From assembly GCA_025716815.1 (NCBI GenBank), contig JAIXMN010000005.1:310001-374000 (forward strand): DNA of 64,000 nucleotides. The letters are read 5' to 3'. Positions 1-64,000 of the stretch are shown here, in pieces; position 1 is the first letter of the stretch; the number at the start of each line of letters is the position of its first letter. The stretch is from Dichotomocladium elegans (Eukaryota > Mucoromycota > Mucoromycetes > Mucorales > Lichtheimiaceae). The notes below the pieces were generated by a model. That model had not been told where the DNA came from. It saw nothing but the letters and a program-made list of their open reading frames with translations, and searched no databases. Made by a program: the position numbers and the translations under genes.

Positions 1-215
1 ACAGCCTTCTTGAGACTTTCCTATTGTAAGTGACATGTGCAATAGGTTCGCAATGGTGATTAAAAACGTTCTGTATGACAGGAGAGGGGGGACACGACGC
101 AACATAACAAAAAAGCAGTGCGTGAAAAAGGGCTGACCTCCAATTGTCGAATCCTTGCATCCAGCTCCGCAACGGATTTTCCTTCCAAGATGAAGTCGAC
201 GAGTTCTTTTGATTT
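1..215 (-). CDS. Partial unidentified protein, edge of window
   Basis: Two exons are visible on the minus strand. One (138-215) follows a long T-tract ending in AG and encodes 26 residues including VDFILEGKSVAELDARIRQL; it ends at a GTCAGC donor. After a 117-bp intron (ends CAATAG) the next exon (1-20) continues in phase with ESLKKA and runs off the window. The sequence is charged and helical, suggesting a coiled coil. The first exon is not resolved: a short ATG exon at 402-423 (MTDSKWA) ends at a good GTACAG donor but is in the wrong phase, so an intervening exon or another start is needed. I do not recognise the family. Confidence 0.5.
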
Positions 216-423
216 CTAAAAAAAAAAAAAAAGGAGAGATAAATGCTTCAGTCTTTTCCATCTTGGACAAAGCATAGAAACAAACAGAGGAATCATTCTT
301 GTGTGTCCAATTCGTTAGGGAACATTGGGAGCTGCACACCTAATGAGTAATCGGTACGACATTGTGTAGCATTGGCCGACGCTTAATATATATATCTGTA
401 CCTGCCCATTTTGAGTCCGTCAT

Positions 424-1710
424 AATTGACTTGTTTGCGTTTCACTGTGAACGGACCCACACTGCTGACTGATCGGCGAGGAAAAGGCGACGGTCGATAA
501 CTCATGGCTGAGGAACGGAAGACAAGATAAATTATGAGCCATTCTTTGCAAAAGAAGGAAAGAATGAAGATATAGAGATCTATTCTGATCGGGACGGATG
601 GGTTGGGAGATCTTAAATATCTCCCAATTACGCCAGAGATAGGGCGACGTCACCAAAGATGGGTTCGTGATTCAAGCAAGTACGACAATCGGTGATTGGA
701 TAAGCACATTGGTTTCAGTTGGGGGGGTAGTGCGGATTGTGTTGTCCATAGTGATTTCTTTGCGCTGGCCTGCCCTGGGCAAGAAAAAGGCGTGACGCTC
801 GATGCTACGAGAACGACAATAAACAGTCTTGGTCGGATCTTTTTTTTTTTCACGCCACATACTCGTTTCCATTACTGTATTATGACAAAGGGGAGAGGAT
901 TTGCGCATGAAAAAGAACCTGCCCTGGGTTACTGAATTTCTTTTCCGACGATGAAGCAGGAACCAACCACGGGTTGAGTAACAAGCGAAGCCAATCTAAT
1001 ACGCACTGTAAAAACACAAAGCTTCTGATTGCGGCAGGGCACGTCGAACCCTAATCCACTGATTTCACTTTCTCTTCGAACCCTTTCGGCTTCCCTCTCC
1101 CCCTTCTTTTCTCTTTATCTGCATTAAAGTGTAGGAGCAATGTTTTGTTCCTGACAGAAGCGAGGGAAGGTGGACGTAAGATCCTGAAAAAAAAAGCGGT
1201 GACACACCATTGGCAGTCTAGTGGTATAAAAAAATATGTTTATCCGAGTAGGGTAATAAGCTGGGCTTGTATGCATAATCGAAGAGAAAGATTGCATGAT
1301 ACAGCAGACGAGCTAGGAAATTGAGAGATGTGCTTCGTGCTGCCGACCATCGCGGTATCGGTGTAGGGGGGATGCCTCTGCATGCGCCAATCGACAGACA
1401 CCAATCTCTCATAACTAGGCAATACCATGACGAGGGTAGAGAGGTATTATTATGATGAGAGTGCGGGTCTCAGCCATGTGCCGAAAAATAAAAAATTTGG
1501 ACCAGTCGCGCATTGCGAGAGAAAACTTTTCTCTTTCGAGCAAACAACCACCACTCAAAATTTTCTTTTGGTTCCTGGTTGTATTTCGCCTCCTTCGCGC
1601 CTGCCTATCCTTCGCTCCCCTCGGTTCCTGCTCAAAGCTCTCTTTCTTTTCTTTCTTTTTTTTCTCTTTCGTCATCCGCACCGCCTGGTTTTCTCCGTCT
1701 CTCCGTCACC
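424..1710. other. Intergenic region, putative promoter of the Rua1-like gene
   Basis: No convincing gene is seen. The last ~100 bases before the ATG at 1711 are strongly pyrimidine-rich (CTTT/TTTTC runs at about 1640-1705), as in many fungal core promoters. Short ORFs here are low-complexity or overlap homopolymers. Confidence 0.5.
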
Positions 1711-3655
1711 ATGGATGTCCAGAAGTTCATGCCACAGCGCCATGAGGAGCTCCAGCTTCGGCATTATGCACAGCTGAACACGATGCCCGACCATCTCAAG
1801 ACCCAGTCGTTACCTCCTCTCGCAAGCTTGTCTCAGCATGTCATCAAGGAACAGGAATACGTCACATCAGTCGTCAACAAGGACCGGCCATCGTCTTCTT
1901 ATGCATCATCTTTGCCCCTGAAACCAGAAAGTCCCATTCCTGGGATTCCGGCCTGCGTGTTTGACAAGAGGAAGAGTAGCCCTGCAGTCCTGGGTGTGCC
2001 GCTTGGTTTAGACGAAGAGGCACAAGCCAAGTTGAGCTTGCATCTCTCGCAACAACGAAATTCTATCGAAGCGGCCATGCTACTGGCAAATTTTAATCGC
2101 TTGCCGCTGACTCCCGCTTGTGACCAGTCAAAGGACGACAGCAGTGGTAATGTCAGAAAAAAATTGATCCTCGTTTATGCGCATAAAAATCCTAAATATC
2201 CACACATATATTTTTATATCCACGGGTATGTTCTTCTAGAACAAGCCAAGTCCTGTCCTGATGATAGCTTCTCTGTAGCCTCGGATACCACTTCCACATC
2301 GCGGCAGCAGCAGGATCTCCGGCAACGCCGCCATTCGCATCATGGCGGAATGACATGGGCATCCATGCCCTCTGAGTTCCTGGAACGATATCAAGAGAGT
2401 AGTGCGTCATCTTCCTCGACATCATCGTCTGCCTCATCCATGATTGCTGGTCATTACCATTACCAGCACTCTCACGGTGCAGCTGGCACTGGTGTGCCGC
2501 CTCCTTTATTAGCATGGGGTCACCCTGGTGATCCGTTACACAAGGAACATTATCATCCTCTTCACCAACACCATCCCCATGCGTTGCCCTCGCCTTTTCC
2601 GCCGACTGAAGGTCCCTACCGTTCTGGCAATACAACCCCATACGGATTTCCTCCGACGAGTGCAGTGAGTGATCATCAAGGACATATATCGCAACCAACT
2701 GCTGGCATGATCCACCCGTTATCGCAAGTATCTGGCGATGGCAGCAAGCCGGCTCAGCACTCGCAGCAAAATAATGGATCTTACTTTACATACTATCCCG
2801 CCATGCCGACTCCGCCCATCCACCAAGGACAATCGCATCCACTTCCCCCACCTCCGCATCACCCTCACTATTACTATCAGCATCCCCATGCCGGTAAATT
2901 GCCTTTGCCCACGCCTGCAGAAGGCGGCTTGCCTCCTCCAACAGCGGCAGGAGCGATACCAGGCCAATATGCAACGGTTGCTGCTGCTACTGCTGCTGCA
3001 TCATTACAGCCACCCAGATCAAACAACAAGCGAAAGAAAGCCCGAATGGAGCTTGATGAAGATGATATGTCTAATGCAGTGGAACCTGGAGATCCTGACT
3101 TTCCTGATATGTCACTTAAAGACATTGAGGCTGCGCGTGTGGACATTGAAGCCAGACCACGCCGCCAGAAATTGCGGTATCCTGGCGATAAGTACACACC
3201 CAAATGGGTACGATATAACGGACAGGCTAAGGAAGGCCTTTGTGACACCTGTCAGCCAGGCAAATGGCTTCAGCTTAAAAATAGCGCATTCTGGTAAGCA
3301 ACAACTCTTTCCCCATCCCTAAAGGATCATTCACACTCATAGTTAATTTCTGTTTAGGTACCATAAACAATTTTTCCATGGGATTTCATCGGTATCAGGA
3401 CAAGAGTTTATGCAACCTTTGGAGACACGCTGGATCGACCAAGATCTAGTAGAGGGCTTGTGCCACCAGTGCTGTCAATGGGTATCGGTGAGCAACGTTA
3501 AGAGAAAGAACAGTGTTCTTTGGTACCGACATGCCCATAAGGTAAGAAGTTTTTTGGTCTTCGTGCGGAATTAGTCAAGGTTATTAAAATTTTGCGTGCC
3601 CTTCTAGTGCCACGTCTATCATAAACCCAAAGCCAATGCAACGAAGCGACGTTGA
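1711..3655 (+). CDS. Rua1-like transcription regulator (DUF4451 C-terminal domain)
   Basis: Spliced model join(1711..2146,2240..3293,3358..3541,3608..3655), 573 aa. The N-terminal ~480 residues are low-complexity (Ser, His, Pro, Gln). The C-terminal ~130 residues carry the cysteine-rich domain known from the Ustilago regulator Rua1: CDTC followed by WYHKQF, then CHQC, WYRHAHKCHVYHK and a basic tail ending ATKRR. The paired CxxC and His residues suggest zinc binding, so a nuclear DNA-binding role is inferred. Introns 2 and 3 have clear GTAAGC/GTAAGA donors and the domain only reads through after splicing. Intron 1 (93 bp, AT-rich) is a multiple of three with no stop, so retention would also leave an open frame. 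The start is the first ATG after the pyrimidine tract; an upstream in-frame ATG (1513) would add a biased, UTR-like segment. Confidence 0.8.
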
Positions 3656-4839
3656 CCGTTTATAAACACACACAAAAAGACCCTCCCGTAAAAGTCCACT
3701 CTCTATGCACACACAACATACACCGGCACGCGCGCAAATCCTCCTCCCCGCTCCTATTAGCGTCGCCACCAAGCTTCCCACCTATGTACCGTTCATTGAA
3801 CGCTAGAGTGCTTGATTTCCCTCCCTCCCCCCGCTTCCGCTATCTCCATCTCTTCCTCGCTCTCTCCTGTCTTATCCTGTATATATTTATATTCTGTGTA
3901 AATGGTGTTATTCTCTCGATCTCTCTCACCCACCTTCTATTCAACCTTAACTAACTCTAAAAACCACCTTTCTAAAAATCCTTTTATATACAATCGACAC
4001 CACCACTATCAAAAAAAAAAAATTCAGTACCTTATAGTAGCCACCCTATTAGTTCGTTTCTATTCACAAACTATTAAAAAAACATGTTCTCTTTTTTTTT
4101 TATTATTATAAAGAAAAACTACTTCAAATAGTTGGTCATTAATTTCTATTGGTTTCTGACAGAGTGCAAATAGGTGCTCTCCACGTTTTTGGCACCTTGT
4201 CGCACCAAGGAAAAAGGCCGGCCGGTGATAAACATCTTGGCTACCCAGTAATGGAAAGAATCGGATGACGGATAGGGCTACGTACATACCCTTTTCTCTT
4301 TCTCTCTATATCTCTCTCAAAAAATTTAAGTACAAACGTTAGATTGAATGATCATGGATCTGCCGTCCGTGCCCAATATTTTCTTTTTTTTGGGGGGGGA
4401 AGTGTTGGGGCGGGGGGGAAAGGGGCAACATTTATTAAAGCAAGTACCAAATGAGAACAGAATAATATTTACGTCAGAGAGAGAGTGTGTGTGTGTGTTT
4501 GTGGAAAAAATGAGAATATTATTTACTACATTATTTTTAAGTTAGAATAAGTGAAAGATTTCCAAACCAGCGGAAAAAAAAGAGCGTGTGTATAGAAAAC
4601 AAAGATACGAGGCTAAGAGATATAGAAAGGGCGAGGCGTATGTGGGAAGAGGTTGCGTGTATACAAGAGGATAAATCATACGGAAAAAGAAAGATAAAAA
4701 AAAAAGCATACGAGAGGGCGGAGGTAGTGCTGTAGGAATACATTGAGGGTGTGATGGAATTGGGGCAAGAGGGTTTAGAGACGAAAAATGAAAGGTGAGC
4801 TGAGGAGAAATAAATGACATAAAAAGGAAAGGGGGGGAA
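3656..4839. other. Convergent 3' intergenic region
   Basis: Lies between the ends of the Rua1-like (+) and homeodomain (-) genes. It holds AT-rich and homopolymer tracts, a GT-repeat near 4488-4500 and G-tracts near 4392-4422. A TGTATATA element (Pumilio-type) at 3878-3885 falls in the expected 3' UTR of the Rua1-like gene. No coding signal seen. Confidence 0.5.
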
Positions 4840-5727
4840 TTAATCGGATGAAGCGTCAGGTGATGATTCGTCTCGGACGATTCTCAACAGACGTTGACGC
4901 TCGCGTGTTCGGATGGCCTGACGCCTGTTTTGAAACCAGATCTGCACTGTTCTTGGGCTCATCCCAAGCTGGCGGCCGAGCTCGGCACGGAGCTGTGTGG
5001 AAGGAAAGACGGTGCGTTCAAAGACCCTGTTGAGCACCTCGAGTTGTTTTGCATTCGCCCGTCGTCGCTTGGCCTTGAGGGGAAGGTTCGGGCCATCGTC
5101 TAGCGAGATTGGATCGTGCTCATGATCACTCACCTCGGAGCTGCTGTCGTAGAGTGATCGCGGCGGCTGTTGCTTCTTGAGTGGCAGTTTAGTAACGCAA
5201 GTGCTTTTTGATGCGTCACTGCAACTACTCGAGGTGGAGGCCAGAGACGAGACCGAGGACGCCATCGAGTCATGCATCCATATGGTATTGCGATTGTTAG
5301 GCTGATGATGATCCGGCTCGACTGCAACAAACGGCTTTGGGAGAGGCAGACAGGGCGCAGGAGCTGAGAATGATGCAGGACGCGAGAGCATCGCAGGCCA
5401 TGTGTCTGCAATGGAAGGTAGTGTGGGCAGCGGTGGCGGCGGATAGGCTGATGATGCGCTCACTGGGGAGGGTGTTCTCGCCGGCGATAGGCTGGGTGTT
5501 TTCTCCTTCTCGTCTCCATTCAATAGACTAGATATGTCGAGTACAGCTGGACGTTCTGCGCGAGTCTTCTCGTTGCCGCTGGCGATTGGGTTGCTGCTGG
5601 TGGCGCTGTTGTAATGCGTTGCTACTGCAGCAGTTGCCTGGTTGAGCAGGCTGGATACCGAAAACGCTGTCATGTATGTATGAAAAAAGAGAGCAGACGG
5701 AGACAGAGACAGAGACAGAGGTGACAA
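4840..5727 (-). CDS. Homeodomain transcription factor
   Basis: A single exon encodes up to 295 aa. A typical homeodomain lies near the C-terminus (about residues 220-278): it starts KRRRANAKQLEVL, has the recognition helix with WFQNRRQ, and is followed by an arginine-rich tail. The N-terminal two thirds are Ser/Pro/Ala-rich and probably disordered. The ATG at 5727 begins with 18 residues coming from a CT-repeat; the second ATG (5673, MTAFSVSS) is a more likely start, giving 277 aa. The domain resembles fungal Yox1/Pho2-type factors, but I cannot assign an ortholog. Expected role: sequence-specific DNA binding in the nucleus. Confidence 0.88.
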   Translation of the reverse strand: MSPLSLSLSPSALFFHTYMTAFSVSSLLNQATAAVATHYNSATSSNPIASGNEKTRAERPAVLDISSLLNGDEKEKTPSLSPARTPSPVSASSAYPPPPLPTLPSIADTWPAMLSRPASFSAPAPCLPLPKPFVAVEPDHHQPNNRNTIWMHDSMASSVSSLASTSSSCSDASKSTCVTKLPLKKQQPPRSLYDSSSEVSDHEHDPISLDDGPNLPLKAKRRRANAKQLEVLNRVFERTVFPSTQLRAELGRQLGMSPRTVQIWFQNRRQAIRTRERQRLLRIVRDESSPDASSD

Positions 5728-8464
5728 TGGAGAGCGAGAAAGAGAAACAGGAACCAGGGAAGAGAGAGAGAGAGAAAGAAAGAAAGAGAGAGAGGGAAGG
5801 GCAGGTACTGGGACCGATGGGCACTGGAGATTTATAAGTTATGGTCAAGCGGACTGTTCGCTCAACCCCCATTTCTTCTGACTGTACCTTTTTAGGGCTG
5901 ATGCTGTAATCGCTCGAGCCAACGTGTCAAGACGAATTCGGGGATTTGGGGGGAGAATAACAAATTTCATTTACTTTCCCCGATATGAAGCATCATTGGA
6001 GAGAGTCGATGTCGTCCGATTTTTCATCGTTCCACAAACTAGGGTCTGGTCCCATTGGCGAAAGCCCATTGATCATGGGGAGCACATTTCGCTCTCCATT
6101 GTTTCATTGCGGCCTTTTCCTCTTTTACTATGGTAACGAAACCGCTGGTTTTGGGAGGTCCGGCCCCTTTTTGGAACTTGCTCGTCTGCTCACGATTACA
6201 GACTAAATGCTCTTGAAGGAATACAAGCGCTTCATACAACATATTAATTTCATTTCTTATCCCCTCCCTCCCTCCCTCCCTCCCTCCCTCACCCTTCCCA
6301 CTTCCTAGTGTGGAAACCTCACGCTTTTCAAATCCTCCGACATGCGCAAGTGCTCGCGCCTTGGGTTCTCTCAACTTCCTCCCAAAAGCTGAGCAGTCGA
6401 TTGCGAAGAGACCTTTCCTTTTTTATCCTTTGACAACTGGGAACGCGAGCGTGCGCGCACACACACACACTCGCGCGTCGTTTGGCTTGCACTAGCATTA
6501 ATGATACTTAATATTATTACAATAATTAAAGATGCAAGTCGTAAACCAACGATAATGATCGGGCCGATAAATTACCTGTCCAAACTATTAATTTTCGAAA
6601 CCAGTTCGTTCTTCGTCTTTTATTATTATTATCTCACCCCGCATCCAACCTTCCTCCCCCCGCCTATCCTCATCCCCGATCAGTCTTGGCACATGGAACA
6701 ACCGAAGCGAAACGAGTTGTGCAGGGCTGGACAGGCTGTTTAGCACGCGGCACATAAAGTCCAAATATGGTAATTTAGCTCGCGCGCATTCGCAGTTGAG
6801 ATGCTGTTACCGTTGAGGGAATGCAAGGTTTATTTTTGCAGTGTTGCCTTTTTTTAGGGCACCCCCCATCTGCTGTGTAATGACAGGAAATACTCCGCTA
6901 AAAGAAAAAAGAAAAAAACACAGTAGAAAGATCCTGTCTGGGATAATTAGTGTGTCTATGCGCGCGCACTTGCGCCAGTTTGCAATCTAAGATCGATTTT
7001 CAATATTAAGACTCTTCTTTTTAATCACGCCACTTCTCTTTTCGGTTACACATCTTAGACTTATGCATTCTTCTTTTTTAATATTCTATCTTTCATCCAC
7101 CACGTTTTCATCACTCGCCTTGCATGCATGAAAACATTACCCGTACATCGGAGACCAAAAATTCTTCTCTTTACCGCTCCTGTCCTGTTTTGCCCGGTCG
7201 CTCGTCCACGGTTCACTCTTTTGCTTTTTTTTTTTTTTGCACCGCCGCACCTCTTCCGGGATCGACCAATGATAAGAAAAAAAAAAAGAACCACTTCTTT
7301 CTCCTCGTCCCCCCCCTTCCACCTCTGACTCTGTCATTGGTAATTATCCGATCTTACCCGCTTAGCAACCTACTATCACCTGGCAAATACTTCATTGGGA
7401 CTGGGAACTTACAATTTGATCATATGTCAACATTTGTCTTCTTTCGATGTCACAGAACTCCTGAACAATATAGCTTTCGATGCATAACTAAGAGATGGGG
7501 ATCAGGTATGCCATCGAAAGATGTCTCCTTAGGAAAATGTTCAAAAAAGATAGGATGTATTAACGGCCCCTGAAGGTTCCTACCTGTAAAGTTTATGTGG
7601 ACTCCTCGATGCGATAGTTATCCGTGATAAACCTATTTAAGCTACTGTCATTTAGATAAGCAGCAGAGTTTGGTGGAACGGGTGGCATTTTTTTTTTACC
7701 TTGGCAACTTAAAACTACATGATAAATCCGCCCATAAAATGAAGGGGTGATCAGCTGGTCTGTAGTACAGTAAATGGCCTTGACAACTATGTTATGATCA
7801 ACGCAACGGTGATTCTTTCGGTATCACGTTTTATCCTAATATCGCCGGGTGGTGTATGTTCAACTTGATTCTTTCTGTCGTTCATTATTTTTTCTTTGTA
7901 TGATGTAGTGGTGGCAATAGACAAATGCTGCAGAGAGGTCGATGCCGTAGTCTGTCACTGAATTGATGGAGGGAGGCGAGAGATATGCTGGCTTACATGT
8001 ATGTCTACATCTAAAAGGGAAAATAGGGCAGACGCACCCATTTGCACACAAACGCAGTGTAAATAAAAAGCATTGGATGTTTTCCGCAGAATCCGCCTAT
8101 TAGTCTGTGCATTCAACACCCTTTCGTTCTTCCATTGACAATCGTGATTGCTTCCAAGACGGCAACTTTATGTTCTGCTAGTCCCTTGCATTCGAGCAGG
8201 ATATCTACCTTATTACGTTTCTATTTCTTCACTCTCATTAGGCCATTCCATGGCCGAGCGTTTTTGTGCAAGGTTTTATTGTGTACACCTGAGATGTGTG
8301 AGACAGTAGTACAGAGCCTTGCATGAATCTAATGAACAAGCTTCAATCTTTAGAAACTTGGTTTTAAACCCAGCCTGGGCTGGCAGAAAATGAAACGCTG
8401 TTACTTTTTTCGTGTTATCCTCGCTCATCATCGTCATTCAGGATACACGTCAACAAAAAACATA
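5728..8464. other. Long intergenic region between divergent genes
   Basis: About 2.7 kb separate the homeodomain gene (-) from HAUS1 (+). I see purine/pyrimidine-biased stretches (5760-5800), a CCCT repeat at 6261-6290, a short CA repeat near 6456-6470 and many T/A homopolymers. ORFs here (for example 7124-7573 +) have biased composition and no recognisable domain. It probably holds the promoter of the homeodomain gene; nothing else can be supported. Confidence 0.45.
6261..6290. repeat. CCCT tetranucleotide microsatellite
   Basis: About seven tandem CCCT units in intergenic DNA. Confidence 0.9.
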
Positions 8465-9892
8465 ATGGCCACTGTGGATCGTCGTTCTAGCATTATTAGT
8501 GTCCACGAAGAATCCTCACCGCCTCCGACCAGCGACAACGACGTCACCATTTCCCCTTACGACCGTTGGAATCGGGTTTGCAGATGCTTCTATTTATCCG
8601 GCTACGTGCACTTGCTTGCAGAGACATGACACTGATATGAGAAATGACAAAGATTGACAATTGGCTCCAAGATCTTTACACTGCAGAAGTTCCGACCTAC
8701 GAGAAGGATGATGTCACTCTTCAAAGTCTGAATGAACTTCATGCAAAAACGATGGAGGCGAATCGTATTATGGAGACGGTGTTGCAGGCTCAGAAGCAAA
8801 TAAGCGACGACAACTTGCGACAAGGTAAGCTCTACGAGCATCCATCCAATAAGCTTAGTTCTCTGTGATCATATCCATTAACTTTTTTCTCATCAGCTGA
8901 AGCATGGCAAGAAAAGCTGGACTCCCTCGAGTTTAGTAAATCTAATATGTCTGACGAAGGAAAACGTTCATTGGATACTCTTGCCATGCTTGCCGTCCGC
9001 CTTGGACTCGACAGCACTTCGCTAAGCAGGTTTGTTACAGCTCCCGCCCCTCCCCCCCCAAAAAAAAATAACTCCTCGATTTCGCAAAAAGAAAAAATAA
9101 ACTCTGGATGGAGTATAGCTACCAAACTGCAATCGCCCATCTCACGATGGAGACCATGGATGCGAAGATAGAAGTCAAGGATATGAAAGATACAGAATAC
9201 GCTCTTCAGAATCGCATAGATAACGCAGAGTCTGAATTGAACAAAATGAAGGCGTAAGCAATCCAAACAAACAAAAAAGGCTCGCTCGGCCGGTGGTATT
9301 AAGCACCCCCGTTCTAATTGTGCATTAGTCTGTTGTCGTCTATGAGGATGCGATACCAAGGAGAAGAAAAGGAGTTGATGCAACATTGGCAGAAAGATAC
9401 TGAAGCGTTGAAGCACCAAATGGAGGCTGCGAAACCGAAATATGCCATGATGCAGGTAGGAAAAACCCACCTTTTTTTAGTGTTATCGAGGCTGAATGTG
9501 ATTTGTTCTGCATAGAGAGAGTATGAGGCTCTTGGGGTTGAGCAGCAGGAGCTCCGATTGTCGGCAATAAATAAGCTGGAACAGGACCTAGATGCGCTGG
9601 ACGCCGTTTTAGCTGAAAAGAACAGCGTCATCTCCTCCTATCATGATTTACCGCCTGTGAGTTTGACTCGTCAAGACGTTGCTTGAATCATCTAATCATA
9701 TGCTCTGCGTGATTTCTGTATTAGGATATGATGCTTGCATCATTGAAGTTCAAAGAGAATCAGAAGCATCTGGTAAGCACAGAACAACTGTTTGGATTTA
9801 CTACATGTATCTTATTTTTTTTCTCTCCTAAGCTCGATCTCCGGCAAGAACGTGAGCAATTGCTTGCAGATATTGCCAACCGTATCCACTAA
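8465..9892 (+). CDS. HAUS1: HAUS augmin-like complex subunit 1
   Basis: Spliced model join(8465..8575,8653..8824,8897..9029,9119..9253,9329..9455,9516..9656,9725..9772,9833..9892), 308 aa, close to the ~280 aa of animal HAUS1. Augmin recruits gamma-tubulin to existing microtubules to nucleate branches. Diagnostic pieces: NWLQDLY near the N-terminus, a long coiled coil, HWQKDTEALKHQM, the LPPDMMLASLKFKENQKHL block, and a C-terminus ending LLADIANRIH. All seven introns are short with GT-AG borders and phases agree throughout, which supports the model. First exon and start are the least certain; ATG 8465 gives a disordered Ser/Pro N-terminus before the first helix. It converges on the EB1 gene. 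Confidence 0.85.
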
Positions 9893-10304
9893 AGCATGAG
9901 AAACACGGGCAGATGCACGGCATATACATAGATGTATATGTGTATATACCTTCCCTTCTTGTACCTTTGCCAGGTTGGCAGTGCAATTATCATCTATCGA
10001 ATCAGATGCTCGCACATTCTATTAAGGGAGACCATCCAAAACTAATAAAGGCTCTTCTCCAGATATTTTTCGCGTAGTCGGATACGCTCATAAAACTGGT
10101 CAAAAGGGTGGACCTACTATGATAGCATGGATCTAGCAAGCGACATGATTCTGAGTACTGCACAGTAACCAAGGGTAAATGGAAGTTCGAGCGGATGTGT
10201 ATAGGAAAAAGAAAGGATGATGGAGTGTGTATGTGCATGTGCGTTGACTTATATATAGGGGAAATGCATCTTTTGTGTGTTTACTTTTTCTTCCTCCTTC
10301 ATCT
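9893..10304. other. Convergent 3' region of HAUS1 and EB1
   Basis: Shared 3' flank. Contains TGTATATA at 9941-9948, matching the element predicted for the Pumilio protein of this window, in the expected HAUS1 3' UTR. No gene seen. Confidence 0.5.
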
Positions 10305-11623
10305 CTAAAAGGTCTCATCATCATACACTTCCACAGAAGGATGACCCGCCATGCCACCCGTTACTTCTTCATCTTCCGGGGGAACCTCAAACCCATCCTA
10401 TAAAAGCAATGAACGTCAGTATAAATGCCATTCATCGCTGCGCGGGCGGGAGCACGTACTTCTGTGCTGTACAGAATGGTCTGAATCTCTTTGAACACGC
10501 CGATATCAGGCGCGTTTTCGCCATGTTCCTGTTCCAGCGAATCAATATGCTCTTGCACAATGATCTCAATGTCGCGTAGCTTGCCAAAGTAGAAATCCCT
10601 TTCTTTCTCCAGACCATCGACAGTCAACTTGAGTTCAGAAATCTGCTTGTTCAACTCGATTATCATGGCTGCTGAGTGGTTGTCAACACTGTGTGCGCCT
10701 GCGCTGCTCGCCGACAGGCGCCCCGACGTGGCCGATCCAGAACGTGTCGATGTAGCTGTACGCGCTATGAAAAGAAATGGGGTATCGCGCTGTTTATTAC
10801 TCTTCGTCCATCCTTGTTATCCTTTTTACGTACCCGAGGCACCTCCTGCATGACCTCCACCAGCTGTCTTGCGTGCAACAGCTGGTGGAGCTGATCCTCC
10901 GCTGCGAATGGCCGCCGCTTTAGCCGCACCGCTCTTGCGGCGACCGACGGCATCATAAGTGCCGCCTTGATAGTTTTGATCCCAGAACCGCTTTATCCAC
11001 TGCATGAATTCGAGGTTGTCCTGGAATTTGCATTTGACAAGTCGGTCTACGAGAATAATCTATCCGCATAATGTGTCCCGCGCACCCAGACAGGCTGTTA
11101 GTCTCATTCTTTCCCTCGGCCTCTCCCCTCTCTTTCTTTGTTTCGAAGATGCACTTTATTACCTTGTCGATCCTGAGTGCCCCCCAAAAAAAGTAGAAAA
11201 GAAATCATTAGGCAACTTAGCAACACTCCACACCGGCTACTATCCAGGATACATCGACTACACTTACTTGTGCTTCTCAAAAGTATGCTGGAGGACCTTG
11301 TAATTATTAATGTACTCGTACTCGTGCTTGGTATCAAACTTGACTTTGGTTAAGTGGACATCACCTATCCAACGCAACCCATTGTCAAAACTATCGCTTT
11401 CGTAAGACCATCTAGATATTACCATAGATTGAATCCATAATCTGACAGTAAGCAGCACCTAGAATAGACATATTGAGTTCTCAACTTGTTTGGCAGATCC
11501 CTCAAATTCAATGAGCACGCAGATGGCACACAAAATACCTGTGCCTGCCTGTTCGATTTTCCGGTAGTTGAGCTGGAGGAGATCATTCAACCAGGCAAGG
11601 AGTTCCATGCGAGATTCACCCAT
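10305..11623 (-). CDS. EB1/Mal3-family microtubule plus-end protein
   Basis: Spliced model complement(join(10305..10397,10460..10755,10834..11059,11163..11172,11268..11364,11423..11458,11539..11623)), 280 aa. The N-terminal calponin-homology domain (residues ~1-120) begins [13 protein letters not shown] and contains [30 protein letters not shown] and [21 protein letters not shown] Ser/Ala/Thr-rich linker leads to the EB-homology coiled coil ([20 protein letters not shown]), which carries the SxIP-binding surface, and an acidic tail ending DDETF, comparable to the EEY/F end of animal EB1. Joining exons in the CH domain requires a 10-nt micro-exon (11163-11172) encoding the conserved IDK residues. 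It tracks growing microtubule ends; likely partners here include the SxIP-bearing GAR protein. Confidence 0.92.
11163..11172 (-). other. 10-nt micro-exon of the EB1 gene
   Basis: Read on the minus strand: CTCAG, then GATCGACAAG, then GTAATA. It completes a Lys codon split by the upstream GTAAGT donor and adds Ile-Asp-Lys, the residues expected between the FEKHK and IILVDRL blocks. Without it the two flanking exons are out of phase and the family motif has a gap. Confidence 0.85.
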
Positions 11624-12301
11624 GATGGTTTAAAGGCTCAAAAAAGTATGAAAGAAAAAAAAAAGAGTGCGTGTGCGTATATGTGTGCAAGTAAGAAAGA
11701 GAGTTGTGCAGAAAGGCAAAGAAGAAAAAAAAACGAGGGGATACCATGCACCTTTTGGCGTGGCTTCCTTATATGGCTGGCCCCCCACTGGCTGCATGCC
11801 CATTTTAAAGACAAGAAAGGACGGCCCTGCCCCTACGAGTACTAACAGGGAAAAGATGAGGATCTTTTTCGTTGTTGTCTCGAACATTGGCCGAACCCGG
11901 ACTTGTGCATACAGTACCACAGCCTTTGCTCCCTTCTTCCTCCCCCTCCCCATCCCATTCCCACTCCGTGTTTCGTTTTGAACCCGTGGGGATTGGTCAG
12001 ATATCTGTTTCCCAACATAACAATTGCTGTGGTTTACCAAACGTGAAAGGAGTCATTCTCTGGATTTCTTATAGTCTCCTGTTCTCTTTTTCATATAAAG
12101 AGACAAGATTCAATAACAACAAAGATGAGCTCGACGAAGGGAGTAACAGCGTCTATATTTGCGCATATGTCGGCGTGGCGGTAATGTTATCGGAGAAGCG
12201 CATTGTGAACCAACAACGTTAGGAAATGAAAAACACAGACTAATAAGACGCACGTGGTAGCAAAATGGATTGGGTAGATTGTCAGAATTCATTTTAATGC
12301 G
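11624..12301. other. Upstream region of the EB1 gene
   Basis: Probable EB1 promoter and leader. Holds A-rich/GA-rich stretches on the plus strand (11640-11745) and no recognisable coding signal. Confidence 0.4.
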
Positions 12302-12535
12302 TTAGAAATAGTTGGAAAGCTGCTCTTCCAAAGAGAGATATGTCATCGTGGCATGCGATTTGTTTGTCTCTGGGTCGGATCGCTCTTGACCGAACTTAGG
12401 ACAGTGGATAGTATCCTCGAACATGGAAAGACCGCAGCGGTTGGAGAGGACATCGTCATCCCGTGGATACACCAATGCTGATTCTGCAGAAGCTTGTCTG
12501 GCTGATATGGCGACAGAGAGACGGACGTTCACGAT
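12302..12535 (-). CDS. Unrecognised short coding-like ORF
   Basis: Open minus-strand frame of about 78 codons without an ATG at its beginning, ending LSLEEQLSNYF then stop. Composition is protein-like (VYPRDDDVLSNRCGLSMF, EDTIHCPKFGQERSDPETN) and not low-complexity, so it may be the last exon of a gene, or a remnant. I do not recognise it and could not find an upstream exon with confidence. It sits at the edge of a decayed transposon island. Confidence 0.3.
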   Translation of the reverse strand: MVNVRLSVAISARQASAESALVYPRDDDVLSNRCGLSMFEDTIHCPKFGQERSDPETNKSHATMTYLSLEEQLSNYF

Positions 12536-13120
12536 CCAGGTATGACTTGTTAAATATCATACACTTATAGACATATTCAAATAATGCTAACCATCCTCAT
12601 TGCAGTTTGATAGAAGTTCGTGATTTATGAACGCAACTAGCCGGTGATACCCAGCCTTTAAACCATTATGCTCATGCATAATTGACCACAATGACAGACT
12701 TGGTTTTTCTTGGATCGTAAAATGGGTGTTACGGATTGTGCAGGATTGAACCTCTCAAGGTAAGAGGTACTGTAGAAGATCGGCATGTCTTCATCAAGTA
12801 GGCAATATCCGCGGTATTTATATCGTTTTGTGGGTAATTTACTTCAAAATTGGGCCAAACTACTGATTCGTCTGTCTCAGGTGGCGACAGAGAAACAACG
12901 CTGACTCTGTCATCATCAACATCGAACTAAACGTCGAAGTCATTGTTGTTTTGCAAGGTTCAGTTATTGGTGACACTAATATCGCTGTCGAATGCCCAAG
13001 CTCCGTTTGCTCTACACGGCTCTCACCTCTTGCTGGATATCCACAGCGATCCCTCAGATGATGTTACATGCTATTGGTTTGCTCAACTAGCCCGCCAAAT
13101 GTGTTCTGGAAACATTCAAA
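12536..13120. other. Left part of transposon island, no clear gene
   Basis: AT-rich sequence with no sustained frame. It may belong to the decayed DDE element to its right, but no terminal inverted repeat or target duplication was identified. Confidence 0.35.
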
Positions 13121-14110
13121 TCTGTGCTAATTATAGACATCGCTACGGATAGGAATGTCACAATAGGGCAAATTCTGTTTTCCATATATCCTGTTGAATG
13201 GCGGGAACTGAGAGATTTTGTAGCAAACGAAAAAATTATACACCATTTTTCAAAATCAAAGTCGCAGGATCGCAAAAATACAAATCGCATTTTTGTCCGG
13301 AAATCTTTACGCGTGATGACAAAGCAAAAGTAGCATACATACACGGAAAGATGTCGCAAATCCATCTCATCCTTATGACTCTTTCTCTTTATAAACTTTT
13401 ACATTTTGAAATGAGCAATCTATTATTTTACAACGATGGCCAAGGTCATGTCGCTGATGAGGAAATGTACTCACTTCAATCCGTTTGTTCTTACACTGAA
13501 TATCTGTGTAGCATATCGTGCAAAGATAACTCTGAGTTTACTCTCACACACATTCCCAAGCGAAAGGATACATACATTCGGATGAAAGAAGCGGGGATCA
13601 AGGGCAGTTACACAGCATACACTGATCAAGGCAAGGTCAGATGTTTCAAACTGGTGTTTGAGGAGGTATTGAGTGCATCAGCTGCAGCAAAACAGCTAGG
13701 ACTCCATGTTCGTTCAGCACAGCGATGGGCATTACAGTAAGAAAAGGACCCTGACAGCATTTTAAGAAACGTAGAAGCAGAGGGCCGATCGTGCATTCTC
13801 AATGAAGAGCATTTATTGTTCTAGAATGCAATTTTCGCTAAAAATAGCCGTACTCAAAAGAATCCTATATCGAGAAGACTAAGTTTATTCTTGGAAAGAA
13901 CAAAGAACTATGGGAGTGTGCTTTCTTTGTCAATGAGCCATTTAGCCTGGGGATTGTAACTCCGAAGCTGGTTATCAAATGGAATAATGAAGTAATGGCT
14001 TTCAGGAGACTCCTGTGTTCTCATTGTAATATTCAGAGAAATTATTCATTATGTACCTACACTTCCTGAACGTATGGATAAGGATGACAGCAGTGTCGTG
14101 TTTTGTTGTG
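13121..14110 (+). pseudogene. Decayed DDE transposase (IS630/Tc1-mariner-like), copy 1
   Basis: Contains a helix-turn-helix block typical of Mucoralean IS630/Tc1-like transposases: YTDQGKVRCFKLVFEEVLSA followed by SAAAKQLGLHVRSAQRW, then a stop. Beyond it, in shifted frames, come DSILRNVEAEGRSCILNEEH and a DDE-like patch with CAFFVNEPF, where a catalytic Asp would be expected and Asn is read. The segment 13291-13700 is clearly homologous to 35066-35480, including non-coding-like parts upstream of the HTH, so both are copies of one family. Multiple stops and frameshifts show it is dead. A Fanzor pseudogene follows directly in the same orientation. Confidence 0.75.
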
Positions 14111-14159
14111 TTGTAAGAGACTGAGAGAGTACGAAAAGAAATACAATCTTCCTATACTA

Positions 14160-16070
14160 CACAAGTGCCGGATATGTATCGGATTATTCTTGAGATGGTC
14201 TCTTGGAATTACTTGTTGGAATTGTTTGGGATTTCATTGTTGATTTCAGACCTCCCTCACGTCGATACAGTGGCCGCCCGTTATAGTGATACCCTCGGTT
14301 CCAGGAAATCGCATCACTATAATGAATTGGAATTACTGCTTACGTGAATAATGTCCACATGCGGTTCGGGCAACACCTTCGGCGTGTCATCAATGTCATC
14401 CTGAATCTTCGTCAGCGAAAAGCCGACCGCAAGCGAGAGTTAATCGCACAGGGCCTAAACCCCGATCAAGTACGCCAGGACCTTTATGAAACCATCACCC
14501 GGCATGCCACAGGATTCAAGCTAGCAATTGCCCGTCGAGGTGTTTTGAGGGAAGACATTAACGCCGAACCTGGATTTCTTCGGGAAGCATACGATATCCT
14601 ACAACCTGTCTTAAACGCTTACCCCCGAAACCACCAATTCCAACACCAGAGTATCTATTACGACGCCAAGGCCAATCCCGTTAAGCATTTCAACGCCTTC
14701 TTCCAGCTTGCACGCGTTTATCAACGGAACGGAATACGCGGATTCAACTGTTTTCCACTTCGTCGCTCGTGGTCACCATGCTACATGGAGATCGATACGA
14801 AAATCCTTTGCTACCATATCCTGGGCTGCAAAATGGAATCCCACACAAGCAATATGGAGTACTGGAGACGTGTTGTAAACCTGAAATCAAGAGCTTTCAA
14901 ACCCCAAGAATCCGAGCTGCTCCAATTCCGTGGGACTATTCACACTGACGGCGTCGGTGTTACTGTGTTCAAGAAGACAAATGGCCTTCAATCGGGTTTC
15001 GGACAGAGATTTGGCATCCAGAGCGAAGATATCGAATACGTCACCCCACAGATAATCCGGAACGAAGACTATAGAGGACAATGGGTCACCATTGATCCTG
15101 GCAGAAGGGACCTGTTGTATTGCGTTCATGAGAACTCGTCACCCGACAACCACCAGACCTTCCGATGTACAAAGCAGCTTCAAGATCATATACGGAAGAC
15201 CAAACGGTAACGCAGACTCCGAGAACGACTCAAGTTAGAGCGACCCGAGGTCGCGTTGGCTGAGCAGAATCTATCTCCGTGCCCAACTACGACGGATACC
15301 TCGCCGCCAAGAATCGGGTCTCTGTAGTTCTCAAGTCTTTCTACGCGACAACCACTACGAACCACCCGAACCCGCAATTTCTTTTTCGAAAACTTCGCCT
15401 GTCAGCGTTTTACAAGAAGCAGCAAGCAGATGAAAAGCTTCTCGACTCTTTGAATGCGAAGTTTGGCAGTAGGTCCGTTTTCGTGATGGGAAATTGATCT
15501 GCGCCGCATACAAGATATCACGAGCCTATCCGTGCTGTCGGCTTCCGGCGGCTGTTGAAGAAGAACAATTGCAATATTTATTTGATCGACGAGTACAAGA
15601 CAAGCAAGTGCTGCCCTGTATGTGACAATGAAAGCTTTGCTACCTTTAAAATGGTTCCTAATCCACGCCCATATCGACGGCCCGACAATCCGCTCACGAT
15701 CTGCCATGGCCTGCTACGGTATGAAGGACGGGCATGTTGTGTTATATTTCCAAAAGATTATAATACAGTATTTTGATGTTTCAATAGATGCACAAATCAA
15801 AACTGTACAGCAGGCATGGCAGAGGGTGTTTGTCAACCAAGGTTATGGAACCGGAATCTGGCGGCGGCTCTCAACATGCATCATATCCTCCGGGGTCTTC
15901 GGGAAGATGGTATCATCCCAGCAAGGTTTCAGAGAAGAAATGCTGCACAAGCATCCGCAGCTGGTGGAAGGCCACACTCACCTTAACCAGAGCAGCGCAG
16001 CGTGAGACTACGACGGGCAAGGCCAGGAAGGCCACGAGGTGCACGCTCTGGCGGGTCGAGACGACCGTAA
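14160..16070 (+). pseudogene. Fanzor (TnpB-like RuvC nuclease) pseudogene
   Basis: Fanzors are eukaryotic relatives of TnpB that cut DNA guided by a transposon-encoded RNA. Visible in order: YVNNVHMRFGQHLRRVINVI (helical N-terminal part, 14341 on), TIHTDGVGVTVF (~14937), RuvC-I VTIDPGRRDL (Asp codon 15094-15096), KLRLSAFYKKQQAD, RuvC-II patch YHEP (Glu codon 15522-15524), IDEYKTSKCCPVC with a second CxxxxC knuckle (CTNQNC), and the RuvC-III patch WNRNLAAALN, where the usual Asp is Asn (codon 15855-15857). The two knuckle halves join only if a 69-bp intron (15719-15787, GTATGA to AATAG) is removed. Lesions: TAA at 15208, a frameshift near 15260-15285, TGA at 15495 (Trp expected). It lies between a DDE remnant and a structured 3' segment. 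Confidence 0.8.
15719..15787 (+). other. Intron in the Fanzor pseudogene
   Basis: Donor GTATGA after codon bases CG, acceptor TTTCAATAG before A TGC ACA. Splicing restores HGLLRCTNQNC, the expected second half of the zinc knuckle. Unspliced, the frame meets a TGA at about 15774. Confidence 0.75.
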
Positions 16071-16165
16071 CCCCAACAAGAATTTTTCGCGTCAGTTATC
16101 GCTGACGCACCCAGGATAACCACAGCCCTTCGGGGCAAGCGCCCTTCCTTTGGAAGGACGGTGTG
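16015..16165 (+). ncRNA. Stem-loop cluster at Fanzor 3' end, candidate guide-RNA scaffold
   Basis: Five perfect small hairpins occur in 137 bp: GGCC/GGCC at 16021-16033; GGTCG-AGA-CGACC at 16054-16066; GCGTCAG-TTATCG-CTGACGC at 16089-16108; GCCC-TTCG-GGGC at 16125-16136 (a UUCG tetraloop if transcribed); CCTTCC-TTT-GGAAGG at 16143-16157. The stretch is GC-rich against AT-rich flanks. In TnpB and Fanzor systems the omega/fRNA scaffold overlaps the nuclease 3' end and runs to the transposon right end, exactly this position. The first two hairpins overlap the arginine-rich Fanzor C-terminal frame. Function is inference; no transcript evidence is available. Confidence 0.5.
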
Positions 16166-16227
16166 TTGTAAGTCAACGGGATTGGAGAAGGCGTAGTGTT
16201 TTCTGCTGACTAACAGGGTTTCATTCA

Positions 16228-16350
16228 TGGATGCGAAATCTTTTTACCTATTGATACGACAAATTTATATAATTCTATGCGACATTTTTCTTGTATTTTG
16301 CACGACATTATTTTATCTTGTTTACGACATTTATTTTTGAAAATAAAGTA
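16228..16350 (+). repeat. AT-rich terminal repeat of the transposon family, copy R1
   Basis: Shares AATCTTTTTACCT, ACGACAAAT and CATTTTTCTTGTATTTT with 37385-37460 in the same orientation, with internal deletions in the other copy. It contains three iterations of a ~22-bp unit starting CGACATT, like protein-binding iterons at a transposon end. It lies just downstream of the Fanzor 3' region and is interpreted as the right end of the element. Confidence 0.6.
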
Positions 16351-16523
16351 TATACTGCATTCTGTCTGACCTCAGAATCGTATTTAGTCATAGCTGTAAA
16401 GAACTTCCTAGGTGGGAATCAGTAGATGGTGTAACATAAGTCATATATGAAGCCTAGTGATTGAGTTACAGCTAAATAATTTATCAACAATCTCCACACC
16501 GTCCGTCAGCGATCACTTTCAAG

Positions 16524-16804
16524 ATGCCTCCTAAGCATGATTCTCAGAGAACGTCCTCCCAGAGAGAAATGGATGAACTACAACGCCAAGTTGTAAGCAT
16601 GGCAAGAAACATTACCACTTTGATGTCGATGGTTAAACACTTGGCGACCCAGATGGCCCTTCAGAGCCAAAACTAGAGGAGATTTCGGCTCAGCTGGCTC
16701 ACCTCATTGAAAAAAGTGCCCAAGCGCCACCAACTTCCCAGCCTCAGGGTCTCACCATAGATGAGAAATTGGTTATCCCTCATCCAATGAACAATCGTAA
16801 ATAA
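16524..16804 (+). pseudogene. Frameshifted small coiled-coil ORF, probable element remnant
   Basis: ATG at 16524 opens 50 codons (MPPKHDSQRTSSQREMDELQ onward) and stops at 16674. A different frame continues the same heptad-like protein (EPKLEEISAQLAHLIEKSA, then VIPHPMNNRK) to a stop at 16802. One frameshift therefore splits a ~93-residue acidic/coiled-coil protein. It resembles N-termini of retroelement gag-like proteins, but I cannot name the family. Confidence 0.4.
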
Positions 16805-17271
16805 TAATGATAACGTACAATAAAGCATAATTCTACACGCAACATGTCATGTCTAAATATTGATGTAATAATTCAGAATATTGCGGTTTTTACAGGACTC
16901 AGCCCATTATACGGACCCTGTAAACCTTAGAAATTCAACTGAAATTTTTTTTGAGGTGTATCCAGTAAATCTTTGAAGTCTGATATTAGTATGGGTTCGC
17001 TATTTACTGGTTCTATAATACTTTATTTTCAAACATCAGGGTTGCATCCCACAACCGTAAAGACCATGTATGTCGAGGAATCATCATGTGGGATGACCGA
17101 AAATGAACAAAGACACCATAGCTGATTCTTCAACGAAGATTATTTATACGGAATCATCGGTTTATGATTTGCCAGCGTGGGAATTTTTTACCCCTTTAAG
17201 TCAATGCGACAGCAGGCCGTATTTAAAGTTATTTATTTTTCTTCTTTCTTCCTTCGTCCACTCGCCGCACA
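16805..17271. other. Intergenic, putative PTPS promoter
   Basis: AT-rich flank of the transposon island leading into the PTPS gene. No gene seen. Confidence 0.4.
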
Positions 17272-17970
17272 ATGCCACCTATTACATACCTTACCCGCAC
17301 TGCTACATTTTCGGCTGCTCATCGCCTTCATTCGCCTCTACTATCTGCCGAAGAAAACCGTGCATTGTATGGCAAATGCAATAATCCTAACTTCCACGGC
17401 CACAATTACAAAGGTTAGAACATTCTTGCTGTGACACACACAGAAGATCAAGGGCTCAAATGACACCTGCTCCATATGAATTCAGTTGAAATTACAATAC
17501 GAGGCGAGGTGGATCCCGAGACAGGCATGGTAGTCAACCTCGTCGACCTGAAAGACTGCATGGAGGCAGCTGTGATGAGTGTCCTGGACCACAAAAACCT
17601 GGTACCTAGACGGAGAAGCAATTATTTTTCATAGAAATGCCCTATTAACCACGTATACACACGAAACAGGATTGCGATGTCGAATATTTTCGAAAAAGAC
17701 CAAGGTACAAAGAATGTATTGTTTTTTTTCGGGCTACTAAGAATAAGATTACTCTTTAGCACAACCGAGAACTTGGCAGTGTTTATATGGTGTAATTTCG
17801 AGTATCATTTTCTAAAGCATCCGGGACGCAAGTCGAGTACTGCACGATTATACAAGGTCAAAATCCATGAGACGGACAGCAATGCAGTGGAATATATGGG
17901 TGAGGGTATAGATGGAATAGATGCAGTGGTGCATCACCAGGAAGCATTGGAAAATGGCAAGTACGCCTAA
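17272..17970 (+). CDS. 6-pyruvoyl-tetrahydropterin synthase
   Basis: Spliced model join(17272..17413,17486..17601,17670..17704,17760..17970), 167 aa. Converts dihydroneopterin triphosphate to 6-pyruvoyl-tetrahydropterin on the route to tetrahydrobiopterin. Zinc-binding and catalytic residues are present: SAAHRLHS (His), then [12 protein letters not shown] (catalytic Cys and two zinc His). DHKNLD and [10 protein letters not shown] are further family hallmarks. Homology is to the eukaryotic PTPS rather than bacterial QueD, judging by [18 protein letters not shown] and [10 protein letters not shown]. The C-terminus is ~20 residues longer than the animal enzyme. Intron phases are consistent across all four exons. 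Confidence 0.95.
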
Positions 17971-18524
17971 GGGAGAGCGGAAGAGGAAGGAGGACCATCG
18001 AGAGGAGTCGGCAATTGTACATTTTAATCCTATATATTATACCGAAATTCATGAACCAGCCGCATTTACTTGCACAGCAGAGGATGCTAATTTTATCAAT
18101 GGACAGAGATGAATTGCAGGATGACGCACAGTCTTGGAAGGCGGGAAACAGTTTGCGATAGTGAACCTCGGATGGTAGTTGAGTGTCTTAAAATCTGGCA
18201 CAATCGCCAAGTGAATTGTGCTGGGATTTTCATATCTTGCAGCTTTTTGCTAAAACTTTGAAGTAATACCCCCATATCAATAAGATTAGTCACGGGTTTG
18301 TTTTTTTTAGCAATATCTGTTCTTCTTCGCTTCAAAATATTCGCTTTTCCCGTGTGCCATCTTGTAAAAGATACAAAACTCCAGAGCAGATCGAGTAAAA
18401 ATCCTAGGAGGCAATATCCCGCTCTGTTGGGTGGCTTATTTCTACGTCACACTGAGAAAATATTTTATCATTGGTCCTTGGTATAGGTTTTATTTCCTCC
18501 TCTTTTGGTCTTTCTACTAACGCC
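17971..18524. other. Intergenic, putative eL19 promoter
   Basis: No gene seen. Pyrimidine-rich tracts (about 18490-18515) precede the split start codon of the eL19 gene. Confidence 0.4.
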
Positions 18525-19445
18525 ATGTGAGTTTGCATTTCTCATTTGTATAAACAACCTGTCGACAGCAACGGACGGGCAAGTGCACATACTTTATCTG
18601 CTGCCATGTCACCATGGTAGGCGGTAATGCGAGCATTTTACTCCTTGATGAATATCATGTTCCGCAGTTGCCAAAAAGGATAAATGTTCAGTTGGTCACT
18701 TCCTCGGGTCGACATCAGCACAATAAGACCATTCCGCTATTTGCAATTAATAATCAGTGATATTCATCCTCCTTGAATATTAGGGTCAACCTCCGCAACC
18801 AGAAACGTTTGGCCGCCTCCGTCCTCAACTGCGGCAAGAGAAAGATCTGGCTCGACCCTAACGAAGTCAAGGAGATCTCCAACGCCAACTCCCGTAAGTA
18901 CCTCGCAAAATGGGAATACTTGAGGCGTTTATAAATACGTACACGTATATGTAACGGAGGGAAAGAAGAAGTGACCAATATGCATGTGTTTACTAGGTGC
19001 CAACATCCGCAAACTCGTCAAGGATGGTTTGATCATCCGCAAGCCCGAGATCAGCCAGTCTCGCTTCCGTGTCCGTGAGCATGCTGCTGCTAAGCGTCTT
19101 GGTCGCCACATGGGCTATGGTAAGCGCAAGGGTACTGCCAATGCCCGTATGAGCACCCAAGTTGTCTGGATGCGTCGCATGCGTGTTCTCCGCCGCCTCC
19201 TCCGCAAGTACAGAGAGGCTGGCAAGATCGACAAGCACCTTTACCACTCTCTCTACCTGAAGTCCAAGGGTAACGGCTTCAAGAACAAGCGTGTTCTTAT
19301 GGAGCACATCCACAAGGCCAAGGCTGAGAAGCAGAGAGAGAAGACTCTTAGCGAACAGGCTGAGATTCTCCGTGCCAAGAACAAGGCTCTTCGTGAACGT
19401 CGCAGACAACGTGCTGAGGAGAAGCAGCAGGCTACCAAACAGTAA
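18525..19445 (+). CDS. RPL19: 60S ribosomal protein eL19
   Basis: Spliced model join(18525..18526,18784..18893,18997..19445), 186 aa. Component of the large cytosolic ribosomal subunit. Sequence is unmistakable: [45 protein letters not shown]-type block [15 protein letters not shown], then a long basic C-terminal helix ending EEKQQATKQ. The first intron (257 bp, GTGAGT to ATTAG) interrupts the start codon itself: AT in exon 1, G in exon 2. Codon use is strongly biased toward C-ending codons (CGC, AAG, GTC), as expected for a highly expressed gene. Confidence 0.96.
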
Positions 19446-19916
19446 ATCGACACCTTTTTGTCCTGATCACCTACACACCTGTCTCTCTCTGTGCATCTCT
19501 CTCTGTCTCTCTTGTCTTTTTTATGCGGAAATAAAGCTAATGCTTTGGGCGAAGAATATATTTGATAATACAACTGCGATAGTGGCAATGGCGACAACGA
19601 CAAACGACATTGGCGGTAGAGTCAACGGGGTTGGTGCACTAGATTCAAACGAAGTGTTCAACCCTATACAATGTATGCTAGATTAATCAGCATCGAGAAG
19701 GAGCTGTAGCTTCATGTATATGCATATGTGCGTAAGATGCAATGCGCGAGGCTTGGAGAGGAAACAGCACTCGTGCTAAGCATGCTTTGGCTTATCTAAG
19801 TATTTTTAACAGTGTTGTTAGTTCACTTCCATCTCTTTTCTCTTTCTCCCTGCCGTTCTTCACTGTCTTGTTCTCTAGAGTCAACTGACAACAGCTTCTT
19901 TCTTCTCTTAATACGC
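19446..19916. other. Intergenic between eL19 and the Rho GEF gene
   Basis: eL19 3' UTR (AATAAA-like AAATAAAG at 19530-19537) and putative promoter of the next gene, ending in CT-rich sequence (19825-19910). No gene seen. Confidence 0.4.
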
Positions 19917-22900
19917 ATGCTCAACCGAGTGAGCTCATCGACGAGCATGACTGTTCCGTACCGCCAAGTATACCCCCTTTCCTCTTCAGCAGACGAGCGG
20001 GCAGATTGCCATGTTAAGGATTACCATGATGCTAGTCTTATACCCGTCCGTACACATCACCGCCCTTTGAGTCTTTCTCGATTGTCATCGCGCTGGTCTC
20101 GAGGCGGCAATCGTCCCAATAGCGCTCCGCTTGCTTCCTCACCCGCCCCGCCTTCACCCCGCTCTTACCGCAGTGTTAGCCCACTCCACCGAACAGGCTC
20201 GAGCCGCTATCAAATTGAGACTGGTGGTTATGGAGCAAACACTAGGCCGCAGACCCCCCTTTCTCAAAAGTCGGTGTCCGGCATTCTCAGCTATCCTGCG
20301 TTGCTCTCCTACATAGCCAACGAGCTGCGACATCGGATTGTGTTAACTGATTGCCAGAAAGACGGAATTGAATATAAAAGTTCTTTTGATGGACAAGAAG
20401 CGGTTGTACGTTGATTGATAGAGAGGTCTGTATAGGTTGCATTTTCCTCACGCATTCACGTTATACATCATTACACGCTATTATATAGGACAAGTTGTTG
20501 CTGATCACACAGTCCCGGGATCGGCACCTGGCCGTCCGTGTAGGACGAGCATTAGAGAGTCAGCGCTTGTTCCATGATGTGAATTACGAGCGGCGCTTAG
20601 TGGATTCTGTTTCTGGGCTTTATCAGTTTGACGACCAGGTCATCATTCCAACGACACATCAGTCCGAGAGTGAATCGCCTGGTGAAGGAGCTACGATAAC
20701 CACGGCGACCACAACATCCAGCAGCTCATCCAATACCGGACTCAAGTCTGCTCCAGGCGGTCTACAGCTCAGCACAAATGACCTCGCATTCTCCGCGCCA
20801 CTCACTGACGGATTTCCTTGCGGGGTCTACACAGAGCTCACACACTGCTATTCGCCTACATGTGCATTTGACCACGAGCCGTGTTACAGCTACTTTTGCC
20901 CAAAGAGAACGCTTGTATCTATTCTGTCTCCTTTCCCTATGCATTTTTAGGATATGCTGCATGTTGATGATTTCGCGTCTATTTATATTAGCGGCGGGAA
21001 CAAAGCAACAGTTATGTCGGGTCCACTGCCACTAGCGGTGATCGAAGATCGAGCTCACTTGACGCTTTTCGGCGCGAAGTCTTTTGGGTCGATACGGTTG
21101 ATTCTACTGTACGCGAATCAATTTCCCGGTCAGAATGGAAACGACAAGAAGCGATTTTCGAATTGATCCATACCGAAGCAAATTTTGTGCGAATCCTCCA
21201 GTACGTGGATGAGGCAAGTGACCCCTCCTCACCGGAAGAAACGCCGTGTGCGCGCCTTTCCCATCATTTATTAGCTAAACCGAGATGGCTCAACAATAAT
21301 ATAGATGTGGATTGAACCTATCTTGGAAAACGCCGATGTTCTTTTTGCAAACGATCTTGAGAGATGTGATCAATTTGTCCGAGACGTGTTTGACAATATC
21401 CGGTCGATCTGTGATGGCCATGTTCAATTTCTCGCAGCGCTACAGGCGCGTCAGCGTGAGCAGTCTATTGTTACACAGATTGGCGATGTCATGATGGAGT
21501 ACGTCGATTATTTTGATCCGTTCATTCAGTATAGTGCAAGTCGCTACAAGGCAAAATTCGTATTTGAACAGGAACGCATGAAGAACAGTGCGTTTGCTGA
21601 ATTCGTAATGGTAACAATGCGTGTGAAGCAATGAAAAAGCACATGAACCTAATGTGTATGTATATTCACACCAGAGAGTGGAAGAGCATCCATCGTCTCA
21701 GCGATTGCCACTTTTCGGTTATTTACAACAACCCACGACGCGCTTGGGGCGCTACAATCTGCTCCTCAATGGCATCTTAAAAGAGACACCCGATAATCAT
21801 CCTGACCGCGAAATAATACCTAAAATTATAAAGATGATCGAGATCATCCTAACACAAATGAATATCAAAACAGGCGAAGCGAAGAATCGGTATGACCTAG
21901 AGCGCATTCAGGCAAATCTGCAATTCAAAAACCCACTTGATCATGTCGTACGTATAGTTTTGGCTCAGCACTGCTACGGCTGCAAATTGCATGCATATGT
22001 ATAGAAAGGATGATGCATGAATGAATGACCGACATAAAAATTCCTGACAGGACCTCGACCTTGGTAACAAAGATAGAAGAATAATCAAAGAAGACAAGCT
22101 CTATAAGTCTCCCAACAACCTCAGCTCGACCGAATTTCAGGTTATCTTGCTCGATAATTACCTTCTTGTAGCACGCGTAAAGCTTGAGAAAGGTTTGCAA
22201 CAGTTTGTCATACAGAGACCTGTAGGTTACAGCAACCGCAGCTTTTCTTTGTTAATAATGCATATCTAAATGCGTAAGATATAGCCAATCCCCGTTGAAT
22301 GGCTTGCTGTTTCAACTTATGAGCCAAAAAAGCCAACTCCTGTTCTGCCCCAGATCCCTGTCACCGTGCCTGCAGGCCTCGGGACTCAGATGCCGCTACG
22401 CCCAGTCATGGAATACCCATATCCCTCCGACAACAATAATAATACGCTCATTGGGCCTATTGGTACGAAAAACCAAACCTTTCCAATCACCTTTCAGCAT
22501 CTAGGTCGACATGGCTCAGGCAGTTTTACCTTGTATGCTGCTTCTAAACCTGCTCAGAAGCCTTTATTGGAAAAGATAAAGGCGCTCCAGGACTACAGGA
22601 ACAACTCGCGTGTGGCCTTGAAAATGATTACGGCAGTCAAAGAACACGAAATTTTTGTCACAAACAAATCGAATCACATGGTGACTTTTAGTATGTGTCA
22701 AACGAATTCGCCCTTTGGATGGCTGGGATATCTGATAGGATCGAATAGATAACGGACGCCAGTATGTTCTTGCAACTAACGATGGGGTCTACGTGGGTCA
22801 CATGGAACGGTCTAGTCCGCCGCGCCGAGTGCTTGCACTTGAACGAGTGACTCAGGTCGAAGTTCTTGAAGGCGCACAGAAGCTACTAGTGCTTGCTGAT

Positions 22901-23950
22901 CGGACCTTGTGGGAATATGCACTGCACGTAGTTAACACTCAAGGTGGCAGGACAGGGAGTGGTGCAAACAGCGAAAAGCGGCGGCAGATCCAATCGTCTG
23001 TGCCGTTTTTCCATGTGGGCGAGTGCTTGGACAAGACATTGCTATGTATACCTAAAGGCAACTTTTCGACACGTATTATCGTTTACGAACCTCAAAGACT
23101 CGAAGATTATAGCAAGCACCGTAAACGACATAACCGATTGCCGCCAACACCTCATCCACTTGATTTGCCGATGAAGAAATTTGCTGAATGCTCGGTTCCT
23201 ACGGAAGTATGGAATATTGAGCTTTCCAAATACAAAATGTTCGTTACTACGTCATATGGCGTATCCATCTTGGACATGCGAGACGTGCGTAACATTATGC
23301 CACAGAGTAAGAAACACACTATTTCTTTGCTATTCACAGCTTAGAATATATTTTTATAGATCTGTTAAACAGCAAAGATCCGCAGCTATCATTTGTCAGT
23401 AGCCGAGAGCGCGATCACCAAATACGATCGATACAGAAGCGCATCAATATTTTTCGAACACCAGACTCTCAGCATGTTGTATGTTATGATGGTGAGTCCA
23501 TGCAAGCAGAATTCCGAACTACGCGCTTATAACAACGATAAACATACAGAGTTCGCTTTCTATATTGATAACCAGGGTAACCGAGCCCGGCCTGAGTTTT
23601 TGATAGAATGGGAAGGGCATCCCGAGGCCTATGGATTCTGCTATCCATATCTCATCGCCTTTGAACCCAACTTCATCGAGATTCGGGAAATACACAAGGT
23701 AAGATGGAGGCAACCATCGGATGATGTGAAAAGCTTCGCCTTGTCTTTCTCTCATTAAGCGGCGTGTACATGTATATAGGGTGAACGGGTACAAGTAATC
23801 CGCGGAACAAATATCAAGTCTCTCAGTCCACACCATCTTTATCGGTCTAAGAACCCAGTTATTTTGGGCACAATGACAGATCCCCATAATGACTGCTATC
23901 AACTGATATTCCGTCTTGATCGTGCACATATTCCGGCCTCGATGGTTTGA
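19917..23950 (+). CDS. Rho1 guanine nucleotide exchange factor (Rom2-like)
   Basis: Spliced model of 11 exons: join(19917..20405,20489..20914,20992..21213,21305..21604,21675..21947,22051..22221,22285..22690,22749..23306,23360..23491,23550..23698,23780..23950), 1098 aa. Domains: Ser/Pro-rich N-terminus (~1-130); DEP-like region (~140-300); DH/RhoGEF domain (~345-570, KRQEAIFELIHTEANFV, FGYLQQPTTRLGRYNLLL); PH domain (~575-720, EDKLYKSPNNLSSTEFQVIL); CNH domain to the end (YVLATNDGVYVG, GFCYPYLIAFEPNFIEI). This is the Rom1/Rom2 layout: GEF for Rho1 in cell-wall integrity and actin polarity at the plasma membrane. The intron after residue ~379 starts GCAAGT, a GC-AG intron. The start is the ATG after the CT-rich leader; an upstream in-frame ATG (19812) gives hydrophobic UTR-like sequence. 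Confidence 0.92.
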
Positions 23951-24186
23951 AGACACCATTCTGCTCACCGCTGAATATCGTTGTATCATTAATATGTTGA
24001 ACAAAGCGTTAAATCTAATTAGATATAGACTTGGGTTAATAATTACATTTGCACGGCTCTGAAGAACCCGTAAAGTAGTACGAAATAGTGGCGTGAATCC
24101 ATTGGTCATCTCCTGTACCATGCTTCGCATAAGGTGTATGTAATTCAGATTTGCTGGGCCTCCAAACTGGGCCTCTTCTTCAATCT

Positions 24187-25851
24187 ATGCTTTTATCAAT
24201 CACTTTGGTTGTCGTTCTTTCCTTTGCGCTATCCGTTCAAGCAGAATATTTTCCAAGCGACTTTGTCAATATCCGAATCGACCGGCTCATTGATCTGCGC
24301 TCTAGTATCGTTTACCAGACGTTTGACGTTGAGGCACGCAATGTGGCAGTGGATCCAGTCTCTGAATATTACTTTCGATTTTATCCCGCTGGACATCTTG
24401 CTCATAGTAGTGCCTCCATCACGCCAAACAAAACTGCTGCGCAGCCGCAGCAAATCATGGTTGGATACGAATGGGACAACGACACGTAGGAGATTTGTAA
24501 GAATAGGTTAATCTTTGGTACCAATTACATGTCGCAGAGACACAATCACCGCATGCCTCAATTTCGCGGAACCCATTCAATCGAATGACACCGTACGGTT
24601 CCGTTTCAAAGTGGCGCATATCCGTGCCTTGAAGCCCACGATAGTGGCTCAGCAACGACCCAATGTGCAGTGGGTACGTTACAAAAATAATATGTATGTC
24701 GATTCCTTCTACTTTACAGAAGAGATGAAAACAACTGTGCAGTAAGTTGATCCAGCAGCGATAGGGTTATTTCCTTTTCTCGTAACATCATCGGGGTCCG
24801 TTCCTAGATTTCCAACAAATAATGTTGTTTCGGATCCAAGGGGCGTCCATGTCATCGCGGAGGGAACAGACAGCAGTAGCAGCATCATTCACGGTCCGTT
24901 GTATTCTATTGCATCGGACACATATGCTCCGCTCGTTGTCAAGTTTGAGTTTCCCAAGCCACTGATGGATGCTCACCGTCTGATCCGCGAAGTCAGGTTT
25001 CCCAATTTTGGTCAAAGTGTGAAGGTTGAAGAATGCCTCAGCTTTGAAGACACCTGGCAAGAGGAGGGTGAAGAGATGAATAGTAGCACATATTATAGCA
25101 GCACAGCTGCAGGAGAATATGGACAGCTTCCCTATGTCCAGCAACCAGACAAATTCCTGTTTCAGCTTCCTGCAAGCGCGCGAGACATTTATTGTCGAGA
25201 CCGAGACGGCAAGCTACTGATGGCCACAGAAGCCACCACCCCAGACCAAAGTGCTGTTATCACGCTTCACTGTGTTCCTCGGCAGCCCCCTGTAGGGCGT
25301 AACTACACACTTTGCCATGGCTACCACGAGAACGTTGTAAACCACCTTGTTCGTGTGCATGGGCAGCAACGATACACGGCTCATGTCGCCCTCGTCGACC
25401 CTCTTGGGGACATTTCCGTGGACCAATTAGATTTACGTGTCCTTTTACCCTATGGAGGAGTGTAAGCATATATATTTCCTTGGGGTTTTCTTGCTTTGGG
25501 CTTCTCTCTCATGATGATGACGTCTTAAAATTCAGTTATCCGGTTGTGGAGAGCGGATACATCATGTCTTGGGAGTTTGAGACAAGTTACACGAGATTTC
25601 GTATATCTGGTCGCACGGTTATGGTGCTTTCAAAATCTAAAGTGATACAAGCTCATGCACATTCACCAATCCATATTACATTCGAGAAGTCCTATATTAG
25701 CATGGCTGCTGCATCTGCGTCGACAGCAGGCATGGTGGCTATATTGGGTATATTTGTCATTCTCGTTTATAGGATCTATTTTTATTCGACAGAGCTACCA
25801 CCTGATCCGGAAGACCTAAAGGCTGCCATCCTCCATTTAAAAAAAGATTAA
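24187..25851 (+). CDS. OST1: Oligosaccharyltransferase subunit OST1 (ribophorin I)
   Basis: Spliced model join(24187..24485,24538..24741,24808..25461,25536..25851), 490 aa, similar in length to yeast Ost1. Non-catalytic ER-membrane subunit of the complex that transfers glycan to Asn in nascent proteins. Features: cleavable signal peptide (MLLSITLVVVLSFALSVQA), ribophorin I lumenal domain (VEECLSFEDTW, YSIASDTYAPLVVKFEFPKP, LPYGGV-YPVVESGYIMSWEF), several NxS/T sites, and one C-terminal membrane segment (residues ~445-470, TAGMVAILGIFVILVYRIYF) with a short cytosolic tail ending LKKD. Splice phases agree. Only 236 bp separate it from the preceding gene. Confidence 0.92.
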
Positions 25852-27390
25852 TTTTTTTATTCCTGTTGTCACCTAACCTTATCTTTCTACTACCAAAAAT
25901 ACCTCTCTTTCTTCTTTATCTGAAAGCGCTTGCTTCTATCTTACTTTATTTTCTAGGGAAAGAGAAAGGAACTGTACTTGTGCGCAATATCTACGAGGAG
26001 AATGTACAATAGACACTCACATGGAGGGATCTCTGCCTCCCCCGATCGATCGACGACGGGAGAGAAAGGGGAGGGGGTGATGAACTTCTGTCTATCAGCG
26101 AAAATGTTAATGTGAGTTATATTATTGAGGCTGGAGTAGATTGAGGAGAGCCTAAATCCATGCTTCTAAGGGGTAGATAGAAGCAAGGGAGGAAACAGGA
26201 ATCACCAGGGGAATATGTTTTAACGATGTATACAAGAAAAATGGAGCATGTGCATAAGAAAGAGAGAGAGAAGAAGGAGGGAACGGAGGCGAAAGGAGAC
26301 GCATCTGTTGAGATGGAGAAGATGCTTCTTTCACCCTGTTACGACGCTTCAAGGTTTATATTGGACAGTGCCTCACATGGCAAGGACCAGTGAGTTAAAT
26401 TGAAGTGTACGTGGAAGCATGGATACAAATGCAACATTTCTACATATGTGTATATGCCTAACACCCCTTTCCCTTTTATTGGCCCCTTTATCTTTGGGTC
26501 AGTAACGGAGATCGATCCCACATCCACCCATATGCTAAACAAAGATCGAAATGCGTATGTTTGTGTATGTGTGAGTGTGCCTTGAGTAACCCACGCTCTA
26601 TGTATATGCTATTGGTGGGTGCGTGCGTATTTTTCTTTTTCAATAAGGATCGTTCTTTTGATCAGCGCCACATTTCTCGGGTCCATTCAATACCGCTTAT
26701 TGGACTGATCTAAAGTGAATAAATATAAACAGAAAGAAGAAAAACGACATGGGTCGAGTTATACAACACGCTTTTTTAATCAATTAAGAACGCTCTGGAT
26801 GGGGCTTTTTACAGCACTGACGATAAAAGAGAATACTATCCCATTGCCAAATTGCTTGTGTACAGGCATGCGATGGGGTGATGCGCAAGGGTTGGTTAGG
26901 TGCCAGGCTACTTCAATATCTGGACCTGGCTGCCTCCCTTTCTTCGCCCCGAGTACCGATTTACTTTTGCGCGTACGTCCATCTTTCTACCCTGGCCCCT
27001 GCAGTAGGATGGAAGGATGCCAATATAATGAAACAGGGCATTCCGGCGACCTCATTGCTCGTTTCTCTCCATCGAATGACATACCGTGGGCATTTCAATT
27101 AGAATCATGGGTATGTTCGTTTGTAGACATAGTAGATACGCACAGAATTATAAAGGTGTATGATCGTTTCCTTTTTTTTTCGTTTGCCCTTTCTGCCTTT
27201 GCCTGGCCCCTATTTCCCTCCTCTCTCTCTCTCTCTCTCTCTAGAGCTTTCCCCTTTTCACTTCTTTTTTCTTCTTTTTCTTCTTCGTCTTCGTCTTCCT
27301 CCTCTCCCTCTCTTTATCTTTTACAGACATTCGCCTGGTTCACATCAGCTTATTTAACTTAGCCTTGTACCCTTTTTGCTTATTTCATCC
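25852..27390. other. Long intergenic region before the Pumilio gene
   Basis: OST1 3' UTR, then ~1.4 kb without a recognisable gene, ending in strongly pyrimidine-rich DNA (27170-27330) with a CT dinucleotide run that is probably the Pumilio promoter/leader. ORF 26715-27362 (+) is biased sequence without a domain. Confidence 0.45.
27219..27242. repeat. CT dinucleotide repeat
   Basis: About twelve CT units within the pyrimidine-rich leader upstream of the Pumilio ATG. Confidence 0.9.
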
Positions 27391-29904
27391 ATGGAGAAGC
27401 CGCCGACATCGTCACCTCTATTCGATACAAATTACGGTGTACATCCTCTACATAGCAATAGTGGCCCGCTGGTACGCCATCCCTCATCCTCACTTGATCA
27501 GCACTGCGATATGATGCCAACGCGCGACGGGGAGCTGGCTCTTTGCTCTGTTTTTGATAAGCTCAAGGTCGATGATTTTGCAGAACGCAGGTAAAGAAAG
27601 GGGGAAAATGCTGAAATGAAAAGGAACAAGGGCAGTGACTGATCGTGTTACATCAAACTAACCACACGATATAGAAATTCATCGCCAGGTCCACAGAATA
27701 ATGATGTTGTGAGCAAAACAGTATCTATCTCGGCTGCACACCGATCCATGAGTATGGACATCGGTTTGTCGAGGCCCAAAACGGCCTCGCCAAGTCTGCT
27801 GGCCAAGAATTTCTTACTTGAGAACGAGGCGTCCGGTAAGAGAGAAGGGTGGGGAGGAAGATGAGAAGAATGAATGAATGCATAAATGTCGGCATGCTCA
27901 TGACAGGAAATCTTAGAATTGCATCCGTTCGCATCCCAAATGCCGCCTCGAAATGATACGATTTTTCGCGGAAGATACACCAACGATCCTAGCGAGAAAC
28001 TTGCATCATTTGTCGGCCATGGCTTGGTAAGTTAAAACGTTCGTTTATAAACAATAATAGCAATACTGAATCAAATCTACTCAGTTCCCGTCGTCGTCAG
28101 CCCTCGACTTAACATCGTCGCTACGGCGCCATTCGGCGTCCCGACAGAACCGGAGCGTAGAGTCCCTGAGGTCCTGGGCGCAGTACTTTGAGAACGATGC
28201 TCCCTCTCCAGTTAGCTACCATAGTATGCATCAGCCACAACCACCAGCCAGGCGTTTCTCATACGGATGCTGGCCACCTCAAACGACGACGCTATCTCCG
28301 GCTAAATTCAAGAGCACGACAACAGCAAGCAGCCGCCTGACCGCCTCTCAGTCGTACTCGGATCTGCACGGCGCTGCACTCCGATCCCATCCGGATCTCA
28401 TGCTCGAGGACCCATACGAAAATGGGCCCCTCTATCCTTACAATCCTTACTCTGTACTCCATAATCTTTCGAAGCGCACTCCGCCCGAGCAGACCACCTC
28501 ACGTTCTGCAACGACGGTCTCTGCACTTTCCAGCAGTGGCTCCTCGAGCACTCGCCGGGGCATGACCCCCGACATCGAATCGAGCCGTTTCGCTGGCGCC
28601 AAGCTCGAGGAATTTCAGGGCAAGATATACGATCTCTGCAAGGACCAGAACGGCTGCCGATTCTTGCAAAAAAAGCTCGAGGAGTCCGATAGTCCGGATC
28701 ATCTGCGCATGATCTTCGAGGAAGTCCAGCCCCACTTTGGCGAGCTCATGATTGAACCTTTTGGCAATTATCTCTGCCAGAAACTCATTGAGCACTGCAA
28801 CGATGCGGAACGCGACCTGCTCGTCGAGACAGTCGCCCCGGATCTCCTAAAGATTTCACTCAACATGCATGGTACGCGTGCGGTCCAGCGATTGATTGAG
28901 TTCTTGTCCACACCGCAACAGGTAAAAAAAAAAAAAGGGATAAGGAAAAGGAAAAAAGAAAGGAGCGGCTGACCTTCTTGCTTCTTGAAGTCTAATGCAT
29001 TCTGAACCTATCCTAGATCCATGCGGTCACTGTTGCTCTGGACCCCAATGTTGTGACGCTCATCAAAGATTTGAACGGAAACCATGTGATCCAAAAGTGT
29101 CTCCATCGTCTCTCTGCGGAGCACAAGCAATTTGTCTACAACGCCGTCAGCAAGCACTGCATTCAAGTAGCAACCCACCGCCACGGATGCTGTGTGCTTC
29201 AGCGCTGTATCGATTACGCCTCGGGCGCCCAAAAGGATCAACTTGTCCAGGTCATCACATGGCATGCCCTGCCACTTGTCCAGGACCCTTTTGGTAACTA
29301 TGTTGTACAGTACGTTCTGGACCTTGGCGACATCCATTACACCGACACGCTGATCCGCTGCTTCCTTGAACATGTTTGCGATCTGAGCGTCCAGAAGTTC
29401 AGCTCGAACGTGATTGAGAAATGTATCCGGGTAGCAGAGCCCGAGACTCGACGACTGTTGATCGCCGAGCTTATGAGCGAAGCGAACATTGAGAAATTGA
29501 TCCGAGATTCGTTTGCAAACTATGTTGTTCAGACATGTCTTGAATATGCTGATCAAGACCAGCGCGTGGGGGTAAAGAAATAAGAATAGAGAGAATCGGT
29601 GCATACATGTCAAGAAATGTTTTACAAATATAGTCCATAGCTTGTCGAGCTCATCCGCCCTCTGCTGCCGTCGATCCGAAGCACGCCTTATGGTAAACGC
29701 ATCCATAGCAAGATCCAGCGTGAGCAACAGAGCCAACAGAGCCAGCCCTCTCATCCGCGGCGCATTCGCCAGCACCAGAGCCTCGGTTCTCTTCGTTTCA
29801 ATAGCAGTACCAGTAGTAACCCATACCAAAATACCAACGACAACGCCTTGGCCTTTGGACTGCCACTGATTGGTAACAACGACCCCCTCTATCCCTATCC
29901 CTGA
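27391..29904 (+). CDS. Pumilio-family (PUF) RNA-binding protein
   Basis: Spliced model join(27391..27590,27675..27835,27917..28026,28085..28921,29017..29571,29641..29904), 708 aa. The N-terminal ~360 residues are Ser/Pro-rich and disordered. Eight PUF repeats follow, with base-contact motifs in order: CRFLQ, NYLCQ, TRAVQ, NHVIQ, CCVLQ, NYVVQ, SNVIE, NYVVQ. By the PUF code (repeat 8 reads base 1) this predicts UGUANAUA-type sites. It represses or localises target mRNAs in the cytoplasm. The end of repeat 8 crosses the last intron (DQRV then LVELIRPLLPSIR and STPYGKRI), a typical PUF C-terminus. Exon 3 must start at the second AG (27915-27916), because using the first gives an in-frame stop. 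Confidence 0.94.
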
Positions 29905-30365
29905 GCCCTCTTCATCTTCGTTCTCTATTGTGTTGTAAAATCCTCCGTTTTTTTATTTTTTTTGAAAAAGGTTGATCCTCAGAAGCTGGGAGAGAGAAAA
30001 TGAACGAAATGCAAAGAGGCTGCCAGCTGCAGTGCGGTCTAAAAACGTGTGGCATAGTTCATTTTCTTTATCCCATTCATTCCTCCTCTCTTCCCGATGC
30101 CCATCAGTACTGCTGCTGCTGATGCTGGTGGTGTTATTGTTGTTCATTCTTTCTCTCTCAACTACTTTTGCTTTCTTCATTTCATGTTTCTTTTGTTTGT
30201 TTGTTTTTCTTTTACCCTTTTCCCCCCTCCTGTCGGTGCTCCCACATATGTAGCTAGCCCATCACTTTATTCTTCTCCAACAAAAGAGCAAGTGAGAGCA
30301 TCCAAAGAAAAGAAAGGAAAAAAAAAAAGTTCCGGGCTGAATAGAATGTGAGACTGAATTGTTGT
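29905..30365. other. Convergent 3' region of Pumilio and uL13m genes
   Basis: T-rich and CT-rich sequence, no gene seen. Confidence 0.45.
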
Positions 30366-31123
30366 TTATTGGTCCAAACCATGGCGCTTGATGATATTTT
30401 CCTTGTACGGGTGATCCTCGCCGTCAAAAATGTACAATCGTTCCAGCCGAACATCGCGTAATCGGTTTTTTGGCAGCATACCAGACACTGCCTTGCGAAT
30501 GGCCTAGAAAAGACAGTGTGTAAGGGGGTAGGGAGGGAGGGAGGGAGGGAGAAAGTGGGGGTGCACACGCAGAAGATAAGTTTTTGTCAGCCAAAAAAAA
30601 AAGGACGTCGTACGAAAATCCATCCCTTACCGCAGTGGAATCTTTCTCCTTGAGGTCATCAAAGGTGATCTCCTTCAGACCACCAGGGAAACCCGTGTGA
30701 TGTCTATACAATTTCTGTTGTCCCTTGCGACCCGAGACGAGGACATCTTTGGCATTCACCACGACCACGTAATCGCCACAATCAGCTATATATACATGCA
30801 ATAAAAGATAGAGACATTGCAGGAGTGAGAATCCAATGGATTGCGGGAGCACCAATGCGCAAAAGCGCAGGTCTGGAATCGTTCGTTATATTTACAGGCA
30901 GGATCGTAAATGGGCTTATGCTTGCCCATAAGCGTCGTGGCAATGTTCGTCGCCATGCGGCCAAGGACACGCTGGCGAGCGTCGACCACATGCCATACTC
31001 GAGCATATGCAAGCGCGGTCTATAACAATTTCGAGTCCAGTGTTGGGAAACTCTTTTTGTATCTTTTGCTGCAGTGTTTTGTTTCTTTCCTCCCGTCCTT
31101 ACATTGCCAATGGCCTGCGACAT
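30366..31123 (-). CDS. Mitochondrial ribosomal protein uL13m
   Basis: Spliced model complement(join(30366..30503,30631..30785,30896..31019,31103..31123)), 145 aa. Protein of the mitochondrial large subunit; the sequence is of the bacterial L13 type, not the cytosolic L13a type. Key blocks: [84 protein letters not shown]. Length is that of bacterial L13; a short N-terminal extension (MSQAIGNTALAYAR) may act in import. Exon 1 has only seven codons. Phases agree at all three introns. Confidence 0.93.
30530..30552. repeat. GGGA tetranucleotide microsatellite in uL13m intron
   Basis: About five GGGA units inside the last intron of the uL13m gene. Confidence 0.85.
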
Positions 31124-31617
31124 TGTATATGTATGTTGTTTAAATTCTTATCGAGCCCGGCCGCCCAAAAACGCTGTCAGAAAAATATATAAAAAAAAAA
31201 TTAAGGCCGGCTTATGAAAAATTTAAAGATCCGTAATGGGGACCACCAAGTAGGGGGGGGGTTTCTAGGTCGAATATGGAATTGTTCGCAGGGTAGAAAA
31301 CGGAAAAAGAGAGACATGCGCTGTTGCAATGGAAACGTAAATAAGTTATATATAAAGAGAGTGTGTTTTGGTTGCCATGAATTTATTTTTTGCAAGATAC
31401 AGTATACGATTTGGTCGTGACGGGATATTATCCAGGGTAAAAGAAAAAAAAAAGAGGTGATTTACAGCCTACAAAATTAAATGGATCATAACTATCAGCA
31501 TACTTGATATAGGCCCCCTATCCCATAGCGAATGCGATGACTTACTCGCTATATATAAAGGGAGAAAAACGGCAATGAGCGCACAACAGTGATGTGAGTA
31601 ATATGAAGAATGGTTTT
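31124..31617. other. Intergenic between uL13m and PP2A B55 genes
   Basis: About 490 bp between two minus-strand genes: PP2A B55 3' UTR and the putative uL13m promoter. No gene seen. Confidence 0.45.
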
Positions 31618-33481
31618 CTAAGATACTTGCGTGAAGATAAAGAGATTGTTCGTTGCGGCAACAGCGATGGAGTTCTCGTTAGGATGCCAAGACGCATGGA
31701 GTATTTTTTTGTTGAAATCGGCGTTGTCCATATCATCACGGCGGCCTTTGGCACCGCCGTTCCGATTGGCTCCAAGGGTCAGTTTGTTCTTCGCCGATCC
31801 AAGGCGTTTTGCTTTGAATGCGCTTTTGTCGGCCTGGAGGTTGATCTCGGCCAGTGTATCCCGGTTGTAAATGTAAAGATTGTTGCTATACGATCCCGTC
31901 ATCAAATTTCTACAGGGTAACAACGGTGAGCATCTCTACTGTCTCGTTAGTATCCAACCACATTGCTTTTTTACGTACGCTCCATCGCCACTAAATGTGC
32001 ACTCGAACTTGTCAAAGATGCAATCATTCTCGTATAAGTCACATAGTCTGCTTCGCATATTGTCATTAACATTGAGTGTTGCTACAGGCTTTCTTTCCAT
32101 GTTAATATCCCAAAGTTTGAGCGTCAAAAAGTCGCGTGAAAGGATATATCGACCATCCCGGCTGAATTTAACATCCGAGATGGACGATATGATCTCTGAG
32201 AAAAACGAGCGGCTGTTCGGATCCTCAGGTGCTTCAAACACTTGCGTCTGGGGTGAGTTTCGACCGTTTTCTATTGATACTGCCCACACTGTTATTTCAT
32301 CTTAATTACCTTTAGCACGCTGGTCACATAATGCTGATTCACGCATATCAGCCAGTTTGATCGAGCCCTTGCTGCTGCTGTACATAAATAGGTTGCACGA
32401 TAGCGGATGGAACTCAGCAGCTGTAATGACCTCTGTCAACTCTTCCATATTCGCCGGCTTGATGTCCACAATGTCTATGACGGGCCGGATTTGTCAGAAC
32501 GAACTAGAGCTCATCCTCGTGGCTAAACCTACTGAAACTCTGGTCGGAAATATCAAGATTCCATAAGTTGATGCGCAAGTCGTCAGCAGAGATGTACGTC
32601 TCTCCGTCCGAGTTGACCGAGATTGAATTGATATGATATGCATGTGCTGCGCGTTTTTGTCAGCTCACTTCTTCCTATTCGCTTGCCTCCTGCCTTTTCT
32701 TTACCATTTGCATAAATTCTGCGGGGCACTGCAGCGATAATCGTATCATGGGTCATGAGCTTCGGGATGGACAGTGCCTTGTCCAAGCCCGGTCGTCGAG
32801 GTGTAGCCATAGGTGCTCCGCTATCATTCAGGCTGGTCTCATGGACAACTTTAAGGTTTCTTTCAAACACCTTCCATAACTTTATAGTCTTGTCTATTAT
32901 AGAGAATGCAGCAGTAACATTGCCGTTCTTCAGTCCAGCATGTACCACAACACCGCCAAGCGTCTGTGTCAACCTCTGTACCATTTGTTGAGAGTAAAAA
33001 GTGGGCGGCATTGGTACGTTTACACCATTTGATCTTGTTGATCTTCTCCTCAATCTCCAAACTTTTTAGATAGTCAAACTCAGGCTCATGCGATTGGAAT
33101 TCGGTGTGAAACTTGTACTCGCACCCTCGTTTCTGTATAAATATATAGAGAGACATTAAAGAAGCGATCTAGGGAAGGAATCCCAATCCTCGTGTCATAA
33201 AGTTCAATACTTGTAGCATACTTACGTTATCATTGCGTTCAAAAAGGACGACCCGGCCGCCTTTGTCACCTGTAGCCAGATAGTCGCCGGTGTAGTCAAA
33301 CTCGACGGCTGAAATGATATCCGCTATATATTCTTTTTTCAGCAACTTTGCTTCTTCACAGTATCCACGAAGAAAATAAAAGTATACCTTCTGTAATGTC
33401 GTCAGACTCTCCTTTGTCGCCGAAGCATTGAGCAAATTTCCATTTGCAATCGGCGTCAGTAGCTCCTGAAGATGTCTGCAT
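31618..33481 (-). CDS. PP2A regulatory subunit B55 (Cdc55/PR55)
   Basis: Spliced model complement(join(31618..31909,31979..32240,32310..32474,32533..32646,32705..32893,32982..33132,33226..33323,33388..33481)), 454 aa, the usual PR55 length. A WD40 beta-propeller that targets protein phosphatase 2A to mitotic and morphogenetic substrates. Nearly every family block is present: [123 protein letters not shown] block, [13 protein letters not shown]. The C-terminus reads [10 protein letters not shown] without a further intron, matching the usual end of the propeller. All phases agree. Confidence 0.96.
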
Positions 33482-35008
33482 AATTTGAAGCAAAAAAGTA
33501 TCCGTCAATGTAAAGCGTTGGTAAAAGTATATGTTCCTCGAATCGGACGTGCAATAAAAAGCGATAGAAGAAAGGGAAAAAAGATTGTAGACGCTACGCG
33601 ATATGCGAAGTGGGGGCGGTGAAGAAGTGTAATGCGCTTAGTGCAAGCAACCTGCGTATTTTGATTGGTGCGGATGATGAATATGGACCCCTCAGCCTCC
33701 CATAACGGGTATCTATCGTTTCATAGTGATGTGTACACTAAAAAGAGGTCCAAGAGTTGATGAGAACATGGCCGAATCCCACCCTGAAACATTCATGTAA
33801 CCGATTCAGCCATCCAATCTAAGGTCATTGTATGACCGATAAACGTGATGAGCTATATATACATATAGGTTGGTTAAGAGGAATACTACATAAACCATAC
33901 CTGATAAACGGTCTACGGAAATATTTTGTCACCGTCGCTATGTCTACTATTAGCCCTGTTGCGGAGCAAACAAATCGCTGCATAATCAAGGAAGTGTTCG
34001 TATGCAGATTATTAACCGAGAAGGTGCCACAGTGAAATTAAACACAAAGCCGTTTGCAAGGCGTAGAAATCAATGTTCCTGGATCATAGCTTATAAGAAC
34101 TCGACTTCTACATTACATGGATACCTATTATTAATGCGTTAGTCACTAATGACCCTATTAGATCTATACACTATATTTTGGCTGAAACTAAAGAACATCT
34201 GGATCGGCTCTGATTTGTCCTGGACAGTCCCGTCGATAGTCAGGATGGAAATACAACGGAAGCAAAGCCTTTGAGCGAAGACAAGGATCATCTCTCCCCC
34301 ATGGACACCAATGCATATGTGTATATTAAATACCGAAAATTCCTACAGAATACTAGAAACCAGATGAAGCTCATAGAGATTCATACCGGTTAGACCAATA
34401 CATAGAAACGGGAGGATATGAAGACAGTATTTTAATAGTATCTCATGCACAAGAGTTCCAGCTATTGCTGTTCATCGCCGTACTCGTGTGGCTTCAGATC
34501 GATCACACATATCGCATTTTAACAAGGTCATTCTTCTCAGCCTCCCATTTTCTGCTCGATTTGACATTAAGCGTATACACATATGCCCATGATAACAACC
34601 GCACTGTATCAACCAAAATAACAGAAGGCTCATCTCCAGAAGTTGATGAAGAAGCATAATGAAGTACCAACCAAGCGAAAGATGGCCCGTCAGTAGTAGG
34701 CGAATGAAAGTGTGGAAGAGCAACGATAAAGCACTATATCAAGACAAAGGACGTGAGATACCAGAAACTTGGTAAAAAAGAAAAGGTGGGGTTTATTGTC
34801 ACGTCTCTCTTCTGTTGCTTATTGTGTAATAGCTTAACCATTCAGTCTTGAACAAAAAGAACACTATTGGTGATAGGTTTAAATATAATTTATCAATATA
34901 ATAATCACAAGCAGCAACGCTATAGAGGAAGAGAAGATAACGTATAGCTTACTCTAATTCCGTTTGCTTGCATAAAATTGATGTAGATTATTAGGCAACG
35001 TACAGAAT
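33482..35008. other. Gene-poor left part of the second transposon island
   Basis: Upstream flank of the PP2A gene followed by AT-rich sequence without sustained frames. I see no identifiable gene. Confidence 0.4.
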
Positions 35009-36600
35009 GTGGAAGAAGATATCGACGTGTCCATCTTTTTCATCATAATCACAAAAAGTGAGTCAGTTTTGTCCGTACATTTTTTACGCGTGATGGTAAA
35101 GCAAATGTCGCATGCATGGCAAAAGGCGTCGCACAAGAAAGCTTGGAAAATCCATCTCTATATGCATTTTACATTTGAAATGAGCAATTTATTTTACGAA
35201 GATGGGCAAGGGCATAACGCTAATGAGAATAGCGGTCTTGCACCTTTAGACTGTGCCGTTAACGAAGGAAATGCACTCTCCTCAATCCGCTTGTTATTAC
35301 ACGGAATATTTGCATAGTATATCTCGCTGACCTTGCTGCTACACATATCGTCAAGCGATAGGATATAGACATTCATATGGAAAACCAGATTTTAAGCTCT
35401 GGTACAACGGTGTACATCGACAAAGATAAGGTCAGCTTTTTCAAATTGATGTTTGAGAAGACCTTGAGTGCATCAGCTGCTGCAGAACGATGGGTGACAC
35501 AGTATGAAAAGGATCCTGACAGCATTGTTAGAAACATGGACGCATATATTGTTCAAGTATTCTCAATGAACCATAATAATGCTATTTTAGAACGGGTTTA
35601 TGAGAGTCAGTCAATTGTTCTAGAGAACTGATGGAGCAATTACTCCAGAGATTTGAAGGTATTAAAGTATTGAAAACGACGCTCCATTGTTTTATGAAAA
35701 ATGAATGTTCCCTTTCATTGGGAAAAGAACTCAGTTTCAGCCTGTAAATAAGAATGGTGATGCAAAGATACAAGAGCGCCTTGTTCGGGTGCGCTGATAG
35801 GATATGACTGCCATGAACTTTAGAAAAAATTATGCTTTTCTTTATGAGTCCAGATCCTACATTAACATGGAGCGCAACATGGCATCGCTGAAGAAATGGA
35901 CTTTTGCAGTAATTATAGTGCCAAAAACAAGGGTAAAATAACTACATCTTGTGAGCAATTTTGGCATAAGTCACCATTAAATGTACCTTGAGACTCCCAC
36001 AACCACCATCCCAAAAAAAGAGCGATGCAATCCGCAGCTGTAATAATGTCTTTATCGCAGAAACATATGTAAGTACCGATTATCACTTACATTAAAGAAT
36101 CGTATGAGCTTGAGGAAACAGGCAGACGAGATATGTGTGAAATTTCTGATGATATATGATTGTAGTTGATCACTGTATTTCAAATAGGCCGGGGTATTCT
36201 TACAATATATGATATCGCCATCTTATATAGCTTCATTAAGTACTGATCGACGTTACGTTCTGTAGATATACTGCTACAGTAGCTGCAAGCAAAGGAATTG
36301 TAGATGGAGTTTATCCCAATTTTTTAAGGCTATCATGGATAAAACGGAAAGTATGAACATATGAAATGCCATTATCTGGTAACGGATAATACACCTATCT
36401 ATAAAGCTGATGATTTTGATGCGCCTATCTTCCATCCTACTCACCTAAACTCAATCCTATTGAACAGTGTTGATCAGTTATGAAAGCAACGTAAAACGTA
36501 ATAGGGTTTTTGCAGAGTGAGACACTGATGATCCGGAATAATGAAGCCTGAAACGACGCTTCCGCCTTGAACGTAAGGATGGTCCTTGATCAAAGCGCTG
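35009..36600 (+). pseudogene. Decayed DDE transposase (IS630/Tc1-mariner-like), copy 2
   Basis: Same family as 13121-14110. In order: MHFTFEMSNLFYEDGQGH (matches copy 1), the HTH block DKDKVSFFKLMFEKTLSASA, EKDPDSIVRN, a VLKTTLHCFMKNECSLSL patch (HTH-to-catalytic linker), AFLYESRSYINMER where the second family motif normally reads DES, HYLVTDNTPI (DDE central Asp region, about 36365), and in another frame AYLPSYSPKLNPIEQ (about 36420) followed by a stop. Numerous stops and frame changes make it inactive. Unlike copy 1 the transposase region spans HTH to the last DDE motif, and no Fanzor follows. Confidence 0.75.
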
Positions 36601-37384
36601 CTTTTATTCCAAACATTCACTGTATGTTCCATATTCATTGAAATGCGTCATCGTAGTGTATATTACTATAGATAGACCGGTAGGCGAAGATCAAGGTACA
36701 TCGGTGGTTTCCTTACCTGACTGCTTCAAGGACGACAGTCAATTTGGATGTGCTATGATGACGATTGGTTATTACTTCTTCATCGAATCCATACTTGCTC
36801 TCTTCTATGAGTCGCCTGGTATGAATCTTTATATCAACTTCCTTTTTATTGACTTTAACAGCTTCTGTCCTATGTAGACCAACCAAGCGTACCGGTACTT
36901 GATAAGTCATGGAGGAGAGGTCAGAAGGATATCGGATCACTCAGTGATGTCCGCGATTTGGTTGGCTTTGTATAAGACTTGTCCCTTCTTTGACTGAGGG
37001 GCTGTTGCTTATGGCGTTCCCCGTGCCTGTCCCTGTCCTCACTTCGCTGTTGCTCATACGAGGTGCCCATCTATTTTTTCTTGTGATTGTCTCCTTGTCC
37101 CCGCGCTCACCACGCGTAATTTGCCGCTGACCCGTCTGTAACTTGCTGCATGCCCCTTTGTGTCAACAGCGTGCCCTCAGCCGTTGCTTTTGGCGTTCGA
37201 CTTTGCTTTGTGTCTGCCATGCGCATCCTCTGTTTCTGGCACTGCTTGTTGTTGCTCTTCTCGCTGCTCCTGGCTCACCAACCATCCTCCGCCATGTTAT
37301 CGCCACACGCATATCTTGATATACATGGTGAACCAGGTTGGTAAGTCACAGTGTCAAGGAGATAGTTTAATAGTTGCTGTTGCC
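36601..37384. other. Element interior or flank without a gene
   Basis: Lies between the copy-2 transposase and its terminal repeat. 37020-37340 is C/T-rich, unlike its AT-rich surroundings. No Fanzor-like motif found on either strand. Confidence 0.4.
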
Positions 37385-37460
37385 TAAGGCAATCTTTTTT
37401 ACCTGTTGGTACGACAAATCCATGTAACATTTTTCTTGTATTTTGGAAAATAAACCATAT
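37385..37460 (+). repeat. AT-rich terminal repeat, copy R2
   Basis: Homologous to 16228-16350 in the same orientation: shares AATCTTTTTTACCT, ACGACAAAT, ACATTTTTCTTGTATTTT and GAAAATAAA, but lacks the internal CGACATT iterations. Marks the right end of the copy-2 element. Confidence 0.6.
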
Positions 37461-37479
37461 GAATTCCATAAGCATAGCT

Positions 37480-37720
37480 CATTATTGAGATGCCATGTAT
37501 TCACTGGTATCTTCAGCGATATTAATAAGCCAACTATCCATATCAAATAACGGTTCTCCGTATATTCATGTTTATCCATCTTGTCGATCACAGCCTCAAG
37601 GAAGTTGACTGTGTATCCAGCTATAGCTCCTTTGCTTGTTGTGGTATTAATTTCCTTCATTCTTGTCTTCGCGGGCGGTTGTGGGGCTCGCAACCGTAGT
37701 TGGTGAGGTTTAATGCCGAT
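37480..37720 (-). pseudogene. Reverse-oriented DDE transposase fragment
   Basis: Minus-strand frame with LRAPQPPAKTRMKE, then SKGAIAGYTVNFLEAVIDKM and HEYTENRYLI. These match the segment just before the second catalytic Asp in IS630/Tc1-like transposases of Mucoromycota. Only ~75 residues survive, and the catalytic motif is replaced. Its orientation is opposite to copy 2, which abuts it. Confidence 0.55.
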
Positions 37721-38744
37721 TTTGCTTCAATGTTGAAGATTGTTCAATTTTCATAAATTGATGGAGCCGCTCCCCTATAAATTGCGCTAGAGATTATTAT
37801 TGGATTCTCGCCTACTCATTCTAAACTGATACTCTTAGACGTATCAACACTAATACGCGAGCAAGCTCTGAAGCAAAATTTCCTAAAATAAAAAAAAAAG
37901 TACCGTCGGAACCCATCTCGTACGGCATGGACTGCTGCTTCTGTCATCCAAATGCTTGGGTCCTTTCACCTGGAAGTATGAATAACGACGATTCCATGAG
38001 TTGTTGTCAGTAATAATTTATGAGGGATATACTCCACTTATTAAAGATAGTATGCTGCCTCCCCGATGATAGACTATATGTATAAACAAAACCTCTAATG
38101 GATGGAAAGGATTAGTCCCTCAAAATGAATAAAAATCACGAAGATTGATGTTAATTTTATTGTGGGAGGTTCCCCATCAATTATCCGAGAAGGAATAAAT
38201 TGGTCTTCTTTTGTGTCGGTGGGAGAGACATACTTTTGTAGCAAATTGATTTGCGAAGGAAGATCAAGCACGCCTGCATCAAGACGACCGGCACTGTAAA
38301 ATGTGCTTGGGAGGGATATGCAAGGAATAATTGTTCGTTATTGTATGGATCCTCTGTCTTCTTTGTTGGGATTCGATAATATCGTCAACGTGCAATATGG
38401 CTTGCTTGACTTCGTGAGCATGTGTGAATATGCCGCCCCGGACAAGTGAGTATCCTTTTTCCACCGGCGACCTGTTAATTTACCCACCTCTGGCATAAAT
38501 GTGACACCCTATATTGAGCATGTACAGCTTTAGTTTGGAAGAGTGTGTATTAACAAGCAAATTGCTTGCTCAAGTTCGGTTCCGTGGATACCGGATTAAA
38601 GAAATCAGAAGTCAGTTAAGCTGTATTTTCCCAGCATCCATGCGGCCGAAAATCTTGCTGCGGCAAGTGGCGCAGTACCTTTTCCCTTGCTACCTCGGTC
38701 ATATAAAGGGAAACGGGATAACAAACCAACCCAAACCAGAGATC
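37721..38744. other. Upstream region of the ABC-F gene
   Basis: About 1 kb of AT-rich DNA. An open frame from 38514 runs into the ABC-F start but its first 77 codons do not look like part of the family; the ATG at 38745 is preferred. Confidence 0.45.
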
Positions 38745-41620
38745 ATGACTTCTATGCTTTCAGACACCTTTTTTTCGGAGCTTGCTGCTAACAATGTCAG
38801 ACTGGATGATGAGGCGATCGACTACCTAACCGGGATGCTAAATGACCTAAGCGTGGACAATGGGATCGAAGACATTCGCGAAGCAACCGAAGAATTCCTC
38901 ATTGATGCTCAGGTCCCAAGCGCTACTGTGGCTGCAGTGTACAGCACACTTTCAAAACAACTAACAGCCGTCGACAACAACAACGGTGCGAAAAACTCGA
39001 AAAAACTGGATACTGTTCGTAAAAAAGATTCATTTTATGCGCTTAATTTTCACACCTCCCCTGTTCCTCTCATTTCCAGAAATCGGCTCAGCCAGCTAAA
39101 CTTTCATCGGCGGAGAAGAAGAAAGAGGATAACCAGGACATATTGAGCGAGAAGCAGAATAAAACTGTGCGAAAATCAGCTACGGGGACGCGCCGCGTTC
39201 GAGGCAATCGCAGAAAACAACAACAAATAGACGATGGAATCGAAAACGAAAATCCCGATATCGTTGCGATATCTCAGCAATCACGTTTCCACTCCGAAAC
39301 GCTGGAGACGAGTAGCACTGATATCGACATGCATGGTGTTTGCATCACAGTGAACAATAACGATCTTCTGGTCGATGCCCACTTGAAACTAAATCAGGGG
39401 GTACGATATGGTTTAGTAGGCCAAAACGGTGTGGGTAAAACAGGTATAATATCCAGATCTGTCAGTGTATACCATCGTCCCTTATATATTTTCCAACCAG
39501 TCCTGATGAAATGCCTGTCTGATAATATCTTGGTGGGCCTCCCCCAAAATGTCAGCATCCTTCATGTTGCACAACTTCAGATCTATGATGAGACGACAAC
39601 AGTAATACAGGAAGTTCTGAATGCAGACAGAGACGCAATGAACGTCCTAAGAGAGGCTAAACGTAAGAGCTCTGAATGAACATATTCTGAACAGACAATC
39701 CCTGACCATCTTCTTTATCAGTGATACAGGAAGTTATGGGTGATTCAGCTCATCCCAAGGATACCTTTGAATTGAATCGAGTGATTTATCAAATCATGGT
39801 GGCCCGCAGTGAAGCAAAACTAGACTTTGCTAACAAGCTTGCTACCAAAAGATCGGGTGCACGAGGCCGGGAAGCTCGCTCTGATCTCATCGAATGTGAA
39901 AAGAGCCACGCTGAACTGCTTTCGAAAACTCCCCAAGAGGCGGTATCTACCAATGATGCTAACGCTATTGTCGCCCAGGTCTTTGAGCAACTCGGGCTTG
40001 TGGATATTGGTCAACGCGAGGCCAAGGCACGGAAAATCTTACTTGGCATTGGCTTTACTGAAGAGGAGCTCCTGTTACCTGTCTCAACTTTCTCTGGTGG
40101 CTGGCGGATGAAGATCGCTTTGGCGAAGTCCTTGTTCATGAATCCAAATATCCTCCTTCTCGACGAACCTAGTAAGTCTCTCTACTACAAGGAGCATTGT
40201 AGCATGAATTCTGATGGTAATAATGCCCATTACAGCCAACCATTTGGATCTTCCTTCTATTCTTTGGCTTCAGGAATATCTTCTCAACGAAACCGGGGGT
40301 CAGACACTCGTTGTGGTATCTCATGATCGGGAATTTTTGGATGCTGTTACCGAGGAAACAATAATCTTCCGGGATAAGACCTTGAAATACCATGCTGGTA
40401 ATTACCAAGATTATGAGAAGAACACTGAGGAGCAGCGTATCCGAAAGCAAGCCATGAAAGATGTAAGGTCCCTCCTATATTGCGGTGTATCAGATATTCT
40501 TCAATGACTCTGACGGTATTTGACATTCCCAGGCTGTAGAAAGACGGAGAAAGCAAATTCTCCAGAGTATTCAATATAACATTCAGCAAGCAAAGTCTAC
40601 AGGCGATGATAAACGTCTAGGCCAGGTTGCTTCAAGGCAAAAGGTGAGAAAATTCAGATACTATAGAGAGGGGAAAGCCACACTGAATTACTGAGTAATA
40701 TTTCTTTCTACTAGAAACTTGAACGTCTTGGTATGCAGAAGACAGAAGATGGCAAACGCTTCAAGGTCAGCTACCGCGCAGGTTTTCACCTTGGTACGCA
40801 TGCGGACATTGTCGTGGAGAAAAACGTAAAAACGATGCCTATCAAGATTCCCGATCCTCCACCGCTTCGTTACCAGGGGCCTGTTTTCTCGATGAAGAGT
40901 GTGTCCTTTAAATATCCGAAAACGAAGACGAAGATCATTGACGATTTCTCCTTAAACATTGAACTCGGCTCTCGGACAGTGTTTCTTGGGTCTAATGGTT
41001 CCGGAAAATCAACATTGCTCGAGGTGCTTGTCGGAAATCTCCCTCCTACTTCGGGCGAAGTCTATCGTCATCCATTACTTCGCATCGGCTACTTCTCTCA
41101 GCATTTTGTAGACGAGCTCAGCCTGGATGAGACGCCGATCGAGATGCTGATGCGATGCTATCCCTCTATCAAAAGCGACCAAGAATGCCGTCACCACTTC
41201 GCGACAGTTGGTCTGACAGGCCCTGTGGTTTTACGCAAGATGAAGAGCCTTAGCGGTGGACAGCGAAACCGAGTTGCTCTAGCTCTCATTCTATACGAGG
41301 CACCACATGTGCTTATTCTCGACGAAATCACTAACCACTTGGATATGGGTACAGTCGAGCTGCTTGTTGATGCGCTCGCGGAATATCCTGGAGCTCTGGT
41401 TTTGGTCAGTCACGATGTCTGGTTCATCAAGCAACTTATTGAGGTCCAGCCGGCCGAGGCTGCACAGGATGCAGATGACGATTCCGACGATGCACTAGGT
41501 ATCAAAACTGATTTCTTCGTGCTTAAGAAAGGACATCCCGTGAAGCGATGGCAGAAGGATATGGATGCCTATGTATTATCTGTTATGAAGCAGGTTCGAA
41601 GAGCTGCTGACAAAATATGA
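38745..41620 (+). CDS. ABC-F family ATPase (two cassettes)
   Basis: Spliced model join(38745..39014,39080..39443,39501..39662,39722..40171,40236..40462,40533..40643,40715..41620), 829 aa. Soluble twin-ABC protein; ABC-F members act on ribosomes (Gcn20, Arb1, New1 types). N-terminal ~130 residues form a helical domain (LDDEAIDYLTGMLNDLSVDN), followed by a basic linker. Cassette 1: GQNGVGKT (Walker A), FSGGWRMK (signature), LLLDEPTNHLD (Walker B, across an intron), SHDREFLD (switch). Linker with RRRKQILQSI coiled coil. Cassette 2: GSNGSGKST, LSGGQRNRVA, LILDEITNHLD (Ile for the usual Pro after Glu), SHDVWF. No membrane segments. The exact ABC-F subgroup is uncertain; the first intron donor (GTTCGT) is the weakest junction. 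Confidence 0.85.
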
Positions 41621-44149
41621 GCTGCCCTTGCAATTTCAAATATATTGGTCATCATTTCCTTCAAACTTGGCTGTAAATCCTTAACAACCTCGGCTGCAAC
41701 AAAATGCAATGCGGTTGTGGATCGGTGTCGGTATTAGAGAAACGTACTATATACTCTTGGGTTAAATTAAGTATGACACTTGTTACACTCGAATATACAG
41801 GAATTTCGAAAATGTCTCTACGTTGTATGGTCATCGCGAGTTTGCCAATTGGCCCCGCAACATGACTTAGTACATTTTATCAAAAATTATGGGTTGTTTC
41901 GTCATGGCCGACAATGCCTATGCCACAAAATTAGAATAAGCATAAAAATGCAAGAGACACACCAACCTGCTGCCTGTCAGGTGGGCAAACCTGGTCCAGA
42001 AGCCCTATGAACTACACTGTCGTCTCGGGAGCGTATGTAGGACATAGTAAATGGCTTAGCTTCCTCTCATTGATACCTACCTGCTTCCCGCGCTAAGAAA
42101 AAAGCCCAAAGCCCTCAGATATCCTCCCTTACATGTTCAATTGACATCTGCATTTTGTAGGTGAACCACTCATAGGTGCAATCGAAGACTATTGGATCCA
42201 TGTCGTTGTAGGATCTCTCATATATTGGTCGTCGTCTGGTCGACACAACCCGATGCTTTGATTGCACTTGGTGAGATTGTCACAGGCTGTTGTACACAAC
42301 AGTATAGCACCACTACTTAACGCGAAATAAAGAAGAGCAGAAGAGGAACCCGCATCTATTGTATTCGTTACTTTCTCTGTTACTACCTCTGACTAAAGTT
42401 TTTGTCTCAAGCAAAAGCGTTAACCACTGAGGAAAGCCTACTGACGTAACCACGGAATTACTGAGAGCGCCCAACCCTGACTCGGCTATAACCCCCTTTC
42501 TAGGTTACATTGATTTGTTCTACTGTAGTTATTAGTATTTCAACTCATCGCGGCAAATCCAACATGACTATCCGCTCAGTCGTTAGATTTAATATAAATG
42601 CTCTTGTGTTGTTGTATTGTAATGAACAATATCTCTAATCTACTTGTCCCTACGCTGGCTAAAGGCCCATCCGCCGAGAAAAAGACGACATCATGCCGGA
42701 AATACTTTATTCTTCTAACCTCGATCCATAATTCCTTACGAAACATGGTACCACGCACGGTGGCAGCTTTCCATCATTTTGGCTTCTCGCTTCTAGAAAC
42801 CAAATTCCCTAGCGTATATAAACCCACGTGGTACTTGAAATAAGAAAAAAGGAACAATCTTCTACCAACCATTGCTTTGGCCTTACGTTGCAACCATCTT
42901 GGATAATGTCGTCTTTTGGGGTACCACGAAGGAAGGCTGGCGACGATCATGAAGAGAGTAACAAAAGACTGGGTCATCACAGAGAATATGTCACGTCGAG
43001 CGGGGAATCACGAAGTGAGTCAGCCACACAGGCAGTAACAAACTTAGAGAAGATATATGGTGGTGTATCGTCCTCTATTTATATTATTGTCTATTAGACT
43101 AATCGGCTGCGCACCGCGGTAGTCTGTTGTGGTGGTGACTGCTGTAAAAGGGGTGCGCATCAAGAAGTATGTCTGCGATCTCGAATTATTTTGTCGTGGC
43201 AAAGCCTTTCCGATCACACAGCACAATTAATTTTGTAAGCTCCTTTGGAAGTATAATACTACCATGTCCAAAAAAGGGATTATTCGAGAGTGTTCACCCC
43301 TTGCACTATAATACCCCTTTTAACTGCATTTCTTTCCACTCCACATTCATTGCTTGGACTACATTTATTAATTCTTAAGCCATAGTATTATGTCTATATG
43401 TTTATCCTGTTCACTGAAGAATCTAGGATAAGTACCCTAGCTGTTGTAATAATAAAAGGACATCATATATTTGTCCTCCTCTACATTCACTGCTCTGGTC
43501 ACGGTCTTTCCGCCAAAACATTTGAAATACTAGCGGCACTGACTATACGCACAGTCATTACCTCCTGTCTTTTGTGCGGACTACTAACGTCCCATTCTGG
43601 CTGTTACTGCCAATGGGTTGTCTGTTTGTTTGCTTCCCATTCTTCATAACTGTATTTCTCACATTATATTATTTATCATTATTATCCTCCCTTACCTTTC
43701 CCTTTTCTCTCTCTTCTCCGTGTATTATTATTAGGTAACAAAACAGTATATATATCCAAGTAGTTTCATGCAATAAACACCATCTATTAGTTACCCATGA
43801 TGTCGTCGCACAATACCCACATGTTCGATTAAGCATCCCTGCTGCGGCAACGACGTCCCTGACGTAATGCGCAGCAACTATGCATTACACACTTTTACTA
43901 CGCCACAGCCGCAGCTTGTCACCTTAATCAACTTCTTCATCCTCATATCCGCAGCAATACTCTCGCACACTTTTATCATTAGAAAACAGTATAAATGTAA
44001 CCCAACTTCTTTATCTAATAAAGGCATCTACTCTCTCGTCCTCTCACCGTCACCTTTGTGGTCATATCCTCTTCGTGGTTATACGCTCTCCGTGGTACTC
44101 TTTGCGGTCATCTTTCTACCGTGTTCAAGCAAAAGATAAAGACGACATT
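41621..44149. other. Long intergenic stretch, no gene found
   Basis: About 2.5 kb. Only short scattered frames without domains. A tRNA-like remnant on the minus strand at about 42350-42450 was judged too weak to call. Confidence 0.45.
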
Positions 44150-44240
44150 GATCGTTGCTATCGGCTATGGTGTAACCGCCAAAATATAAGCATGTCGTGC
44201 GTATATTTTGGCGGTTACACCGTAGCCAATAGCAACGATC
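44150..44240. repeat. 39-bp inverted repeat with 13-bp loop
   Basis: Left arm 44150-44188 and right arm 44202-44240 pair with two mismatches; arms begin GATCGTTGCTAT and run to AACCGCCAAAATATA. The loop is AGCATGTCGTGCG. It looks like a foldback/MITE core or a single hairpin. It lies ~325 bp downstream of the tRNA-Pro gene. Confidence 0.85.
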
Positions 44241-44563
44241 AAGCGTAACAGTAGAAGAAGAAGGGTAACGGATAGATGATGTTTATTGAATGGAACTACT
44301 TGGATATTTATACTGTTTTTATATCTAATAATAATCATGGAGGATAGAGAGAAAAGGGAAACAGACATGGGCTGTGCGTACATTGAGAGGGCTATTGTTA
44401 TTCGTGCACTTCTTGGAGAGGACTCTGAAAAGCGATAAAAATAAAAGAGTACATTTGACTGGTCAAGCAATTGTGCTATGACAAGCACAAGAACACAGTA
44501 AAATAACACGATTGATGAAATCGCTTTAATTTACGCGGTAAAGGTCATTGTTGACCATTAGAT

Positions 44564-44635
44564 GGGCTTCTCCGGGAATCGAACCCGGGACCTCTCGCAC
44601 CCTAAGCGAGAATTATACCACTAAACCAAGAAGCC
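44564..44635 (-). tRNA. tRNA-Pro (AGG)
   Basis: 72 nt, no intron. Acceptor GGCTTCT pairs with AGAAGCC plus discriminator C. D-arm TGGTTTAGTGGTATAATT, anticodon stem TCTCG/CGAGA with loop TTAGGGT (anticodon AGG), T-arm CCCGG-GTTCGATT-CCGG type. Matches the conserved eukaryotic tRNA-Pro. No T4 terminator is seen in the first ~50 nt downstream; the first TTTT on this strand is near 44500. Confidence 0.97.
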
Positions 44636-44643
44636 ATGTTGTT

Positions 44644-44647
44644 ATTT
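44644..44647. repeat. Target-site duplication ATTT, left copy
   Basis: ATTT abuts the LTR at 44648 and is repeated at 50234-50237 after the other LTR. Confidence 0.6.
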
Positions 44648-45076
44648 TGTCGGTTTTCTTGTTTCCTAGTTGTCTTGTCTCTTTCCGCTTTTGTAATAAT
44701 ATCTTTATCCAGCCCAAAGAGTACTCAAACTAGCAGTAAACAAGAGGATATGCGCCGAGGAAGCCTTGATTTCAGGAGGAAGCGGAATATAAGAATAAGA
44801 GTAGATAGATTGACTGTTCTTTATTGTAGTAAAGGATACAGCTGATATTTATACTAATGTCTAAAGAAGATACTAGCAAAAGCTACTGATCGTGGAGCAA
44901 GTTCCAGAAGATGCCAGGAAGCGCCATGGCATTTTAGCTTCCGAAAGGCACGTGACAAGAGGGATGTCTGGGATCACGTGCTTCGAATTGAGAGCTTGGG
45001 TCGACCGGGATTCCTGGGCTTGAATCTTTGCCTTGATTTGGCAGTCCTGGAGCCAAAACTCCGTTCGTCCACGACA
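44648..45076 (-). repeat. 3' LTR
   Basis: 429 bp, starts TGTCGGTTTTC and ends CGTCCACGACA on the plus strand. The pol frame ends inside it (stop at 44974). Confidence 0.95.
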
Positions 45077-48000
45077 TTACTCCCTCCCGAAACACTTGTT
45101 CGTCTCTGAACAATGGCGGAATCGTGGTGACCAAAACTTGCAGACCGGTCAGTCAAATGGTCTTCGTCAACGGTGTTAGTAACAAGCTTGTCGACTTCGT
45201 CATTGTCAGGTGGTAGACCCATCTTGGAACGCCATTCGGCACGAGCAGTTGTAGGGTCAAACCATGGAGTTGCCGGCTCCGTGTCAAAGTTCACTTTTGC
45301 CAAACGATCAACATGTACCCAGGAAGCAAGTGGTTGTCCCTGTAAGGTCTCCAGCTTGTACGTTCCAAAGTCTTCATTCTTGGCGGTAACAACGTAAGGT
45401 CCTTTGTACTGGGGTTCCAAACCGTAGCGGCCTTCGTGTGTAAGCTTGACATAGTCACCGACATCAAAGTCAACAATGTTTAACGCCTTGTCCCATCGTT
45501 CCTTGTCCTTTTGTCCAACAGCCTGCATTCTTGCCGTAGCAGCAGCACGAGCGTGGTTCACCTTTTCCAATTCTTGAGCAGTCAATTCTGCCACAACTCG
45601 AGGGTCCTTGAGAGCTTCTTCCGAGATGTATGGGCGAAGGGGGTCACCTGGCAGTATTGGGTCTCTTCCATAGGTAAGGTAAAAGGGGCTGTATCCAGTA
45701 GTGGCATGTGTTCGGACACGGCAAGCAAATAAAGCAGCATCCAAGTAATCATCCCAAAGATGAAGGGCGCCATTTACATATTTGCGCAACATGGACTTCA
45801 GAGTACCATTCAAACGTTCGCACTTGCCATTGGTTCTCGGGTGAAAAGCAGATGTAAACTTGTGGGTAGTACCGATGCGCGTTGTATAATGGGATAACAC
45901 TTTGCTCATAAAGTTTGCACCGCGATCAGTGAGGATTTCCTTGGGACAGCCAAAACGCATCACAATCTCTTCGTACAGGAAGTCAGCTACAGCTTTACCA
46001 GACGCAACAGGAACAGCTCTTGCAATTGGATAGTTGGTCATGTAATCCACAGCAACTAGGATCCACCGGTTTCCACGAACAGTCTTCGGCAGTTCGCCAA
46101 TGAAGTCGAGGTGCCATCTTGAGAAAGCCGCAGGGACATCCAAAGGGTGCATGACATCATGATGAGCACGATCGCGTCTACTATTCATTTGACAAGCAGG
46201 ACAGGTAGACAACCAATCGCGGATGTCAGCACGCATAGTAGGCCACCAATAACGAAGATGCATCAAGTCGAATACAGTAGTCTTGCCGGCGTGTCCAAAT
46301 CCATCGTGAAATGTCTTGACTTTATCAGCACGAAGAGCAAATGGTAGATAACGAACTTCCTTGATAAGAGGATCACCGTCACCGGACTTCAGCTTGATCT
46401 TGCGATATACTTTACCATCACGCACCACGAAGTGTTCTTGCTCTTGGTCCAGGAAAGCAGTTACTTCCTTGGGCAAATCAGCAGGGCGAGAGACATAATA
46501 CAATGGCCAGTCTTGACGATGAGATTCCGGTAATACATTCATGCTTGCATAAAGGAATTGGGGTTCTAATGACGTATCATTGGGTGGGGCATCGTATGCT
46601 TTTCTTGAAAGGGCATCAGGAACACCGTTTTCCTTCCCAGGCTTGTACAGGATTTCAGGGTCGAAGAGTTCCAGTTCATTCATCCAGCGTGCAAGTCTAG
46701 GTGTGATTTTGGCTTGGGACCGCAAGTACTTCAGAGAATTATGATCGGTATAGATCTCATATTGACGTCCTTCCAGAAAACATCGCCACGTCCTTAATGC
46801 ATGCAATATAGACAACAGTTCGCGTTCTTGTGCCGGATAGTTTCTTTCTTGAGGGGACAACTTGCGGGATTCGTACGCTAGAGGATGCCATACACCAGTG
46901 TCATCGGGCTGTAATAATACAGCACCAACGCCGACATCTGATGCATCACATTCGACACGATAGGGCTTGCTAGGGTCGGGAGCTTGCAGCACAGGAGCAG
47001 TAGTCAACTTTTCCTTGATCAGATCGAAACTTGCTTGGCATCCGTCAGTCCATACGATAGGTCTCTTCTTGGGTCCAGAGCCTTTGGTCAAGTCGGTAAG
47101 GGGTGTCGCAATGCTCGCAAAAGATGGGATGAAACGCCGGTAATGTTGAGCTAGTCCAATAAATTGCCGGACCTCTTGGACATTGGTAGGTGGCTCCCAA
47201 TCTTGAATAGCTTTAAGCTTTCCCTCTGCCGGTTTGATCCCTTTGGCTGAAACACGGAATCCCAAGAACTCAACTTCCGTCTTACCAAACTCGCACTTTG
47301 ACATATTGGCATACAACCTGGCTTCCCGTAGTCGATCCAGTACCATCTTGACATGCTTGACATGTTCTTCTTCTGACTTGCTGAAAATCAATATGTCGTC
47401 GAGATACACCAGCGCAAAACGGTCGATATAGTCACCGAGTACTCGATTCATCAGGCTTTGAAAGGTAGGCGGAGCATTGCACAATCCGAAAGGCAGTACC
47501 AAAAATGAGAATTGTCCATAGCGGGTGTTGAAAGCCGTTTTAGGGACATCTTCATCCTTGATCCGAATTTGGTGATATCCCGACTTGAGATCTAAACTGG
47601 TGAAGTACAAGGCACCTTGTAGTCGTTCAAGGCATTCATCGATTCTTGGTAGTGGATGTTGATTCCGAATCGTCACCTTGTTCAATGCACGATAGTCAAT
47701 GCACATTCTCATACTGCCATCTTTCTTCTTGACAAAGAGTACTGGGGCTCCCCAAGGTGATACACTAGGCTTGATCAGGCCAAGTTTCAACAACTCATCC
47801 AATTGGCGGCGTAGTTCATCTAATTCCAAAGGAGACATCTTGAAAGGCGGTCTTGATATAGGTTTTGCATCTCCAGTGTCGATCACATGTTCCAGTTCCC
47901 TCTCAGGTGGCAATCCAGGTAATTCGGCACGAAAAACGTCGCTGTATTCATCCACCAATGCTTGTAAGGTAGGTGGGATATCCTTGGACTTGATTTCATT

Positions 48001-48678
48001 CTCCAACAAATGTAACATGTATACGGCTTCGACTTTGTTCTTGCGCACGGCTTTACCAACTTGTCGATGGGTCAACAAGTAACGCACACCAGATTCGCCC
48101 AAGTACCGCTCTGGTTCCAGCTTGTACTTCTTGCCATTCAAGACGATATTCCAGACATCAGTTTTCCAGTCTGCCTTTGGTGTGTATTCTGCCAGCCAAT
48201 TCCTTCCAAGGATTACGTCAAATTTGGTGTCTAGCACATATGCATCGACCTTCATATCACAACCGGATAGTGAGAATGGGAACGCCACCTTCTTGGAGAT
48301 CTTCAGTCTGTGTCCGCCAGCAGTTTCAACATCGCGCGCCACAATATCAATTTTATCCAAGTCCTTGCAAAACCTTGATGAAACATAACTTGCACTTGCA
48401 CCTGTATCGATCAGAGCCAAAATACGCTTTTTCCTTGTCATGCCACCATACAATGGTAACGATTCACCCGTGCAAGCGTTCAACTCTTCCAAGTGACAGC
48501 AATCTTCTCGCAGCTCTTTCTCCTCAGTGTGAGCATTTTGAACAGCATCATCACTGCGTTGGCCACCCACAGCTGCGTCCACCAATCCATCACTTGGAGT
48601 AACCTGCATGCCCTCAACATTAGTATCAGACGCTACAGAACTTTCCTTGCCTTGGTGGATAACATTGGCCAACCCCAC
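44974..48678 (-). CDS. pol: Pol polyprotein (protease, RT, RNase H, integrase)
   Basis: At least 1234 codons open. In order: aspartic protease [14 protein letters not shown]; reverse transcriptase with [13 protein letters not shown] and active site YLDD; RNase H ([23 protein letters not shown]); integrase zinc finger CPACQ, catalytic core with [23 protein letters not shown] and [19 protein letters not shown]-type module ([11 protein letters not shown]). No chromodomain is evident at the C-terminus, which extends into the 3' LTR. The frame is open upstream past the gag stop (48789) in the -1 frame relative to gag, so pol is probably made by -1 frameshifting rather than from the GTG at 48678; the true junction lies near 48790-48800 or above. 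Confidence 0.95.
45077..45088 (-). other. Polypurine tract
   Basis: Minus-strand GGGAGGGAGTAA directly before the 3' LTR; primes plus-strand DNA synthesis. Confidence 0.8.
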
Positions 48679-48788
48679 TGGAGAATCCTTTTCTTGTGGA
48701 CCCTTGTGAACAATCCCCTGATCCTCCAGCGACCGGTTTTGCTTCTTCTTAAGGGGAAGTTCATGGCTGCACGTACGTTTCCCCTTGC

Positions 48789-49703
48789 TTACGCACGTGC
48801 GTTGCCAAAATCCTGGCTTGATGATTGTGCTTGTGTTTGGTCATCGTTGTTGCTTCTTGGTTGTCGACATTCACGACGATAATGACCCATTCGACCGCAA
48901 CGGAAACAGCGAATACGTGAACGATTTGATTGTGCCGGGGAGAGAGCATCCAATTCCATAGGTGTTGGCTCAGAGGTAGTGTATGTGTTACGAGCAGCAC
49001 CATGATGGCCAAAACCAAAAGCAGGACGAGAATTGTGTAGACCGCGAGCCACTCGTTGAGCACTTTCGTATGATTCAGCCAGTTCGTACGCCTTGTGGAG
49101 AGTATCCGGTTTGTGGATCAGCACATGCAGCTTGACTTGATATTTTAGACCGTTGGTGAAAACAAACAGAGCATCCTTGACATCCATATTAGGTAGTTCG
49201 AGCATGATATCCCGGAAGGCACGGACGTAAGAAGACACCGAGCCACGCTGCTGTAACTCTTGAAGCTTTTGTCGAGCAATTTGTTCGGCATTTTCGGGCT
49301 TGAATTCTGTACGGAATGCATCGCAAAATTGTTGCCATGTTTGGGGGGTCGCCACATTTGTGTCGGACTCTAATTGACGCCACCAAGTAATAGCACCATC
49401 TCGAAGTAGAGCCACAGCAAACAGCACACGTTGATGATCATGGCGCATTTGCACCAATTCGCAATACTTTTCGATAGTGTACAACCAAGCATCGACCTTG
49501 CGCGAATTACGTTCACCGGAGAAAGTGTCAGGTTTGACAGGTCGGAGGGCTTGCAAAAGAGTCCGATTGTCTTCTTGTCCAGTGCCATGCATGAACTCGT
49601 CTTCCTGTGGGACTTGCTGTTGTCGTTGCAGTAGTTGTTGCAGTGACTGCATTACCGTCATCAGAGCTTGTTGCTCGAAGGTAAGACTGTTATCGGTGTC
49701 CAT
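48789..49703 (-). CDS. gag: Gag protein
   Basis: 304 aa. N-terminal Gln-rich segment ([16 protein letters not shown]), a capsid-type retrotransposon gag domain ([40 protein letters not shown]), and a C-terminal CCHC knuckle [14 protein letters not shown]. It forms the particle that holds RNA and Pol. The start ATG is 36 codons or more upstream of any conserved block and follows a ~80-nt leader after the primer-binding site. Confidence 0.93.
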
Positions 49704-49786
49704 GGTAAGTCAGTTGTCGGGTAGTAGTTCTTGTTAAGCAAAATAAAGTCGTATCCAATCTTGATCTTGTATTCAGTGGGAACGAA

Positions 49787-49802
49787 TGAGCATCAGCTAC
49801 CA
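49787..49802 (-). other. Primer-binding site
   Basis: Minus strand starts TGGTAGCTGATGCTC two bases inside the 5' LTR. The TGGTAGC start would pair with a tRNA 3' end GCTACCA, as in initiator tRNA-Met-primed elements; the primer tRNA itself is not in this window. Confidence 0.65.
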
Positions 49803-49804
49803 GT

Positions 49805-50233
49805 TGTCGGTTTTCTTGTTTCCTAGTTGTCTTGTCTCTTTCCGCTTTTGTAATAATATCTTTATCCAGCCCAAAGAGTACTCAAACTAGCAGTAAACAA
49901 GAGGATATGCGCCGAGGAAGCCTTGATTTCAGGAGGAAGCGGAATATAAGAATAAGAGTAGATAGATTGACTGTTCTTTATTGTAGTAAAGGATACAGCT
50001 GATATTTATACTAATGTCTAAAGAAGATACTAGCAAAAGCTACTGATCGTGGAGCAAGTTCCAGAAGATGCCAGGAAGCGCCATGGCATTTTAGCTTCCG
50101 AAAGGCACGTGACAAGAGGGATGTCTGGGATCACGTGCTTCGAATTGAGAGCTTGGGTCGACCGGGATTCCTGGGCTTGAATCTTTGCCTTGATTTGGCA
50201 GTCCTGGAGCCAAAACTCCGTTCGTCCACGACA
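49805..50233 (-). repeat. 5' LTR
   Basis: 429 bp, same sequence and boundaries as 44648-45076 by eye. Carries the promoter for the element. Confidence 0.95.
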
Positions 50234-50975
50234 ATTTTCTCGTTCACTTTATATATGATAGACCGAATACGGAGCGAATGTCACGTGATTATGGTTTCAT
50301 TCACCAGTTTGGAGCTTTTCAGTAAGCTAGGTACAAGTTTGCATTTTGGAAGAGCTTCTCGAGCATGGTATCGAAATAACTCAGAAGCGTCACTTAATAT
50401 TCCGCACAAAAGGTCAACGTTATCCATATGTGAGGGACCAAAAAAATTCCATACTTGTGTGGTTAATTCCCTCTGTTGTAGTTATCACTCTAGAGCGGAG
50501 ATCACATGACCTTCTTAGTAGCTCGTGAAACACCGCTTACCAATTTGTTATAGCGAGGCAGCTCATGGTACAATAAAGAGCACCTTTATCCAGTCTCACT
50601 TACTTCCGCTCGTGATAAAACACCCTCCTATCTGACCACTGTCGGGTTAAAAGCCAATGCTATGCTGGGCGCATTCGGACGTAGTTCTGCACTAGGTCGC
50701 GAAAAAATATAGAGCCCCAAGCCATGTAAAGTTACTTTGAAAGAAAAAGAACTCCAGCTGGAAAGGGGATTAATCACTCTACATTATTTGTCTACATGAA
50801 GCCTATATTCATCTCACTTCCCTCACTGGCGATTAGCCAAGTAGAATAGAGGAATCGATTATTGACAGGCAGGGATGAGAAAACCAGCTGCCGCAAAAGA
50901 AAGGGGAGCTTTTTTTTTCGCCTACAGATCTTAACCACATAGGAGGTGGTCTATAACACCCATACCAGAATTAAC
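50234..50975. other. Intergenic, no gene
   Basis: AT-rich flank of the retrotransposon. An extra copy of the MITE terminal sequence (AGGAGGTGGTCTATAAC) occurs at 50941-50957. Confidence 0.5.
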
Positions 50976-51514
50976 AAGGAGGTGGTCTATAACTGTGGTG
51001 TTTTAGTTGTTTTTTAAGTTGACAGTTAGAATACGATGAGACTCGTGGATGTCTTTTATTCGAATGAAATCGGAACTAAGATCCTCCATCGCTACACATT
51101 TATCTACTGTTTATATGATTTATGGGAGAGGTCCTAATTAGGTCAACTGGATACTCCGTCTTACACGGGTACTCGGGGATGGTAGCACTATTACAGATAA
51201 GGTGCTTGTGTGTGTATCGGTGACCTTTATCATGCGTTATATGTCCTTGTTCCTTTTAGACCATCCTCACGTCGGTAAACCCTCATAAAAACCCAGTGGG
51301 AGAAAAATAGAGGGGAAAAGACTGTGGAAATGGATCTGGTTATAACGCGGCGTCATGGATCCTTCAATCCGTAATCACCTATGCGACAATAACCTGTTAG
51401 ATGAAAAGCATAAGCAAAAAGTATCTCATGCTACAGCAGACTGTGCTGCGCCAACAAGGCGTGAGATACTTTTTGCTTATGCTTTTCATCTAACAGGTTA
51501 TAGACCACCTCCTT
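50976..51514. mobile_element. MITE/foldback-like element
   Basis: Bounded by an 18-bp perfect terminal inverted repeat AAGGAGGTGGTCTATAAC (50976-50993 and its reverse complement 51497-51514), 539 bp long, no coding capacity. Its right half is a large perfect hairpin (51389-51501). No target-site duplication could be defined, and a further direct copy of the terminal sequence lies 35 bp to the left, so boundaries may be more complex. Confidence 0.55.
51389..51501. repeat. 40-bp perfect inverted repeat, 33-nt loop
   Basis: Arm 51389-51428 (starts ATAACCTGTTAGATG, ends GTATCTCA) is exactly complementary to 51462-51501. The loop is 33 nt. Transcribed, it would form a 40-bp dsRNA stem. Confidence 0.92.
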
Positions 51515-51939
51515 TGACAAGAGGGTACCGACGAAATACTAAAATTTGAATTCGAATTTGAAACAAAAACGACGAAAAACCTAGACGGTCTACACCAACA
51601 ACCAAAATTTGTGGCAATTTTCATCTTCTTGAAAATCCTGTGTCTTAGCGGAGAGAGGAGAAAAAATTTGACACTGCTGCAGCCATCATGATATCACTCC
51701 TCCAAGCGAGGTTCAGCTTGCCTCTATGCAACCGGGGCAGACTCATCTAAAGCAATTTTTTGATCTCTTCGTTCGAAAACCTATTCCTCGAACAGGAAAT
51801 GTCGATCGCAAACCTGGCGGACTGATAGCAACTAGTACTAATACACTGTGAACAAAAGGTGAGATGACGTGCAAACTGTTTATGCGGGTCTCTCCGTTTT
51901 CGATGATATGGGTTTATCGCGGTGAGTGAGTGAAGAAGT
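51515..51939. other. Intergenic, no gene
   Basis: No coding signal or repeat recognised. Confidence 0.4.
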
Positions 51940-52230
51940 TCAGCCGGCGAAAGGAAGTTGAAAAATAACTATATAAGAGGCTATCAATGTATTTCCAAGC
52001 AGAGCTGATAAGCATTCTCTAGAAAAATCAATAACAGAATAGGACATTTGAGGACGGTTTCCGTGGTGCATAAAACCCAACGTTTCGTCGTCCGTTGCTG
52101 CAGATAGACAACTGGCGTCGTCATTGGTGGTGCCATTTTTTTTTTCACCTACAGATGATCGATCTTCCCCTTCCAGTTCGGCTATCAAACTCCGGCGGCT
52201 AATGTCCTCAGAACGGACATCAGCAGTCAT
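51940..52230 (-). CDS. Hypothetical 96-aa ORF
   Basis: ATG-initiated minus-strand frame: acidic, Ser/Asp-rich N-terminus (MTADVRSEDISRRSLIAELE) and a hydrophobic C-terminal stretch (LLGNTLIASYIVIFQLPF) that could be a membrane segment. No family recognised. A GTAGGT donor-like site inside suggests it could instead be a first exon. May be spurious. Confidence 0.25.
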   Translation of the reverse strand: MTADVRSEDISRRSLIAELEGEDRSSVGEKKNGTTNDDASCLSAATDDETLGFMHHGNRPQMSYSVIDFSRECLSALLGNTLIASYIVIFQLPFAG

Positions 52231-52762
52231 CGCCGGAAACGTTTCTAATTATCTTGAGTTTGTCCTGGTCATTTGCGATGCGCGAAGGACTCTCACGCAA
52301 TAGTGCCATAACAACTATTAATCTCCATAACAAAGACAAGATGAATTTGGCGGGCAGTCGACCAGCAGTCATAGAGAGCGGCATGTAGGCGTGTTTGATT
52401 GGATCACACGCATTGGAACCATTTGAAAAGAGACAATCTGGTAAAAAATGAGTCCAGAGGGGCCTATTTCAGGAGGAAGTTGTAAAAAGCCGTATAATAA
52501 GGAGCTATCAAAATTTTGACAATAAAATTTCTGGGATGGAAGTATGCGTGTTTTCTGGACAAGCGGCAAAACGCCGATTCATAGTATGCTGGGAAGGGTG
52601 AATGACAGTTCGCGTATGGTTGAGGCTACGAGACAGCCATGCTTCAAAAGTATCTTGAATAAAACGCGAATGTGCCACACACTCGAATAATTAAAGAGAG
52701 TAACAACCGCATCTGTGCAACAGAGGTAATGTCGTACTACATTCAGGTGGGCCCTCAGCAAT
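52231..52762. other. Upstream region of the arrestin-like gene
   Basis: No gene recognised. A possible small 5' exon ending CATTCAG before GTGGGC (about 52746) could not be joined in phase. Confidence 0.4.
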
Positions 52763-54512
52763 ATGGCATACCCAGAGCGAATTCTCTCACCCCTCGTTTT
52801 GATTACCTTCTTTTTTTCTCTTATGAGCGGAACAGGCATTATCGCAATCGACTTTGACTTTCCGGAGACGGTGCAGTTCTTTGCCGGACGACCGACCAGC
52901 GAGAGAGGAAACGACGTCGAACCACCGCCCCTTGCGCTTGCTGGAACCACATACCCACGTAGACAAAAGCTAAGAGGAAAACTTCGAATTGTAATTTCGC
53001 AACCCATCATGCTTAGTCTCGTTGAGATTCGTTTCCACGGCCAGACTGAGTTGACATGGCGCGATCCTCTAAAGTCTGAGCATTCGCTTTTAGCGGAGCG
53101 CATGTCCGCTCGTAAGACATTACGCAAATCTAAAAGCACACTGCTTGAGGACGCCATGTTACCTGCAGGCGTGACAGAGCTAGGTAGGGCAGTTGCACTA
53201 ACGAGTATGGGAAGGGGAAGTGTATGATATCTAATTGTTTTTCTGTGCTTTAGGGTTTGAGATCACTGTTCCTGGCCATCTCTGCCCGACGTACAAGTCC
53301 AAATATCTCAACGTCATATACCTTATCACCGCGAAGATCGTTCCTGCTTCGAGCAAACTCGGTAAAAAGCCGCTACAAGCTGAACGCGAAGTCCGGATTG
53401 AAAAGACGTTGATGCCGCATGATGTGGCTACTGGCCAGATATCGGGGTATATAGTGCCTCGCCTGACAATGAGCGGATTTGCACGCCGGCCAGGCATGGA
53501 AATACACTGGGGGTTCCGAGTTCCACGCTGGGTGTGCCTCGAGAAAGAATGGGTCGATTTCGAGGGCGTCTTTAGCATATCATATGGGTCATCGTCAGCT
53601 TCAGCAGCTATAAACATTGCGAAGATCCAGGTAGATGTGGTGCAACAGAGCTTTTATCACTACGAGTTAAGGTCAATGTCAACAGTAATTGTTTCTCATC
53701 ACAATGAATGCTTATTGCCCATATCTTGTTATTCTTACCTATCAACTTACTTTAGTGAGGATACACAGGACCTACAGAAGTATGAAGGCTCAGTGGCGGC
53801 ATTTGGTGAACGCCTCACGAAACGACATCTCCTGAGCTCCCACAACGAGCCGTCTACGTACCTATTTCCCCCTTTAGATACCCTCATCACATTTTCTTTT
53901 CCCATACCCAAATCACAACAGTATCCCGAAGAGGCGCAGCACCGTATCAAGTCTGTCCCTTTCACCATACCAAAGAAGCCGGAAGTGCTTCCTTCCACGC
54001 TTGCGTGGGTGATCGATGATCCACACTACTACTCACCTGCAACAATCGTTTCGAAAGGCAGCTTCAGCTACTCGCTTGATTCACCGTTTCTCGAGATACG
54101 ACATTATATACGACTGATTATCCATCTTAGAACCCCCAACTGTCATGGAGAGGATATTAAGCCGATATGCATTGGACTCCCAGTGCACATCACGCCTTAT
54201 ATCACCGCCACAATAACTACTGATCACGATGAATTGCCAACCTATAACAATATCACCCGACATTCGGAACGTTTGCCAGATTATGCAGCTGCCATCATTG
54301 AGGAAGAGGAAAATGTGAGAAGAACGAGAATAGACCAGCTGTCGAGGAGGTCACTGCCCAACGGTGAAGTCGACATATCAGATTTGTATAGGCCTTCACG
54401 ACGGCGGTCAGACAACCCTGCCCTTGCAGAAGTAGTCCGACGCAAACACCAACATACAGAGCATGTTTTGATTCAAGAAAGACGGATTGAAGACTTTTGG
54501 ATTAAACCTTAG
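52763..54512 (+). CDS. Arrestin-related protein
   Basis: Spliced model join(52763..53183,53254..53671,53756..54512), ~531 aa. Arrestin N-domain is recognisable: FPETVQFFAGRP, KLRGKLRIVISQPIMLSLVE, then GVTEL joined by splicing to GFEITVPGHLCPTYKSKYLN and VIYLITAKIV. A C-domain follows (STLAWVIDDPHYYSPATIVS, ICIGLPVHITPYITATIT). The tail has LPTYNN and LPDYAA, variants of the PxY motifs by which fungal arrestin-related adaptors bind Rsp5-type ubiquitin ligases (inference). Likely role: cargo adaptor in endocytosis. The start is uncertain: ATG 52763 gives a hydrophobic leader unusual for a cytosolic arrestin; ATG 52823 (MSGTGIIAIDF) is more natural. The second intron (84 bp) is a multiple of three and stop-free. 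Confidence 0.75.
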
Positions 54513-54962
54513 CAGCTGGCCTTTACTTTCATCCCTTGCCAAATAAAATCATCATGCCTAAAATAGCCATCCCTGGCAAACGTGCATTTGATGCAAGCAA
54601 GGCCCTGCGCTAATCAATTGCTTGTTCAAGTTGAATATGAGCAACGGTCCGTTTGCTACTGAAAAAATTTTTAACAGGTGTTGTGAATGGAAATGATCCC
54701 ATCCGGAATATTTGTTGATATGGGCATATTTCTATGTCATGAGTGCGCCAATGACCATAGTTATTATCCCATGGTCTGGTCCTCGTGAACCTAGAGATTT
54801 GCGCCAAACGAACAGGACGGCGTTTCAGTCTACGATCGCGACACTGTGAAGCCAATCAAATTGATTTCGCCTGCTCATTTCTGTCAAGACCGCTCTCTTC
54901 TATTCTCACGTCTTTATATATATATATATATATTATATGTATCTATTATACACATTGCTACT
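54513..54962. other. Intergenic between arrestin-like and Nse4 genes
   Basis: No gene seen. A TA dinucleotide run (54915-54933) lies in the presumed Nse4 leader. Confidence 0.45.
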
Positions 54963-56333
54963 ATGGCTACTTCACATAATCACATTTCAAGGAATGATTC
55001 TCAAGAATCCCACAATGAAGCTATTTCTGAGTACGAGCTTCTCACCCAGCAACTGGCCACTAAAGTTGACAGCTCCATGTACGATCCGCGGCAAGATAAA
55101 GAAGAACGGCGCGGGCTGCGGAAAAGATATCGCACTCTCATTCAAGACACAGAAGGTAAAAAGAAAAGAAAAAAGGCAATGACAATAGTAAGGTGGGCTA
55201 ATGTCTAATCAGAACCTGATTTTCTTTTTAAACAGAAAGGAGACGTGATATCGTTTTTGCAGAACCCGATGCTCTTTATCGTGCAGTTATAGACGGGAAT
55301 GGCCTGTTTGAAGAAGGTAAGCGCAGATAACAGACACATGCATGAGGGAGATAGAGGGTATGTGTGTGTGTATTCGGATACCAAATCGGATAATCGATTC
55401 TGATCAATTAGTGCGTAATCCTCTCGAGGCAACTCTGGATGCCAGGTTCTTTTCTATAACAGCAACCATTGCTATGCAAAAGGCGCGAAATACCAAACTT
55501 GGATTAGACATATACAACGTAGATGAATTCATCTCGAAAGTAAAAACATTCGGGTCAGAGGACCGAAGTAGCAACGACGGGAATCTCGACTGGACGAAGA
55601 TCGGCTTCAGGGCTTTCCAACATAGTCAACGAGTCAAATCTACAGACTTTTTGTGAGTATTTCTATTCCTCCTTGAAGAATCACAATAGAATACCCAGCT
55701 GAAGTTTGGGGGGGTGCTGCATAGACTTGGCCCGCTCGCTGTAGAAAAGAAGCATCGCAAGGCCGGTCCTCGGGCTCGGATCATCAAAAACAAGGAGGAT
55801 CTGGTGCAACCCACTCAGGTATGAACGATAGTGATATCTTGATGTTGGTTTCGCTGAGAAAAGAGCCTTCTATTAGCTCCATAAAGACGATCTCCAGCAG
55901 CAGGAGAACGAAACTTCCGGAAATGTCAATACGATCTACAAAATCCTCCACGAGCGCGGACCATGCAACTACCTCGAGTTTATCACAAACCCAGATTCCT
56001 TCTCTCAAACTGTCGAAAATATGTTTTACGTGTCATTCTTGATACGTAATGCAGTCGCGGAAATCGATGATTCTTCTGGGCACCCTATGCTGTGTATGCA
56101 TATTATGGATTTGCTGGATTAATGTGCGCAGAACGGCTAACTATCTACATCACGCAGACACTCGGACACCACCAACCCAAGACGAACTTGCTGGGAACGT
56201 GACGAAATCGCAACTCATTATGAATATAGACGTGGAGCTGTGGAAAGAGATTATAGAAACGTATAATATTCGTTCCTCCGCTATCCCTACTCGACCGAAA
56301 GTCAAGGCTATAGCTACATCAAAATGGTATTAA
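54963..56333 (+). CDS. NSE4: SMC5-SMC6 complex kleisin Nse4
   Basis: Spliced model join(54963..55155,55236..55316,55412..55652,55725..55818,55877..56093,56158..56333), 333 aa. Nse4 bridges the SMC5 and SMC6 heads in a DNA-repair complex. N-terminal part: LRKRYRTLIQDTEE, NPLEATLDARFFSITATIAM with KARNTKLGLDIYNVDEFISK. Middle: GPLAVEKKHRKAGPRAR, LVQPTQLHKDDL, NETSGNVNTIYKILHERG. Best conserved: LEFITNPDSFSQTVENMFYV, SFLIRNAVAEI. The winged-helix end contains IMNIDVELWKEIIETYNI and IPTRPKV. The last acceptor must be CGCAG at 56153-56157, giving HPMLYTRTPP; the nearer AG makes a stop. Confidence 0.92.
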
Positions 56334-56409
56334 CTAGTGGGAACTCGTCCGCATGCCAGCTACCGGAGACATACACGCATACACATCCGCCTCTCTTTAA
56401 TATGTATAT

Positions 56410-58107
56410 TTATGTCCACCTCGATGCTATCTTGTCTCGGAAAAGACTACGCAACATTGTCTTGTAAATGCCGACTGCGCTCGGAGGAGGGCGAGAAAAA
56501 ACGAGACCATTTTGTTCTGACTCTTTCATTCTCGCCATCCATGTATCAAGTTGCCTGAAGAATTCTTGATGTATATGTCCTAATGCCTCCTGGACATGAG
56601 GAAACAAACATACGGTCCATAGATTATTGTTGCCTTGGTTCCGTACGACGATAATGTTGTCATGTTGATCATTTGGCCACATTCGAGTTTCGTCATCAAT
56701 AATAAGTGGGAGAGTGGATCCCCATCCAAGGGTATGTCGATCGAGGGCATAAAATGGATAAAGTGTCATGAGGTTCTTTGGTGGGCGATCTGTGTCGTAT
56801 GATCGCTTAATATAGTCGTGCTCTACGCGAGCTGAATACAATATCCCTCGAATCCGTGTTCGCTGTGGATCAAGCACGTTGACAACATTATCCACATAAT
56901 TTTGGTCGCTATGGTAAGCGATGTTAATTTCTTGCATCGACATTTAGCCAACCCGATTTACCCGAGAGAACAAACAGATATATCAAAGAAGTTATGCGCC
57001 CAATCGAGGAATTCATGTACGCGCTCGGTGATAACGACCCGTCTACCGTCACTCAATGGTACAACACGATTGCCATCTGAACGTGAGGTTGTAATACGCG
57101 GATTAGCACATGGACTTTCATATCATCGCATATACTTACAAAGGTGGGCATCGCTTTCCGGTACGTAACGATCATTGCCATCGCCAACAAGACGCACAAG
57201 AGTGTCATCAAGGTCCAAAACTAAAGGTAGTTTGCGATTGAACACAATAGCTTCCATTGCTGAGCGTGCTGCCTGGATAATATCTTCACGCTTGCAAAGA
57301 TAACCGAAAAGATATCTAAACGAAAGTGTACAAAGTTAGCCCCTTTCAATTGGTTTTCCCCTCTTTCATTCCTACTTGTCTCTCGCTCCCTTGAAATGAA
57401 GTTCGTAAATGTCACCCGCTTCCGACTTTAAAGTTATATATGCAGTCTACAGGCAGCATGCGCGCACGCTTTAGGTTTATTTTTATATGTTACGTATACC
57501 ACACATACCTTGCGTAGACCGTAGATATCGTCAAACCATGGGTGGTCCGGATTCAGAAACACGAACGAGTGTCCCATTTGAAGTTGAGCAAAAATAAAAA
57601 AGATGCCGCGCGGGTCGACGCCTTGTATCTCGTAGTGTTCCTCGAGCAAAAAGCTTGGCTCTGTGCCCCTGTAAACAACTTCATGTGTTGTCAATTGCAC
57701 TTGCTTTGAACATGGCCGCCCGGTACGACGATCCACGGGAACAGGCTGATTTTTTAAAACAGATTCAAGTGATAGGGTTGGTCGCCATTGGCTCGGTTTA
57801 TGAACGATACTAGGACCCAGGCAAAGTTTTGATGGTGATAATGAATTTCCTTTAGTTTGCGTGGTTAGAGCGGGTCCATTATTTTTGGAATCTTTAGCTA
57901 TCAAATACTGCAGCGTTGAAGTGAGCTGTAGGATTGCCTGCGAACTTTGGAATCAGTTGATGTTTAGGGTGAGTAAGAAAAATGCTGATCAATATTTACT
58001 TTTCGTTCTTTGATGCGTGGACTGTCAAGCGTTGAAGGCTGTTGCGGTTTTGGTTTTGTTGGAATGACCTTGACAGGGTCGTCATTAAGCATTGTGGAGA
58101 GATCCAT
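56410..58107 (-). CDS. FCP1-like HAD protein phosphatase
   Basis: Spliced model complement(join(56410..56908,56962..57076,57140..57315,57376..57425,57509..57937,58000..58107)), 458 aa. Haloacid-dehalogenase fold of the FCP1/SCP type, which removes phosphate from Ser/Thr, classically on the RNA polymerase II tail. Motif I LVLDLDDTLVRLVGD supplies the two catalytic Asp residues; REFLDWA-type block reads HEFLDWAHNFFDISVCSLGD; the conserved IIDDETRMWPNDQHDNIIVV corresponds to the FCP1 metal-site loop. N-terminal ~190 residues hold PWFDDIYGLRK and EAGDIYELHFKGARDKYLFG. A 50-bp exon (57376-57425) is needed to keep phase. It lacks an obvious BRCT domain, so it is an FCP1-like paralog rather than clear FCP1. 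Confidence 0.82.
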
Positions 58108-58886
58108 GTGTCTGAAGCAAGGGGTTGGTGCAAAATGAGGGGAAAGGAAGGGAAACCGGAGACTGCCCGAGGTCTCCGGCCTTGGGCAGAATTATTCCTG
58201 CGAGACACAAAAAAATCGAGACTGCGATACATGACCTGTTGCCCAGCCAGCCGGAGGATTTGCGGTTGCTACTGCAACTCCTAAATCCGATCTATCCGCA
58301 TATCGATTATCCAAAGGAACTGTTGCACGTTCTTTGGTGTATTCCCCTGGCTTTGCCACCAAATAGAAGGTACAGAATGATAAAAAGGGTCTTTTTTGCA
58401 TCCCAGATCACTCCTTTGATGGGCAAAACTTCCTAATAATGTCGATGCACGATCTGTTTTAAGGAGTTCGTTACGCAGCCGAGTTGGAAAGCGACAGATG
58501 GTGCAGGCGATCGCTTTCCTCCCTTTTCGCATAAAGTACATATCGTACTTACATCCTTGGTGCTCTCTGGATACACTATTAGCGCGGCTCACCTACGTGA
58601 CGTAGGCCATAATGTTAATTATTGCGAGTAAATGAAGGATTTAAAAAAACTGGGATGATGGTGATTATCCAAAAGGAGAAATAAGGGGGATTGTAAGCTA
58701 ATGGCCATTCCATCACATGATCATCAATCTGTAGTTTTGAGGAAGAAGCAACGAGCAGCGAAGTGGTTTATCTCTCTCTTTTTTCTATTTCATGACATAG
58801 CAGCTAAACGGTGCGTTTTCTTTTTCATACTCTGTTACGGATGAGAGGGATTAGCTGACACATATTAAATATTAGCTCAACTTTCC
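58108..58886. other. Divergent promoter region
   Basis: 780 bp between the HAD phosphatase (-) and GAR-domain (+) genes; probably contains both promoters. No gene supported. Confidence 0.45.
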
Positions 58887-61310
58887 ATGACGGTCCTGAC
58901 ATCTAAATTTCGCCTTTGCCTCGCCCCTCCGAAAAACACCTACTCCACTATCAAACCTGTTTCTGTCATCGAATCCTCCGTTTTTGACCAGCTTGTCTCG
59001 ATCGTTCTTCCCGATTCTGAAATCAATGATATCCTCAACCTCCACGAGTCACTACCTCTCTATAAAGTCATCGTCTCTCACGACATAATAGTTCAGCGTA
59101 TGACCACATGGCTCGAAACCGCTCATATGACAGTCTTCGCTCTTCAACTCGCACTCAAAGAGGACAACGATTTAAGTGTTCCCGTCGAAACTCGATCACT
59201 CATCGATTTTTCGTTTGGACGAATTGAACCGTTTGTGATGATTTTTGATGAGGTCAGCGACATTGTGCTTGACAAGCTCGAGGACGATGTTGAAGAAGAC
59301 CAGACAGCACACCGAGAAAAAAAGGTTGCTATAAAGATGGCTAGTGCAAAAATCCGCTCCGAATGGTCGAATCTTCAATCCTTTGTTTCCACGGTTACTT
59401 GTCAGCTTGATGCCAATTATGCGAGAAAAGAGATGTCTGATCTGATGGAAAACGCTTTGCTGCAGATAGATGATCTCCTGACTAGCGTCTTTCAAATTCA
59501 TGAGAAGCGGTTTCTGGAGAGCAGCGATTTAACCTCTTGTGGCTCATCAGTTTCCATCGACACCGCATTCAACGCAGATAATGACCCAACCCTCGTTGAC
59601 ATTGACCGGCGCATCGAACCGCTGTTTACAGATGTCCAGCGAATTTATACACTAATGGTTCCCACAAGCTCATACAGGCCACCACCACCCTCTGATCCAT
59701 CAGGAGCACTTAGCCGGATGCACCTCAGGGTCCAGCAGCGGTGGGAGATGCTCCGTATGGAGGTTGACATGCTCAAGCAAGAGCTTAAGGAAGAGCGCTG
59801 GCTTGTTGTGTTTCAGCAGGTTTCCGATCAGATCGATGTCATGATTGATGGTTTGTTGACTGCGATAACTCAATGCAATGACTCGATCCAGCAGGCTCGG
59901 ACATGGTATCAAGCATTGACGACCAACCAATCTGGTCAGGGCTTTCCAATCGTAGATCGCGACCGATTTAAACTTTCAGAAAAGAACTTTGAGGCCAAGC
60001 GCAAGTGCTATACTCCGGCCATCAATAAAATGCTCACCATGCTTGGTGAGAGCATCGTTTCAAGGATGACCGGTGATAGTGCGGTCTGTCGCCGCCACAA
60101 GGACATGGTTCAGCACTGGGAGTCCCTCAAGAACACTATGAATATGATGACCGTCAAGAGCCTTCCCGAAGCCCGGAGGATCCTATCCTTAGACAGGCGG
60201 CAGTCATCATCATCCGCTGATACGCAAAGCAATGATCCTATACTCATTGACAAGAACGACAGTATTTCGCGCCGCAGCAGTACGTCTGTTTCTTCCAGCA
60301 ACAACAGCAACTACTGTCGATCGCAGAGCTCCGTCAGCAGTATGTCAGAAGGGCGTTCTCATTCACGACTACGGCCCAGTGCGTCTGAATCATCTCTGCT
60401 CAATTCGACAGCAAAGCCTCCCACTCCGCGCCGCACAAAAACTCCGGGACGGCCACGTCCGACCCATAGTCGCGATGCACACGCATGGCTACTGGAGCCA
60501 CCGAAACATATACCAGGACGACGCACTCAAAGCGTCGATCACGGCCTACCAAGAACGCGTGTGGACAATTCGAAGACTTCATCCGACTCCTGTCGTAGAT
60601 CTAAAACGCCTGTTGCGAGACCCAAAAGCAGCATGGGCCATGTCCAACAGCATGAGGACCCCATTCGGCGCCCAACCACTCCCTCCATGATTCCTCGCCC
60701 GAAAACTCCCACCAGTCGATTGCCCAGTATGGTTCCCCGTCCGCACTCCTCCATGATGGATTCTCCTCCAAAATCCTCTGCGTTTGCTGTCCCAGAAACT
60801 TCTACAAGTCAGAGCCGACGCCTCCGAAAAAAACAGTCCATGCCATCCCTCGGTACAGCCAGACGACGTGCTTCGCAAGTACCAAAGTCATTGACAGATA
60901 GCTGGCCGCAGTACAGCGATAGCAACAACGGCAGCGATGGGTTCAGATTCCTCAGTGAAGATCCTACCACGATGGACTATGTCCCAAACCCAAAAGACCC
61001 GCTGGACGTTGAAGTTGCGCGCATCATCAATGCTTCTCCAATTCGAATACAATGCCAAAAGGGCCCACTGGGCGGGGGCCGATACTACTTTGGCAACGAC
61101 CTTAACCTAGGCGGCCGTAAATTGTACACATGTAAATTAATGAGTTACACTGATCGGCGGACGACATCGAAATCACTGGAGAATAAGGTGCTTGTGCGTG
61201 TAGGTGGAGGCTGGCAAGACCTTGAAATATTTTTACTTGACCATTCCAACCTCATGATGGTCACACCAAATACCAATTCTCGACCATATTCAAGTATGGG
61301 ATACAAATAA
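58887..61310 (+). CDS. GAR (Gas2-related) domain microtubule-associated protein
   Basis: Single uninterrupted 807-aa frame. N-terminal ~400 residues are helical and spectrin/Kar9-like in character (EIND ILNLHESLPLY, RIEPLFTDVQRIYTL, QRWEMLRMEVDMLKQELKEE). Residues ~430-690 are Ser/Pro/Arg-rich and basic, with TPSMIPRPKTP, RLPSMVPRPH and RTKTPGRPRP; SMIP fits the SxIP motif that docks on EB1. The C-terminal ~85 residues form a GAR domain: PLDVEVARIINASP, RYYFGN, NKVLVRVGGGWQDLEIFLLD, a fold that binds microtubules. The protein therefore likely follows plus ends together with the EB1 encoded at 10.3-11.6 kb and could do the job of Kar9-type spindle-orientation proteins. Absence of introns is unusual here. 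Confidence 0.8.
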   Translation: MTVLTSKFRLCLAPPKNTYSTIKPVSVIESSVFDQLVSIVLPDSEINDILNLHESLPLYKVIVSHDIIVQRMTTWLETAHMTVFALQLALKEDNDLSVPVETRSLIDFSFGRIEPFVMIFDEVSDIVLDKLEDDVEEDQTAHREKKVAIKMASAKIRSEWSNLQSFVSTVTCQLDANYARKEMSDLMENALLQIDDLLTSVFQIHEKRFLESSDLTSCGSSVSIDTAFNADNDPTLVDIDRRIEPLFTDVQRIYTLMVPTSSYRPPPPSDPSGALSRMHLRVQQRWEMLRMEVDMLKQELKEERWLVVFQQVSDQIDVMIDGLLTAITQCNDSIQQARTWYQALTTNQSGQGFPIVDRDRFKLSEKNFEAKRKCYTPAINKMLTMLGESIVSRMTGDSAVCRRHKDMVQHWESLKNTMNMMTVKSLPEARRILSLDRRQSSSSADTQSNDPILIDKNDSISRRSSTSVSSSNNSNYCRSQSSVSSMSEGRSHSRLRPSASESSLLNSTAKPPTPRRTKTPGRPRPTHSRDAHAWLLEPPKHIPGRRTQSVDHGLPRTRVDNSKTSSDSCRRSKTPVARPKSSMGHVQQHEDPIRRPTTPSMIPRPKTPTSRLPSMVPRPHSSMMDSPPKSSAFAVPETSTSQSRRLRKKQSMPSLGTARRRASQVPKSLTDSWPQYSDSNNGSDGFRFLSEDPTTMDYVPNPKDPLDVEVARIINASPIRIQCQKGPLGGGRYYFGNDLNLGGRKLYTCKLMSYTDRRTTSKSLENKVLVRVGGGWQDLEIFLLDHSNLMMVTPNTNSRPYSSMGYK

Positions 61311-63665
61311 AAAAAAGTAGTACAATATGGAAATCTAATTAGTTTTATTTTCAATCAAGTTTGCGTCATGTGATCATGAATATAACGCCATCAGTAGATA
61401 GTATCTGCGATTCCATAGAGGCAATTTATGGAATGATGCTGTTAGCACGTCGAGCCTATTTGTTGTCACATAGCAGGCTGCTGCATTACTCTCTTCCCGC
61501 CCGGCTCACCTATAGGGCGCCCTTCTGCTAAGCATTCCTATGGGATATTATTAACAAGAAATCGTGAGTCCTCATACTGTGATTTTCTTGGAATATAACA
61601 AAGCGCATATAGTGTTTTAATCTTCTCCCCCTGCCAACAAGTTACCAGCGAGAAAGTCCATCCGTATTCTCTGCCTTCATCAAGCAACAAGTTGAGCAGC
61701 ATATGACTGGGATCAATAGCCAGCATATGTTACTGATGAGTGAAGTACGGTTCCAAGTACAGTACAGTATAGTACTACCCAATGAAAACCTTCCTGCGTT
61801 GGAACTCCCGCCGATCGCCATCCGTGGAGGAAAGCCTTTGTTTGTGGGGTATGAACATGATAGCTGACAATGATGCGTTATGAGCCGTGCAGTGTTTCTG
61901 ACGCCTCTCTTGATGACATGGGAACGACGACGTAGCCAGCAGCGGCTGGCAGCAACGATGGCAAGGCACAATGCAAGTCATTTGCGATATCGCGCAATTT
62001 CATATTCCGCAGCAAGCTAAAAAGTGACTTGCAGCACGAGGTCACGTGACTATGTGACTTGGGTATAATTTAAATTATTCCCTAGGAAAATAGGCGTAGT
62101 TACGTTTTGCTGTGGAATTGGCGCTGATCGGCTGTTCAACAGTCTTTGTAATCAGTGTTGTTCTGCCAGAAAACACTTCATGATGAAATGGCTTCCAAAA
62201 AAAAATGCTAGAATAAGATAGGGACATCGGAAATTGTTCGTGTCGATATGCCATTATCTGATAAGTTGTTTTTGCATTATCTTGTATTTATATGATACGC
62301 TTTTTTCTAAATGAGTCGCGCAGGTAGTAGTAGGTATATTTGGAAGAGAGGTTGCTCTACATTTATGCTGTTTTTTCATGATAGAATACGGTGGATAAAA
62401 CGGTAAAAAGGATGATGGATCGAACATTTGATATGTCATGTTTGGAAAAAGTGCAGTACAGTGGGCATCATCGTTACGTCGAGGATTTGTGATGCAAAGC
62501 TTGCTTGACCGGCTGGTGTCTTGCAGACCCATTATTGAGGCAATAACTTCAGGCCTGGAATTATGCACATGGAAACAATCAGCGTTGATTCACCTGTCTG
62601 ACCTGCATTGTTGCCAATTACAGCAAGGCACATTCTTCAAAATCCGAAGCAGTCGAGCCATGAATCCTGTTCGCAGCAATCCCATTACAATGCATACATC
62701 ACGAGGGGAAATCTGCGAGCACTCAACCTTCTAAAGTCTGATAGTTTGTTTCGAAGCGAACAAAATAGGACACTTATACAATGCTCCTACTTATGATCGA
62801 AAAACCGCTTGTTTATGGGAAAGGTTTCTGTATGATTTTAAACGTACTGACTGCTACAAATATATACATTTCTTCAGGCTTTTGTACAGGTATGTAGAAG
62901 AATAGCAATCAAGCATGTGCGCTTCTGATATGCTTTTACTTTTTAATTCAAGTTGCTGCTACACATGAAACTTAGGGAACCAGAATGTCCCCAGTTCTCG
63001 GGCAAAGATCAGGACAATGTAATATACAGTGCAGGTGTACGCATTATTTTACCGCATCCAGGAGTAAACGGCTAGCTTATTATGGTTGCAGATGCTGCAG
63101 TAGATGTCATAGCTATGCATATGCACCGTTCTAAATATAATGTTCATCAATGCTGCAAGATGGTTAAGATCATGCATAGCAGGTACCATGGCTTTGTTGA
63201 CATACCTCCTTCTTTTCTTCCGACGCTTTCCGTTGGATCATCACTACTTCCTGTTCCTTTTGCCATCTGAATGGACTGTTTGCACACAAATTGTCTTTCC
63301 CCCATCTCAATTATATTACCATATATCTAGATGACTTTGGGATAACGAAAAACGTCTGGAGACAGACTGATGGCAATTGCCGCTAAATATGAAAGTAAAA
63401 GCAATCAAGAGAAGACCTTTTGGGGATGGGAATTTTGCAACATTGTGTTCAGATGTACCTGTAGCAGTGGATGATAATGGGGGAGGGGAACTGACTTTTT
63501 CTTACAGAATTGGATATAAATGGTATGGAAACACTATAACTACATGGAACGTGGGTAAATAAGGATGGCGGGATGTAATGGAGGATGAGCGAGGATAAGT
63601 ATTAACGTAATTGCTAAGAATAAAAATGAAGGTTAAGTACAATGATGTCGGATATGCACAGTCGG
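61311..63665. other. Gene-poor region
   Basis: About 2.3 kb without a convincing gene. A 62-codon ATG frame on the minus strand (61538-61726; MLAIDPSHMLLNLL, later YGWTFSLVTCWQGEKIKTLY) has protein-like composition but an in-frame stop two codons upstream and no recognisable family. Confidence 0.4.
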
Positions 63666-64000
63666 CTAGAGGCTTCGTTTAATCTTGGTTGGGTTCCACG
63701 GAGTTAGGCGTTTCAGGACACCGGATATGCCACCATGATGTTCGTTGGCGCATTGTGGAGTCTGCCATGGTTTCATAGCATATCGGCTTTGCCCGGGGAA
63801 AAGGAGATCAGGATGATCGGTTTCGTTATCATGTCGAACCAGTGGATCAAAAATGCACTCGAAGGTCTGCTCCATGTTATCTTGTTCGATCTTGTATATA
63901 ACTGGCGGCTCTTTGCTAATAGTAACGCAGAGCGACTTCTTACGCCGGCCGTTGGCTGTGAGAGTCTTAGGTCGGGCACCGTGGAAGGTGAACGATTTGA
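63666..64000 (-). CDS. Partial hypothetical protein, C-terminal end
   Basis: Minus-strand frame open from the window edge to the stop at 63666. Contains SFTFHGARPKTLTANGRRKK, VIYKIEQDNMEQTFECIFDP and GVLKRLTPWNPTKIKRSL at the end. Codon-level continuity over 110 residues and mixed composition suggest a real last exon. Family not recognised. Confidence 0.45.
   Translation of the reverse strand, partial: KSFTFHGARPKTLTANGRRKKSLCVTISKEPPVIYKIEQDNMEQTFECIFDPLVRHDNETDHPDLLFPGQSRYAMKPWQTPQCANEHHGGISGVLKRLTPWNPTKIKRSL

Follow-up and report, generated by a model that had tools for sequence, protein, structure and literature searches.

A Fanzor1 nuclease as the main cargo of a probably non-autonomous Tc1/mariner-type element in Dichotomocladium elegans

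Layout of the element and its copies across the genome

The window, the whole stretch of 64,000 nucleotides analysed here, contains at positions 13241-16348 a deleted, 3.1-kb copy of a Tc1/mariner-type element flanked by TA, which we assign to family A. The limits of the full family A element are sharp and its surroundings unrelated in three copies read with their flanks. Relative to these, the window copy lacks a short piece close to the left end and about 0.8 kb including the N-terminus of the Fanzor. The features in the window are the following:

13237..13240, + strand: left flank TATA, composed of the conserved outer TA (13237-13238) and the TA target duplication (13239-13240)
13241..16348, + strand: the entire element as a family A copy of 3108 bp (three full copies: 3943-3945 bp)
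13241..13265, + strand: left terminal inverted repeat, imperfect; 16/25 positions match the right end in the family
13411..13740, + strand: transposase remnant, N-terminal HTH, 109 aa, with a stop at its end and the DDE domain absent
14313..14334, + strand: junction of the internal deletion, about 0.8 kb relative to the full copies, with the Fanzor N-terminus gone
14335..15718, + strand: Fanzor exon 1 relic from residue 153, interrupted by a stop (15208-15210) and by a frameshift near 15.27-15.32 kb
15719..15787, + strand: 69-nt intron within the zinc ribbon
15788..16070, + strand: Fanzor exon 2 relic with the second half of the zinc ribbon, the RD motif and an arginine-rich tail
16089..16108, + strand: hairpin of 7 bp whose loop UUAUCG is conserved, with covariation between families
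16115..16120, + strand: GATAAC, complementary to the hairpin loop, a possible pseudoknot
16125..16136, + strand: second hairpin, with a UUCG loop
16324..16348, + strand: right terminal repeat, 23-25/25 identical among representatives of families A, B, C and C57
16349..16350, + strand: right TA target duplication
35064..37457, + strand: separate Tc1 relic with transposase pieces and a right end, without Fanzor; limits approximate

The first-pass annotation had placed a Fanzor relic between an upstream DDE transposase relic and a structured segment with an end repeat. The Fanzor relic is confirmed (14335-16070, on the same strand as the transposase remnant); compared with an intact copy in the genome, its exon 1 parts show 94% and 96% identity. 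The structured segment is real and contains the covarying hairpin at 16089-16108. The upstream transposase relic is indeed present and of Tc1 type, but it is an N-terminal remnant only, with no DDE part in any of the four fully read copies. As for the limits, the right end at 16348 is followed by TA, so that 16350 was correct, whereas the left end lies at 13241 and not at 13121. Elsewhere in the window, positions 44647-50103 contain two identical 300-bp repeats and a 1288-aa open frame, which looks like a gypsy-type LTR retrotransposon; the identity of the repeats suggests a recent insertion. An inverted repeat with 73-nt arms, 88% complementary and 466 nt apart, lies at 43724-44335.

Searching the genome (39.4 Mb, 122 contigs) with the Fanzor stretch 14326-15210 gave at least 139 matches, other families and fragments included, a lower bound because 133 of 562 candidates were scored. 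The best matches are 98% identical and contain a 639-aa open exon. The upstream segment and the Fanzor occur together in all 30 best-scoring copies (the best 30 of the at least 139 matches). The right end was found in 29 of these, the exception being L023, and the left end in 28, as it is aberrant in L024 and was not seen in L029; among the left ends found, those of L019 and L021 have altered terminal bases and that of L020 is of another type. Many of the top copies are 98-99.5% identical along the whole element. No end-like sequence was seen between the modules or elsewhere inside the four fully read copies (three copies and that of the window).

These observations bear on whether two neighbours were mistaken for a single element. 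A Fanzor element that landed by chance inside a Tc1 relic would be compatible with the decay of both parts in the window, but with the same order in 30/30 best copies, common ends in most of them, and no internal ends in the four full copies, we consider the chance of such nesting to be virtually nil, and chance adjacency or nesting was rejected for family A. The joint occurrence of the modules between common ends thus indicates a composite element rather than a nested insertion, as had been proposed from the window, and the insertion boundaries that would separate the transposase relic from the Fanzor are absent from all four copies.

Two hallmarks of Tc1/mariner elements are present in family A, namely terminal inverted repeats, imperfect at 16/25, and a TA target duplication. 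The third, an encoded DDE transposase, is missing from the four fully read copies, and we therefore regard family A as non-autonomous, with the ends of a Tc1/mariner element. The window copy of this element is dead, and a Fanzor1 nuclease makes up the element's main cargo.

Nuclease and transposase in family A and its relatives

When the 69-nt intron in the zinc ribbon is spliced out, the intact family A copy yields a protein of 709 residues, for which the closest solved structure is that of Parasitella parasitica Fanzor1 (PDB 9cf0; E 1.8e-129); Spizellomyces SpuFz1 (8gkh) is matched with E 5.5e-52. The Fanzor1 signature, given in the available part of its description as D-X(125-275)-[TS][TS]-X-X-C4 zinc finger-X(5-50)-RD (PMC3627910), is found at D401, TS 577-578, C617/C622, and RD 638-639. 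The TDG motif of the WED domain, a Fanzor1 feature (PMC10711439), is located at 351. The Pfam TNB domain is matched weakly, with 14 bits against a cut-off of 26.3. Among 8000 candidates scored, 183 relatives were retrieved at E<=0.001; of the 120 listed, those with a name are fungal, for example from Mucor, Rhizopus, Coemansia, and Syncephalis.

The transposase remnant (match at 13408-13812) corresponds to residues 2-149 of a 433-residue Tc1 transposase with 71% identity. This reference, from contig C44, is intact and matches DDE_3 with E 1.4e-30. PF13358 (DDE_3) was found in relatives of family A, and no DDE match was obtained in the four fully read copies of family A itself, the window copy included. 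The frame of the 109-aa HTH remnant is intact in 19 of 24 aligned copies, with a pN/pS of 0.51 from few changes. Intact 475-aa transposase frames are present at C44 and C57 next to left ends similar to that of family A, with 21 of the 25 terminal bases in common. A 452-aa frame, 59% identical, occurs at two places on C31. At one of these (L087, C31:603700-607200), the intact frame is followed by a tandem array with a unit of about 21-24 bp (GATGTAGGACACTTGAGAAA..), and a second frame of equal length and score lies on the opposite strand about 6 kb away.

The relatives differ in how the two genes are arranged. In family B, the Fanzor is in tandem with a degenerate transposase (residues 1-355); it is intact in the C79 copy (681 aa) and reads shorter in the C40 copy (601 aa). 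The C57 element (1657823-1664696, 6874 bp), of which a single complete copy was seen, combines an intact transposase with an intact 722-aa Fanzor on the opposite strand, and has a right end with the hairpin and flanks CATA and TA; a truncated relative is located at C44. Family C contains an inverted Fanzor fragment that ends near residue 366 in the five copies read, and has three relatives without Fanzor. The B and C57 Fanzors are 58% and 52% identical to that of family A over the parts compared. In the trees, the Fanzors of A and B are sisters (97/93) and the Fanzor-less copies group with family C (94/92, below the mark set by the tool); the order of the families was not resolved. Loss of the nuclease would have been demonstrated by a remnant of Fanzor exon 2 on the sense strand of the Fanzor-less copies. 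A candidate appeared convincing by eye at an intron junction but was rejected, the scores not exceeding those of shuffled sequence; one other stretch, beside L087, fell within the top 1% of shuffles.

The Tc1 relic near 35 kb had been regarded as a second copy of the same family lacking the nuclease, so that the window would contain a matched pair with and without Fanzor. Pieces of a Tc1 transposase, DDE parts among them, are indeed present, the right end at about 37439-37457 is decayed, and two Fanzor queries gave no match at E<0.01. The relic is related, with 79% identity over two short stretches, but the identity of its HTH to the sequences in the tree does not exceed 59%, so that it represents a distant Tc1 lineage rather than a sister copy, and the window holds no matched pair. 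The closer set of elements with and without Fanzor is family C, elsewhere in the genome.

The spliced Fanzor frame is intact, with 702-709 aa, in 18 of the 30 best copies of family A. Across the 28 usable copies, changes common to at least three copies comprise 10 non-synonymous and 25 synonymous ones (pN/pS 0.12), against 245 non-synonymous and 123 synonymous singletons (pN/pS 0.60); the ratio is 0.49 for all changes and 0.30 among intact copies alone. As judged from these substitutions, the Fanzor of family A is under purifying selection; the difference between shared and singleton changes implies that the nuclease is maintained by selection within an element that would have to be moved in trans. 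The pattern is the one expected if copies decay after landing while the spreading lineages retain a working nuclease. The Fanzor could instead be a passenger carried by Tc1 ends without effect on their spread, its intact appearance stemming from a recent burst, as the near identity of many top copies and the decay of individual ones might indicate. We find this unlikely, since the older, shared changes show the low ratio and since Fanzor frames are intact also in family B (the C79 copy) and in the C57 element.

Right-end hairpin and insertion-site flanks

In the window copy, the 7-bp hairpin lies 241-260 nt inside the right end. The comparison of 13 distinct sequences, which represent families A, B, C, and C57, the relic near 35 kb, and one additional type, shows changes on both sides in six of the seven hairpin pairs; 89% of the cells pair, and none of 500 shuffles reaches the covariation score. 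The loop can pair with a downstream GATA in 11 sequences, C57 being absent from these, and no obvious partner was seen downstream of the C57 hairpin. A pattern of the right-end region has 127 matches in the genome and none with the reversed control. Across the four representatives (A, B, C, and C57), the right end is better conserved than the left in 6/6 comparisons, from which the internally deleted B copy at C40 was excluded.

The hairpin might be part of a guide RNA for the Fanzor, or belong to the Tc1 right end, with a role in RNA processing, translation, or DNA structure. It is present with the Fanzor in tandem (A, B) or inverted (C57, C), and also where no Fanzor match lies inside the element (L080, L082, and L083; L080 has a weak 26-aa match, E 0.005, beyond its right end), and as it occurs irrespective of the orientation or presence of the Fanzor, it may be a property of the Tc1 end. 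No Rfam family matches it at E<=5, and splice-signal-like sequences follow it, as judged by eye. Its distance also counts against a guide RNA, as the hairpin starts 260 nt from the right end whereas the solved Fanzor1 guide RNAs in the accessible part of the literature measure 75-150 nt (PMC11423790). On the other hand, the hairpin adjoins a live Fanzor in families A and B, and its 7 bp equal those of stem-loop 1 in three solved Fanzor1 guide RNAs, according to the same portion of that source (PMC11423790). We give the Tc1-end explanation a chance just short of even. After the hairpins, at 16138-16215 and at the same place in relatives, GTAAGT is followed by TGACTAAC and AG, which by eye resembles a short intron within the 3' portion of the transcript.

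The flanks of the insertions are asymmetric. Of 135 right-end matches, 100 were listed, and 97 of these have TA directly after the end; the pattern used excluded flanks with G at the ninth base. TA precedes the left end in 94 of 98 matches, with a pattern that does not cover left ends of the B type. To the left of this TA, a further TA or CA is present at 89 of the 94 left ends, so that the flank reads TATA or CATA. The mirror image is found on the right side in 44 of 97 cases (Fisher p 1e-14, the copies not being fully independent), and in the sequence of the window about 16% of TA occurrences have TA or CA before them. Within family A, where the asymmetry is weaker than across all ends and right flanks are T-rich too, the outer dinucleotide is TA at 22/22 left ends, compared with TA at 18/28 and TG at 5/28 right ends (p 0.0013 for TA). 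The nine right flanks of family C include no TA and one TG. A 4-bp TATA duplication was rejected because right flanks also read TATG, TACT, and others.

Four of the five left-flank exceptions carry one common flank on four contigs and are probably one duplicated insertion. This flank, TCTGTA, occurs at C33:946.8 kb, C36:846.3 kb, C39:608.4 kb, and C121:11.1 kb; among the matches listed, three of the four left ends are close to a contig end (4.6-6 kb) and have the hairpin motif at a distance of about 1.2 kb. They may represent a short element without either gene, within a duplicated subtelomere. Two family A insertions (L047/L101 and L048/L102, at C79:56.9 kb and C53:258.7 kb) lack the left terminal CACC, and 6-7 bp of their right flank (TATAGC, TATAGCC) are repeated at the left, joined at a common CAT; their right ends belong to copies L019 and L021. 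Such ends may have been left behind by copy-based repair, or by an aberrant transposition.

The outer dinucleotide follows the subtype of the left end, being TA at 76 of 81 ends of the TTTTTC type and CA at 14 of 17 of the TTTTCC type; two B copies also have CA outside the left end. In L020, a family A Fanzor (97%) is combined with a left end of the TTTTCC (C57) type, flanked by CATA about 1.9 kb upstream, the intervening stretch having been read in part. This pairing points to the left end or its transposase, rather than the Fanzor, as what sets the dinucleotide. Ends or transposase parts have apparently been swapped between families at this locus (C79:411204-415076, with C79:410774-410803). 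The dinucleotide is likewise kept in copies without Fanzor, and Fanzor-less family C copies fall in the TATA group where the left end was read. A B copy at C40, inserted in another Tc1 relic, allows a comparison with the empty site, which fits target-sequence and TAM readings alike.

These observations would be accommodated if the transposase preferred its targets asymmetrically, or if the element itself carried the dinucleotide, with no relation to the Fanzor. Target preferences of Tc1/mariner transposases are usually symmetrical, which speaks against such a preference. The same feature is moreover reported for the Spu-1 system, which was tested biochemically, in the accessible text of its description (PMC10432273). 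With evidence on both sides, we see this explanation as nearly, though not quite, an even prospect. That TATA or CATA beside the empty site is a Fanzor recognition motif (TAM) is possible only.

Proposed mechanism and comparison with known systems

We propose that a transposase supplied by relatives with similar ends would cut and paste the family A element. An RNA made from the right end would serve as guide RNA, with host sequence past the right TA acting as the guide, and the Fanzor would cut chromosomes that still carry the empty site, so that repair from the filled copy would retain or add copies of the element. The use of TATA or CATA beside the empty site as the recognition motif is the least certain step. 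As a whole, we regard this explanation as somewhat favored. A broader version, in which Tc1 elements keep a right-end guide module irrespective of a tandem, inverted, or lost nuclease gene, share nuclease, guides, and transposase in trans, and persist where the TAM of the nuclease allows, is distinctly unlikely in our judgment; were it true, the 6.87-kb C57 element, with its intact transposase and opposite-strand nuclease, would be the autonomous form.

The benefit of Fanzors to their carrier elements was called unknown in 2023, in the part of that paper available (PMC10432273). The genome of D. elegans combines a recently spread family whose Fanzor is live and whose fully read copies lack a DDE transposase, a related element with both genes intact, relatives without the nuclease, and dozens of insertion sites, which makes the role of Fanzors for transposons testable. 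The predictions are that the guides equal the right flanks, that the transposase is supplied in trans and, if the flanks reflect the nuclease, that the TAM is TATA for family A and CATA for C57.

Elements of this kind are known. In 2013, Bao and Jurka described Mariner elements that carry Fanzor1, either together with a transposase or alone, and counted Fanzor1 families in Mucor, Rhizopus, and Phycomyces (PMC3627910, as far as accessible). Our literature search of openly licensed papers found no report on Fanzors of D. elegans. In the available text of the same study (PMC3627910), PGv-1, PUl-1, and PUl-4 resemble family A in having Fanzor1 between Mariner-type ends with TA duplications, PUl-4 carrying the Fanzor only. 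Compared with these, family A has an HTH transposase remnant, a high copy number, and measured selection, together with a relative in which the nuclease is inverted, and TATA/CATA left flanks. The closest solved protein, Parasitella parasitica Fanzor1, also stems from Mucorales, and its TAM is reported as ATN in the portion of the source at hand (PMC11423790); about 90 residues of the 9cf0 chain, lying between its two matched parts, stay unpaired when it is aligned to the family A Fanzor.

The accessible part of the work of Saito et al. 2023 (PMC10432273) provides the nearest parallel for the flanks. SpuFz1 recognizes the TAM CATA, and a CA is fixed just outside the left repeat of its element; Spu-1 is similar to family A in having terminal repeats around Fanzor1 and a fixed dinucleotide outside the left one. 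Elements without the protein occur there as well, as ghost loci of Spizellomyces for which help in trans was proposed. According to those authors, no transposase lies between the Spu-1 repeats, whereas here relatives in the same genome have an intact Tc1 transposase. The value of the present case is that a live nuclease, a lost transposase, a related intact transposase, and an asymmetry of the flanks are found in one genome.
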